Assembly (NCBI RefSeq): GCF_000455365.1 | Contig: NZ_HG315685.1 | Location: forward strand, 873,600-937,599 | Source of the DNA: Halopiger djelfimassiliensis | Lineage (GTDB): Archaea; Halobacteriota; Halobacteria; Halobacteriales; Natrialbaceae | Length of the DNA: 64,000 bases | Direction: 5' to 3' | Part shown: positions 1-64,000 of the stretch, in pieces | Position numbering within the stretch: the first letter of the stretch is position 1 | Layout: every line of letters begins with the position of its first letter | Made by a program: the position numbers and the translations under genes | Notes under the pieces: generated by a model | Databases searched by the model: none | Told to the model about the DNA's origin: nothing | What the model saw: only the letters and a program-made list of their open reading frames with translations

Positions 1-3000
1 GGCCGGGCCGTCGACGTCGCTGACGGCGAAGTACGCGGGCTCGGGATCGTCGGCCTCCTCGAGCGTAATCATCGTCGACTCGACCTCGTCGGCGGAGATC
101 CCGTGTTCGTACTCGCCCGGCTCGTCGCTTTCGGGGATCTCGTAGGTGAACTCGACGGTCGTGGACTCGCCGCCATCGAGAGTGACCGTCTCCGAGAGTT
201 CAGGCTGGGATTCGAGGACGTCCGAGCCGAAGTCGGTGCCCGGCGGGAAGTAAAAGACCGTTCGAGTGTCGGTCTTGTCGCCGGTGTTGGTGATCGTCGC
301 GTTGATCGTGATTTCCTCCCCGAGGGTTGCGGTCTCGGGTGCCTCGAGGTCGCTCACTTCGAAGTAGGTGCCGAGCGTGAGGTTCGCCGTCGTCGTCGCG
401 CCGGACTCGACGTCGACGAACTCGATGTTCGAATCGTCGTACCCGTCCTCGATCGCACGGAGCGCGTACGATCCGGGCTCGAGGTCGTCGACCTCGTAGT
501 AGCCGTTCTCGTCGGTCATCACCGAGAAGGCATCGCCGTCGGCGTCGACGACGGTTGCGCCCTCGATCGGAACGCCGGCGGCGTTCGTGACGTAACCGTC
601 GATCGAACCGGCCGTCCGGTCGACCACGAAGTCGACGCCCTCGACGTGCTCACCGGCGTCGACGGTCACGATCTCTTCGGGTTCGTAGCCCGGCGGCGTC
701 TCGTCGACGTTGACGACGTACGAGCCAGCGGGGACGCCCGCGATCGCGTAGGCCCCGTCGGCGTCGGTCGTAGCCTCGTAGACCTCACCGTCGCCGTTCT
801 CGGCGACGATCGTGGCATCCTCGACGGGTTCGCCGTCATCGCTTGCAGTCACCTGTCCGCTTATCGTCCCCGACTGGGTCTGTTCGCCGACGGCAAGCGG
901 CGCGTGTGCCGCGTCGTCGTCGCTTTCGACCGCGTGGACCCATTCGAGTGCGGGATCGAGATCGTCGAGCGTGGCCGAGAACTCGACGGAGGCCGACTCG
1001 CCGGGCTCGAGCGAGACGTCCTCCGCCGTACTCTCGGCGCTCGCTTCGTGGCTCTCGCTTGCGTACTCCACTGCGTTCCCGAGGATCGTGTTCGCGTCGT
1101 CAGTGAAGACGGAGTCCGGAACGAACGGCGTTCGGCCGAACGAGGCGAGCAAGACGTGGTCGTCGCCGACCCCGACTGCAGGCCCGTCGGTCTCGTCGGT
1201 GCCGACATCAGCGATCGCGTCCCCGCTGTAGCCATCGAACCAGGCGCGGTCGGCAAAGAGGCCGTCGTGAACTTCGATCCTCTCGCCTTCCGCCGCGACG
1301 CCGTCGAAGAGGCCGTGGTCGTCGGTGATCTCGAGTTCGACCGAATCCAGCCCGCTGTAGCTGGAGTCGACGGATTCGGGATCATCGGTCGCGGCCGAGC
1401 GGTCGCTTACTGCATCCGAGTTACTGGCCCAGTTCTCGAGGAAGACGACGCCCTGATCGTCCTCGAGTGCCTCGAGGAACGCCTCGACGTCGGCGTCCCC
1501 GAAGTCGTTGACCACGAAGACGTCGTACTCGTCGACCGAGTCGAGCAGTTCGTCCGCATCGAGCGAACTCACCGCGTAGGTATCGTCGAGTTCGTCCTGC
1601 AGGGTCTCGGTCGTATTATCGATGTTCTTGGTGAACTCGTCCAGGTCGCCCTCGATGTCACGTTCGTCCAGCGCCGCTCGAAGCGAGTCCTCGTCGAGTC
1701 CGCCGTCGACGACCGCGACGTCGGTTTTCTCCCGGACGACGTCGTACGTCACCGGTTGCGTGTCCGATGCGTCACCGGTGTTCTCGACCGCGGCGGTGAC
1801 GTTGTACTCCACACCGGGCTCGAGGTGCTCCGGCGCGTCGGTGATCTCGACGTCGAAGAACGCTTCGAGGACCGTGATCTCGGCGATTTCGTCGTCGTCC
1901 TCGGTGAAAACGCCGTGTTCGTAGGTGCCTTCGGAGACGTCATCGGTGTCGGCCTCGAACGAGACGGTCGTTTCCGCGCCGGGTTCGATCGTCACTGACT
2001 CCTCCGACAGCGTCTCGTCGAGGTCGTCGAAGCGGTACTCGACGGTTTGGGTGTCCTCGAGGTTACCCGCGTTTTCGATGGTCGCGTTGACGGTAACCGT
2101 CTCGCCCTTGTCGACTTCGGCGGGGGCCTCGAGGGCCGAGACCTCGAACTGCGAAGACAGGTAGGTGAACTCGTCGGTCGCCTCGTGGTCGTCGGTGGAG
2201 ACGGCGACGGCGTAGTCCCCGCTGGCGAGGTCGTCGATGGCGTGTTCGAACGTGATCGTCGTTTCGGACGGACGGTCGACCGGGTCGTCGACGCCGGCTG
2301 CGGCCATGTCGACGATCTCCGTGTCGACCGGTTCGCCGTCGCCCAGTTCGTCCGCATCGTCGTTCAGGTAGAGTTCGATTCGCTGGACTGCTCCCTCGTC
2401 GCCGAGGTTCGTGAGATCCGCCGTCACCGTCAGCGTCTCGCCCTCGGTGACGTTGTCGGGGACCTCGAGATCGGTCACGTCGATCTCGCCTTCGGCGAGT
2501 GTCCCCTGAACCTTCTGCTGGAGCAGGTTCAGGTCGGTCCGCGTGACCGATCCGTCGCGGTTCAGGTCACCGAGGTCCTCGTTGAACGACTCCGGCTCCA
2601 TGTTCTGGAGGTACTGCTGCATCAGCTGGACGTCCTGGACGGTGATCGATTCGTCCTGATCGACGTCGCCGAGATCGTACTCGAGGGTTGCCCCACCGAT
2701 CTCGTCGACGGCCGCGTGGACGTCGATGATGCCGTGTCCGTACCGCACGTCCTTTTCATCGGGGGCATCGTCCGGTTTCCAGGCGGTCTCCTCGAGGGTG
2801 GTTTCGATCTCCTCGTGGGAGATGTCGTCGTTCGCCGAGAGCATGAGCGCGATGGCACCCGACGTATGCGGGGCCGCCATCGACGTCCCCGAGTACTTCT
2901 CGTATCCGCCGCCGGGAACCGAACTCAGAACGTCAGCGCCCGGTGCGGCGACGTCCGGTTTGACCCACTCGTCGGGCCACTCGGGATCGGGTTCGTCCCA

Positions 3001-4152
3001 GTTGTCGGCCTCGATCGTATCGCCGCTCGAGAACTCGGCAATGCCGCCCGTCTCGTTCGAGGCACCGATGCTGAACGAGTCGTAGATGTTCCCGGGCGAA
3101 CCGACACAGCCCTCGCCGGAGTTGCCCGCCGAGGTGACCGCGACGACGCCCATGTCGTTCGCGTTCTGGATCGCGGGGATCCAGGCGTCTTCGTACGCCG
3201 GTCCGAAGAGTCCACAGCCCGCGCCGAAGCTCATGCTGACGACGTCGGAGTCCATCTCCTCGACGACGTACTCGAACCCGGCAATACTGTCGGATTCGGC
3301 GCTCGAACCGCCCGGCAACACGAGCGCGTGCTGGAGGTCGACGTCCGGGGCAACGCCGTAGGTCGGCGTCTCGTTGTCTTCGGGAGCGGCCGCGCCGATC
3401 GTGCCGCCGACGTGCGTCCCGTGCGATTGGGTATCGTGCGGTTCGGAGCCCTCGACCGGCTCACCGTCCGGGCCGATTTCGACCCACCCGCCGGGGTAGG
3501 TCGGATCGTCCTCGTCCTCGGTATAGAGATCGAGGTCGGGGTGATCCACATCGAATCCGGTATCGAGGACGGCGACTTTGACGTCCTCGCCGGTGGCGTC
3601 GAAGTCCTCCCACGTCTCGGTGGCGTTCATCTGTTCGAGACCGTAGGTAAACTCGTCCCCGTCAGCCGTTGCGGCCGGCTGTTCGGACACGTCCGGAACG
3701 CGATACTCCGGTTTCACCGTGATCGATCGAACGCCGTCGATCGACGCCAGTTCCGACGTAGTGACGGCGGTCGTATCGACCTCCGCACGGATCGCGTTCG
3801 TGATCCAGTAGGTGTTGAGCACCTCGACGCCGCCGAGGGTATCGAGGTCCGTTCGAGCGGTCGTCTGTGACGATTCGGCGTGAGATTTAAGCTGCTCGAT
3901 CGCCCGCTCGCGATCGTCGCTGAGCGTTCCGTCGTACTGATCGAGGAGTATATACACCTCCTCGGTACCGTCGGCCTCCTCGAGAGCGGGGTCGATCGTC
4001 GTCTCAGCGGCCTCCGTGTCGAGTGATCGGTCGTCGATACGTTCGGCTGCAGCCGCGCTTCCTGCCAACCCGCTTCCAGCAATCGCGACGAGCGACAGCG
4101 CAAGCAGTAGCGAGAGCAGGGCGGCCGTAAGTCGTTCTCTTGTCTGTCTCAT
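1..4152 (-). CDS. Secreted subtilisin-like serine protease with dockerin and regulatory-like domains (C-terminus off window)
   Basis: This is a halolysin-type S8 protease of at least 1384 residues; its C-terminus lies outside the window. Translation from the ATG at 4152 gives a Sec-like signal peptide (about 1-36), an I9-type propeptide region (about 60-160) and a catalytic domain with D197 (VLDTG), H244 (SHGTHVGG) and S424 (GTSMAAPH). After it come a type I dockerin with two Asp-rich calcium loops (about 492-550), CARDB-like beta domains (about 555-800), a domain resembling a glutamine-amidotransferase/ThuA fold (about 806-1035) and two carboxypeptidase-regulatory-like repeats (about 1095-1250). 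The protein probably degrades proteins outside the cell or at its surface. The triad is intact and there is no frameshift. The domain boundaries are my estimates. Confidence 0.93.
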   Translation of the reverse strand, partial: MRQTRERLTAALLSLLLALSLVAIAGSGLAGSAAAAERIDDRSLDTEAAETTIDPALEEADGTEEVYILLDQYDGTLSDDRERAIEQLKSHAESSQTTARTDLDTLGGVEVLNTYWITNAIRAEVDTTAVTTSELASIDGVRSITVKPEYRVPDVSEQPAATADGDEFTYGLEQMNATETWEDFDATGEDVKVAVLDTGFDVDHPDLDLYTEDEDDPTYPGGWVEIGPDGEPVEGSEPHDTQSHGTHVGGTIGAAAPEDNETPTYGVAPDVDLQHALVLPGGSSAESDSIAGFEYVVEEMDSDVVSMSFGAGCGLFGPAYEDAWIPAIQNANDMGVVAVTSAGNSGEGCVGSPGNIYDSFSIGASNETGGIAEFSSGDTIEADNWDEPDPEWPDEWVKPDVAAPGADVLSSVPGGGYEKYSGTSMAAPHTSGAIALMLSANDDISHEEIETTLEETAWKPDDAPDEKDVRYGHGIIDVHAAVDEIGGATLEYDLGDVDQDESITVQDVQLMQQYLQNMEPESFNEDLGDLNRDGSVTRTDLNLLQQKVQGTLAEGEIDVTDLEVPDNVTEGETLTVTADLTNLGDEGAVQRIELYLNDDADELGDGEPVDTEIVDMAAAGVDDPVDRPSETTITFEHAIDDLASGDYAVAVSTDDHEATDEFTYLSSQFEVSALEAPAEVDKGETVTVNATIENAGNLEDTQTVEYRFDDLDETLSEESVTIEPGAETTVSFEADTDDVSEGTYEHGVFTEDDDEIAEITVLEAFFDVEITDAPEHLEPGVEYNVTAAVENTGDASDTQPVTYDVVREKTDVAVVDGGLDEDSLRAALDERDIEGDLDEFTKNIDNTTETLQDELDDTYAVSSLDADELLDSVDEYDVFVVNDFGDADVEAFLEALEDDQGVVFLENWASNSDAVSDRSAATDDPESVDSSYSGLDSVELEITDDHGLFDGVAAEGERIEVHDGLFADRAWFDGYSGDAIADVGTDETDGPAVGVGDDHVLLASFGRTPFVPDSVFTDDANTILGNAVEYASESHEASAESTAEDVSLEPGESASVEFSATLDDLDPALEWVHAVESDDDAAHAPLAVGEQTQSGTISGQVTASDDGEPVEDATIVAENGDGEVYEATTDADGAYAIAGVPAGSYVVNVDETPPGYEPEEIVTVDAGEHVEGVDFVVDRTAGSIDGYVTNAAGVPIEGATVVDADGDAFSVMTDENGYYEVDDLEPGSYALRAIEDGYDDSNIEFVDVESGATTTANLTLGTYFEVSDLEAPETATLGEEITINATITNTGDKTDTRTVFYFPPGTDFGSDVLESQPELSETVTLDGGESTTVEFTYEIPESDEPGEYEHGISADEVESTMITLEEADDPEPAYFAVSDVDGPA

Positions 4153-4580
4153 TGGTAGTTCTCATGTCTCCTGTTTCCCCCACACGGCGGTGTGGTGTCC
4201 TCATCCCCTGTGTTCGTATTTTCGGGCTGGTATTTCACATCGGTTGACTACATAACAATCCATTAACGAATAGACTAATATAACTATTGGTGGTTGCTAA
4301 CATCAACATCCGTCTCGAGGGGGAGAATCGGCCGCGACTCGGGACAGCCGCCGACCACCGACGGGGAGATTCGATTACAGACTTTCGGAATCGGTCCGTT
4401 CGGTCGAACGAACGAGTCGTCGAGATCGGTACATCGACGTCGAGCCGTCGCCCGCTGGTGATTCGTCTCCGATCGTGACTGTCACAGCTGTCCGAAACCG
4501 TCACGAACCAAAGGCTAAAGAGCGAAACGACCGAACATTCAATCAATGACTATCGTTCGTCTATTGCGGAGGGATCTATC
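4153..4580. promoter_or_regulatory. Divergent intergenic region with AT-rich promoter core
   Basis: This 428-base gap separates the protease (leftward) from the HD protein (rightward). An AT-rich stretch at about 4236-4290 contains TATA-like sequence that can serve the leftward protease and would leave a leader of roughly 100 bases. That leader holds a hairpin, CCACAC-GGCG-GTGTGG, at about 4181-4196. The small open frames in both directions have no recognisable product. A GGAGGG motif at about 4567-4572 is a ribosome-binding site for the HD gene. Confidence 0.45.
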
Positions 4581-5255
4581 GTGGGCGTCGAAATAAAAGA
4601 GACCAGAGTAACCGACGCCGAGTTCGAGGAGATGAAAGGCTTCGTCTTCGAGTACCTCTCGGCCAGCGTCGAGAAAGAAGAGGAGGGTGGTCGCATGCGC
4701 TGGTATCCGTGGCACTCCGCCGAATACCGGCACAACCACATCCTCAACGTCGTCGAACTCGCCGCGGAGATCGCCCGCAACGAGGGTGCAGACGTCGATG
4801 TCACCCGCGTCGCCGCCCTCTTTCATGACGTCGCCAAGCTCGAGACCGATCAGGAACTCCACGCCGAGGCCGGCGCTCGAGTCGCCCGCGAGTACCTCGA
4901 ATCGCGCGCGGATTACCCCGAATCGTTCATCCACCAGGTGTGTCGCGCCATCGAACACCACTCCTATCAGGGCGATCTGACCGATCTGGCGCTCGAGACC
5001 CAGTGTCTGATCGAGGCCGACCTGCTGGACAAGGTCGGGGCCAACGGCACCGCGTTGATGCTGTTGCGGATGGGATACGAGGCCCGCTCGCACATGGACG
5101 CCGACGAGATGGTCGAGCGCGTGCTCGAGCGCGGCTACGACGCCGCTTCGCGGGTCCAGAGCGATACCGCCGAGAGCATCGCCCACCAGCGGCTCAAGCG
5201 CGTGAAGTGGTTCAGCGAGTGGCTGGAAGACGAGATCGCGGCGATGGGCGACTGA
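4581..5255 (+). CDS. HD-domain metal-dependent phosphohydrolase
   Basis: This 224-residue protein of the HD superfamily probably hydrolyses a phosphoester of a nucleotide or similar metabolite; the substrate is unknown. Metal-binding motifs are visible: a His at 51-53 (RHNHILN), the HD pair at 82-83 (LFHDVAK), HH at about 126-127 and an Asp near 149 (IEADLLDK). This is the spacing of small uncharacterised archaeal HD proteins. The start is GTG, chosen because GGAGG lies about 9 bases upstream and conserved residues begin at once. It is a single gene with noncoding sequence on both sides. Confidence 0.88.
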   Translation: MGVEIKETRVTDAEFEEMKGFVFEYLSASVEKEEEGGRMRWYPWHSAEYRHNHILNVVELAAEIARNEGADVDVTRVAALFHDVAKLETDQELHAEAGARVAREYLESRADYPESFIHQVCRAIEHHSYQGDLTDLALETQCLIEADLLDKVGANGTALMLLRMGYEARSHMDADEMVERVLERGYDAASRVQSDTAESIAHQRLKRVKWFSEWLEDEIAAMGD

Positions 5256-5448
5256 TCCGGGCCACGACGGACCTCGAACCGGTTTTCGTCGAACGGAGAC
5301 GCGACGCGTAGCCGCGGCTTCGGGATCGAGACGAGAGACGATCGCGGCGGTTTCAGAGTACCGACACCACCCCGTTACGCGGATCGAACGGGGTTTCGAG
5401 CGGTGCGTATCAGAATCGTTTTATCTCCACAAACCTTACAACACTAAC

Positions 5449-6681
5449 ATGTATGCCGCCGATAATCTGACCGACGCCCTCTCGGTAACGAAACGATATC
5501 TCGGCTCGCTCGGCGTTTCCGGCTGGCTCAAGCTCGCGTTCGTCGTCCTCTTCATCGGTGGTCTCGGGATCACCAATCAGTTGTTCAGCGCCGAACCCCA
5601 GCAGGTGACGGACGCGCTCGATGCCGTCCCGGAGATCTGGCTCGCACTCCTCGTCGCAGCGGCGGTCGGCATGTACGCCGGCATCAGGTATTTCGCCGCG
5701 TTACTCGAGTTCATCTTCGTCGAATCGCTGCGATCTGAGGCGATGCACCTCCGGCGGTACGCCCGGGCGAACCTTCGTCAAGCCCTGTGGCTGCTGTTGT
5801 TTCGTGCCGGCCTGTGGCTCGGATTGTTCGTCGCAATCGCCATTCCGGTCGTGGGCGTGTTCTACGGCGGTGACGTCGCCACTACCGACGAACTGTCGGT
5901 CGGTCACGTGGCGCTGATCGGCGGTTCCGCGTTCGTTTCGTTCGTCGGGCTATGGATCGTCTCGACCCTGACGACGGCGTTTGCCGTCCCCGTCATGGTG
6001 CTCGAGGACCGGGGACCGATCGGTGCCTGGCGGCGGGTCGCGGCCGCGATGCGGTCGAACTGGTCCGGGTTTCTCGGGTATCTCCTCGTGGCGTGGCTGA
6101 TCGGGCTCTGTCTCTGGGTGGCGTTCGCGATCGTCGGGTTCTTCGTCACGCTGTTCGGCCTCGTCCTGTTCGTCCTTTTGCTGGTCCTGCTTTCGGCGGT
6201 CGATCCCGATCTCGCGTACGTCGCGTACGGGATCGGCGTCCTCGGGTATCTCGTCTACCAGTACGTGGTCGCGATCTTCAAGGCTCCCGCCCGGAGCTAC
6301 GTGCGCTACTACGCGCTATTGCTGCTGGGCGATACCGATCCGTCGCTCGATGTCATTCCCGACCAGCGTGCTGCGGTGCGGGCCGACGACAGCGCAGGCG
6401 ACCGCCGATCTCGAGGACCGCCCCGCGAGTCGATCGGCACTGCAGGTAACGGACGAGACGACGTTCCCGACGCAAGCGGTCACTCGAACGGATCGGTACA
6501 CGGAACCGAGAGCGACGACTCCCCGACCTGGAACGGACCGAGCACGTGGAACGACTCACCCGACTGGGTCGACGACTCGAGCGACGACGATTCATCGTCG
6601 GCGTTCGATCCGACCGAGCGGTCCGACCGATCACCGGATACGGACCGCGCCGGGGACGCGGATGCGGACGATCGACGGTGA
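5449..6681 (+). CDS. Polytopic membrane protein with acidic disordered tail
   Basis: This 410-residue protein has about six hydrophobic segments between residues 25 and 285, including a long hydrophobic pair near 205-260, followed by a tail of about 120 residues rich in Asp, Ser, Gly and Arg. The tail is probably disordered and cytoplasmic. It resembles haloarchaeal membrane proteins known only by DUF numbers, and I cannot assign a function. The ATG is supported by a TATA-like TTTTATC about 28 bases upstream, as expected for a leaderless transcript. The M48 protease gene follows after 84 bases on the same strand, so the two may be co-expressed. Confidence 0.8.
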   Translation: MYAADNLTDALSVTKRYLGSLGVSGWLKLAFVVLFIGGLGITNQLFSAEPQQVTDALDAVPEIWLALLVAAAVGMYAGIRYFAALLEFIFVESLRSEAMHLRRYARANLRQALWLLLFRAGLWLGLFVAIAIPVVGVFYGGDVATTDELSVGHVALIGGSAFVSFVGLWIVSTLTTAFAVPVMVLEDRGPIGAWRRVAAAMRSNWSGFLGYLLVAWLIGLCLWVAFAIVGFFVTLFGLVLFVLLLVLLSAVDPDLAYVAYGIGVLGYLVYQYVVAIFKAPARSYVRYYALLLLGDTDPSLDVIPDQRAAVRADDSAGDRRSRGPPRESIGTAGNGRDDVPDASGHSNGSVHGTESDDSPTWNGPSTWNDSPDWVDDSSDDDSSSAFDPTERSDRSPDTDRAGDADADDRR

Positions 6682-6765
6682 TCGCGTCCGGCCGGCGGCC
6701 CCGTACCGCGTTGCTCGCGGCCGGGTCCGTCAGTATTACCGTTCGCCCGTGAGTCTCGTCCGACG

Positions 6766-8187
6766 ATGACGGGTCCGACACGCCGTTCGCGCCGGCTTCG
6801 ACTGTGCCTGTGGGGCCGGATGACGGTCGCGTGTTTCGCCTTGCTGCTCGTGACGAGCGCGCTCGTCGCGCTCGAGGCGCTCGTGATCGGCGTCATCGTC
6901 TACGGAGCGGTGTCCTACACGGCCGCGGGCCTCGAGACCATCGGGACGAGTCGACCGCTGGCGGTCGCGCTCGCGAGCCTCCTCGTCCCCGCCGCGAGCG
7001 GCGTCGCGTGGTGGCTCGCCCGCGCCGTCCGGGCGGCATCCGATTCCGACGGCACGGAGCTTCGAGAGGTGAAGTTACGGGTTCTCCTTCTCGCGTCGAT
7101 GGTCACCGCATCGATGTTCCCGTTGCCGTCGTCGCCCGCCGTCCGGTTCGCCCTCGTCGCGCTCGCGCTCGTCTACCTCGGGTGGTGGTTCGTCACCGAA
7201 CTCGACGCGGCGTGGCCGCCGGAGCAGAACGAGCGGCCCCGCGAGCCGGACGTCGCCGAGGAACTGGGCCGCCGGGTCGGCCGACTCGAGGCCGGGATAA
7301 CGCCGCGATCGATCGCGCTCGCGGTCGCGGCGGCCGCGGCGGTCGGCGGTGGCGTCTTCGCGGCCATCGCGGCGGGCGGCCTCGAGCCGCGACAGGTCGT
7401 TTTCGGGTTCGCGGCGACGTGCTCGCTGGGTACGGTCGGCGTCCACCACGGTCGGACCGCCCGCTCGGAGTTCGACGACGCCGCGGTGTTGCGCGAACTC
7501 GAGGACGAGTTCGGCCCGTGGGTCGACCTCGATGCCGCCGGTCGAGCTGACCTCACGGACCGCGTCCGGCGACTCGCCGCGCGGGCCGACGTCCCCGCCC
7601 CCGACGTTCGGCTGACCGACGCGCGGACCCCCGTGGCCGCAACGGTCGGGTATCGGCCGGCAGCGTCGACGATCGTCCTCTCGAGCGGGCTGCTCGAGCG
7701 CCTCGACGACCGGGAACTCGACGCCGTGGTAGCACACGAACTCGCCCACCTCGGCAACCGGGACGCGGCGGTGCTGACGCTCCTTTCGTTTCCCGCCGCG
7801 AGCGCCCGCGAGACGATCGCGCGCCACGAGCGAAACCCGTTCATGGCGTTTCCCGGCCACGTCGTGATCGCGACGAGCCGCCTCTGTGCCGCGTTCGTGG
7901 CCCGCGCGAGGGAGTACGCCGCCGACGACGGGGCCGTCGCCATCACCGGCACGCCGGCCGCGCTGGCGAGCGCGCTCGAGACGCTCGCGCCGGATACCGC
8001 CGAGCGCCCGGGGGCGGACCTCCGGACCGTCTCGGGGTCGGCCGTGGCCTTCTCGATCGTGCCGCCGCCGTGGGACGAACGGCGGTTCTTCGATCGCACC
8101 AAGCGGTTCGTCTTCCGGCGTCTCCTCGGGACCCACCCGCCGACGGAACGGCGACTCGAACGGCTCGAGACGCGGCTGCGCGAGTAA
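6766..8187 (+). CDS. M48-family (HtpX/Ste24-like) membrane zinc metalloprotease
   Basis: This 473-residue integral membrane protease has the zinc motif HELAH at 324-328 (VVAHELAHLGN) and a downstream REYAADDGA segment that supplies the third zinc ligand. The N-terminal half has several membrane segments (about 20-45, 60-85, 105-145 and 180-225). The protease domain begins near 265 and ends with the PPTERRLERL segment typical of M48 proteins. HtpX-like enzymes degrade misfolded membrane proteins. The N-terminal half is longer than in bacterial HtpX but is common in haloarchaea. The gene converges on the exporter gene with a 5-base gap. Confidence 0.93.
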   Translation: MTGPTRRSRRLRLCLWGRMTVACFALLLVTSALVALEALVIGVIVYGAVSYTAAGLETIGTSRPLAVALASLLVPAASGVAWWLARAVRAASDSDGTELREVKLRVLLLASMVTASMFPLPSSPAVRFALVALALVYLGWWFVTELDAAWPPEQNERPREPDVAEELGRRVGRLEAGITPRSIALAVAAAAAVGGGVFAAIAAGGLEPRQVVFGFAATCSLGTVGVHHGRTARSEFDDAAVLRELEDEFGPWVDLDAAGRADLTDRVRRLAARADVPAPDVRLTDARTPVAATVGYRPAASTIVLSSGLLERLDDRELDAVVAHELAHLGNRDAAVLTLLSFPAASARETIARHERNPFMAFPGHVVIATSRLCAAFVARAREYAADDGAVAITGTPAALASALETLAPDTAERPGADLRTVSGSAVAFSIVPPPWDERRFFDRTKRFVFRRLLGTHPPTERRLERLETRLRE

Positions 8188-8192
8188 GCGGG

Positions 8193-8873
8193 TCAGACGA
8201 ACCGGAGCGTGCCGACGGCGAGAAAGAGCAGGCCGAAGCCGGCCAGCACGACGGCGCTGAGGGCGGCGACCGCGGGCGCGAAGGCGTCGACTCGGCGGCC
8301 CGCGGCGTCCAGTGCGAGGGGATAGGCGATAACCCAGACGACGATGCCGGCGAAGAAGCCGATCAGGAGCGACGGCGAGCCGGTCTGGACGACCAGCGTG
8401 CCAGCGAGGACGTCGTCGATGGCCGGGACGTGGGCGAAGACGTCGAGGTTGCCGGGCTGGAGGAGGCCGACGCCGACGGTGAGCCAGAAGCCGATCTGGT
8501 AGGGGTTGGTCACCGAGAGGACGAACGTCCGGCGAAAGCCCTTGGAGGTGTCGTTGCCGCCGTCGGTGAACGAGCGGGCGGCTCTCGCCTCCTTGACAGC
8601 GCCGACGGCGAAGTACAGCATGAGGAGGCCTCCCGCGAGATAGAGCGCGGGTCTGACGGCGGGGTAGCGATCGATCACGGCGACGACGCCACCCAGCGTG
8701 AGCAGGAAATAGAGAACGTCTGCGAGCATGGCTCCGAGCCCGGCCCGGAAGCCGGCTCCCCAGCCGCGGACGACGCTCTCCTCGGCGATGAGGGCGTTCA
8801 TCGGCCCCGGCGGTGCGGCGAGGGCGAGTCCGAAGACGGCCCCCGCGAGTCCGGTAACGAGTAGACTGGTCAC
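8193..8873 (-). CDS. LysE/RhtB-family exporter
   Basis: This 226-residue transporter has about six membrane helices and the LysE-type N-terminal signature APPGPMNALIAEES with a following GxxAGLGAMLAD segment. LysE-family proteins export amino acids or other small molecules by exchange with protons; the substrate here cannot be told. It starts at a GTG and is read leftward, ending 5 bases from the M48 protease stop. It appears to be monocistronic. Confidence 0.9.
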   Translation of the reverse strand: MTSLLVTGLAGAVFGLALAAPPGPMNALIAEESVVRGWGAGFRAGLGAMLADVLYFLLTLGGVVAVIDRYPAVRPALYLAGGLLMLYFAVGAVKEARAARSFTDGGNDTSKGFRRTFVLSVTNPYQIGFWLTVGVGLLQPGNLDVFAHVPAIDDVLAGTLVVQTGSPSLLIGFFAGIVVWVIAYPLALDAAGRRVDAFAPAVAALSAVVLAGFGLLFLAVGTLRFV

Positions 8874-9001
8874 GAGTAGTCAACGAAAGGTGCCAAAACG
8901 TGAAAAACACAGCGACACCGGAACGTCTGGACGAAGACGCCACCTATTTCGCATCCTGACCGACGCCGGAGTCCTCGGCCTCGAGCCGCGTTTACGGGCC
9001 G

Positions 9002-9247
9002 CTACGGCCCGAGGTCGGGACCGTGCGGCCCCCTCGAGTCAGGGGCTTCCTCGTCGTCGAGCAGGCCGGGCGACACCCGACAGCCACAGGGCGCGGCGGT
9101 CGCCTCGAGCGGGCCGGTGGCGGTGACCCGCACGACGGGGCCGCCACAGCGGGGACAGGTGGGCAGCGACGAGACGTCAGGCACGTCGTCGTCGTCGTAG
9201 TCGATGCCCAACTCGTCGAAGATTTCGGCTAGACCCACCGCGACCAC
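9002..9247 (-). CDS. Small zinc-finger protein (CPRCG...PCGC)
   Basis: This 81-residue acidic protein has two cysteine pairs, CPRCGG and PCGC, spaced to bind one zinc. Haloarchaea encode many such micro-zinc-finger proteins, mostly without known function. A second GTG three codons in is an equally possible start. The segment from CPRCG to PCGC is clearly related to the protein encoded at 10029-10208, so the two are paralogues about 1 kb apart. A role in nucleic-acid or protein binding is only a guess. Confidence 0.72.
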   Translation of the reverse strand: MVAVGLAEIFDELGIDYDDDDVPDVSSLPTCPRCGGPVVRVTATGPLEATAAPCGCRVSPGLLDDEEAPDSRGPHGPDLGP

Positions 9248-9308
9248 CGGACGCGACGGTCCGCGAGAAACGCCGTAGCTACTCGAAGACTGCGGTACGG
9301 CTCGCTTG

Positions 9309-9325
9309 CGGGATGTTTATATCCC
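9309..9325 (+). promoter_or_regulatory. TATA box inside an inverted repeat
   Basis: A CGGGAT / ATCCCG inverted repeat brackets GTTTAT, so a TTTATAT TATA element lies inside a dyad. A regulator binding the dyad would block TFB/TBP. Transcription would start about 25 bases downstream, near 9344, at the foot of the hairpins described next. Confidence 0.45.
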
Positions 9326-9343
9326 GTCAGAATGTACGTAATC

Positions 9344-9445
9344 ATGCTTTCAAGCCGGCATGGTTTGGAAGCCGCGTCTCGGGTGCCCTTAACACCCGGG
9401 GCCTTTGCGTACGCCCCCAGTGGAGCGCGACTTCCGTTCTGATTG
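9344..9445 (+). ncRNA. Putative structured small RNA (two strong hairpins)
   Basis: Two stems follow the TATA element. Stem 1 pairs 9346-9356 with 9362-9372 (11 pairs including G-U, loop GGCAT). Stem 2 pairs CGGGTG with CACCCG (9380-9385 with 9393-9398, loop CCCTTAA) and extends by G-U and G-C pairs at its base. A palindromic GCGTACGC follows at about 9407-9414, then an AT-richer stretch that could hold the 3' end. I see no tRNA, box C/D, RNase P or SRP signature. It could also be a structured leader for the small protein at 9666. The 3' end is a guess. Confidence 0.4.
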
Positions 9446-9665
9446 TTATCATGAATTGCCTTATATCTACTGCTATCGGAGAGGTATTGAACCCGGCGGA
9501 GCGACGAACGCGGGCCGCTCGAGGACTGTCTCCGCCGTTACGCGCTCAAGTCCCGTCGGAGGTTGGCCGCCCGGGCTTCGTCGGATGTCGACCGCTCGAG
9601 GAGCGATTCGAACGGCCGGCTCCGGCGGGGAACGAACGTATCCGTCGCCGCCACGGACGACAAAT

Positions 9666-9842
9666 ATGGGCACCGCGTGTACTTACTGCGGGCGCGACGT
9701 CACCGATCACGACGCCGTGTACGTGACCGAGGACCGAACGGGCGACCGCGACCGCCTCGATCCCTTCTGTAACTACGCCTGTCTCGCCGCACACATCGAC
9801 GCCGCGAACCTGACCGACGGCGCTGCCTGCCGGTGGCGATAG
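9666..9842 (+). CDS. Small CxxC zinc-ribbon protein
   Basis: This 58-residue protein has CTYCGRD near its start and a second Cys pair (FCNYACLAAH) at about residues 37-41, a treble-clef or zinc-ribbon arrangement common in haloarchaeal micro-proteins. The upstream frame is open much further, but the conserved part begins at this ATG and the upstream residues are low-complexity. It lies downstream of the putative structured RNA, so a shared transcript is possible. The function is unknown. Confidence 0.65.
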   Translation: MGTACTYCGRDVTDHDAVYVTEDRTGDRDRLDPFCNYACLAAHIDAANLTDGAACRWR

Positions 9843-9869
9843 CCTCTCCGACCGACCCCCGCTCGAGGC

Positions 9870-10027
9870 GTCCGGATCGATGCTCACGGCCAGAAAGTCC
9901 GTGGAGATACTCGACGAACTCCCCCTCGTAGTCCTCTTTCAGTCCCAGAACAGGACATGAACTCCGTAACGGAGCCAGAGCCCCCGGACGGGGACCCAGA
10001 GATCCGCCGCCGGCTTCCACGCGTCCA
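9870..10027 (-). pseudogene. Possible gene scrap (unidentified)
   Basis: Read leftward, one frame gives a protein-like stretch with the core LWVPVRGLWLRYGVHVLFWD and then a stop. The frame one base back continues with KEDYEGEFVEYLHG. Together they look like one coding sequence broken by a single-base shift, with no usable start. I cannot name the parent family. The piece sits between two small zinc-finger genes. Confidence 0.25.
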
Positions 10028-10028
10028 G

Positions 10029-10208
10029 TTACTCGTCCCGAAAGAGCGTCGGCGGAACGTGACAGCCACACGGCGTCGCGACGCCTTCGGTCGGACCGAT
10101 GGTCGTCACGATGGTGACCGGTCTGCCGCAGTTGGGACACTGCGGGAGCGAAATCCCCCGATCGTGGTCACCCTGCACCCGTTCGTCGGTCTCGAGGTCG
10201 CTGCTCAT
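10029..10208 (-). CDS. Small zinc-finger protein, paralogue of the 9002-9247 product
   Basis: This 59-residue protein starts at the ATG at 10208. It contains CPNCGRPV and PCGCHVPP with the same spacing and the same central GPxEx-A-PCGC pattern as the protein encoded at 9002-9247. The four cysteines should bind one zinc. The acidic N-terminus differs between the two. The short length and conserved motif argue for a real gene. The function is unknown; such proteins are often regulators or adaptors. Confidence 0.68.
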   Translation of the reverse strand: MSSDLETDERVQGDHDRGISLPQCPNCGRPVTIVTTIGPTEGVATPCGCHVPPTLFRDE

Positions 10209-10544
10209 CGGCCGTTCCAGGGCCTGGTTTCCACCCTGTCCCAGTTATCGGTCTCGACGCCGGCCGCGTGCTCCAGCCGCGGCCGATGTCGACGATGCGT
10301 CCCTCCTGTTCGTGCCCGTCCGTCGTATCCACTCATTTCGTCGTATCCCGTTGATTTCGACCGCCTCGAGCGCTGCCCGTCGTGTTCGCGTTCGATCCGG
10401 CCGTCGGAATATTGATTCCAATCCGAACATTACACTAATATAACTTATATCTGTTGAGAATCCGCAAAAACTGAGCAGGCGTTGGCACGAAACGAACCGG
10501 CCGGCTCCGCGGGCGCTCCGACTCGGCCACGTAGGCCGAGACCA
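10209..10544. other. Intergenic stretch, no gene seen
   Basis: The start of the small zinc-finger gene faces the end of the leftward methyltransferase gene here. An AT-rich patch at about 10430-10455 contains TATA-like sequence that could serve a leftward transcript. I see no reading frame with a recognisable product and no strong repeat. Confidence 0.4.
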
Positions 10545-11171
10545 TTACCGCGAGCCGTCGGTTCCCTCGGCCACTGCGGGGTAGGATTGTGTCCCACCGT
10601 GCGAATTGCGCGCGACGAGCGTCGCGACCGCGGCCGTCCCATCGGCCAGCGGTCGCCGCCGTTCCTCGTACACCAACACCGTCAGGTCCAGACACGCCCG
10701 CAGGAGATCGTTCGATCGATACCGGTACCGGTCGCTCGAGGGGCCGACCGTGACCGGGTCGCTCGAGCGGAGGTGGTGTTCGTACACGAGCACGCCGCCG
10801 GGCGACAGCGCCGCCTTGAGATCCGGCAGGTGCTCGAGCGCCGCGAAGAAACTCACCGTGATCAGGTCGTACGTGTCCGGCTCGAGGTCGAACTCGGCTA
10901 GATCGGCCCGGATCCAGTCCACGTCGACGCCGCGCTCGTCGGCCCGTTGGCGGGCGCGTGCGAGTGCCTCGTCGGAGACGTCGACCGCCTCGACGTCGTA
11001 GCCGTGTTCGGCGAGGAAGACGGCGTTGCGTCCGGTTCCGGTCGCAACGTCGAGCGCGCGCCCGTCCGGCAGACTCGAGGTCCGGCGCTCGAGTTCCGGA
11101 ATGGGATCGTCGGGGAACTCGAAGTTCGGGTCGCTGTACTTCTCGTTCCACCGCTTGCGATCGTCGTTCAC
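10545..11171 (-). CDS. Class I SAM-dependent methyltransferase
   Basis: This 208-residue enzyme has the Rossmann-fold SAM site: motif I ALDVATGTGRNAVFLAEHG followed by an acidic residue at the end of strand 2 (VEAVDVS) and motif II-III DLITVSFFAALEHLP. The N-terminus (WNEKYSDPNFEF) is like the TehB/UbiE-related small methyltransferases. The substrate is not evident. The start is a GTG at 11171; no better start is visible downstream. Confidence 0.88.
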   Translation of the reverse strand: MNDDRKRWNEKYSDPNFEFPDDPIPELERRTSSLPDGRALDVATGTGRNAVFLAEHGYDVEAVDVSDEALARARQRADERGVDVDWIRADLAEFDLEPDTYDLITVSFFAALEHLPDLKAALSPGGVLVYEHHLRSSDPVTVGPSSDRYRYRSNDLLRACLDLTVLVYEERRRPLADGTAAVATLVARNSHGGTQSYPAVAEGTDGSR

Positions 11172-11384
11172 GGACGACCGTACGGTCGGCGGCGACTTGG
11201 ACGTTCGTCGTTGCCCACGAACCGTTCCCGCCGGGCCCGGAGTTCGACGAGCGGAATCGGCGAACGGTCACGGATCGTGAGATGATTCGCGTCCGGCGTT
11301 CGAACCGGCGTCGTCGACCCGTCGTTGGGGTCGATTCGGCGGTCGAACCAATGGTTCCTTGGTCGGTCACGCGTACTATCACGT

Positions 11385-11528
11385 ATGACCAGTCGTCCGG
11401 CTCGCGCTCCGACACGCGGTCGAATCGTAACGAGCACCGTCTCGGCCGATTCGACCCGGTCGACGTCCGGGTATCGGACCGGGCGGGCGATCGGCACGGA
11501 CGGGAGCCCGGAGGTGACGCCGCGATGA
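11385..11528 (+). CDS. Possible small leader ORF overlapping the thioredoxin-like gene
   Basis: A 47-codon frame from an ATG ends in a TGA that overlaps the next gene's start as ATGA. The product is rich in Arg, Ser and Thr, with no motif. In its favour are the overlap and the very strong ribosome-binding site for the next gene, which implies a leader. Against it is composition that looks like random high-GC sequence. Confidence 0.2.
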   Translation: MTSRPARAPTRGRIVTSTVSADSTRSTSGYRTGRAIGTDGSPEVTPR

Positions 11529-12157
11529 AGCGGCGCGAACTCGGTGCCGCCGTCGCAAGCATCGGCGTGCTCGGCGGTGCCGGCGGTATCGTCTGGAAGG
11601 GACTGCCGACGATCGGCGACGAGCCGACGACACCGGCTGCGGATGCCGGCACCGACACCGACGACCGGATGGTCTTCGAGACGATCGACGCACGTGGCAG
11701 CGACGAGCGGACGATCCCCGTCCCGAACGACGGCGTGATCCTCGCGATGTTCTTCGAACCGTCCTGTGGCCTGTGTCAGGCACTGGTGCCGAAGCTCGCC
11801 GAAGCGCGGAAACGTCTCCGCGAGGAGTACGGTGACCGACTGACCGTCGTCGGAATCACACACCGCCAACCCGAGGACGAACTCCGGGAGTGGTGGCGAA
11901 CCCACGGCGGGAACGGGTACGTCGGCTTCGATCGAGGCTCGAACGTCAAAGCGAACTACCGGGTCGTCGGCTACCCAGTCCTCGTCGCGATCGACGCGGA
12001 CGGACGGGAGCGCTGGAAGGAAAACCGCGTCCTCGAGCCCGAGACGATCGCCATGCACGTCGAGCCGGTTCTCGAGGAGGCCGCGGCCGAGCGGGAAGAC
12101 CAACGCGGAACCGAATCGGACGAAGCAAACGAGTCGGCAGCTCGGGACGACGCCTGA
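11525..12157 (+). CDS. TlpA-like thioredoxin-fold protein, membrane-anchored
   Basis: This 210-residue protein has an N-terminal hydrophobic anchor (about 8-27) and a thioredoxin-fold domain with the redox motif CGLC in EPSCGLCQALVPKL and a cis-Pro segment VGYPVLVAID. It probably reduces or forms disulfides, or supports cytochrome or copper-protein maturation, outside the membrane. The start is fixed by a near-perfect ribosome-binding site, GGAGGTGA, about 9 bases upstream, which is unusual in a genome of mostly leaderless mRNAs. The tail is acidic and probably disordered. Confidence 0.87.
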   Translation: MKRRELGAAVASIGVLGGAGGIVWKGLPTIGDEPTTPAADAGTDTDDRMVFETIDARGSDERTIPVPNDGVILAMFFEPSCGLCQALVPKLAEARKRLREEYGDRLTVVGITHRQPEDELREWWRTHGGNGYVGFDRGSNVKANYRVVGYPVLVAIDADGRERWKENRVLEPETIAMHVEPVLEEAAAEREDQRGTESDEANESAARDDA

Positions 12158-12178
12158 CCGGGCCGTTTGCGTGGACGC

Positions 12179-14659
12179 TTAGGCCTTCGCCTGCCAGTTT
12201 CGGATCCGGTCTGCGCTGACGCCGTCGACGTTCTCGGCGACGGCGTCGGGGTCGGCCTCGGTCAGGTCGTCGATGCTCTCGATCCCCGCGCTGGCGAGCT
12301 TTTCGACCGTTTTCGCGCCGATTCCGTCCAGCGCCTCGAGATCCGAGCCGCTGTCGCTCTCGCGGGCCTGGAACTCCTGATAGTTACAGATCGGACAGCC
12401 AAGTTCCCACGGCTCGTCGCCGCTGTGGACGACGAGTTCGGGCAGGTCGTGTTCGTCGCAGTACTCCTCTGTGACCTCGATTTCGCCGCGCCGTGGCAGC
12501 GGCAGGGAGTACTCGCAGTCGGGGTAGCGCGTACAGCCGACCAGTCGGGACCCGCTCTGGAGCGTCTTGATCGCGAGTTCGCCGTCGTGGTCGTCCCCGC
12601 AGTCCGGACAGGTTCCGAGGACGGGTCCTTCGCCGGCCTCCTCGGACTTACAGAGGGGACAGCCGTGGACGAACGTCTGGCGTCCCGCGAGCATCTTCAC
12701 CTCGTGGAGTCCGTGGTCGTCACACTCCTGCTCGAGGATCAGCGGCTTGCCGGTCGAGGGAAGCGGCAGCGTGTACTCGCAGTCGGGATAGCCGTCGCAC
12801 CCGACGAAGTACGAGCCGTGTCGGCTACTGCGGACGAGCAGATCCTCGCCGCACTCGGGACACGGCCCGAGTCGCTTGTCGTCTTTGAGCGACTTTCGGA
12901 GGTGGTCGCCGATCTCCTCGCGCGACTCCGCGAGGTTCGCGAATATTTCCTCGAGCATCTCCCGGGAGTCGTCGGTCACGTCGTCGAGCGTCGCCTCGCC
13001 GCTCGCGATGGCGTCCATGTCGGCCTCGAGTTGTGCGGTCATCTCCTCGCTGACGACTCGATCGGCGTAGTTCTCGGCGGCCTCGACGACGGCCATCGCC
13101 AGCTTCGTCGGCCGGGGCGGATCGCTCTCGATGTAGCCCCGATCGTACAGCTTCTGGATCGTCTCGTGTCGCGTTGACTTGGTCCCGATCCCCATGTCCT
13201 CCATGGTTTCGATGAGCCGGGACTGGCCGAACCGGCGGGGCGGCTGGGTCTGTTTCGCCTCGAGTTCGACGTCGGTGAGCGCGAGTTCCTCGCCGGTCTC
13301 GACGTCGGGGACGTAGTTTTCGCTCGTACTGAAGTACGGATAGACGTCATGGTAGCCGGGTTCGACGAGGCGCTTGCCGTTTGCCTTGAGCCGGTGGTTG
13401 GCGACCTCGGCGACGACCTTGAGGTGTTCCCAGACCGCAGCGTCGGCGACGGTCGCGTAGAACCGCCGGACGACGAGTTCGAAGATCTCCCACTCGTCGT
13501 CCGAGACGTCCCCGCGGGCGGGGATCTCGCCGGTCGGGTGGATCGGCGGGTGGTCGGTCGTCTCCTCGTCGCCCCGCGTCGGCGTGATCTCGTCGGCCTC
13601 GAGCAGCGACTCGGCGGACTCGCCGAGCGTCGAGTGGCCGGTGAACTCGTCGAGCAACGCCTCGGGATCGAGGTCGTCGGGGTAGACGGTGTTGTCGGTT
13701 CGCGGATAGGTGATGTAGCCGGCGGTATAGAGGTCCTCGGCGATCGACATCGCCCGTTTCGCGGAGTAGCCGATCGCACCGGCCGCCCGGATGAACTGGG
13801 TCGTGTTAAAGGGCGTCGGCGGGGAGTCCGTTCGCGTCCGGCGGTTGACGTCGACGACAGTAGCCGAATCGTGGCTCGATAGCGTCTCGTAGACCTCGTC
13901 GGCGACGGCTTCCTCCCAGACGCGTTCGGCCTCGTTGTCGTCCTCATCGCGGTAGAAGTACTGGGCCTCGAACGACTCGGCGTCTTTCGCCAGATCGGCC
14001 ACGAGTTCCCAGTAGTCCTCGGGATCGAAGGCCTGTATCTCGCGCTCGCGGTCGACGATCAGCTTGAGCGTCGGCGACTGCACCCGGCCGACGGAGATGA
14101 AGTCCTCGCCGAGCTGGCCGGCCGAAAGCGAGAGAAACCGGGTCAGTGCAGCACCCCAGACGAGGTCGATGATCTGGCGAGCCTCGCCGGCGGCGGCGAG
14201 ATCGAAGTCGAGTTCGTCCGGCTCGTCGAAGGCGTTTTGCACCTCGTTTTCCGTGATCGACGAGAATCGAACCCGGCGAATCGGAACGTCGTCGTTGACC
14301 TCGCGGACGATCTCGTAGGCCTCCTTGCCGATGAGTTCGCCCTCGCGGTCGTAGTCGGTCGCGATCGTCACGCGGGTAGCCTTGCGCGCGAGGATTCGCA
14401 GCGTCGCGACGATGTTCTCCTTGGTCGCGGTCTTCTCGACGCTCGCGTCGATGAGTTCGACGGGTTCGACGTCCCGCCAGTCGGAGTACTCCGAGGGGAA
14501 GTCGACGCCGACGACGTGGCCCGACAGCCCCACGCAGCGTTTCCCACCCCACTCGTAGACGTTGACGCCGTTCTCGCGGCTCGAGTCGTAGGTGCCGCCG
14601 CTCAGGATGTCGGCGATCCGGCGGGCGGCGTTGTCCTTCTCCGTGATTATCAGTTCCAC
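12179..14659 (-). CDS. topA: DNA topoisomerase I (type IA)
   Basis: This 826-residue enzyme relaxes negative supercoils by a 5'-phosphotyrosine intermediate. The TOPRIM domain is at the N-terminus (LIITEKDNAARRIADIL, then DYDREGE), and the active-site Tyr is residue 318 in GYITYPRTDN. After the core come two Topo_C4 zinc fingers (CPECG...CDGYPDC and CPDCG...CTRYPDC) with related Cys pairs (CPLC, CPIC), then a C-terminal helix-hairpin-helix domain (LDGIGAKTVEKLASAGI). This is the usual haloarchaeal architecture. The gene is complete and uninterrupted. About 300 bases upstream of it show no gene. Confidence 0.97.
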   Translation of the reverse strand: MELIITEKDNAARRIADILSGGTYDSSRENGVNVYEWGGKRCVGLSGHVVGVDFPSEYSDWRDVEPVELIDASVEKTATKENIVATLRILARKATRVTIATDYDREGELIGKEAYEIVREVNDDVPIRRVRFSSITENEVQNAFDEPDELDFDLAAAGEARQIIDLVWGAALTRFLSLSAGQLGEDFISVGRVQSPTLKLIVDREREIQAFDPEDYWELVADLAKDAESFEAQYFYRDEDDNEAERVWEEAVADEVYETLSSHDSATVVDVNRRTRTDSPPTPFNTTQFIRAAGAIGYSAKRAMSIAEDLYTAGYITYPRTDNTVYPDDLDPEALLDEFTGHSTLGESAESLLEADEITPTRGDEETTDHPPIHPTGEIPARGDVSDDEWEIFELVVRRFYATVADAAVWEHLKVVAEVANHRLKANGKRLVEPGYHDVYPYFSTSENYVPDVETGEELALTDVELEAKQTQPPRRFGQSRLIETMEDMGIGTKSTRHETIQKLYDRGYIESDPPRPTKLAMAVVEAAENYADRVVSEEMTAQLEADMDAIASGEATLDDVTDDSREMLEEIFANLAESREEIGDHLRKSLKDDKRLGPCPECGEDLLVRSSRHGSYFVGCDGYPDCEYTLPLPSTGKPLILEQECDDHGLHEVKMLAGRQTFVHGCPLCKSEEAGEGPVLGTCPDCGDDHDGELAIKTLQSGSRLVGCTRYPDCEYSLPLPRRGEIEVTEEYCDEHDLPELVVHSGDEPWELGCPICNYQEFQARESDSGSDLEALDGIGAKTVEKLASAGIESIDDLTEADPDAVAENVDGVSADRIRNWQAKA

Positions 14660-14957
14660 CCTCGATCACCCCCTCGAGCGAGCGGTCCCGGCGACGAACG
14701 AGTGTCGTGCATCGTCGCTCGCTACGATTGAAGCTCTGATAACGCTTTCGCCAAAACCGGCAGACTGCGCGGGTATGCGTGCGGTCGCGGGCGGTGCGCT
14801 TGCGCGCGAGAGAGCCACTGTGCGAAGCCGTATCAGCGTCGGGTTCGTTCGCCAGCACACGGCCCCGAACAGCCGAGGGGCGGGTGGCGCGTCTCGAGGG
14901 CAGACGTGCTCCCGAACCGGGGGATGTCGCCGGAGAACGGTCGGACCAATGGAAGGC

Positions 14958-15230
14958 TTACCCGTCCGAGTCGCGGTCGCGTTTCTGGTGATCGTTCGGC
15001 GTTGAACCCGGGAGGGAAAACGGGTCGGCTTCGTCGACGTCAGCGACCTCGCTGTCCTTCTCGGAGAGATACAGTAACAGTCCGACACCACCCGTGATGA
15101 AGACGAACCCGGCCCATTTGGCCGGCCCGTCCATCCCCGTACGATTGCTATCCCAGTAGACGATTAGTGAGAGTGAACCGAAGATCACCGTGTATATCGC
15201 TGCGAGTATTGCCAGGGTTGACCACAGCAT
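14958..15230 (-). CDS. Small two-helix membrane protein
   Basis: This 90-residue protein has two membrane helices (about 2-26 and 38-58) and an acidic cytoplasmic tail. The hydrophobic profile and clean ATG support a real gene. I do not recognise a named family. An AT-rich stretch just upstream (15231-15290) looks like its promoter. Confidence 0.7.
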   Translation of the reverse strand: MLWSTLAILAAIYTVIFGSLSLIVYWDSNRTGMDGPAKWAGFVFITGGVGLLLYLSEKDSEVADVDEADPFSLPGSTPNDHQKRDRDSDG

Positions 15231-15341
15231 ATGGTTAAATTATATTATTAAAGTAACTTCCGGACATAATCAATATATACAGGCCGTAGTCGGGCTATAT
15301 TGGCTACAGCGAGCCAGTCGCGGTTGTAACGAGCGGTATCG

Positions 15342-16685
15342 CTACGCACGCCGTAACGTCTCGAGCGCCCGCGGCCAGTACGCCGCGTCGGCTTCGGCGT
15401 ACCCCGCCGGGGTTCCGCCCAGCACGAAGGGCGGAACTTCCGCACGGTTGGCGGTCGGCAGGTACGGGTACTGGATAGCGTGGCCCGCCTCGTCGAACAC
15501 GAGGTGCTCGTGGGGGTGGTCGTGAGCCTCGAGTCGATCGATCGCGATCGACGAGAGTTCGACGGCGTTCCACAGCCGGTCGGCACCGCCGGAGACGAGC
15601 AGGACCGGGCCGTCGATCTCCTCGACGGGGATCGTCGCCTCCTCGATCCGGTCCGCGGACGCCGCCTCGAGGGAGGCCGCGTAGGCCGGCTCGAATTCCA
15701 GCGGCGGTTCTCTGTCCCAGACCGTCGGATCGTCGGTATAGGGCACGTACGGTACGGGCTCGCCGTCGACGGTCCAGGAGGAGTCGGCCGACGGCTCGGT
15801 CATCGACACCCCCGCCCACGCGACGCCGCTGGCGCTGATTCCGACGACGGCACCGATCGACTCGAACCGGCTGCCGGCCAACAGCGCCAGTTCCCCGCCT
15901 TTGGAGGCCCCGATAAGCCCGATCCGGGAGCCATCGACGCGGTCTCGCTGGAGGAGCCACGTCGCCGCCTCGTCGACGAGTTCGACGGGGACCTCCACGA
16001 GTTCCGACGGCAGGCCGGCGGCCCCGAAATACTGGAGCGCGACCGCGATGAACCCGTGGGACGCGAGCAGTCGCGCCATACCCGTACGGGGTTCGCCTTC
16101 CGAGCCGTGCAGGACCACGACGCCGGGTGCGGGCACCGATCCCGGCGGTTCGAAGACCTCGCCCACGAGGTTCGGGGGCTCGAGGTCGGTCGCGGTGACA
16201 GCGGGGTCACCGAAGGGACGCGTTATCGCCGTCGATCCGACGGCGTCGCCGTCGGCGGTAACGTCGATCGAGAGCCGCTCTTCCGGCGGCGGCACGTACG
16301 GTAACCCGCCTCCGTCTTCGGGGTGCATGTGCTGGATCAACCGCATCGTCTCGGCCGTCTCGTAGGGACCCTCGGTCGGGGCGTCCTCGTCCAGATCGAC
16401 CGTCCCGTCCGAGGCGTCGTAGGTCGCGGTCGCCGACCAGGTGACGTCCCGGGCGTCGTCGGCCGTCGCGGTCACCTCGACGGTAGTTCCTTCCGGGAGG
16501 CCCGCAATTTCGAGCGTAAACGGCTCGTCGACGGGGACGGTCTCGGGATGGGTGACAATCGGCTCGTCGTCGCTCGTGACGCCGTCGGCACGGCCGGCGA
16601 GTACCGTGGCGAGGCCGGCTCCGATCGTACCGAGGACGCGACGCCGGTCGGGTTTCGTCCGATACTGATGTTCTTCTGACACCAT
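15342..16685 (-). CDS. Exported acyl-CoA thioesterase/BAAT-type alpha/beta hydrolase
   Basis: This 447-residue protein has an N-terminal thioesterase/amino-acid N-acyltransferase-like beta domain (about 45-190) and a C-terminal alpha/beta-hydrolase domain of BAAT type. The nucleophile Ser lies in GASKGGELAL, the acid in SGGADRLW and the His in DEAGHAIQYP. The N-terminus has DRRRVLGTIGAGLA, a twin-arginine-type signal, so it is probably exported folded. The ATG at 16685 is preferred to an upstream in-frame start because it puts this signal at the N-terminus. The substrate is unknown; family members act on acyl thioesters or esters. The GH97 gene lies upstream on the same strand. Confidence 0.85.
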   Translation of the reverse strand: MVSEEHQYRTKPDRRRVLGTIGAGLATVLAGRADGVTSDDEPIVTHPETVPVDEPFTLEIAGLPEGTTVEVTATADDARDVTWSATATYDASDGTVDLDEDAPTEGPYETAETMRLIQHMHPEDGGGLPYVPPPEERLSIDVTADGDAVGSTAITRPFGDPAVTATDLEPPNLVGEVFEPPGSVPAPGVVVLHGSEGEPRTGMARLLASHGFIAVALQYFGAAGLPSELVEVPVELVDEAATWLLQRDRVDGSRIGLIGASKGGELALLAGSRFESIGAVVGISASGVAWAGVSMTEPSADSSWTVDGEPVPYVPYTDDPTVWDREPPLEFEPAYAASLEAASADRIEEATIPVEEIDGPVLLVSGGADRLWNAVELSSIAIDRLEAHDHPHEHLVFDEAGHAIQYPYLPTANRAEVPPFVLGGTPAGYAEADAAYWPRALETLRRA

Positions 16686-16879
16686 CACGAACGACCTACG
16701 CTTGCCAGCACAATAACACACGAGGGGAGCTCGTACAGCGACCACCGCACCGCAGTCCGCGTCGAGGACAGCGGGCGGCTCATCCTCCACCTCGACCGAC
16801 TGCGCGAATCGCGTGCGTGCGATACACGCGCTCGGTCGTCGCGCGTGCTCGAGGAGTGTGAGACGCGGCTGTCCGCCGC

Positions 16880-19800
16880 TTACAGCGGGGTAAACGGAAG
16901 GGTCGCTACCCGGTCTGCGTCGTACGCGAGCGCCTCGGACTGGTCGATATCGGCCGGCGTCAGGAGGTCGATCACCCGTGGCGCGTTCTCGGTTGCACCC
17001 TCTCGCGCGCCACCGAAAGTGTAGGCTGCCGCTTCGACGTCGACGCTGCGGAACACGCCCTGATCCTCAGAGCCGACCACAGGCAGGAGTTCGGCATTCG
17101 CGATGTCGAGATCCAGTACGTCCTTCGGAACCGGCAGAACGACCGTGTCGCTCTCGAAGTCGACGACCGTCTCCGGCGCACCGTGCCCGTTCCCGTCCGC
17201 ATCGACGACGCTCGAGTCAAAGCCGCTGGCGGCAATGCGGTAGTGCCAGGGCTCGTCGAACGCCGCGGTGATCTCGAGATCGCCGAGTTCGGTCGTCCGC
17301 CCGCCGTCCCGGGACGGGTCGCGGAGGTAGACTACGAAGTAGTGGGGCGAGAACTCGCCGCCGAAGGTGTCGTACAGCTCCCCGACCTCGAATGCGAACC
17401 GATAGGCGTCGTCGGTCTCGGAAACGGCAAACGACCGCAGGTCGAACGCGCCGTCACGGAAGTCGTCGCCGGTCGGATAGGTGTACTCGCCCGGCCCGTG
17501 GTCGTCCCCCTGCGGATCGTCGAACTCGGCGACGAGGTCGGAAGACGTGACGGAGACCGCGCCGGACTCGAGAACGGTGCCGTCGTCTGGATCCCGGAGA
17601 ACGATGTCGTAGGTGCCGGTCGACGTGATCGCGTAGCCGAGATCGACGGTCCCGTCGGTCGCGCCGGGCGGGAGGCGGACGTTGTCGACGGCCGCGCGCT
17701 CGCCGTCGACCTCGATCGCGACGGTCGTTCCGCCGACGAAATCGCCGTCGTTCGAGCCGGTGGCCGAAATGAACGGCTCGCCGAGGGCAGCCCGTTCGTC
17801 GATGCTGTAACGCACGTCCTGTTCGGGGCGCTCGTAGGTCGGGAGATCGTCGCGCTCGTTCCCCTTCGCGGGGCGAATCCGGACGGCCATGCCGCCGCCC
17901 CGGGCCATCGAAGCCAACAGCGTCGTACTCGGGTCGACGACGGCCTCGTCGATCCGGACGGTCTCGGGATCGGACTCGTACCCACCGCCGAGTCCGTCGG
18001 CGTAGATTTCGGCGACGAACTTGGGACCTCTCGGACCGTTCTCGTTGCCGGTTCCCGTTCCGTTGTCCTTCCTCCCGGCGTTCCCCGGCGCGAGGAAATC
18101 GAGCGGCACGTCGACCGCACGGCCGCCGTCGTCGGTCATCGAACCGACGTACCACTCCTCGTCCTTCCGGCGAGCGACGACGGTGTAGTCGCCGATTTCG
18201 GCGTCGACAACCCGCGTCTCCTCCCAGCCGGCCGCCGGGACCGCCTCGAGGAAGTCGAACTCGGGTTTCGCGTCGAAGTTCTCGCTTTCGGGCGTGTATC
18301 CCTCGTAGTCGGCGGGGACCGGCGACGGCGCGTCGGGGTCGCTGATGCCGATGGTGTTGCAGTTGAAACCGCCGACGTCGCCCTCGAACGTCTCGCCCGA
18401 GTCGTCGTAGTGGAGTTCGATCGCGATCTCGTTATCGCCGTCTTCGAGGTCGACTTCCGTCGTGAACACCTCCCACTGGTCCCAGTAGTCGGTGAACGCG
18501 GGGGTGATCTGCCGCGTTGAGTCGTTGATCCGCAGGGTCGCCTGCGGCTCGCCGGCCTCGACGACCCGCCGGGCGTTGTCCTCCGGTGCCGCCGCATACC
18601 GGAGGTGGAGGTCGTACGTGCCCGCATCGACGTCCGCGACGGTGACGGAAACGGACGAGCCGGACGGGACGCGGTTGGGGTCGACCGCGACGAAGTTGGT
18701 GCCGAAGGCGTTGCGCCACTCGTCGAGCGTAACGAAGCCGTCGATGTCGCCCGAGGCTGCCTGCAAACACTCGCCGACTTCGAGCGTCTCGTCGACGTAG
18801 GCCTCGATGCGGTCGGCGACCATCTGCAGCCCGCTCAGGTAGGTCGGGTACATGGCGAGCTGTTTCGCCCGCGTCGTTCGGATCTGCCCGCCCCTGTCGT
18901 CGGTGAACGTGATGTCGAAGATGCCCGGCTGGAAGCTGACCGGTCCGGCGAGGTTCCGCGTGAACGGCAGCGTGACGTGGTGGTCCGGGGCGACGTCCGA
19001 ACTCAACTGCTCGAAGCCGTCGTACTCCTGGGCCTTGACGACCTCGCGGTTGGCCACGTTGGGGTAGGTCCGGATCTCACCGGTCGGCTTGATCCCCTCG
19101 TGGATCTCGAGCAGCTGGCGGTCCGCCGCGGCGGCTTCGATGACCAGCCGGTGGTGGTTGACTGCCACCTGATTATGCTGGTTGTGCGTCGGGTCGGAGC
19201 CGTCACCGTCGATACCCAGCCCCTCGTCGGAGACGTAGCCGTTCTTGATCGAGTGGATTCCAAGGTCCTCGTACTGTTGGAAGAGGTCGTCCTCGATGAT
19301 CCGATCCTCGTAATGTGGCAGCGCGCCGGCGGTTTCGTTGTGGATCGTCATCTCCACGCCCGGCTCGAGCGACCGGCCGAAGTCGGTGACCTCGTGGACG
19401 TCGAAGTCGGGGGAGGAGTCGTCGACGCCGAACTGCAGGCCGGTGCCGTCGCCGGGGTAGGTATCCCAGCCCTGATTCCACCCTTCGACGAGGACGCTGT
19501 CGATCCCGTTTTCGGCGGCGAAGGCCATGTACCGCTTCATCCGCTCGGTGCGGGCACCGTGGATATAGCCCGCGGCCTCTTCGGGGCTGTCGAAGGACTC
19601 GTCGGGGCGGTACTCCCAGTTCGCTGCCCCGGCGATCATCGTCCACCAGATGCCGACGTACGTGCGCGGTTCGATCCAGTCGGTATCGGGTTCGCCGTCG
19701 ACGGTCGGCAGGGCCGATTCCTCGAGCGGGGAACTCAACAGCGGAATCAGCTGGGACTCGATCAGGTCGCCCGGTCGCCGGCCGATCTGGATCGTCCGCC

Positions 19801-20713
19801 AGGGGGTTGTATGTGGCAACTCGAGCGAAACCTTCGTTCCGTCGGGCAGCGGCGTCAGTTCCGTGGTAAATTCGGTCCCGCCGTCGTCCGATCGCGGCGC
19901 GAGCGTCGCGGCCGCGTAGTCCTCGAGGTCGGCCTCGTGGACGCTGAGGTAGGCGTCGCCGGCTTCGACGGTCAGCGGCGTGTGGGTGCCGCTCCGCATC
20001 GGCGTGCCGGTGGGTCGAGTCTCCCGCGTTCCGCCGGGGACCTCGCTCAGCGGCGTCTCCTCGTATTCCTGCTCGAAGCGCGGATCGGTGACCGCGTTGC
20101 GGATCCACCACGCGGTGTAGTCGTCCGCGAAGGCGAACGCGGTGTTCTCTGATTCGATGACCGCCTTGCCGGCGTTGCTCGCGAAGCTCTCGTCGAAGAC
20201 GACCCGGAAGCCGAGGCCGTCGTCGAAAACCCGAAACTCGAGGTTGGCCGCCCGCCCCGCCCCTGCAGTTTCCTGCAGGCCGACGACGAGAGCGTTGTAG
20301 TCGGCGGCGACTTCGTCGTAAGCACCCCAGACGGGGTTCCACTCCTCCGTCGCGGAGCGACGCTCGGTCCCCGTCACTGTGAGTGCCGGACCGCTGGTCC
20401 CGTCGGCGGCCGCCCCGAACGGTGGCTGATTCCGGAAGTCGAAGCCCAGCGTCGAGGGTTCGAGGTACGTCGTCCCCTCGACCGTGACCGCGTAGGTCGG
20501 CGTCCCGCTCGAGATGTCGAGGGTGACCATGATCGACCCGTCGGGCGAGCGCACTTGCTGGACGGGATCGTCGTCGCCGTCAGTAACTCGGGCTGCGACC
20601 GCGTCGGGAACCGTTCGCGTGGACGCCGCCGCGGCGACCAGCGACGCCGTGCTGCCGAGGAAACGCCGTCTGCTCGGCCCGTGGGCCAAGTATCGTAAAT
20701 TTTCCTTAACCAT
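16880..20713 (-). CDS. Exported GH97 glycosidase with inserted CBM-like domain and C-terminal glucodextranase-like domain
   Basis: This 1277-residue Tat-exported enzyme (signal PSRRRFLGSTASL) belongs to glycoside hydrolase family 97. The N-terminal beta domain (about 50-310) and the barrel (about 330-640) are clear. E460 (IHNETAG), E539 (IHEGIKP) and E563 (AQEYDG) match the three glutamates of inverting alpha-glucosidases such as SusB, so an inverting alpha-glucoside hydrolase is likely. A CBM6/35-like module (about 655-790) sits between the barrel and the family's C-terminal domain (EFDFLEAVP...WYVGSMTD, about 805-930). A further beta domain and a glucodextranase C-like domain (about 1070-1270) end the protein. 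The gene is complete, in one frame. Confidence 0.9.
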   Translation of the reverse strand: MVKENLRYLAHGPSRRRFLGSTASLVAAAASTRTVPDAVAARVTDGDDDPVQQVRSPDGSIMVTLDISSGTPTYAVTVEGTTYLEPSTLGFDFRNQPPFGAAADGTSGPALTVTGTERRSATEEWNPVWGAYDEVAADYNALVVGLQETAGAGRAANLEFRVFDDGLGFRVVFDESFASNAGKAVIESENTAFAFADDYTAWWIRNAVTDPRFEQEYEETPLSEVPGGTRETRPTGTPMRSGTHTPLTVEAGDAYLSVHEADLEDYAAATLAPRSDDGGTEFTTELTPLPDGTKVSLELPHTTPWRTIQIGRRPGDLIESQLIPLLSSPLEESALPTVDGEPDTDWIEPRTYVGIWWTMIAGAANWEYRPDESFDSPEEAAGYIHGARTERMKRYMAFAAENGIDSVLVEGWNQGWDTYPGDGTGLQFGVDDSSPDFDVHEVTDFGRSLEPGVEMTIHNETAGALPHYEDRIIEDDLFQQYEDLGIHSIKNGYVSDEGLGIDGDGSDPTHNQHNQVAVNHHRLVIEAAAADRQLLEIHEGIKPTGEIRTYPNVANREVVKAQEYDGFEQLSSDVAPDHHVTLPFTRNLAGPVSFQPGIFDITFTDDRGGQIRTTRAKQLAMYPTYLSGLQMVADRIEAYVDETLEVGECLQAASGDIDGFVTLDEWRNAFGTNFVAVDPNRVPSGSSVSVTVADVDAGTYDLHLRYAAAPEDNARRVVEAGEPQATLRINDSTRQITPAFTDYWDQWEVFTTEVDLEDGDNEIAIELHYDDSGETFEGDVGGFNCNTIGISDPDAPSPVPADYEGYTPESENFDAKPEFDFLEAVPAAGWEETRVVDAEIGDYTVVARRKDEEWYVGSMTDDGGRAVDVPLDFLAPGNAGRKDNGTGTGNENGPRGPKFVAEIYADGLGGGYESDPETVRIDEAVVDPSTTLLASMARGGGMAVRIRPAKGNERDDLPTYERPEQDVRYSIDERAALGEPFISATGSNDGDFVGGTTVAIEVDGERAAVDNVRLPPGATDGTVDLGYAITSTGTYDIVLRDPDDGTVLESGAVSVTSSDLVAEFDDPQGDDHGPGEYTYPTGDDFRDGAFDLRSFAVSETDDAYRFAFEVGELYDTFGGEFSPHYFVVYLRDPSRDGGRTTELGDLEITAAFDEPWHYRIAASGFDSSVVDADGNGHGAPETVVDFESDTVVLPVPKDVLDLDIANAELLPVVGSEDQGVFRSVDVEAAAYTFGGAREGATENAPRVIDLLTPADIDQSEALAYDADRVATLPFTPL

Positions 20714-20869
20714 CTCCAGACATGGATGCCACGCTCTCGTCTATAAAATTAATGTTAAATCGAGTACTATATTCGCTCAAAGGAGATCGGTAGTCGGACG
20801 TGCAACGACGAACGCGGTTGCTAGTCCGAGTCCTTTTCACTCGAGCGAGCGAGAGACGGATGTGAACGC

Positions 20870-22405
20870 GTGAGGGAAGACGACTCGGTTTCGGACGCGA
20901 CGGACGCGAACGCCTCCTCGAGTCCCGGACGCAAGCGCATCGACATGACCACCGGGGTGATCTCCCCGAAGCTGTTACACCTCGCTTGGCCGCTCGTCCT
21001 GGGAAACCTCCTCCAGACGGTCTACAACCTCGCGGATATGTTCTGGGTCGGCCGCGTGAGCAGCGACGCCGTCGCCGCCGTCTCGCTGATGTTCCCCCTC
21101 TCGTGGATGTTCGTCTCGACCGCGATGGGGATCACCGCGGCGACGATCGCGCTCGTCTCACAGTACGTCGGCGCGGGAAACGACCGGATGGCAGACAGGG
21201 TCGTCGCCCAGACGGTCCTGCTCACGCTCGTCGTCTCGACGGTCCTTGCCGTCGCCGGGTTGTCCTTCCGGCGACCGCTGTTGGACGCCATCGGGGCCGA
21301 CGGGCAGGTGTTCGCCGAAGCGCTCGCATACGTCGAGGTGATCTTCCTCGCCCTGCCGCTGACCTTCCTCTTTTTCGCCTTTCGCGCCTCGCTACAGGGG
21401 GCCGGGGACACGAAGACGGCGATGTGGCTCGTCTTCGTCTCCGCCGGCATCAACGTCGTGATCGATCCGTTTTTCATCCTCGGGTGGGGTCCCGTTCCGG
21501 CGATGGGGACCCGCGGTGCCGCGATTGCGACGTTCATCTCGCGGGCGCTGGCCGCCGCCGTTGGTCTCGTCATCCTGTTCGACGGTCGGTTCGGCGTCCG
21601 GCTTCGTCCCGAAGACCTGACTCCGGATCTCGCGCTCCAAAAGCGGCTGCTCGACGTCGGCTATCCGTCGACGATCGACGGCTGGGCCCGGAGTTTCGCG
21701 TCGGTTGCGATGGCCGGCTTCGTCGCCCGATTCGGTGCCGATCCCACCGCAGCCTACGGGATCGGCGTCCGGTATATGTCGGTCACGTGGGCGGTCGCGG
21801 GTGCCGTCGGAAACGCGACGGCGACCGGCGTCGGCCAGAACCTCGGGGCGAAAGCCCCCGATCGGGCCATGGCGGTGACGCGGACGGCGACCATCGGGAC
21901 GATGGGCTGTATCCTCGCCGTCGCAGCCCTCCTCGTCGTCGTTCCCGAACGGGCGATGCGGGTCTTCGTCGACAATCCCGACGTGATCGCCGAGGGGGTC
22001 GTCTTCCTCCGGATCATGGCCCCCTTCTGGGCGCTGTTTGCCGGCGTGATGGTCATTCAAGGGGCGTTCCGCGGGGCCGGGAACACGCGGGAAGCGATGG
22101 TGCTGTCGTTTCTCTCGCGGTGGATCTTCCGCGTCCCGGTCGCGGTGGTGCTCGCGTTCGCCTGGACGGTGACGATCCCCGGCACCGGGATCTCCATCGC
22201 CGCGCTGGACTGGGGGATCGAGGGGATCTGGTGGGCGTACTCGTTCGGTATGGTCGTCTCCTTCGGCGTTGCCGTCGCCTGGTTTCGGCTCGGAACGTGG
22301 CAATCGGGCGTCGTCGAGGGACGCGATTCCGACCCGGACGACGGCCAGCCGCGGGGCCACGACGAACCCGCGACCGGGGGGAGCGAGACCGACGTCACCG
22401 ACTGA
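20870..22405 (+). CDS. MATE-family efflux transporter
   Basis: This 511-residue protein has about 12 membrane helices and typical MATE features: a first helix region LAWPLVLGNLLQTVYNLADMF, repeated RGxG-like loops and an internal duplication of two six-helix halves. MATE proteins export cationic drugs or metabolites using Na+ or H+ gradients. It starts at a GTG, divergent from the GH97 gene across an AT-rich gap of 156 bases. The C-terminal tail is acidic. Substrate unknown. Confidence 0.93.
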   Translation: MREDDSVSDATDANASSSPGRKRIDMTTGVISPKLLHLAWPLVLGNLLQTVYNLADMFWVGRVSSDAVAAVSLMFPLSWMFVSTAMGITAATIALVSQYVGAGNDRMADRVVAQTVLLTLVVSTVLAVAGLSFRRPLLDAIGADGQVFAEALAYVEVIFLALPLTFLFFAFRASLQGAGDTKTAMWLVFVSAGINVVIDPFFILGWGPVPAMGTRGAAIATFISRALAAAVGLVILFDGRFGVRLRPEDLTPDLALQKRLLDVGYPSTIDGWARSFASVAMAGFVARFGADPTAAYGIGVRYMSVTWAVAGAVGNATATGVGQNLGAKAPDRAMAVTRTATIGTMGCILAVAALLVVVPERAMRVFVDNPDVIAEGVVFLRIMAPFWALFAGVMVIQGAFRGAGNTREAMVLSFLSRWIFRVPVAVVLAFAWTVTIPGTGISIAALDWGIEGIWWAYSFGMVVSFGVAVAWFRLGTWQSGVVEGRDSDPDDGQPRGHDEPATGGSETDVTD

Positions 22406-22441
22406 ACCCGTCGGCTCGAGGACCGCGTCTCGAGGCAGAAG

Positions 22442-23950
22442 TCAGCCCACCGGAAGCCACTTCTCGAGGACCGGACTGAACGCGGCGGCCAGCCGCGCGT
22501 CCTCGTCGGTGAACGCGTCGGTCGCGATCAGCGACAGGAGGTAGGTGCCGACGACCACGACCGGGAGAACGGTGACGATCACCGGGTCCGACTCGAGGAG
22601 GACGACGATGGGAACGCCGGCGGCGGTGGCGGGTACGCCCGCGCCGACGACTTTGCCGAAGTCCCTTGTGAAGGGATGGATGCCGTCGAGGTAGTAGACC
22701 TCGGCGAGGGTCAACACGCCGACGAGAACGAGCGCCGTCGCCGAGCCGACGGCTGCGCCTTCGATTCCGATGAACGGGACGAGCGTAAACGAGAGCAGGA
22801 AGTTCGCGCCAAAGAGCACGAGCGTGTTGGCGAAGACGATCCGCGAGTACCCAAGGCCCTGCAGGAGGGAGCCGTCGGGACCGCCGAAGGTGACGTTGAA
22901 CAGGAACGCACCGGCAAGCACGGCGACGACGACGGTCGCCTCGGCGTACTGTGGCGTGTATAGTACCGCCAGATACGAACTCGCGCCCAGCGAGAGCGTG
23001 ATGGCGATCGGCATGGTGAGACCGGCGATCCAGCGAGCGGCGACCCGAAACCGCCGTTCGACGAGGGCGGTGTCGTCCCTGTTCTCGGCGATCAGCGGCT
23101 TGAACACCGGCGACAGCGAGTTGAACATGATCATCAGGGCCGAGCCGAGCATGTACCCGACCCGGTAGATGCCGACGTCGTCGGATTCGAGGTAAAAGCC
23201 GAGCACGAAGTAGTCGACGTGACCCATCAACACGAAGACGACGCTCGTCATGGCAAGCGGGATCGCGTACGCGAGGAGCGGAGCCGGCGCGACGAGTTCG
23301 AGTTCGGCGGTGAGAAGCGTCCAGGTTTTGACGACGAACACGACCGTCCCGACCGCGATCGCCACGAGCAGGCCGACGACGTAGCCGGCGATCAGTCCGA
23401 GGAGTCCGAACCCGGAAACCAGCAGGCCGGCGGTGACGGCAAACCGGACGGTCGGACGCACGAGATCGCGCATGACGACCCGGTATTGGAGTTTCTTGAT
23501 GCTGTAGTAGGTGGTGAGCAAGACGTTGTAGATCGCCAGCATCGGGATCGTCACGGACAGCAGCAAGAGCGCTACCTGCATCGACGGCTCCCGGAAGAAC
23601 TCGCCGACGTACCTCGAACCCGCCGCGAGCGCGAACGCGACCAGCGACGAGGTGATGAGGACGGTCGCGGTCACCTGAACGATCACCCCCTTTGCCTTGC
23701 CCGGGTTGTCCGCGTCGAGATACTGGGGAACGAAGTAATCGATCGCCAGCGGGAGCCCGAGGTTTGCAAACACCTGTAGAAACAGGATCACGGAGGTCGC
23801 CAGCACGAACAACCCGTAGACGGAGGGGCTGACGAACCGGGTCATCAACATGACGATGGCGAACCCGAACGCACCGTTGACTACGTTCCCGAGGAACGTG
23901 ATCCCGCCCTGCTTTGCGAGCGTCGAGACGCCTTCGTCGTGGTCGGTCAT
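22442..23950 (-). CDS. Polysaccharide/lipid-linked oligosaccharide flippase
   Basis: This 502-residue protein of the MOP superfamily (Wzx/RfbX, oligosaccharide flippase) has about 14 membrane helices and starts KQGGITFLGNVVNGAFGF, the typical family N-terminus. Such proteins move lipid-linked sugars outward for glycoprotein or polysaccharide synthesis. No glycosyltransferases are adjacent, so the substrate is open. It converges with the MATE gene with a gap of 36 bases, and the lipoprotein gene lies upstream on the same strand. Confidence 0.9.
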   Translation of the reverse strand: MTDHDEGVSTLAKQGGITFLGNVVNGAFGFAIVMLMTRFVSPSVYGLFVLATSVILFLQVFANLGLPLAIDYFVPQYLDADNPGKAKGVIVQVTATVLITSSLVAFALAAGSRYVGEFFREPSMQVALLLLSVTIPMLAIYNVLLTTYYSIKKLQYRVVMRDLVRPTVRFAVTAGLLVSGFGLLGLIAGYVVGLLVAIAVGTVVFVVKTWTLLTAELELVAPAPLLAYAIPLAMTSVVFVLMGHVDYFVLGFYLESDDVGIYRVGYMLGSALMIMFNSLSPVFKPLIAENRDDTALVERRFRVAARWIAGLTMPIAITLSLGASSYLAVLYTPQYAEATVVVAVLAGAFLFNVTFGGPDGSLLQGLGYSRIVFANTLVLFGANFLLSFTLVPFIGIEGAAVGSATALVLVGVLTLAEVYYLDGIHPFTRDFGKVVGAGVPATAAGVPIVVLLESDPVIVTVLPVVVVGTYLLSLIATDAFTDEDARLAAAFSPVLEKWLPVG

Positions 23951-23996
23951 GGCGGGTGGGCAGTGGGTTCCGGCTCCATGCTGGCGTGTCCGCTCG

Positions 23997-24386
23997 TCAG
24001 ACTCCAGTCACCGGCTCGAGTTCGTACGCGTCGACCGCGGCTGCTCGCTCGCCGAAGCGGGGGAACTCGATCTCGAAGGGCCACTCTCCGCCGGCGCTGA
24101 CGTCGGCGTCGACGTTCTCGATGACGCTCTCGAGTTCCTCGCCCGCCGCGTCGAAGAAGGTCGCGCGGATCTCGACGTAGTTCAGCGTTCGGTCGCCGAC
24201 GTTTCTGGCGGCACCCCAGACGGCGACGCGTTCCGCCTCCGTACCGGGATCGTCCCGGACGAGGTCGGACCAGACGATCGTGACGTCGCCGGGATCGGTG
24301 ATCGATTCGCCGTCCCCGTCGAGATACTCGAGACAGCCCGAAAGCGAAAGCGAGAACGTCGCTGCGAGGAACGCCCGGCGATCCAT
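23997..24386 (-). CDS. Lipoprotein with FxLYD-like domain
   Basis: This 129-residue protein begins MDRRAFLAATFSLSLSGC, a Tat-type signal ending in a lipobox with Cys18. The mature part is a small beta-sandwich domain (VWGAARNVGDRTLNYVEI, then FFDAAGEELES) like FxLYD or DUF-type domains of haloarchaeal lipoproteins. It is probably anchored on the outer face of the membrane. It lies 46 bases upstream of the flippase gene on the same strand and may be co-transcribed with it. Function unknown. Confidence 0.8.
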   Translation of the reverse strand: MDRRAFLAATFSLSLSGCLEYLDGDGESITDPGDVTIVWSDLVRDDPGTEAERVAVWGAARNVGDRTLNYVEIRATFFDAAGEELESVIENVDADVSAGGEWPFEIEFPRFGERAAAVDAYELEPVTGV

Positions 24387-24517
24387 CGATCCGGTCTATG
24401 CGAGGGCGAGTCTTGAGGGTTCGGGACGGATATCTCGCGCCGATCGCTCGCGGGTCGCGTCCGCACGATCCGAACGGAAAGCGCGTCGGTTTTACAGGCC
24501 CGCCGGTAACGTCCGCT

Positions 24518-25264
24518 ATGGAGTGTCGCCACTGCGCATCGCCGCTCGAGAAACCCGGGGACTTCTGTCTGGTCTGTCGGGAGACGAACACCGACGCGAT
24601 CGTTCTCGAGGCGGCGCGCGACCGGGCGACGCTGACGATGCTCGCCGGCGACGACGAACGAGCCGGAGCCGACGACGAGGAGGCGGTCCTCGGCGAAACG
24701 ACGATCACGACGACGCCCGAAGACGGCGAAAACGAGGTCGTCGAACTGCGGAACTTCGCGGGGCTGATCGGCGACGAGATCCGCCGCAAGCGGCCGGAAG
24801 AGGTCTACGCCGGCGGTTCGCGCCCCGTGATCCGAGCCGTCCGCGAGAACATCCATCACCCGTTCTATCGCGTCGACGACGACCGGCCCGTCGAGGCGGT
24901 TCTCGAGCGCCGCGGAAACCGTGCGCTCGACGTGGTCGAGACCCCGCCGGCCGAGAAGATCGGTGGCAGCCACTCCACGCTCATCGGCGGCCGGACGGGA
25001 ATGCGAGCGATTCAGGCCGTCGCGGGCCATCCACACGTCAAGAAAGTCATCCCCGGGCCGATCGACGCCGGCGGGAACGGGTCCCAGTCGGGCCTTCGGG
25101 CGAAAGTGACCCGCGCCGACGACGGCGGCAACGTTCGCATGCTCCTGCGCGACGGCTCGAGCGTCCAGGAGAACCGCGTCGTGACGACCGCCCGTGACCG
25201 GGAGATGGGCGAACGGATCCGGGAGGATCTCAACGACGTCCTCGCCGACGCCGAATTCCAGTGA
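24518..25264 (+). CDS. DUF2103 protein with N-terminal zinc ribbon
   Basis: This 248-residue protein begins with four cysteines at positions 3, 6, 17 and 20 (MECRHC, CLVC), which should form a zinc ribbon. The rest is the DUF2103 domain, with conserved segments KIGGSHSTLIGGRTGMRA and HPHVKKVIPGPI. The ATG at 24518 is preferred over upstream in-frame starts because the zinc ribbon begins there. DUF2103 proteins are conserved in archaea; no reaction is known to me. The basic, Gly-rich segment could bind nucleic acid. Confidence 0.85.
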   Translation: MECRHCASPLEKPGDFCLVCRETNTDAIVLEAARDRATLTMLAGDDERAGADDEEAVLGETTITTTPEDGENEVVELRNFAGLIGDEIRRKRPEEVYAGGSRPVIRAVRENIHHPFYRVDDDRPVEAVLERRGNRALDVVETPPAEKIGGSHSTLIGGRTGMRAIQAVAGHPHVKKVIPGPIDAGGNGSQSGLRAKVTRADDGGNVRMLLRDGSSVQENRVVTTARDREMGERIREDLNDVLADAEFQ

Positions 25265-25352
25265 GCAAGTATTGTCACGACCCGATGGAAGTGACACTGT
25301 CTGCTGGTTGGGTGACCCTTAACGGCGACCGGGTAATTAGATATAATTAGCC

Positions 25353-25562
25353 ATGCCCGAGCGCGCCGACGCCGTTCTGGCCGCGATTCCGCTGTTGGCG
25401 GTAAGCGGAATCGCCCTTCGGACAGCGATCGCGGTGACCGGTGTCGGAACCGGCCTGCTCGGCGTGCCGCTCGCGCCGATCGGCTATCTCGCCGCGTTCG
25501 TACTGGTCGTTCGGGAGGTCCTCGCCGGGCCGGTCGCCGAGCGCGCCGACGGGTCGTCGTGA
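25353..25562 (+). CDS. Small membrane protein
   Basis: This 69-residue protein has two hydrophobic segments (about 7-29 and 37-57) with a short loop. The ATG lies about 25 bases below an AT-rich TATA-like stretch (TTAGATATAATTAG at about 25337-25350). It precedes the ribosomal cluster on the same strand, but L37Ae appears to have its own promoter. No family recognised. Confidence 0.7.
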   Translation: MPERADAVLAAIPLLAVSGIALRTAIAVTGVGTGLLGVPLAPIGYLAAFVLVVREVLAGPVAERADGSS

Positions 25563-25604
25563 CTCAACAGGTTTAAGAATCTACTGCCGATAGGTAGCGG
25601 TACT

Positions 25605-25868
25605 ATGGCCGAGAAAGGAACCGTCGGTAGCGCGGGCCGCTTTGGCGCACGCTACGGTCGCGTCGCCCGACGTCGCGTCAGTGAGATCGAAGACGACATG
25701 GAAAACGCAGAGGTCGACGGTGACGACGTCACCCGCCTCGGAACCGGCATCTGGAAGAACGAGGAAACCGGCGAGGTCTTCACCGGCGGTGCCTACCGTC
25801 CGGAGACCCCCGCCGGCCGTACAGTCCAGCGTTCGATTCGCGCCGCACTGGCCGAAGACGACGAATAA
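25605..25868 (+). CDS. rpl37ae: Ribosomal protein eL43 (L37Ae), cysteine-free form
   Basis: This 87-residue large-subunit protein has the family's N-terminal [14 protein letters not shown], central TGIW and C-terminal [10 protein letters not shown]. In most archaea and eukaryotes four cysteines around the centre form a zinc ribbon. Here that part reads [20 protein letters not shown] and the whole protein has no cysteine, so it cannot bind zinc that way. The frame is intact and the rest is well conserved, so it should still be functional. It leads the rpl37ae-rpoP-pcc1 cluster, with a TTTAAGA promoter element about 35 bases upstream. Confidence 0.92.
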
Positions 25869-25891
25869 CCCGATCTACTGCTACGCCACGG

Positions 25892-26026
25892 ATGAGTTAC
25901 AAGTGCTCCCGCTGTAAACGCGACGTTCAGCTCGACGAGTACGGCGGCGTCCGCTGTCCTTACTGTGGACACCGCGTACTCCTGAAAGAACGCAGCCGCG
26001 ACGTCAAGGAAGTCGACGTCGAATAG
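25892..26026 (+). CDS. rpoP: DNA-directed RNA polymerase subunit P (Rpo12)
   Basis: This 44-residue zinc-ribbon subunit of archaeal RNA polymerase has Cys5, Cys8, Cys22 and Cys25 (YKCSRCKR and [14 protein letters not shown]), with the typical basic LLKERSR segment. It starts at the ATG at 25892, 23 bases after the L37Ae stop, and is followed after 6 bases by pcc1, as in many archaeal genomes. The length equals the family norm. Confidence 0.95.
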
Positions 26027-26032
26027 CCGCAC

Positions 26033-26296
26033 GTGTCTTCTCACGACGCGACCCTCGAGTTCGACTACGAGACCGCGTCTCGTGCACGGCTCGTCGCCGA
26101 GAGCGTCGCCCGCGAGATCGGCGAGATCGACGACGATCGCTCCCGGACGACGATCGAGCGGGACGGCTCGCTCGTCCGTGTCGAAATCGACGCCGCCGAC
26201 GTCATCGCCCTCCGGGCGGCGTTGAACACCTGGTTTTCGCTGATCGACGTCGCCGAGCGGACGGCCGACATCGGCGACGCGGTACTCGACGGATAG
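26033..26296 (+). CDS. pcc1: KEOPS complex subunit Pcc1
   Basis: This 87-residue protein is the dimerisation subunit of KEOPS, the complex that makes the t6A modification of tRNA at position 37. It shows the Pcc1 fold pattern: a first beta strand, a long helix (ARLVAESVAREIGEI), then ADVIALRAALNTWFSLIDVAE, the family's most conserved segment. It starts at a GTG just after rpoP, a conserved archaeal arrangement. Confidence 0.9.
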   Translation: MSSHDATLEFDYETASRARLVAESVAREIGEIDDDRSRTTIERDGSLVRVEIDAADVIALRAALNTWFSLIDVAERTADIGDAVLDG

Positions 26297-26336
26297 CGAG
26301 GGCCGATCGCTCGAACGTAGCAGTCGTCGGGCCTCG

Positions 26337-26342
26337 TTTTTT
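26337..26342 (+). terminator. Oligo-T terminator after pcc1
   Basis: A run of six T follows the pcc1 stop by about 40 bases, before the DUF2243 gene. Archaeal transcription often ends at such T runs. It fits the end of the rpl37ae-rpoP-pcc1 transcript. Confidence 0.45.
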
Positions 26343-26366
26343 CCGCGTCGTCGTGAAGGGTCCCGT

Positions 26367-26846
26367 ATGGCGACCGACGTCGGAACGCGACGCAGGCGAC
26401 GACTCGTAGCGGCCGGGACGACGGCCGGGTTCGGGTTCGGGGCCGTCGTCGACGTCGTGATTTTTCACCTGACGATACAGACCCACCATCTCCTCTCGGG
26501 GTTTTACGATCCGTACAGCTTCGACGGCGTCCGGACGAACGTCATGTTCGACGGGCTGTTTCTGCTGGCGACGCTCGCCGTCACGGTCGTCGGACTCGCG
26601 ATGGTGTGGCGAACCGTCAACCGTGCGGACGAACGGCTTTCGACGGCGTTTCTCGTCGGCACGATCGTCGTCGGCATGGGCGTGTTCAACGTCATCGACG
26701 GAATCGTCAGCCACTACGTCCTCGACCTGCACAACGTTGTTCACGGAACCGAAGCGTGGAACCCACACTGGCTCGTCGTCAGCGTCGTCTTGCTTGGACT
26801 GGGTGGTCTCGTGCTCCGTGTCGCCGGCGGCCACACGGCGAACTGA
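26367..26846 (+). CDS. DUF2243 membrane protein
   Basis: This 159-residue protein has four membrane helices and the DUF2243 pattern of conserved His residues within the membrane: FHLTIQTHH, then FDGLFLLA, then DGIVSHYVLDLHNV and NPHWLVVSV. The paired His residues suggest metal or haem binding, but no activity is established. It lies in the space between pcc1 and prefoldin genes and converges with the P19-like gene. Confidence 0.85.
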   Translation: MATDVGTRRRRRLVAAGTTAGFGFGAVVDVVIFHLTIQTHHLLSGFYDPYSFDGVRTNVMFDGLFLLATLAVTVVGLAMVWRTVNRADERLSTAFLVGTIVVGMGVFNVIDGIVSHYVLDLHNVVHGTEAWNPHWLVVSVVLLGLGGLVLRVAGGHTAN

Positions 26847-26866
26847 TCGTCGGAGCAACCGGACCG

Positions 26867-27958
26867 TTACGATACTGGGACGGTCGCCGGATCCACCTCG
26901 AGAAAGGCGGTCTCGTATCCCTCGTGACGCGCCACCTGCGGGGGCGTTTCGACGGCTATTCGTAGCGTCTCGGCCCGCTCGAGGTCGGACGCCGCCACGA
27001 CCGCGGCGTAGTGATGGCCCAGTTCCGGCGCGATCGTTTCCCGGCCCCGGACGGCGCGGATCACGTCCCCGTCTCGCAGTAACGAAAGCGAAAGCGCCGC
27101 GAACGGGAGCGGAAAGCGGTTGTACGCCGTCCGCGGTGCCACGGCGAGGGTCTGCTCCCCGTCGCGCCCTCGCGCGTGACGTGCGCCGCCGACGGCCCGA
27201 ACCGGGAAGCTGACGTCGCCGCTGGAAGCGACGCCGAGCCGTTCACCCGGGATTGCGTCGTCTCGAGCGCCCTCGAGTCCGAACCGCGCCGCCCGGGCCG
27301 CGACCGGGTCCATCGGCTCGAGCGCATCCGGGTCGCCACGACCCTCGTCCTCGTCGATCAGCGTGCGCCCGAGTCCGTCGATCGCCTTCGGATCGTGGTC
27401 GAACTCGATGGAGACGGTCGTGGCGCGTCCGAGTCGATCGCCCACTCCGCCGGCCGTCGCCGGACCGGGCGGCCCGACCCGGACCGTCGCCTCGTAGCTC
27501 CCCGCACCCTCGAGCGAAGCGTTGTCGCCGTAGTGAAACCCCATTCGCTGGGAGAGCATCGGCCAGAGGGTCCGTTCGTCGACGCGGCCGGTCGCGTTCC
27601 GGATCGTCGTCGCGACCGTCGTCGGAACGACCACGCCCGTCGCCGCGTCCCGAACGGCTGCCATCAGGTGGATCGCGTGGTTCGAGCGGACGTCCGCCCG
27701 GGAGCGCTCCCGTCCGGTGACCGTCCAGAAGGAGTGCGGACGGGTGGCCGAAATCGAAATTTCCAGTCCGTTCGCCGTCGCCGTTCCGTACGGCATCGTC
27801 TCGTCGATCTTGGGCGGCACGTAGACCCGTTCGGGCGGGTCGACGACGAGTTCGCGCCAGGCGTCCTCCCGGCGAAGCGTCTCGAGACACCCCGAGAGCG
27901 GAGCCAGAAGGGACCCGCCGGCGACGAGCGTCTCTCGGCGTCGCATCACGCGATCCAC
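26867..27958 (-). CDS. P19/Tp34-like metal-binding lipoprotein (probable)
   Basis: This 363-residue protein has a lipoprotein signal with RRR and Cys24 (LLAPLSGC). The N-terminal half contains SNHAIHLMAAV and LSQRMGFHYGDN followed by a GPP loop, a pattern like the P19/Tp34 periplasmic iron/copper-binding family. The C-terminal half is a second beta domain of unknown role (LGHHYAAVVAAS). It probably binds a metal ion at the cell surface and may take part in iron transport. The start could also be the Met at residue 5. The DUF2243 gene converges on it. Confidence 0.65.
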   Translation of the reverse strand: MDRVMRRRETLVAGGSLLAPLSGCLETLRREDAWRELVVDPPERVYVPPKIDETMPYGTATANGLEISISATRPHSFWTVTGRERSRADVRSNHAIHLMAAVRDAATGVVVPTTVATTIRNATGRVDERTLWPMLSQRMGFHYGDNASLEGAGSYEATVRVGPPGPATAGGVGDRLGRATTVSIEFDHDPKAIDGLGRTLIDEDEGRGDPDALEPMDPVAARAARFGLEGARDDAIPGERLGVASSGDVSFPVRAVGGARHARGRDGEQTLAVAPRTAYNRFPLPFAALSLSLLRDGDVIRAVRGRETIAPELGHHYAAVVAASDLERAETLRIAVETPPQVARHEGYETAFLEVDPATVPVS

Positions 27959-28152
27959 GACGGGACTTCGTATAGTGGTGGGGGTTGTGTGTTGGGACCA
28001 CGGACCAGCCGTCGCGGGTTGCGATCGTCCGTTCTTCCGACCGTTTGCCGTATGAACCCGTCTCTCGAGCCGGATTCGATCGGATCACGGGGCGGCTCCG
28101 CCGACCGAACGCAAAGCTGGACTTTATAACGCCGGAGGGCGAGGGTCGAGAT

Positions 28153-28554
28153 ATGCAAGGAAATCTGCCGCCGGAAGCACAGGAGAAAATCGAACAGCTA
28201 CAGGACCTGCAGGAGACCGCACAGCAGGTCGCCGTCCAGAAACAGGAAGCCGAGTCCAACCTCACCGAGGCCGAAAGCGCGCTCGAGGAACTCGAGAACA
28301 TCGACGAGGAGACGACGATGTACCGTAACGTCGGCGAACTCCTCGTCGAGACCGACTACGACGAGGCACAGGACGACCTCGAAGAGAAGGTCGACTCGCT
28401 CGAGATCCGACTCGAAACGCTCGAAAAACAGGAAGACCGCGTCCAGCAGCAGTTCGAGGACCTTCAGGAGGAACTCGAGGAACTGCTCGGCGGTGCGGGT
28501 GGCGGCATGGGCGGTCCGGCCGGTCCCGGCGGCCCGGGCGCTGGCGGCGCGTAA
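28153..28554 (+). CDS. pfdB: Prefoldin subunit beta
   Basis: This 133-residue chaperone subunit starts [17 protein letters not shown] and has two long coiled-coil helices (about 8-45 and 75-115) separated by the beta hairpin [15 protein letters not shown]. With the alpha subunit it forms the jellyfish-like hexamer that passes unfolded proteins to the thermosome. The Gly/Pro-rich C-terminal tail is typical of haloarchaea. Start is the ATG at 28153. The DUF3194 gene starts directly at its stop codon. Confidence 0.96.
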
Positions 28555-28809
28555 ATGACAGCCGGAGAGCCGACTGACGAGGACGTCGTCCAGACGGCCT
28601 CGGACGCCGCGGAAGGGCTTATCTTCTCGCGGTACAAGCAGTCGAGTGTGCGCGATTGCGACGTCACCGTTTCGTTCGAGGACGGCGTCCTCGAAGTCGA
28701 CGTCTACCTCAACGCGCCCGACGAGGAGGACGGTCCCGACCCCGATCAGGTCGCCGACGACGCCGCCCTCGCCGCGAGGGAGGCCGTCGACGAACTGTTC
28801 GAGGAGTAA
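28555..28809 (+). CDS. DUF3194 protein
   Basis: This 84-residue acidic protein starts immediately after the prefoldin beta stop (TAAATG), so the two are translationally linked. DUF3194 genes are conserved next to prefoldin beta in archaea. The fold appears to be alpha/beta, with VRDCDVTVSFEDGVLEVDVYL as the conserved core. No reaction is known; a role linked to prefoldin or translation is inferred from position only. Confidence 0.88.
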   Translation: MTAGEPTDEDVVQTASDAAEGLIFSRYKQSSVRDCDVTVSFEDGVLEVDVYLNAPDEEDGPDPDQVADDAALAAREAVDELFEE

Positions 28810-28901
28810 CGCCCGCGATCGGTGCGGGCGGGGCGCTCGTTCTCGATTCGACGTTTCTCAGCGGTCGTCAGTGTGTCAGCCCGCCTACCGCCGGCTCCGT
28901 C

Positions 28902-31199
28902 TCACCGACCGGCGTCGGGCGCAACCACCTCGATCGGGTGTTCCACGGGCCGGCCGAGCAGCGACTCGAGCTGGTCGTGACAGGAGGTCCCCGAAGCGGC
29001 GACCAGTTGCGCGCCCTCGAACTCCCGGGCCAGCCGGTCGCCGACGTCCACGCTCAGTTCGTAATAGGCCCGCTTGTACCCGAACGACCCCGCCATGCCA
29101 CAGCACTCGACGGACGAGGTCCGGGGCGCGTAGCCACAGCGCTCGAGCAGGGCCGTCGTCGGTGCCTCGAGTCCGAGCGTCCGCTGCTGGCAGTGGGAGT
29201 GGAAGGCGATCGGCGTCCCGTCGTCGGCGTGGCCGTCGCCACCGGCGGTCGCGAGAACCGACGGGTCGGCCCCGTTCTCGAGGAGACCGTAGGCGTACTC
29301 ACAGATCTCGTAGCTGTTGTCCCGGAGCCGCTCGAACGACCGGGTCGGGAGCAGGCGTTCGTACTCCCGGTGAAACGCCGCCAGATCGGAGGGCTCGACG
29401 ACGACCACGTCCCGGCCGGCGTCGAGATCCTCCGCGAGCCCGGCGAAGAGCCGGCTCGCACGGCGGTCGGCCGTGGCGACCATTCCCTGTGAAAGCGGTG
29501 CGCGGCCGCTTTCGGGAAGGTCCGGGACGCGAACGGGGACGCCCAGCGCTTCGAGCGTCCGGACGGCGGCTTTCCCGCGGTCGGGATCGACGTAGTTCGT
29601 GTAGACGTCGGGATAGAGGACGGCCTCGCGGTCGGGGCCGGCGTCCGCCCCGCCGGAGCGGGACGAGGCCCGCCGGGCGCGCCGTCTCGAGGCGTCCGCG
29701 CCGCCCCGGCGTTCGAACCAGTCGACCAGCCGCTCCCGGCTGAACGTCGGGAGGTCGCGACGGCGATCGATCCCGAGGGTTCGCTCGAGCAGCGCGCGGA
29801 CGGGAGTCGTTTCGGCGAGCCAGTTCGAGACCGGTGCCGTCGCGGAGCCGAGTTTCGCGATCGTTCCGACGTTCCCGAAGAACCGTTTGCCGAGGTCGAG
29901 GCCGCCCTCTTCGGCGTCCGGCGAGAGGCCGTCGACGAGGAAATCGTAGGCGTCGGGATCGCCGCTTCGGTTGAGCCGATCTCTGACGACGGTGTTGATC
30001 CACGGGATGTCGATCTTTACGGGACAGGCGTCGACACAGCGCGTACAGCCGGTACAGAGGTCGTTGAACTCGGCCGCGGACTCCCGGCCGTGGACGCCGG
30101 TCTCCCATCCCGTGGCGATCCCGCCGGAGTACGTCTCGCCGCCGAAGGCGTGGCCGCCGACGGACTGGAAGTTCGCACACGAGTTCGAGCAGGCCCCACA
30201 CCGGATGCAGTACAACGTTTCCCTGAGGCGGTCGTCATCGCGCAAGTCGGTCCGCCCGTTGTCCAGCAAGACGAGGTGGAACTCGCGGTCGGCCGCACCG
30301 TCGGTCGTGATCGGCTCGTCGGGCCGATCGAAGTCGATCGTCGGCGAGTCGGTCGGCGGGGTCAACATCGTTACGTACTGAGAGATCGGCTGGCCCGTCG
30401 CGCTCTTTGCGATCAGCTCGACGAACGGCTCGAGATCGCGCACCGACGGGATCAGTTTCTCGATTCCCGCGACCGCGACATGCGTTTCGGGCGTGACCGC
30501 GCACTTGCGAGCGTTGCCTTCGTTCGTGACGAGCGCGATCGTCCCGGTCTCGGCGACGACGAAGTTCGCCCCCGTGATTCCGACGTCGGCCTCGCGGATG
30601 TACTCGCCGAGGTGGCCGCGGGCGAACCGGGTGAGTTCTTCGGCCGTCTCGAAGGGCTCGTCGGGGTCGAACCGCTCGTTGAACAGCTCGGCGATCTCCG
30701 CGCGATCGAGGTGCATCGCCGGGCCGACGATGTGGGAGGGCGTGTCGTCGGCGACCTGCAACACCCACTCGCCGAGGTCGGTTTCGTACACCGAAACGCC
30801 ATCGCGTTCGAGGGCCTCGTTGAGGTCGATCTCCTCGGTCGTCATCGACTTCGATTTGACGACGGTCGGGTCGTCGCCGGCCGCGTCCCGGACTACGTCC
30901 GCCACGTACGCGTTCGCATCCGCGGCGTCGTCAGCGAGATAGACCGTTCCGCCGTTGTCCTCGACCGCGTCGCGGACCGTCCCGAGCAACTCCGGCAGGC
31001 GGTCGATGGCGTCCTCCTTGATCGCACGCGCCTCGGTCCGCAACGCCTCCAGATCGTCCGTCTCGTCGTAGGCCTGCACTCGACCGGCGTTCGAGATGCT
31101 CGCCTGTGTGTGGACCGCATCGCCCTCGGTCTCGAGGAGGTGCCGGATTCGCGCCGCGGTTTCCCCGGACGACCGTGACGGGTGTGTGTGGTCGGCCAT
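28902..31199 (-). CDS. LutB-LutA fusion: LUD domain, 2x[4Fe-4S] ferredoxin and CCG domains
   Basis: This 765-residue protein joins what are LutB and LutA in bacteria. Residues about 70-310 form the LUD domain, with a ferredoxin-like region holding two [4Fe-4S] sites (CIRCGACSNSC and CTGCTRCVDACP) near 345-410. The C-terminal third has the cysteine-rich CCG domain (HSHCQQRTLG, VECCGMAGSFG, ASGTSCHDQ). In bacteria LutABC oxidises L-lactate to pyruvate; the haloarchaeal substrate is probably the same but is inferred. The partner lutC lies just upstream on the same strand but is damaged, so activity of the complex is uncertain. Confidence 0.9.
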   Translation of the reverse strand: MADHTHPSRSSGETAARIRHLLETEGDAVHTQASISNAGRVQAYDETDDLEALRTEARAIKEDAIDRLPELLGTVRDAVEDNGGTVYLADDAADANAYVADVVRDAAGDDPTVVKSKSMTTEEIDLNEALERDGVSVYETDLGEWVLQVADDTPSHIVGPAMHLDRAEIAELFNERFDPDEPFETAEELTRFARGHLGEYIREADVGITGANFVVAETGTIALVTNEGNARKCAVTPETHVAVAGIEKLIPSVRDLEPFVELIAKSATGQPISQYVTMLTPPTDSPTIDFDRPDEPITTDGAADREFHLVLLDNGRTDLRDDDRLRETLYCIRCGACSNSCANFQSVGGHAFGGETYSGGIATGWETGVHGRESAAEFNDLCTGCTRCVDACPVKIDIPWINTVVRDRLNRSGDPDAYDFLVDGLSPDAEEGGLDLGKRFFGNVGTIAKLGSATAPVSNWLAETTPVRALLERTLGIDRRRDLPTFSRERLVDWFERRGGADASRRRARRASSRSGGADAGPDREAVLYPDVYTNYVDPDRGKAAVRTLEALGVPVRVPDLPESGRAPLSQGMVATADRRASRLFAGLAEDLDAGRDVVVVEPSDLAAFHREYERLLPTRSFERLRDNSYEICEYAYGLLENGADPSVLATAGGDGHADDGTPIAFHSHCQQRTLGLEAPTTALLERCGYAPRTSSVECCGMAGSFGYKRAYYELSVDVGDRLAREFEGAQLVAASGTSCHDQLESLLGRPVEHPIEVVAPDAGR

Positions 31200-31205
31200 C
31201 GTCGA

Positions 31206-31630
31206 TCACCGGTCCTCGAGGACGATCACGTGAACCTCCCCGGGGCCGTGAACGCCGTGGACGAGATCGCCCATATCTGCCGTCGCGCTCCGACGTCGCT
31301 TGCGGCGACGACAGCGACGTGTCGCTCGGGGTAGAGGCTACTCGGTTCCTCACCGTCGCCCGTCGATTCGATCGCGACGGTACCGTACTCGGCGATCGCG
31401 AACCGCGCGGGCGTCACGCCGGTCCGGGCCGTCGTGAGGTCGCGTGCGGTCGGTGCCGTCCTCACCGACCCCGGCAACGCAGCGCCCGCGAACGGAAGCG
31501 GGATGCCGACGGCGGGGGTTTCGAGCACCGATTCGATCCGGTCGCTGGCGTCGGCCGCCGGCACACGCTCGACGCCCACGTCGAGGTCCGCGAGCGCGCG
31601 TTCGAACCGACCGACCGTGTCGGTTGGCAT
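31206..31630 (-). pseudogene. lutC: lutC (LUD domain) with an out-of-frame internal deletion
   Basis: Read from the ATG at 31630, the frame gives a normal LUD-protein N-terminus (TDTVGRFERALADLDVGVERV) up to HVAVVAASDV. It then changes to ARRQIWAISSTAF and stops at 31226. Another frame across the same place reads SATADMGDLVHGVHGPGEVH and ends at 31206; this is the expected LUD C-terminus. The usual 25-30 codons between ASDV and the SATAD motif are missing. The simplest reading is one deletion that removed this segment and shifted the frame. A sequencing error could mimic the frameshift, but not the missing codons. Confidence 0.75.
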
Positions 31631-31915
31631 GCGATGACACAGTATACGAGCCACCAATATACTGGCGGTCAACCGGGTCCCGGCCGACCCACAGCATCTC
31701 CGGGTTCGGCACAACGACTTTATTTCAGGGACGCGAACCTAGGTTCGAGGCAGATGGAGACCGCTTCGTTCTACTGACCGGGTCGCTTCCGTCGTGGCGA
31801 CGGTTGCAACGCACAGCCACACCGCGAGCGCCCGGTTTCGTCCACCTCGAGCGCCGCGACCTCGCTCGTCGCGGCCGCGTATCGACTGCCTAGCCGTACC
31901 CATGCAATCCGACAC
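31631..31915. promoter_or_regulatory. Divergent lut/hflX intergenic region with 14-base palindrome
   Basis: The gap lies between leftward lut genes and rightward hflX. A perfect palindrome, CGAACCTAGGTTCG, is at 31734-31747, about 104 bases upstream of lutC. A TATA-like AGTATATT (leftward, about 31656-31663) is about 30 bases upstream of the lutC ATG. The palindrome is a candidate operator for a lut regulator. It is not the same as the TTTAGG-type site found elsewhere in the window. Confidence 0.4.
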
Positions 31916-33241
31916 ATGTCACGACCGAACGAACCGAACCGACGCACAGTTATCGCGAAACGATCGCCGACCGCCCCCGTCGAAACCGACGAGATCCGGG
32001 CCCTCGCCCGCGCGACCGGATACGCGGTCGTCGCCGAACGAACGCAGGTCGGACCGGCGGATCCCGGCACCGTCTTCGGAGCGGGAACCGTCGACGAACT
32101 GGCTACGCTCGCCCGAACGAACGCGGCTGATTGCGTCGTCGTCGACGACACGCTGACGCCGAGCCAACACTGTTCCCTCGAGTCGGCGATGCCCGACGGG
32201 ACGACCGTGATCGACAGATACCGACTCGTTCTCGAACGCTTCGAACAGGGAGCTGACACCCGCCGTGCGCAACTCCAGGTCGAACTGGCCCGGTTGCAGT
32301 ACGAACTCCCGCGGCTGATCGAGTCCGCGGACGAGGGGCTGCTCAACGCCCAGACCGAGAAAGGATCGCCCGTCTACGACGTTCGCGATCGGATCGATCA
32401 CCTCAGGAGCACACTCGAGGAGTTACCCGATCCGGCCGATCAGTTCCGCAGCCGACGCCGCGAATCGGGGTTCGACCTCGTCACGATCGCGGGCTATACG
32501 AACGCCGGCAAGTCGACGCTGCTTCGCCGACTCGCCGACGACCTCTCGCTCGCAGCGGCCGACGAGCGCCCACCCGACAGACGGGCGGAGGACTCCGCAA
32601 CCGTCGCCGACCGGTTGTTCGAAACCCTCGAGACGACGACTCGACGGGTGACGATCGACGGCCGTCCCGTCCTCGCGACTGACACGGTCGGCTTCGTCGA
32701 CGAGCTACCCCACGACCTCGTGGAATCGTTCAGTTCGACGCTCTCGGAAGCGGCCGCCGCTGACGTCGTCGTCCTGGTCGTCGACGCGAGCGAGCCGCCC
32801 GAACAGGTCCGCGAACGACTCGCCGTCTCGCTCGAGGTGCTCGAGGCACAGGGCGTCGACGACGACCGGATCGTCCCCGCGCTGAACAAGGTCGACCGGC
32901 TTTCCCGCCGCGAGCGAGCGCGGCGGTGCTCGCTCGCCGAGGCCGTCCTGCCGACGGCGGCGGCAGAGCCGATTCCGGTGAGCGTCCGCGAGAGACACAA
33001 TCTCGAGTCGCTCCGTGAAGCGGTTCGTGCCCGCCTTCCGGAAGCCCACCTTACGCGCCGGCTGCCGAACTGCGACGAGACGATGTCGCTCGTCTCCCGA
33101 GCCTACGATCGGACGACCGTCGACGCGGTCGACTACGACGGCGACGAAGTCACGCTGACGTGCCGCGGGCGGCCGTCCGTCATCGAACAGTTACGGGCGG
33201 CAGCCGACCGGATCGCGCCTCGACCGGACCGCGGCGAGTAG
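31916..33241 (+). CDS. hflX: GTPase HflX
   Basis: This 441-residue ribosome-associated GTPase has the N-terminal HflX domain (GTVFGAGTVDELATLA), a coiled-coil linker (ARLQYELPRLIE) and the G domain: G1 GYTNAGKST, G3 DTVGFVDELP, G4 NKVD. HflX splits or rescues stalled ribosomes in bacteria. The C-terminal domain ends at residue 441. The G3 segment DTVGF is typical of HflX. It is complete, monocistronic, and converges on the repeat-protein gene. Confidence 0.95.
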   Translation: MSRPNEPNRRTVIAKRSPTAPVETDEIRALARATGYAVVAERTQVGPADPGTVFGAGTVDELATLARTNAADCVVVDDTLTPSQHCSLESAMPDGTTVIDRYRLVLERFEQGADTRRAQLQVELARLQYELPRLIESADEGLLNAQTEKGSPVYDVRDRIDHLRSTLEELPDPADQFRSRRRESGFDLVTIAGYTNAGKSTLLRRLADDLSLAAADERPPDRRAEDSATVADRLFETLETTTRRVTIDGRPVLATDTVGFVDELPHDLVESFSSTLSEAAAADVVVLVVDASEPPEQVRERLAVSLEVLEAQGVDDDRIVPALNKVDRLSRRERARRCSLAEAVLPTAAAEPIPVSVRERHNLESLREAVRARLPEAHLTRRLPNCDETMSLVSRAYDRTTVDAVDYDGDEVTLTCRGRPSVIEQLRAAADRIAPRPDRGE

Positions 33242-33277
33242 CGGTCCGGTCGTGGGCCGTGTCAGGGTCTCGCGTTC

Positions 33278-34264
33278 TCAACAGCGTTCCGAGAGCGGAT
33301 GCTCCGCCTCGAGATCGTCGACTTCGTTACAGAGGTCGTCCACCTCGAAATCGTCCGGGATGGTAACCCCGAAGTCGATCTCGGACGGATCAGCCGGCGT
33401 CAGTTCGACCGGAACGGCGGTGGTCTTTTCGGGTGCGATCGTGACGTCCTTGCTCACGGTTTCGTACCCGTCGGCACTGACCGTGACCGTATAGACGGTG
33501 AAGTCGTAGTCGACGGGTAAATCGACTTCGAAGGTCCCGTCCGCGTCGGTCGACGGTTCTTCGTCGGCGACCGTGACGGTCGCGTCCTCGATCGGTTCGC
33601 CGTCGGTATCGGTCACAGTTCCGACGACCGTTCCGTCGGCGTTCTCGAGAGTGAGGTCGACGGTCGCGTTCTCGCCGGGACCGACGGAAACTGACTCGGT
33701 CGCGTCCTTGAACCCGTCGGCGATAACCTCGAGCGTGTAGTCGCCCGACGTGACCGTGATCTCGTAGTTCCCGGCAGCATCGGTCGTCACTTCTTCATCT
33801 GCCACGCTGACGAACGCGTGGGGAACCGGATCACCGGTGGGATCAGTGATCGTCCCGTTGATTACGCTGCCGGTTTCTTCGAGCGTCAGGTTCTTCGTGA
33901 CTCGATCACCTTCTTCGAGGGAGAGACGCTCATACTCGGTTTGATAGCCGTCGGCCTTCGCCGTGAGTGTGTAGTCTATGTGGCCCACCGTTCCGGGGAG
34001 GGTAAACTCGTAGTATCCGTCGTCTCCGGTGAACATGTGCTCCTCGTTGCCGATGCTGACGTTCACGCCTTCGATCGGGTTGTCGTCTACGTCGGTAACG
34101 TACCCGGAAACCTCGATGTGGTCTTCGAGGAGCGTCCGAGAAACCGTGGTGACGTTATCGGTTTCGACTGTGATAGATTCCATAGAGAATGCATACCCAT
34201 CGGCATTGACAGTGTACAGATTCATTGCAGTGAGCACTGCTGCGTAGCTGGCATCTGATCTCAT
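33278..34264 (-). CDS. Carboxypeptidase-regulatory-like repeat protein, probably N-terminally truncated
   Basis: This 328-residue protein consists of about four tandem beta-sandwich repeats with the pattern G-x-V-T-D-x-x-G-x-P-I-x-x-A, as in YVTDVDDNPIEGVNVSI and TVTDTDGEPIEDATVTV. There is no signal peptide, although such domains normally work outside the cell. The first residues (YTVNADGYAF...ESITVETDN) read like the second half of a further repeat, cut at its N-terminal side. I infer that this is the 3' part of a larger surface-protein gene, joined to AT-rich DNA at about 34265. It may not be expressed. Confidence 0.6.
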   Translation of the reverse strand: MRSDASYAAVLTAMNLYTVNADGYAFSMESITVETDNVTTVSRTLLEDHIEVSGYVTDVDDNPIEGVNVSIGNEEHMFTGDDGYYEFTLPGTVGHIDYTLTAKADGYQTEYERLSLEEGDRVTKNLTLEETGSVINGTITDPTGDPVPHAFVSVADEEVTTDAAGNYEITVTSGDYTLEVIADGFKDATESVSVGPGENATVDLTLENADGTVVGTVTDTDGEPIEDATVTVADEEPSTDADGTFEVDLPVDYDFTVYTVTVSADGYETVSKDVTIAPEKTTAVPVELTPADPSEIDFGVTIPDDFEVDDLCNEVDDLEAEHPLSERC

Positions 34265-34630
34265 TCCGCTAGCCCACTATATCACGACAACATTCATAAT
34301 TAATTAAGTATTATATAGTAAGATATAATTCCCGTTGCCTATTGCGCAATGGACGAAGACGTCGGGAAGGCGGCGACAGTCTCGTTCCGTGACTGCCTCA
34401 GCGACAAGAACGAGGGACGACATGCTTGCGAGACGGTCGAGATTAGTGAGGTCTCGAGGAGGGATGGCGCTCCGAACCGCGGTCCCGAAGTCGATAACGA
34501 TGTCACCGCCGATAGACGCTCGCCGCGTCCGTACCGCTGCAGTAGTCGTGATAGCTCCGGTGACCGATGCGGTCTCGCCGCTCGTCCGATAATGTCGGAA
34601 CGTGAGAACAGTGGTATCCGATCGACTGGA
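34265..34630. other. Intergenic region, AT-rich at its left edge
   Basis: 34265-34335 is strongly AT-rich (ATTAATTAAGTATTATATAG), unlike its surroundings. The remaining 300 bases have frames open in both directions but no recognisable protein. A short hydrophobic stretch (TAAVVVIAPVTDAVSPLVR) ends at about 34592 on the plus strand and could be a gene scrap, but I cannot support that. Confidence 0.4.
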
Positions 34631-35185
34631 CTACGCCGACTCGCAGATCTCGAGGAAGTTCTCGAAGATCTCCTCGCCCTCTTCGGTGTGAGCGACCTCC
34701 GGGTGCCACTGGACGCCGTAGAGGTCGCGGTCGGTGTCGCTCATCGCCTCGACGTCGCAGACGTCGCTCCGGGCCGTGAGTTCGAAGCCGTCGGGGAGTT
34801 CCGTGACCTCGTCCGCATGGCTCGCCCAGACTCGCGTCTCAGGATGGAGGGAGCCGGTGAGGGGGTCGTCGTCGGCGACGATATCGACGTTGACGTCGGC
34901 GTATCCGCCGTAGTCGCCGCCGTCGACGCGACCGCCGAGTTCCTCGGCGATCAACTGCATACCGAGACAGATCCCCAGTACCGGGACGTCCGCCTCGAGG
35001 TACTCCGCCGAGCGACCGGTCCGGTCCATGTCGGGGCCGCCCGAGAGGACGACGCCGTCGGCGTCGACGTCTTCGGGGGGCGTTTCGTTGTCGATCAACT
35101 CCGTGTCGACGCCGAGGTCGCGAAGCGCCCGGCGCTCGAGATGGGTAAACTGCCCGTGGTTGTCAACCACGACGATCTTCGTCAT
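34631..35185 (-). CDS. guaAA: GMP synthase glutamine-hydrolysing subunit A
   Basis: This 184-residue class I glutamine amidotransferase releases ammonia for GMP synthesis from XMP. The nucleophile is Cys73 in VLGICLGMQLIAEE; the His and Glu of the triad lie in YGVQWHPEVAH. Archaea split GMP synthase into this subunit and a separate ATP pyrophosphatase subunit, which is not in the window. The length equals the archaeal norm. The small membrane-protein gene is divergent from it. Confidence 0.93.
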   Translation of the reverse strand: MTKIVVVDNHGQFTHLERRALRDLGVDTELIDNETPPEDVDADGVVLSGGPDMDRTGRSAEYLEADVPVLGICLGMQLIAEELGGRVDGGDYGGYADVNVDIVADDDPLTGSLHPETRVWASHADEVTELPDGFELTARSDVCDVEAMSDTDRDLYGVQWHPEVAHTEEGEEIFENFLEICESA

Positions 35186-35327
35186 TGAAGGCCCCTAGCC
35201 GGTCACCCGGTAAAAACCGTCCGGAAACGACTCTCGAGTCTTCCTCGGGAATCGGGACGGGGACCGAGTGGGCATAGAGAGTCGGTTTTCCGGTACGTTT
35301 ATGCTCCCAACGCGGGATGGAGGCCAC

Positions 35328-35471
35328 ATGGCAGTCGATCTCGCCGAGTTCGAGCATCCGTCGTGGCTCACCGCGGCCGGAACGGGCATCGGATACGTAC
35401 TGATCCTCGCAGTGCTGACGCTGGCCCTGTTTATCGTCCCGTGGCTCGTCTTTACCGGGGTCGCTCCGTAA
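35328..35471 (+). CDS. Small single-helix membrane protein
   Basis: This 47-residue protein has an amphipathic N-terminus (MAVDLAEFEHPSWL) and one membrane helix (about 18-41, GIGYVLILAVLTLALFIVPW). The ATG is favoured because GGAGG lies about 8 bases upstream. It looks like small membrane proteins conserved across haloarchaea and annotated only by DUF numbers. Function unknown. Confidence 0.65.
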   Translation: MAVDLAEFEHPSWLTAAGTGIGYVLILAVLTLALFIVPWLVFTGVAP

Positions 35472-35714
35472 CGGCGCTCGAACGTCGGTTCGGCGAGACT
35501 GGTGCGGGCCGAGGCTCCGAACGACTTTTCGAGGCAATCCCGTCGCCCGGTCACTCAGTCGGTGCGTGGATCAGCTACGGATCGAGCCCGAAAGCTCGCC
35601 ACAGCGCTGTTTCAGACCGCCGAGGGAACTCGAGCATCGGCGAAGAAGCCCCGCCGGATGACACGCGTGTAAGACTCGGCGGCTCTCGAGAAGGAAAGAC
35701 GGTGGACGAGAGCG

Positions 35715-36932
35715 TCAGGCGAAGGTCTTGGAGACGTCCTGCGCGTCGTCGGATTCGGCCTGCACCTTGTCCCAGGCGTTGTGGAAGTCCTCCATCCGGA
35801 TCTCGGTGCGATCGTCGCGGATGGCGAACATGCCGGCTTCGGTACAGACGGCCTTGATGTCGGCACCGGAGGCGTCCTCGGCCGCTTCGGCCAGTTCCGC
35901 GAAGTCGACGCCGTCGGAGACGTTCATGCCGCGGGTGTGGATCTCGAAGATGATCTCGCGGCCCTCCTGGTTGGGCTTTGGCACCTCGATGAGCCGGTCG
36001 AACCGGCCGGGCCGGAGGATGGCGCGATCGAGCATGTCGAAGCGGTTGGTGGCGGCGATGATGCGGATCTCGCCGCGGTCCTCGAAGCCGTCCATCTCGC
36101 TCAAGAGTTGCATCATCGTCCGCTGGACCTCGGCGTCGCCGGAGGTCTTCGATTCCGTCCGCTTTGCGGCGATGGCGTCGATCTCGTCGATGAAGATGAC
36201 GGCGGGTTCGTGCTCGCGGGCGACCTTGAACAGATCGCGAACGAGCTTGGCACCCTCGCCGATGAACTTGTGGACCAGCTCCGAGCCGGCCATCTTGATG
36301 AAGGTGGCGTCGGTCTGGTTGGCGACGGCTTTCGCCAGCATCGTCTTGCCCGTCCCCGGCGGCCCGTACAGCAGGACGCCGCTCGGGGGGTCGATCCCGA
36401 CGTCGTCGAACATGTCGGGCTTTTCGAGTGGCATCTCGACGGTCTCGCGGACCTCCTGCATCTGGTCCTCGAGCCCACCGATGTCCTCGTAGCTGACGTC
36501 GGGACTCTCGGTGACTTCCATCACGCGAGCGCGGACGTCGGTTTCGTTCGAGAGCGTCTTGACGATAGAGAGGGAGTTGTTGACGGCGACCCGGGCGTCG
36601 GGTTCCAGGTCCTCGCGCATCTCCTCGGTGACTTCGGTCAGCGCTTCCTGGTTGTTGCCGTGCTGTTTGATGATGACGCCTTCGTCCGTGATCTCCTGGA
36701 CCGTGGCGACGAACAGCGGGGACTGCTTCAGCTTCTTGTTCTCGTGAGTCAGCCGCTCGAGTTTCTGCTGGTACTTGTTGTTCTCGGCGTTCGCATCGAG
36801 GAGCTTGTCACGCATCTCCTCGTTTTGCGCCTCGAGGATCTCCAGCCGTTCCTCGAGCGCCTGGATCTTCTCCTGTTGGGACGCCTCGTCCTCGTCGTAT
36901 GGGAGGTCGACGTCGTCCACAGTGTCGCTCAT
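35715..36932 (-). CDS. pan: Proteasome-activating nucleotidase (PAN)
   Basis: This 405-residue AAA ATPase unfolds proteins and feeds them to the 20S proteasome. It has an N-terminal coiled coil (about 15-75), an OB domain (SPLFVATVQEITDEGVIIKQ) and an AAA domain with Walker A GPPGTGKT, Walker B FIDEIDAI, the second region of homology and the arginine finger. The C-terminus is SKTFA, so the usual hydrophobic-Tyr-X docking tail has Phe in place of Tyr. The ATG at 36932 is preferred over an in-frame start 67 codons further up. The divergent regulator gene starts 125 bases away. Confidence 0.95.
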   Translation of the reverse strand: MSDTVDDVDLPYDEDEASQQEKIQALEERLEILEAQNEEMRDKLLDANAENNKYQQKLERLTHENKKLKQSPLFVATVQEITDEGVIIKQHGNNQEALTEVTEEMREDLEPDARVAVNNSLSIVKTLSNETDVRARVMEVTESPDVSYEDIGGLEDQMQEVRETVEMPLEKPDMFDDVGIDPPSGVLLYGPPGTGKTMLAKAVANQTDATFIKMAGSELVHKFIGEGAKLVRDLFKVAREHEPAVIFIDEIDAIAAKRTESKTSGDAEVQRTMMQLLSEMDGFEDRGEIRIIAATNRFDMLDRAILRPGRFDRLIEVPKPNQEGREIIFEIHTRGMNVSDGVDFAELAEAAEDASGADIKAVCTEAGMFAIRDDRTEIRMEDFHNAWDKVQAESDDAQDVSKTFA

Positions 36933-37057
36933 CACCCGACCTTTGGGTGTTGGTTCATAAGAGGCTTCGGGTAGGTGCACTGGGGCGGGAAATATAACCA
37001 TCGAGAATAAATTGAAACAGAAAATATTATCACCCCGTATTCGGTTATGGGTAAACG

Positions 37058-37327
37058 ATGAGTGCTTCAGAGCCGATCCAACAGGACGCCGATCCACGAG
37101 GAACGTGGGAAGACGTACGCGAACTCCCGCCAAGCGCCAAGCTCGTCGCGAAGGTGCTCGAGTACAACGACACCATGACCCAGCAACAGATCGCCGAGGA
37201 GACGCTGTTGCCCTCGCGGACGGTTCGATACGCGCTGAACCGCCTCGACGAGGAGAACGTTATCGACTCGCGATTTTCCTTCTCGGACGCCCGCAAGCGG
37301 TTGTATAGCCTCGATATCGACGCTTGA
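37058..37327 (+). CDS. Winged-helix transcriptional regulator (MarR/TrmB-like)
   Basis: This 89-residue protein has a helix-turn-helix of winged type: PPSAKLVAKVLEYNDTMTQQQIAEETLLPSRTVRYALNRL is the DNA-binding core, followed by a short wing (RFSFSDARKRLYSL). Such small regulators are common in haloarchaea; the target is unknown. It is divergent from PAN, and a shared control region is possible. A TATA-like AAATATTAT lies about 30 bases upstream of the ATG. Confidence 0.85.
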   Translation: MSASEPIQQDADPRGTWEDVRELPPSAKLVAKVLEYNDTMTQQQIAEETLLPSRTVRYALNRLDEENVIDSRFSFSDARKRLYSLDIDA

Positions 37328-37410
37328 GATCGCCGAATGGGTCGATCGGTTGTTCCCGTATCGGAGTACCGCCGCTGCCGGCAACGCGGTTGTCGCCCGC
37401 GAAGGTCGAT

Positions 37411-38088
37411 TCAGGAGGTGGCCTCCCGTCCACGGCGCTCCCAGGCAATGGTGATACACGTCGTCCCGACCAGCCCCAGCAACAGTCGGAGGAGCCAGAG
37501 GCCCGATCGGCCCGACCCGCTCGAGAAACCGGTCACGCGATAGATCTCTCCCTCGTGTTCGATCGGATCGCCGCTCTCGAATTCGGGAAGTCGGCGATCG
37601 ATCAGCGTAACCGAGCCGGTTTCGATGGCTTCGCGTACGTCGGCTGAGGCCCGGTCGCTCGGAATCGCGATGTGCTCGAGCGCGTCCATCGTCGACAGTT
37701 CACGGTGGGCCAGCAGCGTCCCGTTTTCCGTCGATCGTTCCACGGGAACGTAGTACCCGTCGTCGATCGCGATCAACGCGTATCGATTCCACGCCCGCTG
37801 ATACGGTGTCTTGGAGTCGCGTCGTTGCACGACGGGTTCGTATTCGACCGGGCCGTTCTCGGCGATCTCCCGCTCGAGGGCGCAGGGTCGTTCAGTCCCA
37901 CATTTGAGCGTCCGGTCGGATCTGAACAGGACGCCTTTCGCAGTACTTTCGTTCGTTACCGGTTCGACGTCGTATGTCGATACCGTTCCCGTGCCGGTGA
38001 GGTCGTCCGGATAGAGATAGATCGGGTTCAGGAGCAGGCCGATCCCGAGAACCAGTAACACCGCCGTCTTTGCAGCCGAGGCGTTCAT
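37411..38088 (-). CDS. Membrane protein with two terminal helices
   Basis: This 225-residue protein has an N-terminal helix (about 7-26), an external domain of about 165 residues and a C-terminal helix (about 197-215). The external domain has one Cys pair (TLKCGTERPCALE) that may form a disulfide. I recognise no family, but the membrane topology and clean ATG support a real gene. It is convergent with the small regulator and divergent from mre11. Confidence 0.72.
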   Translation of the reverse strand: MNASAAKTAVLLVLGIGLLLNPIYLYPDDLTGTGTVSTYDVEPVTNESTAKGVLFRSDRTLKCGTERPCALEREIAENGPVEYEPVVQRRDSKTPYQRAWNRYALIAIDDGYYVPVERSTENGTLLAHRELSTMDALEHIAIPSDRASADVREAIETGSVTLIDRRLPEFESGDPIEHEGEIYRVTGFSSGSGRSGLWLLRLLLGLVGTTCITIAWERRGREATS

Positions 38089-38254
38089 GGAACGAGGACG
38101 TTCCCCAACTCACCTACACCTTGTGGATGATACTGGTGTGGAATTATCGTGGAACGGACCACAGCGACTCGAGGGAGCGTCGACTCGACCCGTCGCGTTC
38201 ACTTTCAGTTCGGTCGCGGAATCCCTTTAGGGGCCGCCCCCGAACGGCCGGTAG

Positions 38255-39607
38255 ATGACGCGGGTGATACATACGGGCGATACCCACATCGGGTACCAGC
38301 AGTACAATACGCCCGAGCGACGACAGGACTTCCTCGAGGCCTTCCGAAGCGTGATCGAGGACGCGGTCGCCGACGACGTCGACGCCGTGATCCACGCCGG
38401 TGACCTCTTTCACGATCGTCGACCGGGGCTGGTCGACCTTCAGGGGACCGTCGACATCCTTCGGACCCTGGCCGACGCCGACATCCCGTTTCTCGCCGTC
38501 GTCGGCAACCACGAGGGGAAACGCGACGCCCAGTGGCTCGATCTCTTCGCCGACCTCGGACTCGCGACGCGACTCGACGCGGCACCGGCAGTCGTCGACG
38601 ACGTCGCCTTCTACGGACTCGATTTCGTCCCCCGATCCCGACGGGACGACCTCGAGTACGAGTTCGAACCGCTCCCCGACGACGCCGATCACGCCGCCCT
38701 CGTGAGCCACGGCCTGTTCGAGCCGTTCCCCCACGCCGACTGGGATACCGAACGGCTCCTCTCCGAGTCGAACGTCGACTTCGACGCCGTTCTGCTCGGC
38801 GATAACCACACGGCCGATACCGCAGAAGTGCGCGAGACGTGGGTCACGTACTGTGGCTCGACCGAACGCGCAAGCGCGAGCGAACGCGACGACCGTGGAT
38901 ACAACCTCGTTGCGTTCGACGAGGCGGTGACGATCAGTCGCCGCGGACTCGTCGACACCCGCGAGTTCGTCTTCGTCGATGTCGACCTCGAAGCCGAGGA
39001 GGGGATCGATCGCGTCCAGGAACGCGTCCGGCAGCACGATCTGGAGGACGCGGTCGTCATCGTCACGATCGAGGGCGAGGGACGACCGGTCACGCCCGCC
39101 GCAGTCGAGGAACTGGCGCTCGATCGCGGCGCGCTCGTTGCCCGCGTCAACGACCGTCGGGACCTCCCCGACGAGGACGAGGACGTCTCGGTCCATTTCG
39201 CCGACCCGGACGAAATCGTCCGGGAGCGCGTCCGTGATCTGGGGCTCAGCGACGCCGCCCTCGAGATCGACGAAACCGTCCGGAACGACGAGCTAGCCGA
39301 CGCAAACGTCCGCGAGACGGTCGAGCGACGCGTCCGGGAGTTGCTCGAGGACGACGACGCGTTCGACCCCGCACCGGAACGGGAGCCCGGCGACGAGGAC
39401 GTAACGACCGTGGCGGACCGACTCGACGAACCGGCCGACGGCGGATCGACCGACGGGACCGTCCCCGAAGACGGAAAGCCGGGGGTCGAGACCACCGAGA
39501 CTGCCGCAAGTGCCGAGGTCGAAGGCGACGACGCCACGGCGGAAACCCGATCCGAATCCGGTACCGAAACCGACTCCGACCACGCGTCGCTGGGTGATTT
39601 CGCGTGA
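38255..39607 (+). CDS. mre11: DNA double-strand break repair nuclease Mre11
   Basis: This 450-residue nuclease trims broken DNA ends with Rad50. The metallophosphoesterase motifs are intact: VIHTGDTHIGYQQ (Asp9, His11), HAGDLFHD, VVGNHEGKR and VSHGLFE, then a GDNHT motif. A C-terminal region of about 110 residues is acidic, low-complexity and probably disordered. The gene shares the sequence GTGA with rad50, so the two are translationally coupled. A TATA-like CCCTTTAGG lies about 27 bases upstream of the ATG. Confidence 0.96.
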   Translation: MTRVIHTGDTHIGYQQYNTPERRQDFLEAFRSVIEDAVADDVDAVIHAGDLFHDRRPGLVDLQGTVDILRTLADADIPFLAVVGNHEGKRDAQWLDLFADLGLATRLDAAPAVVDDVAFYGLDFVPRSRRDDLEYEFEPLPDDADHAALVSHGLFEPFPHADWDTERLLSESNVDFDAVLLGDNHTADTAEVRETWVTYCGSTERASASERDDRGYNLVAFDEAVTISRRGLVDTREFVFVDVDLEAEEGIDRVQERVRQHDLEDAVVIVTIEGEGRPVTPAAVEELALDRGALVARVNDRRDLPDEDEDVSVHFADPDEIVRERVRDLGLSDAALEIDETVRNDELADANVRETVERRVRELLEDDDAFDPAPEREPGDEDVTTVADRLDEPADGGSTDGTVPEDGKPGVETTETAASAEVEGDDATAETRSESGTETDSDHASLGDFA

Positions 39608-42282
39608 GGGTCGATCGCATCAGATTGCGGAACTTCAAGTGCTACGGCGACGCCGACCTCGGTCTGGATCGCGGGGTCACCGTCGTCCACGGCGTCAACG
39701 GCAGCGGCAAGTCGACGCTGCTCGAGGGCGTCTTCTTCGCGCTGTATGGTTCGAAGGCGCTGTCCGACCGGACGCTGGACGACGTGATCACGACCGGCGA
39801 GGAGGACGCCGAGGTCGAACTGTGGTTCACCCACGACGATCGGGCGTACCACGTCGAACGCCGGCTCAAACTCAGGGGCGATCGGGCGACGACGACCAAG
39901 TGTGTCCTCGAGACGCCGACGGAGACGATCGAGGGTGCTCGCGACGTCCGCCGCGAGGTGACCGAGCTCCTGCGGATGGACGCCGAGGCGTTCGTCAACT
40001 GTGCGTACGTCCGTCAGGGCGAGGTCAACAAGCTCATCCACGCCTCGCCCGGCGATCGCCAGGACATGATCGACGACCTCCTCCAGCTCGGCGCGCTCGA
40101 GGACTACCGCGAGCGAGCCAGCGACGCCCGGCTCGGCGTCAAGTCGGTGCTCGACGGCCAACGGGAGGTCCTCGAGGACCTCCGGAAACAAGTCGACGCG
40201 AAGGCGGACAAGGACCTCCACGAGCGGTTGAACGAACTCGAGACTCGTCGTGCCGACGTCGCCGAGGAGATCGACCACTACGAGAGCCAGCGCGAACAGG
40301 CGCGTGAGACGCTCGAGACCGCCGCTGACGTTCTCGAGCGTCACGAGGAGACCCGCGAGGAGATCGCGACGCTCGCGAACGAGATCGAGGACCTCCGGAC
40401 GAAGATCTCCGAGACCGAGCGGAAACGCGAGGACGCGAAAGACGACCTCCGCGACCTCGAATCCGAACGGGAGACCCTCGAAGACGAGCGCGAGGAACTC
40501 CTGTCGACCGTCGATCTCGAGGCCGGCGACCCCGACGCGGTCGAGGAGCGTATCGAAGCCCTCGAGGCACGCGACGAGCAATGCCGGGACGAACTCGAGG
40601 ACGTTCGGGTAGCGATCGAGACGAAAACCGAGGAGATCGAGCGGCTCCGCGAGGCGGCTGACGACCTCGAGCGGCAGGCCGAAACCGCCCGCTCGGACGC
40701 CGACGACCTCGCGTCGAAACTCGAGGCCGACGAGGACGCCATCGAGGATCGGGAGGCGAAGCTCGCGGAGCTAACCGAGGAACTCGAGGCGGCTCGAAGC
40801 CGGTTCGACGACGCGCCGATCGCGCTCGGCGAGGCCGAACCCCACCTCTCGGCTCTCGAGGACGAACGCGAGACGCTCGTCGAGGAAATCGGCGACGTCA
40901 CCGCCGACATCAGGACGGTCGAGAACGCGATCGAGGACGGCAAGCGCCTGCTCGAGGAGGGCAAGTGTCCGGAGTGTGGCCAGCCGGTCGCGGACTCGCC
41001 ACACGTCGACGTCCTCGACGAGAAACGCGAGGAGCTCGATACCCTCGAGACGCGACTCGACGAACTCGAGGACGAACGCGACGCGCTCGCGGAGCGGATC
41101 GAACGGGCCGAGGACCTGTGCGAGGCCGAACGTCGCGTCGACCGACTGGAGGACAACCGCGACAACGTCGAACAGCTGTTGTCCGAGAAACGCGAAACGC
41201 TCGCGGATCGCCGAAAACAGCGCGACCGGTTGCGCGAAGAAGCCACGGAGTACGACGCCGAGGCCGAGGACAAGCGAGAACGGGCGTCCGATCTCGAGGA
41301 CGAAATCGCCGAGAAACGAGCGGAACTCGGGGAGATCAACACCGAACGCGGCGAGATCAAAGAGACCCTCGAGACGCTCCGTCGCGTCGCCGAGATCGGC
41401 GACGAACGGGCGGAACTCGAGAGCCGGATCGAGACCCTCCGTGAACGGCGCCGGGACTGGCAGACGATGAACGACGAGCGCCGTGAACAGCTCTCGACCA
41501 AACGCGAGCGGAAACGCGACCTCGAGTCGGAGTTCGACGAGGAACGCGTCGAAACCGCCCGCGAGGACAAACGAAACGCCGAGCAGTACATCGAGAAAGT
41601 CGACGAGAAACTCGCCGACCTCGAGGAGCAACACGACGATCTCCAGAACGCCATCGGGGCCGTCGAACGGGAACTCGAGGAACTCGAGGAACTCCGCGAC
41701 CGCCTCGAAAGCGTCGAAGCCCGGTGTGAACGGCTCGAGGGGCTGTACGAGGAGGCCGAAACCCTCCAGACGACCTACGGCGAGCTGCGCTCGGAGCTGC
41801 GCCAGCGCAACGTCGAAACCCTCGAACGGTTGCTCAACGAGACGTTCGAACTGGTCTATCAGAACGATTCCTACGCCGCGATCGATCTCGACGGCGACTA
41901 TCGCCTGACGGTCTACCAGAAGGACGGCGAAGCGCTCGAACCCGAACAGCTATCGGGCGGCGAGCGGGCGCTGTTCAACCTCAGTTTGCGGTGTGCCATC
42001 TATCAGTTGTTGGCCGAGGGCGTCGAAGGGGCGGCCCCGATGCCGCCGCTGATCCTCGACGAGCCGACGGTGTTTCTCGACTCCGGGCACGTCACGCAAC
42101 TGGTCTCGCTCGTCGAGTCGATGCGGAAACTCGGCGTCGAACAGATCGTCGTCGTCAGCCACGACGAGGAACTCGTCGGCGCGGCCGACTCGCTCGTCCG
42201 CGTCGAGAAAGACGCGACCTCGAACCGGTCGCGACTCGAGCGCGGCGAACCGCCGGAAGCGGCGTTACTCGCCTCGGAGTAA
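39604..42282 (+). CDS. rad50: DNA double-strand break repair ATPase Rad50
   Basis: This 892-residue SMC-type ATPase pairs with Mre11. It has Walker A GVNGSGKST near residues 30-38, two long coiled-coil arms (about 190-440 and 465-740), a zinc hook with Cys455 and Cys458 (KCPECGQPVA), and in the C-terminal lobe the signature LSGGERALFNLSLR and Walker B LILDEPTVFLD. It starts at a GTG overlapping the mre11 stop. The coiled coils are shorter than in eukaryotes but normal for archaea. Confidence 0.97.
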   Translation: MRVDRIRLRNFKCYGDADLGLDRGVTVVHGVNGSGKSTLLEGVFFALYGSKALSDRTLDDVITTGEEDAEVELWFTHDDRAYHVERRLKLRGDRATTTKCVLETPTETIEGARDVRREVTELLRMDAEAFVNCAYVRQGEVNKLIHASPGDRQDMIDDLLQLGALEDYRERASDARLGVKSVLDGQREVLEDLRKQVDAKADKDLHERLNELETRRADVAEEIDHYESQREQARETLETAADVLERHEETREEIATLANEIEDLRTKISETERKREDAKDDLRDLESERETLEDEREELLSTVDLEAGDPDAVEERIEALEARDEQCRDELEDVRVAIETKTEEIERLREAADDLERQAETARSDADDLASKLEADEDAIEDREAKLAELTEELEAARSRFDDAPIALGEAEPHLSALEDERETLVEEIGDVTADIRTVENAIEDGKRLLEEGKCPECGQPVADSPHVDVLDEKREELDTLETRLDELEDERDALAERIERAEDLCEAERRVDRLEDNRDNVEQLLSEKRETLADRRKQRDRLREEATEYDAEAEDKRERASDLEDEIAEKRAELGEINTERGEIKETLETLRRVAEIGDERAELESRIETLRERRRDWQTMNDERREQLSTKRERKRDLESEFDEERVETAREDKRNAEQYIEKVDEKLADLEEQHDDLQNAIGAVERELEELEELRDRLESVEARCERLEGLYEEAETLQTTYGELRSELRQRNVETLERLLNETFELVYQNDSYAAIDLDGDYRLTVYQKDGEALEPEQLSGGERALFNLSLRCAIYQLLAEGVEGAAPMPPLILDEPTVFLDSGHVTQLVSLVESMRKLGVEQIVVVSHDEELVGAADSLVRVEKDATSNRSRLERGEPPEAALLASE

Positions 42283-42329
42283 GCGAAACCGAGTTCGACG
42301 CCGGAGCGGGCCGGCCCGCGAGGGATGGG

Positions 42330-42800
42330 TTACGACTGGGGGTCCGCACTCGCTTTCGCCGTGCCGTCGACGTCCTGATCCGTTCGGATCGTCTCGAGTG
42401 CGGTCTCGCCCGTCTCGGTGAGTCGATAGCTGCGTTCACCGGCGGTCTCGACCGCTTCGATGAGATCGGCGGCCGACAGCACGGTCAGACGCCCGTGCAG
42501 GTCGCTCTCACAGAGGTCGTACCTGTCGAGCAGCGTTCGAACCCCAAGCGGCCCCCGATCCGCGAGTTCGACGAGCAACCCGAGTGTCTCCTCGTCGTGG
42601 ACGTTCGAGACCAGCGTTCGCACGGGCGTACTGACCGTGTGTGCAGCCGTCTCGAGAGCCCCGACGTCGTCGACCGACTCGAGGCGGTCGTTCTGGACGT
42701 AACACTCGTTGCCGGTCCGTGGATCACGGACGAGACTCGCGTGTTCGGACTGTTTGAGAAGCAGGTATCGTCTCCCGGTGTCGTCTTGGACGGTTTTCAT
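42330..42800 (-). CDS. Haloarchaeal winged-helix-type protein (DUF7346-like)
   Basis: This 156-residue protein begins with a short domain (MKTVQDDTGRRYLLLKQS, then SLVRDPRTGNECYV) and ends with a predicted winged helix (RGPLGVRTLLDRYDLCESDLHGRLTVLSAADLIEAV). It resembles a family found next to replication or polymerase genes in haloarchaea, annotated by DUF number only. The ATG at 42800 is preferred over an upstream start because the family N-terminus begins here. It converges on rad50. A regulatory role is inferred. Confidence 0.72.
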   Translation of the reverse strand: MKTVQDDTGRRYLLLKQSEHASLVRDPRTGNECYVQNDRLESVDDVGALETAAHTVSTPVRTLVSNVHDEETLGLLVELADRGPLGVRTLLDRYDLCESDLHGRLTVLSAADLIEAVETAGERSYRLTETGETALETIRTDQDVDGTAKASADPQS

Positions 42801-42868
42801 TATCTTTCGGTATCGTCCTGCGGTCCGTGGTTGGACACGGGTAGTGAAGTAGTTTCGTCCGGTATCAA

Positions 42869-43306
42869 TCATTCGGTGTCGTCAGCGTCCGCACTATCGG
42901 GGGCCGTCTCCGTCGGGTCGTCGGTGTCGGCCCGGAAGGCCCTGTACCGATAGACGGCGAACCCGAACAGGACGACCCCACCGGCGATCAACGCGATGCT
43001 TCGCGTCGTAATACCGTCGAAGATGGCGAACAACACGCCGAGCGAGACCGAAAGCACGGCGGCGTTGATAACGAGGACGAGTGCCCAGAAGATCCTCGCC
43101 AGGTCGGGTGGGACGTCGACTTCGTCGGTCGAGACGCCGAGGTCGGGTGCCGACTCCGAATCGTGCTCCGAGCGCAAGTCCGAGAGCAGACCCAACCCGG
43201 CATCTTCCGTGTCCACCCGCGGAATCGTGAGCGAATCGCTCTCCGGATCCTCGAGTTCCGCTTCCGGATCCGGCTCCTCGGGCTCGGTTTCGGTGCGATC
43301 GAACAC
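42869..43306 (-). CDS. Membrane protein (DUF7322-like)
   Basis: This protein of about 145 residues has an acidic N-terminal half (EPEEPDPEAELEDPESDSL) and two C-terminal membrane helices (about 75-97 and 102-122). The start is uncertain: tandem GTG codons at 43309 and 43306 fit the usual short MFD-type N-terminus better than a TTG at 43330. Function unknown. It lies between small genes on the same strand. Confidence 0.65.
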   Translation of the reverse strand: MFDRTETEPEEPDPEAELEDPESDSLTIPRVDTEDAGLGLLSDLRSEHDSESAPDLGVSTDEVDVPPDLARIFWALVLVINAAVLSVSLGVLFAIFDGITTRSIALIAGGVVLFGFAVYRYRAFRADTDDPTETAPDSADADDTE

Positions 43307-43369
43307 CACACCCGTGGGGACGGACAGCAACAGGAAAAGGATTCGCGTTTTCGTGCTCGAGTCAACGAA

Positions 43370-43519
43370 TCAGGCGAGGTCCTCGAGCGTAAGCGTTCGG
43401 GTGGTCTCGACCCACGCGAGGGGGTTTTCGGCGTCGTAGAAGACGACCCCGTCGTCGGTCTCGTAGGATTCGATCGTCGCAGTACCCGGGGGTTCACTAC
43501 GTGGTTCACGCCGGTCCAT
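43370..43519 (-). CDS. Small haloarchaeal protein (DUF7331-like)
   Basis: This protein of 49 residues (61 if an upstream start is used) contains YETDDGVVFYDAENPLAWVE, a motif typical of small haloarchaeal proteins (DUF7331-like). It has no membrane segment and no Cys pair. It lies near the divergent DNA polymerase gene. Function unknown. Confidence 0.6.
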   Translation of the reverse strand: MDRREPRSEPPGTATIESYETDDGVVFYDAENPLAWVETTRTLTLEDLA

Positions 43520-43762
43520 CACGTCGTCATCGTTCAGGGTGGACACATCGATCACCTGCTCCTATGCTATGTGTTACCATTTTATATGTCTTATTGCCCT
43601 CGCAGTTCTTTCTGCTGATCGGTCCGGGCGAAATCACGGGGACCGTCGGTTCGGTGACAGATCACGACCGACCGTCACCGCCGCTCGTGGGAGTTCGATA
43701 CCAGCCAGGCTGGGAAACGGGATAACGGGGGTTTTTATTCGGCGACTGCCAAGCCAGATACC

Positions 43763-46489
43763 ATGACTGAGGCGGGCCAGACCGGACTCACGGAGTTTTC
43801 GAGCGAGTCCGACGCCGACGAGCGGCCGGACGAAGAGGCTGTCGCCGTCGCGGGCAACGGCGGCACCGACGCCACAGAGGTGATCGACGTCCTCGAGGAG
43901 ACGCTCCCCGAGTCACAGGGAACGCTCGAACTCGCCGTGATGCAGGTCGATTACACCGTCGCCGGCTACGGCGACGACGAACGACCCATCATGCACGTGT
44001 TCGGACGGACGCCCGAGGGCGAACTCGAGCACGTTCAGGTCGTCGGGTTTCGACCGTACTTCTACGCACCGACCGACACGCTCGAGCGGCCGCCCGAGGA
44101 ACAGTACGAGCGGCTGACCGACAGTCGGGAGCACGACGAGGACGGGGAACCATACGAGAGTATTCGGGGGGAGAGACTCACCAAGATCTTCGGCCAGACT
44201 CCACGGGACGTCGGGCAGATCCGCGACGACTTCGAACACTACGAAGCGGACATCCTGTTTCCGAACCGGTTCCTGATAGACAAGGACGTCCGCAGCGGCA
44301 TCCGGGTACCGGAACGACGCGCCGACGACGACACCCTCGTCGTCCCCCACGACGAGGTCGAATCGGCGGCCGTCGACGCGGAGCCGCGCGTGTGTACCTT
44401 CGACATCGAGGTCGACGACCGATCGGGGTTCCCCGAGGACGGCGAGGAGCCGATCGTCTGTCTCACGAGCCACGATTCCTACCGCGACGAGTACGTCATG
44501 TGGCTCTACGAAGCACCGGTCGGCGACGGTTCTATCCCGTCCGAGATCGACGAGTACGATCCGATCGAGGGCGAGATCGACCACGAGGTCCGCAGCTTCG
44601 ACGACGAGGAGGCGATGCTCGAGGCGTTTATCGAGTACGTCCGGGAAACCGACCCCGACGTCCTCACGGGCTGGAACTTCGAGGACTTCGACGCGCCGTA
44701 CTTCCTCGACCGTCTCGAGGAACTCGAGGGTCCCCACCACGAGTACGATCTGAACCCGGACCGGCTCTCGCGGGTCGACGAGGTCTGGCGCAGCAACTGG
44801 GGTGGCCCGGATATCAAGGGACGGGTCGTGTTCGACCTCCTGTATGGGTACCAGCGGATGGTCTTCTCCGAACTGGATTCTTACCGGCTGGACGCCGTCG
44901 GCGAGGCGGAACTCGGCGTCGGCAAGGAGCGGTACGCCGGTGACATCGGCGATCTCTGGGAAGACGACCCGACGACGCTGCTTGAGTACAACCTGCGGGA
45001 CGTCGAACTCTGTGTCGAACTCGACCGCCAACAGGAGATCATCCCGTTCTGGGACGAGGTGCGCTCGTTCGTCGGCTGTAAGCTAGAGGACGCCCCGACG
45101 CCCGGCGACGCGGTCGACATGTACGTGCTCCACCAGGCGTACGGCGAGTTCGCGCTGCCTTCGAAGGGACAGCAGGAAAGCGGCGAGGAGTACGAGGGTG
45201 GTGCCGTCTTCGAGCCGATTACCGGCGTCAAGGAGAACGTCACGGTGCTCGACCTGAAGTCGCTGTACCCGATGTGTATGGTGACGATCAACGCCTCGCC
45301 GGAGACGAAGGTCGACCCCGACGAGTACGACGGCGACGTCTACGAAGCGCCGACGGGCACCCACTTCCGGAAGGAACCGGACGGGGTAAACCGCGAGATG
45401 ATCGAAGAACTGCTCGCCGAACGCGAGGAGAAGAAGTCCCTGCGGGACGAGCACGAACCCGGCACACCCGAGTACGAACAGTACGACCGCCAACAGGGCG
45501 CGGTAAAGGTTATCATGAATTCGCTCTACGGGGTGTCAGGTTGGGAACAGTTCCGACTATACGATAAGGAAGCCGCATCCGCGATCACGGCCACCGGGCG
45601 CGAAGTCATCGAGTTCACCGAGACTGCCGCGAAAGAGCTGGAGTATCAGGTTACGTATGGGGACACCGACAGCGTCATGCTCGAGTTGGGGCCGGATATA
45701 CCCAAAGACGAGGCCATCGAACGCTCGTTCGAAATCGAGGAGCATATCAACGACCGCTACGACGACTTCGCAAGCGAGGACCTGAACGCCGACGAACACC
45801 GGTTCCAGATCGAGTTCGAGAAGCTCTACCGGCGGTTCTTCCAGGCCGGCAAGAAGAAACGCTACGCCGGACACATCACCTGGAAGGAGGGCAAGGAGGT
45901 CGACGACGTTGATATCGTCGGCTTCGAGTATCAGCGGTCCGATATCGCCCCGATCACCAAAGCGGTCCAGCATCGGGTTATCGAGATGATCGTCAAGGAA
46001 GGTGACATCGAGGGCACAAAGGAGTACGTCAACGAGATCATCGAAGAGGTCCGCACCGGCGACATCAGCCTCGAGAAGATCGCCATTCCGGGCGGGATCG
46101 GCAAACGGCTGAACAACTACGACACCGACACCGCTCAGGTTCGCGGAGCGAAGTACGCGAACCTCCTGCTTGGCACCAACTTCCAGCGAGGCAGCAAACC
46201 CAAACGACTCTATCTGGATCGCGTCGATCCGGCGTTCTTCCGGCGGATGGAAGACGAAGAAGGGTTCGACCCACAGCGAGATCCGCTCTACGGCGCGTTC
46301 AAGCGTGATCCCGACGTGATCTGTTTCGAGTACGAAGACCAGATCCCCCCGGAGTTCGAGGTCGACTACGACAAAATGCTCGAGAAGACGCTGAAGGGGC
46401 CGATCGAACGGATCCTCGAAGCCCTCGATGTCTCCTGGGAGGAGGTCAAAAGCGGCCAGGAACAGACCGGCCTCGATAGTTTCATGTGA
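43763..46489 (+). CDS. polB: Family B DNA polymerase
   Basis: This 908-residue replicative polymerase is complete. Proofreading motifs are Exo I (CTFDIEVDD), Exo II (NFEDFDAPYF) and Exo III (YNLRDVELC). Polymerase motifs are A (LDLKSLYPMC), B (KVIMNSLYGVSG) and C (YGDTDSV). Unlike many haloarchaeal PolB genes, it has no intein at motifs A-C. The N-terminus has a short acidic extension (about 1-50). The C-terminus ends TGLDSFM, which looks like a PIP-box-type end (Q...L..F) for binding the PCNA clamp (QEQTGLDSFM). Confidence 0.97.
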   Translation: MTEAGQTGLTEFSSESDADERPDEEAVAVAGNGGTDATEVIDVLEETLPESQGTLELAVMQVDYTVAGYGDDERPIMHVFGRTPEGELEHVQVVGFRPYFYAPTDTLERPPEEQYERLTDSREHDEDGEPYESIRGERLTKIFGQTPRDVGQIRDDFEHYEADILFPNRFLIDKDVRSGIRVPERRADDDTLVVPHDEVESAAVDAEPRVCTFDIEVDDRSGFPEDGEEPIVCLTSHDSYRDEYVMWLYEAPVGDGSIPSEIDEYDPIEGEIDHEVRSFDDEEAMLEAFIEYVRETDPDVLTGWNFEDFDAPYFLDRLEELEGPHHEYDLNPDRLSRVDEVWRSNWGGPDIKGRVVFDLLYGYQRMVFSELDSYRLDAVGEAELGVGKERYAGDIGDLWEDDPTTLLEYNLRDVELCVELDRQQEIIPFWDEVRSFVGCKLEDAPTPGDAVDMYVLHQAYGEFALPSKGQQESGEEYEGGAVFEPITGVKENVTVLDLKSLYPMCMVTINASPETKVDPDEYDGDVYEAPTGTHFRKEPDGVNREMIEELLAEREEKKSLRDEHEPGTPEYEQYDRQQGAVKVIMNSLYGVSGWEQFRLYDKEAASAITATGREVIEFTETAAKELEYQVTYGDTDSVMLELGPDIPKDEAIERSFEIEEHINDRYDDFASEDLNADEHRFQIEFEKLYRRFFQAGKKKRYAGHITWKEGKEVDDVDIVGFEYQRSDIAPITKAVQHRVIEMIVKEGDIEGTKEYVNEIIEEVRTGDISLEKIAIPGGIGKRLNNYDTDTAQVRGAKYANLLLGTNFQRGSKPKRLYLDRVDPAFFRRMEDEEGFDPQRDPLYGAFKRDPDVICFEYEDQIPPEFEVDYDKMLEKTLKGPIERILEALDVSWEEVKSGQEQTGLDSFM

Positions 46490-46512
46490 GTGCCGTCGAT
46501 CGCTCGTGGCCC

Positions 46513-47105
46513 TAGTTCCGGCCGAACCGCTCGGTCGGAAGCGACACCGGATCGTCCATCCCAAGCTGATCGGTCGAGTAGATCGACTTGCCGTCCAGTT
46601 CCAGCGGGCCGGTTGACTCGAGTGTTACTTCCGGACCGCCGTCGGCGCGGACGTGCCAGTCGGTCGCAGTAACGTCGGCGCGGTCGATGAGAACGGCCGG
46701 CGGTTCTCGACGAATCCTTGTCCCCCGGCTTTCATGCGGACGAGCCACGTGAACACTATCGGCCCCGGACCCGTACGATTCGGCTCTTCCGAAACCCGCA
46801 AGAACGGCGATGCGGCCTCCTCGTCGTCCAACTGGAGGTTGCCGTTTCCTCACGTAACTGGAGTAGGTGTGCGATGCTCTGAGGTAACCCAGATCGGTCA
46901 GATCGTATCCGTTCCAGTTCAGGTCCTGTGAAAGCGGGTGGTCGTCGACCGTCGCCGATGCCGATCCGGAGCCGATGACGCCCGACTGACCAACCCCGCC
47001 AATCCGAGCGTTCCGCGCCTCGAGACGGTAGCGCTACTTCGTTTCCGCTCGCGTTCGGCGGGCTTCTCGTCGACGCTCGCTCCTGTGCTCCCATCCCTAT
47101 TAAAA
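46513..47105 (-). pseudogene. Decayed Tat-exported protein gene
   Basis: Read leftward, one frame shows a twin-arginine-like signal (TVSRRGTLGLAGLVS), the next frame has ASATVDDHPLSQDLNWNGYD, another has LDDEEAASPFLRVSEEP, and the last stretch (IDRADVTATDWHVRADGGPEV...) ends in a stop. No single frame spans them, and the gene shows at least three frame changes. The parent looks like a halophilic exported protein with a LNWNGYDLTDL repeat-like motif. Function unknown. The region around it (46490-47384) holds no intact gene. Confidence 0.5.
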
Positions 47106-47284
47106 TAAAGTATTCCCTCATGAGTACTTTGCCCGGGTTTGACCTCGAAGGGGTCCGTACCCGTGTACGACCGGAGCGGATTCCCCGTCCGGGAATCGAG
47201 CCGCCGTAATCGATTCCAGCCGGCGGTATTTCGACGGCCCACCGAGGCTCGTCCAGCGTCGGAACTCACCGCCGGGCCGCGTCC

Positions 47285-47338
47285 TTTCCGTATCGGAAAA
47301 TAATCTTTTGGATTCATTATCGTATCCAATCGGATACG
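47285..47338 (+). promoter_or_regulatory. Two inverted repeats upstream of sufCBD
   Basis: TTTCCG-TAT-CGGAAA lies at 47285-47299 and CGTATCC-AATC-GGATACG at 47321-47338, both perfect dyads. They lie 47-100 bases upstream of the sufC ATG, with AT-rich sequence between them that could hold the core promoter. They are candidate operators for an iron- or redox-dependent regulator of Fe-S cluster assembly. Confidence 0.5.
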
Positions 47339-47384
47339 AAATCGTTATCAGTCATACGCCCCACCGTTCATACGACAGAGTACT

Positions 47385-48293
47385 ATGGCACGTCTCGAAC
47401 TAACTAACCTGCACGCAGAAGTGGCGGAGGGCGACGAGAAGATTCTCGAGGGCGTCGACCTCGAGGTCGAGTCGGGCGAGATCCACGCCCTGATGGGGCC
47501 GAACGGCTCCGGGAAGTCGACGACCGCCAAGGTCATCGCCGGCCACCCGGCCTACGAGGTCACCGAGGGCGAGGTTCTGCTCCACCTCGAGGAGGACGAG
47601 TTCGGCGAGGAAGTCGAGATCGACGAGGACCAGCGCACCTGGGACCTGCTCGACCTCGAACCCAACGAGCGCGCCGCGCTCGGGATCTTCCTCGGCTTCC
47701 AGTACCCCGCCGAAATCGAGGGCGTCACGATGACGAACTTCCTCCGGACGGCGCTGAACGCCAAGATCGAGGAGCGCGAGGAACTCTTCGAGGAAGACGA
47801 AGACGAAGACGAAGCGGACGAGGACGAAGGCTTCGAATCCTCGCCGATGGAAGGCCCCGCGGACGAGGGCGAGGTCGGCGTCGCCGAGTTCCAGGAGATC
47901 CTCCAGGAGAAGATGGAGCAACTGGACATGGACGAGAAGTTCGCACAGCGCTACCTCAACGCCGGCTTCTCCGGCGGCGAGAAGAAGCAAAACGAAGTGC
48001 TGCAGGCCGCCATCCTCGAGCCGTCGATCGCCGTCCTCGACGAGATCGACTCCGGGCTCGACATCGACCGCCTGCAGGACGTCTCCAGCGGGATCAACGC
48101 CCTTCGTGACGAACAGGGCACCGGCATCCTCCAGATCACCCACTACCAGCGCATCCTCGATTACGTCGAACCGGATCACGTCCACGTCATGCTCGACGGG
48201 CAGATCGCCAAAAGCGGCGGTCCCGAACTCGCCGAGGAACTCGAGGACAAGGGCTACGACTGGGTCCGCGAAGAGGTCTACGGCACCGCGTAA
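47385..48293 (+). CDS. sufC: Fe-S cluster assembly ATPase SufC
   Basis: This 302-residue ABC-type ATPase energises the SufBCD scaffold. It has Walker A MGPNGSGKST, the signature FSGGEKKQNEVLQAA, Walker B LDEIDSGLDID and the H-loop ITHYQR. An acidic insertion (EEDEDEDEADEDEGFE, about residues 137-152) is longer than in bacterial SufC and is common in halophiles. The first gene of sufCBD, it has a TATA-poor but dyad-containing upstream region. sufB follows after 61 bases. Confidence 0.97.
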   Translation: MARLELTNLHAEVAEGDEKILEGVDLEVESGEIHALMGPNGSGKSTTAKVIAGHPAYEVTEGEVLLHLEEDEFGEEVEIDEDQRTWDLLDLEPNERAALGIFLGFQYPAEIEGVTMTNFLRTALNAKIEEREELFEEDEDEDEADEDEGFESSPMEGPADEGEVGVAEFQEILQEKMEQLDMDEKFAQRYLNAGFSGGEKKQNEVLQAAILEPSIAVLDEIDSGLDIDRLQDVSSGINALRDEQGTGILQITHYQRILDYVEPDHVHVMLDGQIAKSGGPELAEELEDKGYDWVREEVYGTA

Positions 48294-48354
48294 CCGTATT
48301 CAGCTAGAACAACGGTAATAACCCTACAGCCGTAACCACAAACACAAACAAATC

Positions 48355-49785
48355 ATGAGTTCCGAACAAGATCATCTCAAAGAAACCGACACTGAAGCGC
48401 GGTTCGAGTTCAAGAAAGAACAAAGCGCCGCGGTCAAATCCGACAAGGGCCTGACCGAGGAGATCATCCGCATGATCTCCGAGGACAAGGACGAGCCCGA
48501 CTGGATGCTCGAGCGGCGGCTTCGCGCGCTCAAGCAGTACCAGAACATGCCGATGCCGTCGGGATGGCCCGGCATGCCCGATCTCTCCGGACTCGACGTC
48601 GAGGAGATAGTTCCCTACATCCGTCCCGACGTCGACAAACGCGAAGGCGTCGACGACTGGGACGAACTCCCGGACGAGATTCAGGACACCTTCGACAAAC
48701 TGGGCATTCCGGAGGCCGAGAAGAAGGCGCTCTCGGGCGTCGGCGCGCAGTACGAGTCCGAGGTCGTCTACCAGAACATGCAGGAACAGTGGGAGGAGAA
48801 AGGCGTCATCTTCATGAACATGGACGAGGCCGTCCAGGAACACCCCGACCTCGTCAAAGAGCACTTCATGACGACCTGCGTGCCGCCGAGCGACAACAAG
48901 TTCGCCGCGCTGCACGGGGCCGTCTGGTCGGGCGGGTCGTTCGTCTACGTTCCCGAGGACGTCACCGTCGAAATGCCCGTCCAGGCGTACTTCCGCATGA
49001 ACTCGGAGGGGATGGGCCAGTTCGAGCACACGCTCATCATCGCCGAACCCGGCAGCGAGGTCCACTACATCGAGGGCTGTTCGGCCCCGAAGTACGGTAC
49101 CCACAACCTCCACTCCGGCGGCGTCGAGGTCTTCGTCAAGGAGGACGCTCACGTCCAGTACTCCACGGTCCAGAACTGGTCGAAAAACACCTACAACCTC
49201 AACACCAAGCGCGCAATCGTCGACGAAGGCGGCACCATGGAGTGGGTTTCGGGCAGCATGGGCTCGAAGGCCACCATGCTCTACCCGTGTTCGATCCTCA
49301 AGGGTCGCGGCGCGACCGACACCCACATTACCATCGCCTTCGCCGGCGAAGGGCAGGACATCGACACCGGCGCGAAGGTCTACCACAACGCGCCCGAGAC
49401 CAGTTCGACCATCGAGTCCAAGTCGATCTCCAAGGACGGCGGCCGGACCAACTACCGCGGTCTCGTCCACATCGCCGACGGTGCCGAGAACTCGAGCACC
49501 GCCGTCGAGTGTGACGCCCTGATGTTCGACAACGAGTCCACGTCGGACACCATGCCGTACATGGAGATCGAGGAGTCGAAGGTCGACGTCGCACACGAGG
49601 CGACCGTCGGCAAGATCGGCGACGAGGACATCTTCTATCTGCAGAGCCGCGGGCTGGACGACGACGACGCCAAGAAGATGATCGTCGCCGGCTTCATCGA
49701 ACCGATCACGGAGGAACTGCCGATCGAGTACGCGGTCGAACTCAACCGCCTCATCGAACTCGAGATGGAGGGAAGCCTCGGATAA
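48355..49785 (+). CDS. sufB: Fe-S cluster assembly scaffold SufB
   Basis: This 476-residue protein builds [4Fe-4S] or [2Fe-2S] clusters with SufC and SufD. It has the SufBD beta-helix core with TTCVPPSDNKFAALHGAVWS and VHYIEGCSAPKYG; the Cys in the latter segment is the conserved one. The C-terminal part YAVELNRLIELEMEGSLG is family-typical. It starts 61 bases after sufC. No Fe-S donor cysteine desulfurase gene is in the window. Confidence 0.97.
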   Translation: MSSEQDHLKETDTEARFEFKKEQSAAVKSDKGLTEEIIRMISEDKDEPDWMLERRLRALKQYQNMPMPSGWPGMPDLSGLDVEEIVPYIRPDVDKREGVDDWDELPDEIQDTFDKLGIPEAEKKALSGVGAQYESEVVYQNMQEQWEEKGVIFMNMDEAVQEHPDLVKEHFMTTCVPPSDNKFAALHGAVWSGGSFVYVPEDVTVEMPVQAYFRMNSEGMGQFEHTLIIAEPGSEVHYIEGCSAPKYGTHNLHSGGVEVFVKEDAHVQYSTVQNWSKNTYNLNTKRAIVDEGGTMEWVSGSMGSKATMLYPCSILKGRGATDTHITIAFAGEGQDIDTGAKVYHNAPETSSTIESKSISKDGGRTNYRGLVHIADGAENSSTAVECDALMFDNESTSDTMPYMEIEESKVDVAHEATVGKIGDEDIFYLQSRGLDDDDAKKMIVAGFIEPITEELPIEYAVELNRLIELEMEGSLG

Positions 49786-49786
49786 T

Positions 49787-51049
49787 ATGAGCACGCAGGT
49801 ACACGCCAATCTGACGGCAGAACAGGTACGCGAAATCAGCGGCAACCTCGACGAGCCGGAGTGGCTCACGGAGACCCGTCTCGAGGCCCTCGAGGCGCTC
49901 GAGGAACTGGACATGCCCGACGTCATCCGGACGCCGGGCCGGGACTGGACCAACCTCCACGAACTCGACTTCGAGTCGTTCGTGGACCCGCTGAACGCGG
50001 CCGAAGACAAGGATCAGGTCGGTCCCGAGGACGTTGACGTCCTGCCGTGGGCCGAGGCGGTCCAGGAACACGAGGAGCTCCTGAAGGACCACTTCGGTAC
50101 GGTCGTCGACCCCCAAGAGAACTACCTGACGGCGCTGTCGACGGCGCTGTTTAGCACCGGGACCGTCGTCTACGTCCCCGAGGGCGTCAACGCCGAGGAC
50201 GTTACCATCCGGACCGCACAGAACTCCCGGTCGCTGTTCAACTACACGCTCGTCGTCACCGAGGAGTCCTCGTCGGTCACGATCCTCGAGCGCCAGTCGA
50301 CGGGCGAGGACAGCGAGGCGCTACGCGCCTCGAGCAGTGCGAGCGGTGATGAGCCGCGAGCGGACGAGCAGTACTACAGCGGCATCGTCGAGGTCGTCGC
50401 CGGCGAGAACAGCAGGGTCCAGTACGGCAGCCTCCAGAACCTCTCGGAGGACGCCTACAACTTCACCGTCAAACGCGGCGACGCCGACACCTACGCCACG
50501 ATCGACTGGATCGAGGCGAACCTCGGCACCCAGCTGACCAAGACCGAGGTCTCGACGGAGCTCAACGGGGACTCCTCGGAGACCCAGATCGTCGGGGCCT
50601 TCTACGGCCACAACGACCAGCACTTCGACCTCGATGCGAAGGTCTGGCACCGCGCCGAGCACACGACGGCCGACCTCGTGACCCGCGGCGTCACCGACGA
50701 CGTCGCTCGCTCGGTCTACGAGGGCGTTCAGGACGTCGGCAAGGGCGCGTGGGACACCAGCTCCTACCAGCGCGAGAACACGCTGATGCTCTCCGACGAA
50801 AGCGAAGCCGACGCCTCGCCCAAGCTGATCATCAACAACCACGACACCGAGGCCAGCCACTCCGCGACGGTCGGCCAGATCGACCAGGAGGATCTGCTGT
50901 ATATGACCTCCCGCGGTGTCAACCCACGGGCTGCCCGGAACATGCTCGTCGAAGGCTTCTTCGTGCCCGTGCTCGAGGAGATCGCCGTCGACGAACTGCG
51001 CGACGATCTCGAGGAATTGGTCGCCCGGCGGCTTCGCCAGCGCGATTGA
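49787..51049 (+). CDS. sufD: Fe-S cluster assembly protein SufD
   Basis: This 420-residue partner of SufB has the same beta-helix fold (SATVGQIDQEDLLYMTSRGV near the C-terminus). A polar insertion (EDSEALRASSSASGDEPRADE, about residues 178-198) is haloarchaeal. It starts one base after the sufB stop. Its TGA stop falls in ATTGACATCC, the first bases of an IS200/IS605-like remnant, so the last residues or the stop may come from the inserted element. Confidence 0.95.
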   Translation: MSTQVHANLTAEQVREISGNLDEPEWLTETRLEALEALEELDMPDVIRTPGRDWTNLHELDFESFVDPLNAAEDKDQVGPEDVDVLPWAEAVQEHEELLKDHFGTVVDPQENYLTALSTALFSTGTVVYVPEGVNAEDVTIRTAQNSRSLFNYTLVVTEESSSVTILERQSTGEDSEALRASSSASGDEPRADEQYYSGIVEVVAGENSRVQYGSLQNLSEDAYNFTVKRGDADTYATIDWIEANLGTQLTKTEVSTELNGDSSETQIVGAFYGHNDQHFDLDAKVWHRAEHTTADLVTRGVTDDVARSVYEGVQDVGKGAWDTSSYQRENTLMLSDESEADASPKLIINNHDTEASHSATVGQIDQEDLLYMTSRGVNPRAARNMLVEGFFVPVLEEIAVDELRDDLEELVARRLRQRD

Positions 51050-51505
51050 CATCCTCTCGCGCCTAAAGTCGCGGGAATCCGCAAAGCGGAGTCTAAGGTT
51101 GTGCGTTTCCTCGGGAGCGAAGTACGCTTTCGCGTCCTCCCTTCGACGGTGCCCGCCCAATTATTACCGAAGGCGTGGTGTACAGCGCGTACAGCCCTGT
51201 CAACGGGGCCTTCCCACCCGGACGCGCCGGGCACTTCAACACGGAGCACCGCGTTCCGTTCCACGGCAGGGTGTTCAGCCTGCTGGGTACCGCCATTCGC
51301 GTCCGACCCGTGGGCCGGGACGTGGCGGGCTGGTTCGGTCGGATTTGTTACCACGCGAGAAGTCAGAGCGAAGCTCTGGTGTGGTCGAAGACCGCATTTC
51401 TCGACGTGGGAACTCCGGTACTGGCGTCTACGGGATACAGCCCAATCATGCTTACGCACGTATCCACGGCCTGAAGGCCGTGGCATTGTGCTGTTCCTCC
51501 TGTAA
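51046..51505. mobile_element. IS200/IS605-like remnant or PATE-type MITE
   Basis: The region starts TTGACATCCTCTCGCG with a hairpin (TCTCGCG paired with CGCGGGA), followed by a TCCGC-AAA-GCGGA hairpin. It ends with the perfect palindrome CCACGGCCTGAAGGCCGTGG at 51464-51483. Such starts and terminal hairpins are typical of haloarchaeal IS605/TnpB-type elements and their non-autonomous PATE derivatives. No transposase or TnpB frame survives in the about 460 bases; only short unrelated open frames are seen. Its exact ends are uncertain. Confidence 0.5.
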
Positions 51506-51686
51506 CGCTCGCTCGAAGCGGTTCGGCCGGCGTTTTTCCGATCGTCTCTGTCGTCAGCCGCGGGCGCATCGTCCGTGACGACGGAGCTGTCTCGCCGTCG
51601 TTGCGTTCCCGGATGTCCGATCTACCGTCGGCACGGGGTTGCCGTCTGACGGCGTTTTTTGTAGTGGATCGACGTACCACTCCTCG
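51506..51686. other. Intergenic, nothing distinctive seen
   Basis: Sequence between the element and the next gene. A TATA-like TTTTTTGTAG at about 51654-51663 lies about 25-30 bases upstream of the next gene's ATG and could be its promoter. Confidence 0.35.
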
Positions 51687-52772
51687 ATGCAGGCCCTCTC
51701 TATCGAACTCGAGGACGAAACCGTCGCGGCACTCGAGGCCGAGCGGGAACTGTTCGGCTTCGAGAGCCGACAGGCGTACGTCCGCTGGATCATCGATCAC
51801 CGCGATTCGATCGAGGCCGAGGCGCCTGATCCCGATCGCGACCGCCCGCGGGACCGACTGCTGGCGGACCACAGCGAGCGTATCGCCCGTCTCGAGGAGC
51901 AGGTGGCGACGCTCTCGAAGGCACTCGATCGAGCGGTGAAAGCCGGCGAGGAGGGTCGAGATACCGACGAGCGAGCGGCCGAGAGTCGGGCCACGGAGAG
52001 CGAACGGGTCGAAGCGGATGACGACCGGCGGTCCACCGCCGACGCGTCGTCCGACCGTGACCCGGGATTCGAGGTCCGTGGCTCGCCCCGGATGGTCCGC
52101 CAAGGTCCCGATTCGAGGGAGCAGTCGCGGACCGACTCGAGAGCGAACGCCGGGGAACGGACCGGGAATCGAACCGACGATTCGGACGTGAGCCCTCGAG
52201 CGGACGAGCAGCCACCCCGAGACGGAAGCGCGGACTCGAGTTCGGATACGACGGACGACGAGTCCGAGTCCGGCTCTCCGTCCGAGGGATCGGGGACCCT
52301 GTCGCCGGAACGCGTCGCCCGAATTCCGGAGGACCCCGTCCACGAGGATGCCGGCGTTCTCGGTGCCGTCGAGACCGAACGGCTCGACGAACTCTCGAGG
52401 CGTGCGGTTGCGACCACGCGAAAGCGGCTGAACCGCGACGTCCAGACGGGACTCGAGTATACGTCCTCGACGCGACTCGCCGGGGACGGCATCCGTCCGG
52501 GCGAGGACATCACCGATCTCGACTCGCTGTCGATCCCGGGTCGGTCGACGGAGACGGTCGAAAAGCGACGCCACGCCGTCGGTCGGGCGCTGGCCTACCT
52601 GCGAGACGAGGGGCGGGCCCGCCGGTCCGATTTCGTCGATGCGCTCTATGCCGACTGCCCGGCCGGGTACGATACGGCCGACGGCTGGTGGCGGTGTATC
52701 AAGGAGGGACTCAAACAGGTCGACGCGGTCGATGGCGGGGAGGGAACGCGCGTCTGGCGGTATCGAGGATAA
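51687..52772 (+). CDS. RHH/coiled-coil protein with C-terminal winged-helix-like domain
   Basis: This 361-residue protein begins with a short amphipathic region (LSIELEDETVAALEAERELFGFESRQAYVRWII) like a ribbon-helix-helix domain. A coiled coil (about 60-90) and about 120 disordered, polar residues follow, then a conserved C-terminal domain of about 110 residues (GRALAYLRDEGRARRSDFVDALY...WWRCIKEGLKQVD). A DNA-binding role is inferred from the two end domains. The start is the ATG after the TATA-like element; a start 16 codons further up is less likely. Confidence 0.75.
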   Translation: MQALSIELEDETVAALEAERELFGFESRQAYVRWIIDHRDSIEAEAPDPDRDRPRDRLLADHSERIARLEEQVATLSKALDRAVKAGEEGRDTDERAAESRATESERVEADDDRRSTADASSDRDPGFEVRGSPRMVRQGPDSREQSRTDSRANAGERTGNRTDDSDVSPRADEQPPRDGSADSSSDTTDDESESGSPSEGSGTLSPERVARIPEDPVHEDAGVLGAVETERLDELSRRAVATTRKRLNRDVQTGLEYTSSTRLAGDGIRPGEDITDLDSLSIPGRSTETVEKRRHAVGRALAYLRDEGRARRSDFVDALYADCPAGYDTADGWWRCIKEGLKQVDAVDGGEGTRVWRYRG

Positions 52773-52897
52773 CGTCGACCTTGAACCGACGCCGGCACGG
52801 CAACTCCGATTCAGGGGCCTCACGCGGATACCGGTGTGAACGCCTCGGTAGCGATCGAGTAGGGACGGTTAAGTATCCGCGGCCCTCTTGTCGAGGT

Positions 52898-53392
52898 ATG
52901 AGTCTGGGACAGCGCGTCTCGAGCGACAACCAGCTCACCCGATTGCTCCAGATCGGGGTCGTGCTGGAGGAAGTCGTCGAGTCACGCGCCGCCCACCACC
53001 TCGAATCGCTCCCCCCGGAAGAGCGGGCGGAGTTCGACGAGGAGGTGCGGGAGTTGCTCGTCGACGCCAGCGAGGAGTCGGCCGATCACCGCGAGCGACT
53101 CGAGGCGCTGATCGACGATCTCGAAGCCGAGACGGTGGAGTACGAGGAGATCAATATGTTGGTCGACGCCCAGTACAGACCGCCGGAGGATACGGACGGC
53201 GTCTTGTACGATCAACTGGCCAACGAAGAGACGGCCTACAAGTTCTACGACGACCTGATCGAGGCGATCGAGGCCTCCGATTCCGAGTTCGCCGTCGACC
53301 GCGGACGGCTGCTCGATACCCTGTATACGATCCGCGAGGAGGAAAAGGAGGGCGTCGAAGAAGTCACCGAGATCATGGAGCACAGAGCATGA
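52898..53392 (+). CDS. Ferritin-like protein
   Basis: This 164-residue, mostly helical protein has Glu-rich and His-containing helices (EVVESRAAHHLESL, ASEESADHRERLEAL, NEETAYKFYDDLIEAI) as in rubrerythrin/ferritin-like four-helix bundles that bind di-iron. I cannot place every metal ligand, so iron storage or oxidase activity is inferred. The stop overlaps the next small ORF and the DtxR gene follows, which supports a role in metal homeostasis. A GGTTAAGTATCC element lies about 25 bases upstream of the ATG. Confidence 0.65.
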   Translation: MSLGQRVSSDNQLTRLLQIGVVLEEVVESRAAHHLESLPPEERAEFDEEVRELLVDASEESADHRERLEALIDDLEAETVEYEEINMLVDAQYRPPEDTDGVLYDQLANEETAYKFYDDLIEAIEASDSEFAVDRGRLLDTLYTIREEEKEGVEEVTEIMEHRA

Positions 53393-53535
53393 TCGGGGCC
53401 GAGATCGTGTCCACGCTCACCTCGGGCACGACAGCCGACCGACCGCCAGCTACCGCACGGATCGATTCCACGGATCAGATCCGCCGCCGAGGACTCGACG
53501 TCACACACAGCCGCACCGATGGAGGGATCCAATGA
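53389..53535 (+). CDS. Possible 48-residue ORF coupled to both neighbours
   Basis: An ATG overlaps the stop of the ferritin-like gene (ATGA), and the frame ends in a TGA that overlaps the DtxR start (again ATGA). A GGAG lies about 8 bases upstream of its start. The product begins MIGAEIVSTLTSGTT and has no motif. Double overlap is suggestive, but high-GC frames stay open easily, so this could be chance. Confidence 0.35.
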   Translation: MIGAEIVSTLTSGTTADRPPATARIDSTDQIRRRGLDVTHSRTDGGIQ

Positions 53536-53966
53536 ATACTGCAGACCAATATCTGAAGGCGATCTATCTCGCCCAGCGAATGGAGGACGGTCCCGCATCG
53601 ACCGGGACGCTCGCGGATCTCCTCGAGGTCAGTCCGGCGAGCGTCAACGAGATGATCGGTAAACTCGAGGAACAGGAACTCGTCGAGCACGAGAAGTACA
53701 AGGGCGCAACCCTGACCGAGGAGGGTCTCGAACGTGCCCACGACGCGCTCCAGACGTACTGTATCATCGAGCGGTTCCTCGCGAACGTCCTCGAGGTCGA
53801 GGAGTTCCGTGGCGAGGCTCGTGCACTCGAAAGCGTCATCGACGATACCGTCGCGGAACGGCTCGATACGATCATCGACCGGCCGGAGCAGTGCCCCGAC
53901 TGTTTCGACCCCGAGCAGGACTGTTGTAAACTGCTCGAACTCGAGGCCAGCGGGCAGGCGGACTGA
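53532..53966 (+). CDS. sirR: DtxR/SirR-family metal-dependent regulator
   Basis: This 144-residue regulator has an N-terminal winged helix (MNTADQYLKAIYLAQRM, LADLLEVSPASVNEMIGKLEEQELVEH) and a dimerisation region with a Cys-rich end (CPDCFDPEQDCCKLLELE). The family binds Fe2+ or Mn2+ and then represses metal-uptake or related genes. A GGAGG lies about 7 bases upstream of the ATG. It is in a probable operon with the ferritin-like gene. The T run TTTTT at about 53970-53974 may end the transcript. A typical DtxR/MntR palindrome is present elsewhere in the window (61673). Confidence 0.9.
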   Translation: MNTADQYLKAIYLAQRMEDGPASTGTLADLLEVSPASVNEMIGKLEEQELVEHEKYKGATLTEEGLERAHDALQTYCIIERFLANVLEVEEFRGEARALESVIDDTVAERLDTIIDRPEQCPDCFDPEQDCCKLLELEASGQAD

Positions 53967-53987
53967 TCGTTTTTCGGACCGGTTTCG

Positions 53988-55805
53988 TCACGGGTATCCC
54001 GATCGAGGACCGCTGTCGCTGTTGCCGAACCGAACGTACCGCCGTCCGACGAGCGCTGCCACAACCAGCGCGACCACGACGGGCACGGTCAGCCCGAGCG
54101 GGAACGTCCACTCGTCGCCCGCCCAGTCAGCTTCGAAGACGGTGGCGTAGTAGGCCGCCGCCGTTTCGCCGTGGAGGGCGACGAGCACCTCGCGGTTGTT
54201 CTCGAGGGAATTCGCGTTCCAGTTGGCACTGCCGACGACGGCGACCTCCCGATCGATCACGATCCCCTTGGCGTGGATCTTCTCGAACCGATCCGTGTCG
54301 TCGACGAGTCGCACCTCGAGCGGGAGCCCCTCACGTGTGGCCGTTCGCTCGAGTTCGGCCGCGACGGCGTCGTTGTCGTGATACCACGTCGAGTCGAGCA
54401 ATATCCGGACCCTGACCCCTCGGCGAGCCGCATCGAGCGTCTCCTCGAGCAACGAAACATCCGTCTCGAGGCTGGGTTGCTCGAGGAGGATCTCCTCGTC
54501 AGCACCGGCGAGCAGCGACTCGAGTCTGCCCTCGGCGTTGTCGGGCGCAACCAGCAGTTCGGCCGACTGGACCGGGACCGTCTTCGGGCTGTGTTCGGTC
54601 GGAAACGACGACGCCTGCCGACCGTCCGTTTCGTCGTCGACGAACGACGTACTCGCGCGAAACGCCGCTCCCGATTCGGTGTCCCAGCCCTCGAAATCGG
54701 TCCTGAAAACCGTCGCCAGATCGGCTGCGAGGGATTCGTCCTCGAGGCGGACCCCCCAGCCGCGGCTCGACTCGCCGCCGATGCCGGCGGGTTTCCAGTT
54801 CTCGGTCGTCACGAGGACCTCGTCGTCGGCGATGGCGTACTTGGCATGGTGGTACCGATAGCGTGCGCCCGCACCGCCGGTCACGCGAACGTCGACGCCA
54901 CCGTTCACGAGGGTCTCGAGCACTGGTTCGGTTGCTCGTGGCGTCCCACCGACGGGACCGGACTCGAACAAAACCGCGACGTCGACGCCGCGGCCAGCGG
55001 CGTCGACGAGCGCTTCGGCGACCGGCAGCGACGTGAACGTGTACCCGGCGAGCAGGAGTCGGTCGTCGGCACTGTGGATCGTTCGGAGGGGGAGATCGGT
55101 CCCGTCCGGCAAGACGAACGTCGTCGCCGCGTCGGCAGTGGCACTCGAGACCGGCAGACAGGTGGCCCCTCGTGGCCACCACTGGCCGGCCGTGGCTGCT
55201 TGGACGTGACCGTCTGATACGAGCCGCTCGCGGCTGTGTGGGCGCTGCTCGTGGCGATACCACCGTTGTGCAAGCGGCGCACGATCGTACGATACCGCGT
55301 CGATCGGTGTTCCATCGTGCCGAAGTTCGAGGTCGTCGCCGTCGGCCGCGAGTCGAATCGTTCCCTCGAGTTCGAGGACCGGGCCGTCGGTCAGCGTTGC
55401 GGTGACGGTTGGGTCGGTGCTGGCGACGACGCGGCCAGAGACGGTCCGGTTCGGGAACGCCGCCGTCGTGTGGCCGTCGGTAAGCGTCCAGTTCCCGAGT
55501 TGCGTTCGTGGCGGCGTCTCGAGGACGACGAACTCGCCGACGTTTCCCTCCGTCGGGGGATTGGGTGCGAGTCCGACGATCCGCGGTTCGGTGGCGGTCG
55601 CCGCCGTCGCTCGACCTCCGGTCGCGCCGTCGATCCGCTCGTGTGGACACGCCAAATCGCGATCGTTTCCGTCCGTGTCCGCTCGAGCGGTCGTCTCGGC
55701 GACGACACTGTCGGGGCGAATCGTCGTTGCGACTGGGACAGCGACCAGACTGACCACGAGCACGAGTCCGAACGCGGTGACGAGGGTCGATCGCCGGCGG
55801 GTCAT
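53988..55805 (-). CDS. Membrane-anchored phospholipase D-like protein
   Basis: This 605-residue protein has a signal (about 1-36), an LTD-like beta domain (GNVGEFVVLETPPRTQLGNWTL) and two phospholipase-D repeats: YRYHHAKYAIADDEVLVTTE and KIHAKGIVIDREVAVVGSANW. Both HxK(x4)D motifs are present, so a phosphodiester-cleaving active site is plausible. A C-terminal helix (about 575-597) anchors it in the membrane. The substrate may be lipid, nucleic acid or neither. The ATG at 55805 is chosen because the signal starts there. Confidence 0.88.
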   Translation of the reverse strand: MTRRRSTLVTAFGLVLVVSLVAVPVATTIRPDSVVAETTARADTDGNDRDLACPHERIDGATGGRATAATATEPRIVGLAPNPPTEGNVGEFVVLETPPRTQLGNWTLTDGHTTAAFPNRTVSGRVVASTDPTVTATLTDGPVLELEGTIRLAADGDDLELRHDGTPIDAVSYDRAPLAQRWYRHEQRPHSRERLVSDGHVQAATAGQWWPRGATCLPVSSATADAATTFVLPDGTDLPLRTIHSADDRLLLAGYTFTSLPVAEALVDAAGRGVDVAVLFESGPVGGTPRATEPVLETLVNGGVDVRVTGGAGARYRYHHAKYAIADDEVLVTTENWKPAGIGGESSRGWGVRLEDESLAADLATVFRTDFEGWDTESGAAFRASTSFVDDETDGRQASSFPTEHSPKTVPVQSAELLVAPDNAEGRLESLLAGADEEILLEQPSLETDVSLLEETLDAARRGVRVRILLDSTWYHDNDAVAAELERTATREGLPLEVRLVDDTDRFEKIHAKGIVIDREVAVVGSANWNANSLENNREVLVALHGETAAAYYATVFEADWAGDEWTFPLGLTVPVVVALVVAALVGRRYVRFGNSDSGPRSGYP

Positions 55806-55930
55806 CGAGCCATCTGGCCGCCTTTCAGTACTTAAACTATCGGCCTCGAGGAAAACACACGGCGAACAGGCGGTCGGGAAGCGATTCGACCCGCGTCCGG
55901 GACGCGGTGGGACCAGTACTGGCTGGGCCG

Positions 55931-57307
55931 CTACGCCGCAGGTTCGAGATCGACGTTTTCGGCTTCTGCCTGGACGAGATACGCCCGATCGTCCTCGTAC
56001 TCGGCGACGATCTCGAGGGCCTCCCGCGTTCCGATCCGGGTGAGCGCCCACGCAGCGCTCGCACGGACGCGGTCTTCCTCGTCGTTCTCGAGGACGTCCG
56101 CGAGCGGGTCGATGGCGCGGGTATCGCCGATCAGCCCGAGCGCGCGAGCAGCCCAGCTTCGAACGTCCGGTTCCTCGGCAACGAGCTGGTTGGCAAGCGG
56201 CTGGACCGCCCGTTCGGCACCGATCTCGCCGAGCGCCCGGAACGACGGTTTCTGGAGAGTCGGGTTGGAGTCGACGTAATCGAGCAAGGTATCGACGACT
56301 TCCTCGGTCTCGACGCCGATCGTTCCGAGAATGCCGATCGCCTGTTCGTCGCGTCGGCCGGCCTTCTGAAGCATCGGGTCGATCGCCTCCTCGGGACCCA
56401 TACGTGCGAGGGCTTCGAGGCAGTGCTCCTCCATGTAATCGGAGTCGAGGCTCTCGTAAGCCAGCAGGATCTGTTCGACGTTACCCCGCTTCTCGTGGAC
56501 CTTGAGCGCGTGCCACTCCGGCGGGAAGTCCTTGACGTGATCGAGGACGTCGTAAAAGCCCTCCCGGCGGAGCTGTTCGCGGACTTCGAGATCGGTCCAC
56601 TCGGTCGCGTCGTCGACGGCCGACTCGAAATCGTCGGTCGCCTCGAGCAATCCGGCGATCGTCTCGGCGTCGTCGTCCGCGTCGAGTTCCGCGGATTCGA
56701 CCGCGGCTGTCGCGTCCTCGAGCGTCGCGCCGATGTCGTCGGGGACGGTCTTCGCTTCCTGCCCGTTCTCGCCGAGTTCGGCCCCGCTGGCGGGCTCGAG
56801 GTCGTCAGGGAGCGACACCGAGGTCCCCAGCAGTTCGTTCAGGTTCGCGAGGAAGTCCGCGGCTGCCTCGATCAGTTCCTCGTCTCCCTCGCGGGTCCAG
56901 CGCGTGCCCGTGATCGTCCCGCTGACGCCGTCGATCTCTCCGATGACGTCCTCGGCATAGGGGCCGCGTTTGTCCTCGAGATCGTCCTCGAGATCGGAGA
57001 GGTCGCTTTCGATCTCGTCGTAGGTCTCCTGCAGTTGTGCTTCGGGAGCCGGCTCGGACTCCTCCTCGTCGTCTTCCTCGTCTTCGTCCGGTGGCTCCGG
57101 GATCTCTATCGCCTCGAGATCCGACCGGAACGCCTCGAGATCCGCTTCGACGACGTCGAGATCGTCTTCGGTCTCCGCGGCGTCGAGGTCGTCCTCGAGC
57201 GTCTCGAGGTCCTCGTTCAACGAGTCGAGACGGTCACGAATGGCGTCGAGATCGGGCGACTCATCGGGATCGTCGCGTTCGTCACCGTTTGCTTCGTCCT
57301 CGCTCAT
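55931..57307 (-). CDS. HEAT-repeat protein
   Basis: This 458-residue very acidic protein has an N-terminal coiled-coil and acidic region (about 1-125), a middle region of unknown fold and C-terminal HEAT/PBS-lyase-type repeats, such as KPSFRALGEIGAERAVQPLANQL and WAARALGLIGDTRAIDPLADVL, over about residues 290-455. HEAT repeats mediate protein-protein contacts. The ATG at 57307 is used rather than one 4 codons upstream. It is not obviously linked to its neighbours. Confidence 0.83.
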   Translation of the reverse strand: MSEDEANGDERDDPDESPDLDAIRDRLDSLNEDLETLEDDLDAAETEDDLDVVEADLEAFRSDLEAIEIPEPPDEDEEDDEEESEPAPEAQLQETYDEIESDLSDLEDDLEDKRGPYAEDVIGEIDGVSGTITGTRWTREGDEELIEAAADFLANLNELLGTSVSLPDDLEPASGAELGENGQEAKTVPDDIGATLEDATAAVESAELDADDDAETIAGLLEATDDFESAVDDATEWTDLEVREQLRREGFYDVLDHVKDFPPEWHALKVHEKRGNVEQILLAYESLDSDYMEEHCLEALARMGPEEAIDPMLQKAGRRDEQAIGILGTIGVETEEVVDTLLDYVDSNPTLQKPSFRALGEIGAERAVQPLANQLVAEEPDVRSWAARALGLIGDTRAIDPLADVLENDEEDRVRASAAWALTRIGTREALEIVAEYEDDRAYLVQAEAENVDLEPAA

Positions 57308-57394
57308 GGTACCACCCACACTGCGTCCGTCGAGGGACGCCGGTGAAGCCGACGCGTGACTCCGTCCATACGCTACGGTCGTGTCAGGATCGCC

Positions 57395-58123
57395 CTAAGC
57401 GTTTCCATGCGCGTCCGTCTCCGCCGGCTGTGGGTCTTCGCGCCAGTAGAACCAGGGACTGAGCGTCATGTAGGCGATGCCGAGCGTCAAAAGGGCGTAC
57501 GGGAACGTGTAGCCGGCGACATCGGGAACGAGAATCGCGAGCGCGTGGATGACGCCCATGATAGCGGCGTCGCGGGCGAGCAGGTCGGGGTACCTGATCG
57601 GGGACACCATCAGGTAACAGAACGCGCCCGTCACCGCGAGTATGAGCCACGGACTCGTCTCGCCGGCCAGGATCGCAGCGCCGAGAACGGTCGCCGCGAG
57701 CGTCGTCTGGACGCCCTCGGTGTAGTCGTCGGCGGTATCGTAGGCCGTGTACAGCCCGAGACGAGTGACTGCCATCGCGACGAACAGTGCACAGACGCCC
57801 ACGACGAGCAGTAATTCGGCGGTGACCGTCTCGAACGTGATTCCGAGACCGCGGCTGACGATGACGAACGCGAGGACGGCCGGGGCGACAGCGAAGGAGG
57901 CGACGTCGGCGAGCGAATCGAGGAAGGGGCCGGCATCGGTGCCGCCGTACCGGCGGGCGAGGATGCCGTCCAGTCCGTCAGCGATCGCTGCCAGGAGGAC
58001 GAGTCGGGCAGCGAGGTGGATGTCGACGAGCGCGGCGACGACAATGGCCACGAACCCCAGGGATGCGTTGGCGATCGTCACCGCGTCGGCGACGCCCAGC
58101 CGCCCGACGAACCGGGGGAGCAT
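57395..58123 (-). CDS. pssA: CDP-alcohol phosphatidyltransferase (archaetidylserine synthase-like)
   Basis: This 242-residue membrane enzyme has about eight membrane helices and the family signature DGLDGILARRYGGTDAGPFL...DSLAD, which matches D-G-x2-A-R-x8-G-x3-D-x3-D. It should transfer a CDP-archaeol moiety to serine or a similar alcohol to make archaeal phospholipids. Haloarchaeal homologues are the archaetidylserine synthases, which also work in the archaeosortase protein-anchoring pathway. The start at 58123 is the only good one. Confidence 0.9.
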   Translation of the reverse strand: MLPRFVGRLGVADAVTIANASLGFVAIVVAALVDIHLAARLVLLAAIADGLDGILARRYGGTDAGPFLDSLADVASFAVAPAVLAFVIVSRGLGITFETVTAELLLVVGVCALFVAMAVTRLGLYTAYDTADDYTEGVQTTLAATVLGAAILAGETSPWLILAVTGAFCYLMVSPIRYPDLLARDAAIMGVIHALAILVPDVAGYTFPYALLTLGIAYMTLSPWFYWREDPQPAETDAHGNA

Positions 58124-58231
58124 ACTCGCGGATTCGGCGGGCAGGTGCCTTACGTGTTTTCGTTTGAGTGTCGGCCGTCCGGCCAGCGTGGAACCGGGGC
58201 GGTTATACCACGACTCTCCTAACGCCTAGGT

Positions 58232-58669
58232 ATGAACCGGCGCGTCTATCTCGCCGCCGTCGGAACTTCCGTGTCGGCGGGGCTGGCGGGGTGTACGTCC
58301 ACACTCGGCGTCTTCGATTCCGAGCCCTGTAACGACGATGCGTGTCACATCGGGATGACCCGCACCGATTTCGTCCCCGAAGAGTACGAGGCGACCGTCG
58401 GCGAGACCGTCGTCTGGAAGAACACAAGCGAGGCCATCCACACCGTCACGGCGCTCGAGACGGGTATCCCCGACGAAGCGGAGTACTTCGCCACCGGCGG
58501 GTACGGGGACGAAAAAACCGCCCGCGAGGGCTGGCACGAGGACCACGGTGGCGGGCTCGAGACTCGAGAGACGTTCGAGTACACGTTCGAGGTGCCCGGC
58601 ACCTACGACTACATCTGCATTCCTCACGTCGGTGCCGACATGGTCGGACGCGTCGTTGTCTCTGAGTGA
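58232..58669 (+). CDS. Halocyanin-like blue-copper lipoprotein
   Basis: This 145-residue protein has a signal ending in the lipobox LAGC (Cys21) and a plastocyanin-like cupredoxin domain. Copper ligands are visible: His in EAIHTVTALE, and Cys, His and probably Met in YICIPHVGADMVGRVVV. It carries electrons at the membrane's outer face. Its C-terminal part is clearly related to the cupredoxin domain at 61692-63203, including a GIP(D/A) insertion after the first His. Confidence 0.9.
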   Translation: MNRRVYLAAVGTSVSAGLAGCTSTLGVFDSEPCNDDACHIGMTRTDFVPEEYEATVGETVVWKNTSEAIHTVTALETGIPDEAEYFATGGYGDEKTAREGWHEDHGGGLETRETFEYTFEVPGTYDYICIPHVGADMVGRVVVSE

Positions 58670-58879
58670 AGGAACGGTTCTCTCCGGCGATCCGATTCGG
58701 TGAGTCATGCCGATACCGGTTGGGTGACGGCCGCATCGGCCACCATAAACTCCATAGTGATATATGAAAATCGGGCGGTGGAGCGTCCGACTATCCGAAC
58801 AGCGTTTCCCCGGCCGACTGGAGCAGTAAACGGCCGACCAGTCTGGCAGGACCGCGTTTCGGCGCGTTTCGAAACACTT

Positions 58880-59420
58880 CGATCCGAGGGACAGTGCGCG
58901 ACCGAGGCGTTCGCCGCCGCGACACGCCGAACGTCGTCGGCGTCGGCCACTCGGAAGTGGGCGGCGATCAGTCTGTCGTCGAGCAACCCGACGTCGGCGA
59001 GGAGATCGAGCGAATCCACGGCACCGTTGGCACGAGCCATCGTGTTGCTCGCCTCGAACTCGAGGAGATGGGTATGCACGAGGAGATCGGGGTTTGCCGC
59101 GGCAAACTCGGCGGCTCGTTCCCACAGATCGGCCGTACACGTCCAATCGTCGTGTGGACAGACCGCCGCCCGGATGCGCCCGTCGTAGGTATCGTGGTAG
59201 TCGCGAGCGAAGGCTCGGGCGCGGGCGAACTGGTCGGCGACCGGGATATCCCAGAACAGATCGGACAGGGGAGAGCCGAAAAACGCACGGAGGCCGGCCT
59301 CGCCGAAAACGTCAGCACCACGGCGCGGTCGCATGTCCATCGAGTTGACCGTGGTGGCGCCTCCGGCGAGGAAGTTCAACGCGGCGAGTTCGTACCCCGC
59401 TTCGAGGAGGTTCACGACAG
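58880..59420 (-). pseudogene. Amidohydrolase (TRZ/ATZ-type) fragment
   Basis: A leftward frame contains the middle of a cyclic amidohydrolase: [72 protein letters not shown] and SVAHCPS. The N-terminal HxH metal site and the C-terminal Asp motif are missing; after HCPS the frame continues with unrelated sequence to about 58705. Both ends are therefore lost, and it cannot make an active deaminase. The left part of the thi4 promoter overlaps its 5' end. Confidence 0.75.
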
Positions 59421-59453
59421 GCTTTTCACTACCGGATGTTACCACCTAGTTGT
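59421..59453 (+). promoter_or_regulatory. thi4 promoter with element shared with the gene at 63275
   Basis: TTTTCAC at about 59423-59429 lies about 27 bases upstream of the thi4 ATG and can serve as the TATA element. TACCACCTAGT at 59440-59450, then TGTATG, is nearly identical to the sequence upstream of 63275. The shared block is about 33 bases long. Confidence 0.55.
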
Positions 59454-60383
59454 ATGACCGAATTCGACCAGTTCAGTCAGGTCGGCGAAGCCGACGTAAC
59501 GCGTGCGATCGGACAGGAGTGGACCGAGGAGTTCATGGACTTCTCGGACTCGGACGTCATCATCGTCGGCGGTGGGCCGTCCGGGCTGACGGCCGCGAAG
59601 GAGCTCTCCGAGCGCGGCGTCAAGACGATGGTCGTCGAGAAGAACAACTACCTCGGCGGCGGGTTCTGGCTCGGCGGCTTCCTGATGAACAAGGTTACGG
59701 TCCGTGACCCCGCCCAGAAGGTCCTCGACGAACTCGAGGTGTCCTACAAGGAGTCCGAGGACAGCGAGGACCTCTACGTTGCCAACGGACCGGAGGCCTG
59801 TTCCGGGCTGATCAAGGCCGCCTGTGACGCCGGCGCGAAGATGCAGAACATGACCGAGTTCACGGACATCGTCATCCGCGAGGATCACAAAGTCTCGGGG
59901 ATCGTGATGAACTGGACGCCGGTCCACGCGCTGCCCCGCGAGATCACCTGCGTCGATCCGATCGCGGTCGAGGCAGATCTAGTCATCGACGCGACCGGCC
60001 ACGACGCGATGGCCGTCAAGAAACTCGACGAGCGGGGCGTCCTCGACGCGCCCGGCATCGGCGACGCGGAGGCCAACGCCACTGGCATGGACCAGACCGG
60101 CGACGACTCTTACGGCGCACCCGGCCACGACTCGCCCGGCCACGACTCCATGTGGGTCGGCAAGAGCGAGGACGCCGTCGTCGAGCACACCGGCCTCGTC
60201 CACGACGGCCTGATCGCGACCGGCATGGCGACCGCGACGACCTACGGTCTCCCGCGGATGGGGCCGACCTTCGGTGCCATGCTTGTCTCGGGCAAACGCG
60301 CCGCCCAGGAAGCGCTCGACGAACTCGGCGTCGACGCCGACCCCGTCGAGTTGACCTCGCGGGCCGCACCGGCCGACGACTGA
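59454..60383 (+). CDS. thi4: Thiamine thiazole synthase Thi4
   Basis: This 309-residue enzyme makes the thiazole part of thiamine from NAD and glycine. It has the dinucleotide-binding motif [17 protein letters not shown] (residues 35-51). Cys166 in PREITCVDP occupies the position of the catalytic suicide cysteine of yeast Thi4 (Cys205) and the haloarchaeal enzyme, rather than the His of sulfide-using methanogen forms. A glycine-rich [10 protein letters not shown] segment precedes the C-terminal [12 protein letters not shown]. It is probably controlled by a thiamine-responsive regulator, but the site is not identified here. Confidence 0.95.
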
Positions 60384-60605
60384 TCGACGCCAGCGGTTTC
60401 TGGGTCGCGGTGGGTTTCGCGACCGGTCGACGGTCCGGTCTCCGCGACCGACTGCCGTTCGAGAACGGTGCAGTCGCGGCTTTACCGTCGCCAAATTCGA
60501 TCGGTAGTGACATTTCGATACAGTTCGAACGACCGACGTAATGACGACACGACGAGCGACCCGGGGCCTGACCCGCCGGCTCTCCGGGCAGGGGGTGGAC
60601 GGAGA

Positions 60606-61628
60606 ATGATGCCCGACGTGATCGCGGTCGACCGGATGCTCCCGTCGACGGGAGCGATCGGACACGCACTCGAGTCCTACGCCGCGGAGGCAGTCGGTCC
60701 GGATGCCGACCTCACCAGACTCCACCGCGTGTACTATCCGGTGTTCCGGGTAGAGTACCGGTACGAACAGGATAGCCGGATCCCGTGGGGAAACGACACG
60801 AGTCACGCCGTGACGTTGCTCGACGGCCTCTGGGCCGACAACCACGCCGCCCTCCAGCAGTACCGGTCGGGAACCGATGCGGTCGAATCGATATCGCTCG
60901 AGCCCTACGACTTCGGTCGAGACGGGCCGGGACTGGGGCGGACGGTGCTACTCGACTTTCAGGTTCCGACCCAGCGAGCGAGACGGCTGCTGCCGGAACG
61001 ACTCGCGGACGTCACCGAATCGCGACGCATCGACGACCCGGACTCGATTACGTCCTCGTTCGTCGAGGAACTGACCGAGACGTTCGGACTGCCGCCGGCG
61101 TTCGAACCGGAAGGGTTCGACGGCGTCGTCAACGTCTCCCGGCTCTATCTTCCCTTCTGGGTCTGTGAGGTAACCCGGTCCGACGAGCGCGATCTCATCG
61201 GTGCCGTCCGAGACATCGCGGACGTCGGTGACGGCGACTCGGGCCACGAGTGGCTGTCCGCGTTCTTCCGCGAGGACAGGAGCCGACTCGCGCGGTACGC
61301 ACACGCGTCGATTCGTCGCTCCGGAGCCGACGCCGGTGGGACCGACTCGAGCGAGCGACGCGGCTCGACTACGCACGAGGGCGACGCGGGGAGCGATCCG
61401 GAGACGCCACCCGAGCGCTCGACGGAGGGCGAAAATACCGAACGCGAACCGACCGACGCCGACCAGCCCCTCGACGCGACCGGCACGGGAGCGGAGCGGA
61501 CCGGGCCGGTTCAGCCCGAAGACGTCGACCTCGATGCCGGGTCGCTCGTGGAACCGAGTCCGAACCGGTGTTTCGCCGATGTCGGTGGCATGGAGAGGAT
61601 TTATTTTCACTATTCTACAATCGTATAA
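60606..61628 (+). pseudogene. N-terminal half of an AAA ATPase, cut off at the start of its ATPase domain
   Basis: The 340-residue frame is an ordinary protein up to NRCFADVGGMER, which is how an AAA (Cdc48/PAN-like) domain starts. It then changes to IYFHYSTIV and stops in AT-rich sequence. No Walker A, Walker B or later AAA part follows. The N-terminal region (AVDRMLPSTGAIGHALESY...) is typical of haloarchaeal AAA proteins of about 600-700 residues. The simplest reading is a 3' deletion. A 22-codon frame from 60541 overlaps the start. Whether the stub has a function is unknown. Confidence 0.75.
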
Positions 61629-61672
61629 ACGAATGTCCAAATAAGTGGAGGAACCGAAACGACTATCAATGA

Positions 61673-61688
61673 TTTAGGCAGACCTAAA
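61673..61688 (+). promoter_or_regulatory. DtxR/MntR-type palindromic operator
   Basis: TTTAGG-CAGA-CCTAAA is a perfect 6+4+6 dyad, ending three bases before the ATG of the DUF5059 gene. Its arms match the TTTAGG/CCTAAA half-sites of DtxR/MntR/SirR operators. Binding here would block the start of a leaderless transcript. A DtxR-family regulator is encoded at 53532. Confidence 0.65.
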
Positions 61689-61691
61689 ACC

Positions 61692-63203
61692 ATGCCAACG
61701 AGACGGACCGTACTGGCAGCGAGCGTCGTCGCGGCGACGACCGGTGTTGCGGGGTGTACCGATGGAACGGACGACGACTCGGACGAGGAAGCGGATGCCG
61801 ACGGGGAATCGAACGGCGACGGGGGATCGAACGTCGAGAGCCCAGCGATCGGCGTTGCGGCCGAGTGGAACGCGATACGGGCGCGCACCGCCGACGCGCT
61901 CGCACTCGGAGTCGCCGGTGAGTTCTCGACCGGCGGGGCGGTCGTCAGCGATACGCTGGCCCGGTTCGAGGGGGCAACTGCCGAGTGGGGTGCTCACGAA
62001 CAACTCGAGGAGACCGACCACGAGAGCTACGAGGAGTTCGAGGAGGCGCTCGAGGAACTCAAGCAGGAGGGTCTCGACGAATCCGACCTCGAGCGGATAC
62101 GGACGGAAGTCGGCCTCGCGGACGAACAGCTACAGTCGGTACAGCACGACCGACTGGGAGCGGAGAACGCGCTCGCGTTGGATATGGGCCAGTTCGCGGC
62201 GCGAATCAACGACGTCGCGACGCTTGCGGCCGCCGGGCAGTTCGCCGCGGCCGAAACCGTCGCCGAGGGGATCGACGAAGCGTGGGAGGACTCGAACGCA
62301 CACGACGCCGTCAGCGACGCCGATTCGGACCTGTACTCGACGTTCGAAGGTGCGGTAATCGGGCTGGCGTCGGCAGCGGCCGACGAGGACGCCGAGGCGG
62401 TACGGGACGAAGCCGAGACCGCGATTCCGGCCGCGATCGACGCCGCGTACGTCCTCGCGGAAGACGAGGCGGTCGCCGACGCGGCCGGAATCGCAACCAT
62501 GCAGGCCCGCGGCTGGGACGCCGCCGTGTTGACGACCTTCGATGTCGCGCCGGAAACGGCCGCGGATATCGCGCGAGGGGCCTACCAGTGGTTCGAAAGC
62601 GCCCGCGTCCACGAGTCGCTCGAGAGCGCCGATCACGCCACCTACGAGGCATTCGAGGACGAACTCGAGGCGTACATCGAGACGCTCGAGACCGAAGCGA
62701 CCGTCGACGAGGCGGCGGCCGACTTCGCGGCGGCCGCGCTCCGAGCACAGTTCGCCGTCGCCGGCGCGCTCGAGGACGCACCCGGCGAGGGCGACGGCGA
62801 CCACGGCCACGAGCACGGCGACGAGCACGCGGACCTCGAAGGCGGCCCGAACGTCGTTGAAGGCGTCCCCGACGACGTCGACCACGTCGTGAAGATGCAC
62901 GCGACGTCGTTCGAGCCCGAGAACCTGACCGTCGCGTCCGGCGACACGGTCGCGTTCGAACACGTCGGCGGTGAACCTCACACCGTCACCGCTTACGAGG
63001 ACGGAATCCCCGCCGACGCGGCCTACTGGGCGTCAGGTGATTTCGAAAGCGAACAGCGCGCCCGCGAGGGCTGGGAGAACGGCGTCGGCGCGGTCCGATC
63101 CGGCCAGTCGTACGTCCGCACGTTCGAGACGACCGGCGAACACGAATACGTCTGTCTGCCACACGAGACGGTCGAGATGACCGGAACGATCGTCGTCGAG
63201 TAA
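61692..63203 (+). CDS. DUF5059 lipoprotein with C-terminal cupredoxin domain
   Basis: This 503-residue protein has a signal ending in the lipobox VAGC (Cys22), an acidic linker, a DUF5059 helical domain (about 50-365) with repeated YxxFE-type segments, a His-rich stretch (GDHGHEHGDEHADLE) and a halocyanin-like cupredoxin domain (about 395-503). Copper ligands are His in GEPHTVTAYE and Cys, His and Met in YVCLPHETVEMTG. The His-rich stretch could bind metals. It may act in iron or copper uptake or electron transfer. A metal-type operator lies at its start. Confidence 0.9.
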   Translation: MPTRRTVLAASVVAATTGVAGCTDGTDDDSDEEADADGESNGDGGSNVESPAIGVAAEWNAIRARTADALALGVAGEFSTGGAVVSDTLARFEGATAEWGAHEQLEETDHESYEEFEEALEELKQEGLDESDLERIRTEVGLADEQLQSVQHDRLGAENALALDMGQFAARINDVATLAAAGQFAAAETVAEGIDEAWEDSNAHDAVSDADSDLYSTFEGAVIGLASAAADEDAEAVRDEAETAIPAAIDAAYVLAEDEAVADAAGIATMQARGWDAAVLTTFDVAPETAADIARGAYQWFESARVHESLESADHATYEAFEDELEAYIETLETEATVDEAAADFAAAALRAQFAVAGALEDAPGEGDGDHGHEHGDEHADLEGGPNVVEGVPDDVDHVVKMHATSFEPENLTVASGDTVAFEHVGGEPHTVTAYEDGIPADAAYWASGDFESEQRAREGWENGVGAVRSGQSYVRTFETTGEHEYVCLPHETVEMTGTIVVE

Positions 63204-63244
63204 CCCGCCCGAGTCCCGTCCCGCTTCGTCGATCGACCGCAAGC

Positions 63245-63274
63245 GTTTCACCCGATGGTACCACCTAGTCGTAC
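63245..63274 (+). promoter_or_regulatory. Promoter with the thi4-like element
   Basis: GTTTCAC at 63245-63251 lies about 27 bases upstream of the ATG, and TACCACCTAGT at 63259-63269 is followed by GTA and the start. The block is nearly identical to the one before thi4 (59421-59453). The two genes may share a regulator. Confidence 0.55.
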
Positions 63275-64000
63275 ATGGTCGATCGAGTCATCTGCTACCG
63301 CCCGCCCTCGACGATCGCCGCCACCGAGACCGATTCGGGTTCGGGGACGAACGACGGCGTCGTCGACGTCGACGCCATCGCCGACTGGCTCGCGGCGCGG
63401 ATCGACGCGTCGGTGTCGGTTCGCGACCGGTTTCTCGAGGAGCACCGGACCGACGATCTCGCCGAACGGTTCGCCGAAGCGCGCGTAACGTCGCCGTACG
63501 AGCGCGATACTGGAAACACCATGCTGGGGACGATCCGCTACGAGGAACGCGCACTCGAGAATCCCGACCGCGAGGGCGGCGTGCTCTACGACGGCGGCCA
63601 GATCCAGCGGACGCTCAACAGCGCCCTCCCGGCCGACGAGCGCGGGCTCGAGACGCTACACGTGGCCGTTCTCGACCGGGCGATCGGAACGTGGGGCGCG
63701 CACGACGGACGCTGGCACAAGCGGGTGAACGTCCTCGGACAACCCGCGTTGATATCGGTTCCGGGACTCTACGAGGCACCCGCAAAGCCCGAGGTGTACT
63801 ACAAGGAAAAGCAGCGCCACGCACTCCTCTCCGGCGACGCGCCGCCGCGGGAGGTCCTCGAGAACCAGGTCGACGGGGAGTTTCTGGTCGAGAACGACCC
63901 CCGGACGACCGACGCGCTGAAGGGCTATGTCCTGCAGGCGTACCACTACCTCCAGCGAGGCGAGGCGTTTTGCGATCGGGAGGGGTGTCGCCTCTACAAC
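63275..64000 (+). CDS. DUF6775-like putative metallopeptidase (C-terminus off window)
   Basis: The visible 242 residues resemble a family of haloarchaeal putative metallopeptidases (DUF6775-like). Recognisable parts are the start MVDRVICYRPPSTI, DAIADWLAARIDASVSVRDRF, RAIGTWGAHDGRWHKRVN and EAPAKPEVYYKEK, then DPRTTDALKGYVLQAYHYL and CDREGCRLYN. The catalytic metal site would be near or beyond the end of the window. It shares an upstream element with thi4. Function unconfirmed. Confidence 0.7.
   Translation, partial: MVDRVICYRPPSTIAATETDSGSGTNDGVVDVDAIADWLAARIDASVSVRDRFLEEHRTDDLAERFAEARVTSPYERDTGNTMLGTIRYEERALENPDREGGVLYDGGQIQRTLNSALPADERGLETLHVAVLDRAIGTWGAHDGRWHKRVNVLGQPALISVPGLYEAPAKPEVYYKEKQRHALLSGDAPPREVLENQVDGEFLVENDPRTTDALKGYVLQAYHYLQRGEAFCDREGCRLYN

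Follow-up and report, generated by a model that had tools for sequence, protein, structure and literature searches.

A predicted TroR-type iron operator at the promoter of a haloarchaeal DUF5059-cupredoxin gene

A short dyad immediately upstream of a DUF5059-cupredoxin gene in Halopiger djelfimassiliensis is, as judged from sequence comparisons, very probably an operator at which a DtxR-family iron repressor, with TroR the foremost candidate, would switch this gene according to iron supply. The dyad lies within the stretch of 64,000 nucleotides that was analysed here (the window), which also encodes the candidate repressor 7.7 kb upstream of the site. We propose that, when iron is plentiful, a TroR dimer bound to the dyad, downstream of the TATA element and ahead of the start codon, would block initiation. 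When iron is scarce, TroR would leave, and the encoded lipoprotein would be made along with the enzymes of siderophore synthesis and the ABC systems for siderophore/Fe(III) uptake. This type of switch is already known; the target gene is little studied.

The dyad, TTTAGGCAGACCTAAA at positions 61673-61688, is followed by ACC and then by the ATG of the DUF5059-cupredoxin gene at 61692. A previous sequence-only reading of this DNA had described an operator touching the start codon; its dyad sequence and coordinates are exact, but a gap of 3 nucleotides separates the site from the ATG. When up to two mismatches were allowed, this was the sole match to the dyad in the window, and it is a perfect one (shuffled sequences yield a mean of 0.17 matches). 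A first feature that marks DtxR/IdeR-type iron operators, the TTAGGNNNNCCTAA core, is present in the dyad. The target of IdeR/DtxR proteins has been redefined as this 14-bp sequence bound by one dimer, and the dyad arms are identical to that consensus (PMC8464063).

A putative BRE and a TATA-like element (Table 1) were placed upstream of the dyad by using general archaeal promoter geometry. Transcription probably starts at approximately the ATG of the DUF5059 gene, which would make this a leaderless promoter. Because the operator would then reside between the TATA-like element and the transcript start, a bound repressor would be well positioned to prevent initiation.

Table 1. Features of the window and dyad-associated features elsewhere in the genome. 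Positions without a prefix refer to the window; prefixes C1 to C4 denote contigs of the genome.
Feature	Position	Strand	Evidence or remark
Predicted DtxR/TroR-type operator TTTAGG-CAGA-CCTAAA	61673..61688	.	Sequence; genome copies; arms kept in orthologous promoters
Putative BRE (ACCGAAA) and TATA-like element (ACTATCAA)	61653..61669	+	Sequence; next-best conserved columns 5' of the dyad
DUF5059 and cupredoxin Tat-type lipoprotein gene (503 aa)	61692..63203	+	Pfam, alignment, repeats, models
troR, DtxR-family regulator (144 aa, without FeoA domain)	53532..53966	+	Pfam; orthologue of Haloferax HVO_0863
Small protein gene just 5' of troR	52895-53392		Weak Pfam matches only
Stand-alone cupredoxin (halocyanin-like) lipoprotein gene	58232-58669		No dyad
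thi4-type thiazole synthase gene	59436-60383		
ORF between the thi4-type and DUF5059 genes	60606-61628		No Pfam match
Peripla_BP_2 substrate-binding protein genes by exact dyads	C1:165740, C2:84537, C2:687697		
Peripla_BP_2 substrate-binding protein genes by one-mismatch dyads	C1:684644, C2:578530		
SBP_bac_6 protein gene by dyad	C1:777116		
ABC/TOBE ATPase gene by dyad	C3:875758		
Paired dyads	C4:210896/210932, C4:26556/26592, C4:104698/104732, C2:109829/109863		Spacing 34-36 bp
One-mismatch and two-mismatch dyads	C3:141642-141683		Between ferritin 3' end and macro-domain-like gene

A second feature of such operators is recurrence at the promoters of iron genes, and this was found in the same genome. 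A genome search for the dyad, which had been suggested as a check, returned 16 exact copies of the pattern in 3.78 Mb, compared with none for the reversed control. The excess extends to the family, wherein 101 genomes carry 815 dyads (37 for the control) and every genome carries at least one copy. Two dyads located 36 bp apart adjoin a siderophore operon encoding a class-III aminotransferase, a decarboxylase, an IucA/IucC-FhuF protein and an ornithine/lysine monooxygenase, and another dyad precedes a FecCD permease gene. Further copies reside by genes for substrate-binding proteins and an ABC/TOBE ATPase (Table 1). At many genomic sites, the start codon is only a few bases 3' of the dyad. Some dyads are found ahead of genes with no obvious link to iron, including those for a glycosyltransferase, a methyltransferase, a cupin and a PHP/DUF7551 protein. 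Genomes that carry DUF5059 have a median of 15 dyads and those that lack it have a median of 6 (Mann-Whitney p ~1e-7, with no correction for relatedness).

A ferritin gene on contig C3 was considered as a target and then dropped, as the nearby dyad is located past the 3' end of this gene. Paired dyads are frequent, and a T-rich, TATA-like stretch lies between the two members of one such pair in Haloferax.

Conservation at orthologous promoters is a third feature of DtxR/IdeR-type operators, and the DUF5059 genes exhibit it. DUF5059 is present in 18 of the 101 family genomes, and 21 distinct DUF5059 promoters were compared, including three from Haloferax as well as those from Halopiger goleimassiliensis and Haloarchaeobius iranensis. 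Each of these promoters, the Haloferax examples among them, carries the dyad 3-6 nucleotides 5' of the ATG. Ten of the 12 arm columns are invariant, and the remaining two each deviate in one sequence. Information content is 1.7-2.0 bits per column in the arms, 0.06-1.1 bits in the spacer, and up to ~1.2 bits in the flanks, where the best-kept columns form two blocks, one reading CGAAA and one rich in T, whose distances are those expected for a BRE and a TATA element.

Published expression data for the Haloferax volcanii orthologue, HVO_1228, bear on the direction of control. This gene is changed by +4.2 log2 alongside siderophore genes upon knock-down of endA (PMC7714728); in a cas1 fen1 mutant the change is -2.92 log2, and iucA, bdb and dat fall with it (PMC9051519). 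These findings are consistent with HVO_1228 and the siderophore genes residing in one regulon, with both datasets derived from unrelated mutants and not from iron limitation. They lend indirect support to the earlier proposal that the gene is repressed when the metal is plentiful. HVO_1228 is not mentioned in PMC11349517.

Because the dyad is very probably the docking site for an iron repressor, the DUF5059 protein is predicted to belong to the iron-starvation response. The identity given earlier to its gene is borne out by Pfam matches to DUF5059 (PF16502; 1e-77) and to the Copper-bind cupredoxin domain (3e-13). The N-terminus of the protein carries a twin-arginine signal with a lipobox (TRRTVLA...VAGC). 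The helical part of these proteins is built from ~104-amino-acid repeats, three in a short form and six in a long form, each carrying the motif FE...HE..LE...Y..FE. In the window protein, three repeats are followed by a C-terminal domain that has a cupredoxin fold with type-1 copper ligands (H-C-H-M) and matches plastocyanin/amicyanin. The helical part was modelled confidently (pLDDT 95.5), and every match that a structure search with the repeats returned was to a generic four-helix bundle (best E-value with Foldseek, 0.2). Imelysin and EfeO occur among the structural matches; imelysin 3n8u aligns with the helical part with a Z-score of 9.7 over 104 residues, and bundles of PilJ, PsbQ, talin and vinculin score equally or higher. 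A match to Dynein DHC_N2 (E 0.005, below the cut-off) was dismissed as coiled-coil noise.

In six related loci, DUF5059 has a thi4-type thiazole synthase gene as its neighbour. The window has an ORF between these two genes that the related loci lack, and a stand-alone cupredoxin gene lies 3 kb upstream (Table 1).

When iron is low, the DUF5059 protein might either assist iron acquisition at the cell surface or serve as an iron-sparing copper electron carrier. An acquisition role is not implied by the operator, because a carrier of the latter kind would explain the regulation equally well. We regard iron sparing, wherein the blue-copper domain would replace iron-containing electron carriers, as a credible but tentative assignment. 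It accords with the plastocyanin/amicyanin match and the copper ligands of the window protein, and with a published list in which the DUF5059 protein of Haloferax mediterranei figures as a halocyanin (PMC9240420). However, a simple carrier would not need the three to six helical repeats, which are conserved and carry His/Glu residues, and the copper site is not uniform, given that the alignment exhibits H or Q at the Met ligand position in several relatives.

Two proteins with both DtxR-family domains are encoded in the genome. The sequence-only reading had noted such a regulator in the window, and a DtxR-family protein is indeed encoded there, but it is a TroR orthologue and not the SirR-like protein that had been supposed. 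Its Pfam matches are restricted to PF01325, PF02742 and generic HTH families, and a SirR identity was rejected given the absence of a C-terminal FeoA/SH3 domain. Orthology was established by using the published primers for HVO_0863 (PMC6801745). The forward primer has exact matches in Haloferax genomes, where no match to the reverse primer turned up. The only DtxR ORF inside the HVO_0863 amplicon span is a clear orthologue of the window regulator, and the upstream neighbour is shared. Since HVO_0863 has been named TroR (PMC11349517), the window regulator is also assigned this name. TroR orthologues are present in 100 of 101 family genomes (one copy is partial), and the genome without a match is 70% complete. 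No dyad with two or fewer mismatches is located 5' of the troR gene in the window. The small protein gene just 5' of troR occupies the same place in Haloferax.

The second two-domain protein, encoded on contig C5, is SirR-like (HTH, dimerisation and FeoA domains). It is possible but unlikely that this protein is the main binder of the dyad, or that both proteins compete for the site. No other protein in the genome matches Fe_dep_repress, Fe_dep_repr_C and FeoA as strongly as the contig C5 protein, which also retains the His/Glu positions typical of metal binding, and these characteristics favour its involvement. In TroR, the positions that carry His in ScaR-like relatives read C, R and S, and, because the usual DtxR/MntR/ScaR His ligands are absent, the sequence gives no guide to its metal response. 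Four residues of TroR (Cys77, Cys121, Cys124 and Cys132) are invariant in 33 of 33 sequences. Sequence comparisons suggest that TroR orthologues might sense iron by means of cysteines. Against a SirR-like binder, TroR is reportedly the main iron regulator of Haloferax, and we retain TroR as the most likely ligand of the dyad.

The metal had previously been given as iron or manganese, and only the first of these finds backing. We assign iron because dyads precede genes for siderophores and for Fe(III) uptake, and none of the genes seen adjoining dyads in the genome encodes a manganese transporter. Although DtxR and MntR share a fold, and a phmmer search with the window regulator places ScaR and MntR structures ahead of DtxR, these gene associations and the match of the arms to the IdeR/DtxR consensus make a manganese (MntR-like) operator very improbable. 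The excess of dyads over the control in both the genome and the family, along with the conservation in 21 distinct orthologous promoters, refutes a chance palindrome and, with the consensus arms, upholds the earlier assignment of the site as a DtxR-type operator.

By sequence evidence, then, a domain of unknown function is placed in the haloarchaeal iron-starvation regulon, and the data point to a copper protein that is turned on by iron need. The likely regulator is moved from SirR to TroR, and the prediction is directly testable in Haloferax volcanii (HVO_1228, with HVO_0863 as troR).

The dyad can be compared with several known systems. The IdeR/DtxR half-site TTAGGNNNNCCTAA (PMC8464063) has the same arms and 4-bp spacer and controls iron uptake genes, whereas the site described here lies in an archaeal promoter and keeps a further T/A pair on the outer side of each arm. 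Compared with the 19-bp IdeR/DtxR box, the second overlapping dimer site is missing; some promoters instead have a separate dyad ~34-36 bp upstream, which the window promoter lacks. Another counterpart is the TroR regulon of Haloferax, a different genus, wherein the regulator is orthologous, the targets include iron uptake, and the DUF5059 genes carry the same dyad.

EfeO (cupredoxin plus imelysin M75) is likewise an exported, iron-regulated protein in which a cupredoxin domain is joined to helical bundles, but the domain order of DUF5059 proteins is reversed. No match to M75/imelysin (PF09375) was found in the window protein or in 20 genomes, nor to EfeU/FTR1 (PF03239) in 20 DUF5059 genomes, and the window protein reads GAHEQL in place of the EfeO motif GxHxxE. 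Membership of DUF5059 in the EfeO family was rejected on these grounds, and the resemblance may at best be a loose functional analogy, a weak lead drawn from composition. It is distinctly doubtful that DUF5059 is a haloarchaeal EfeO counterpart whose copper domain and His/Glu repeats handle iron under a TroR that senses iron by cysteines. Halocyanin and plastocyanin-amicyanin proteins share the C-terminal type-1 copper domain; DUF5059 proteins differ in having helical repeats ahead of it, three in the short form and six in the long form, and a promoter that is predicted to be controlled by iron.
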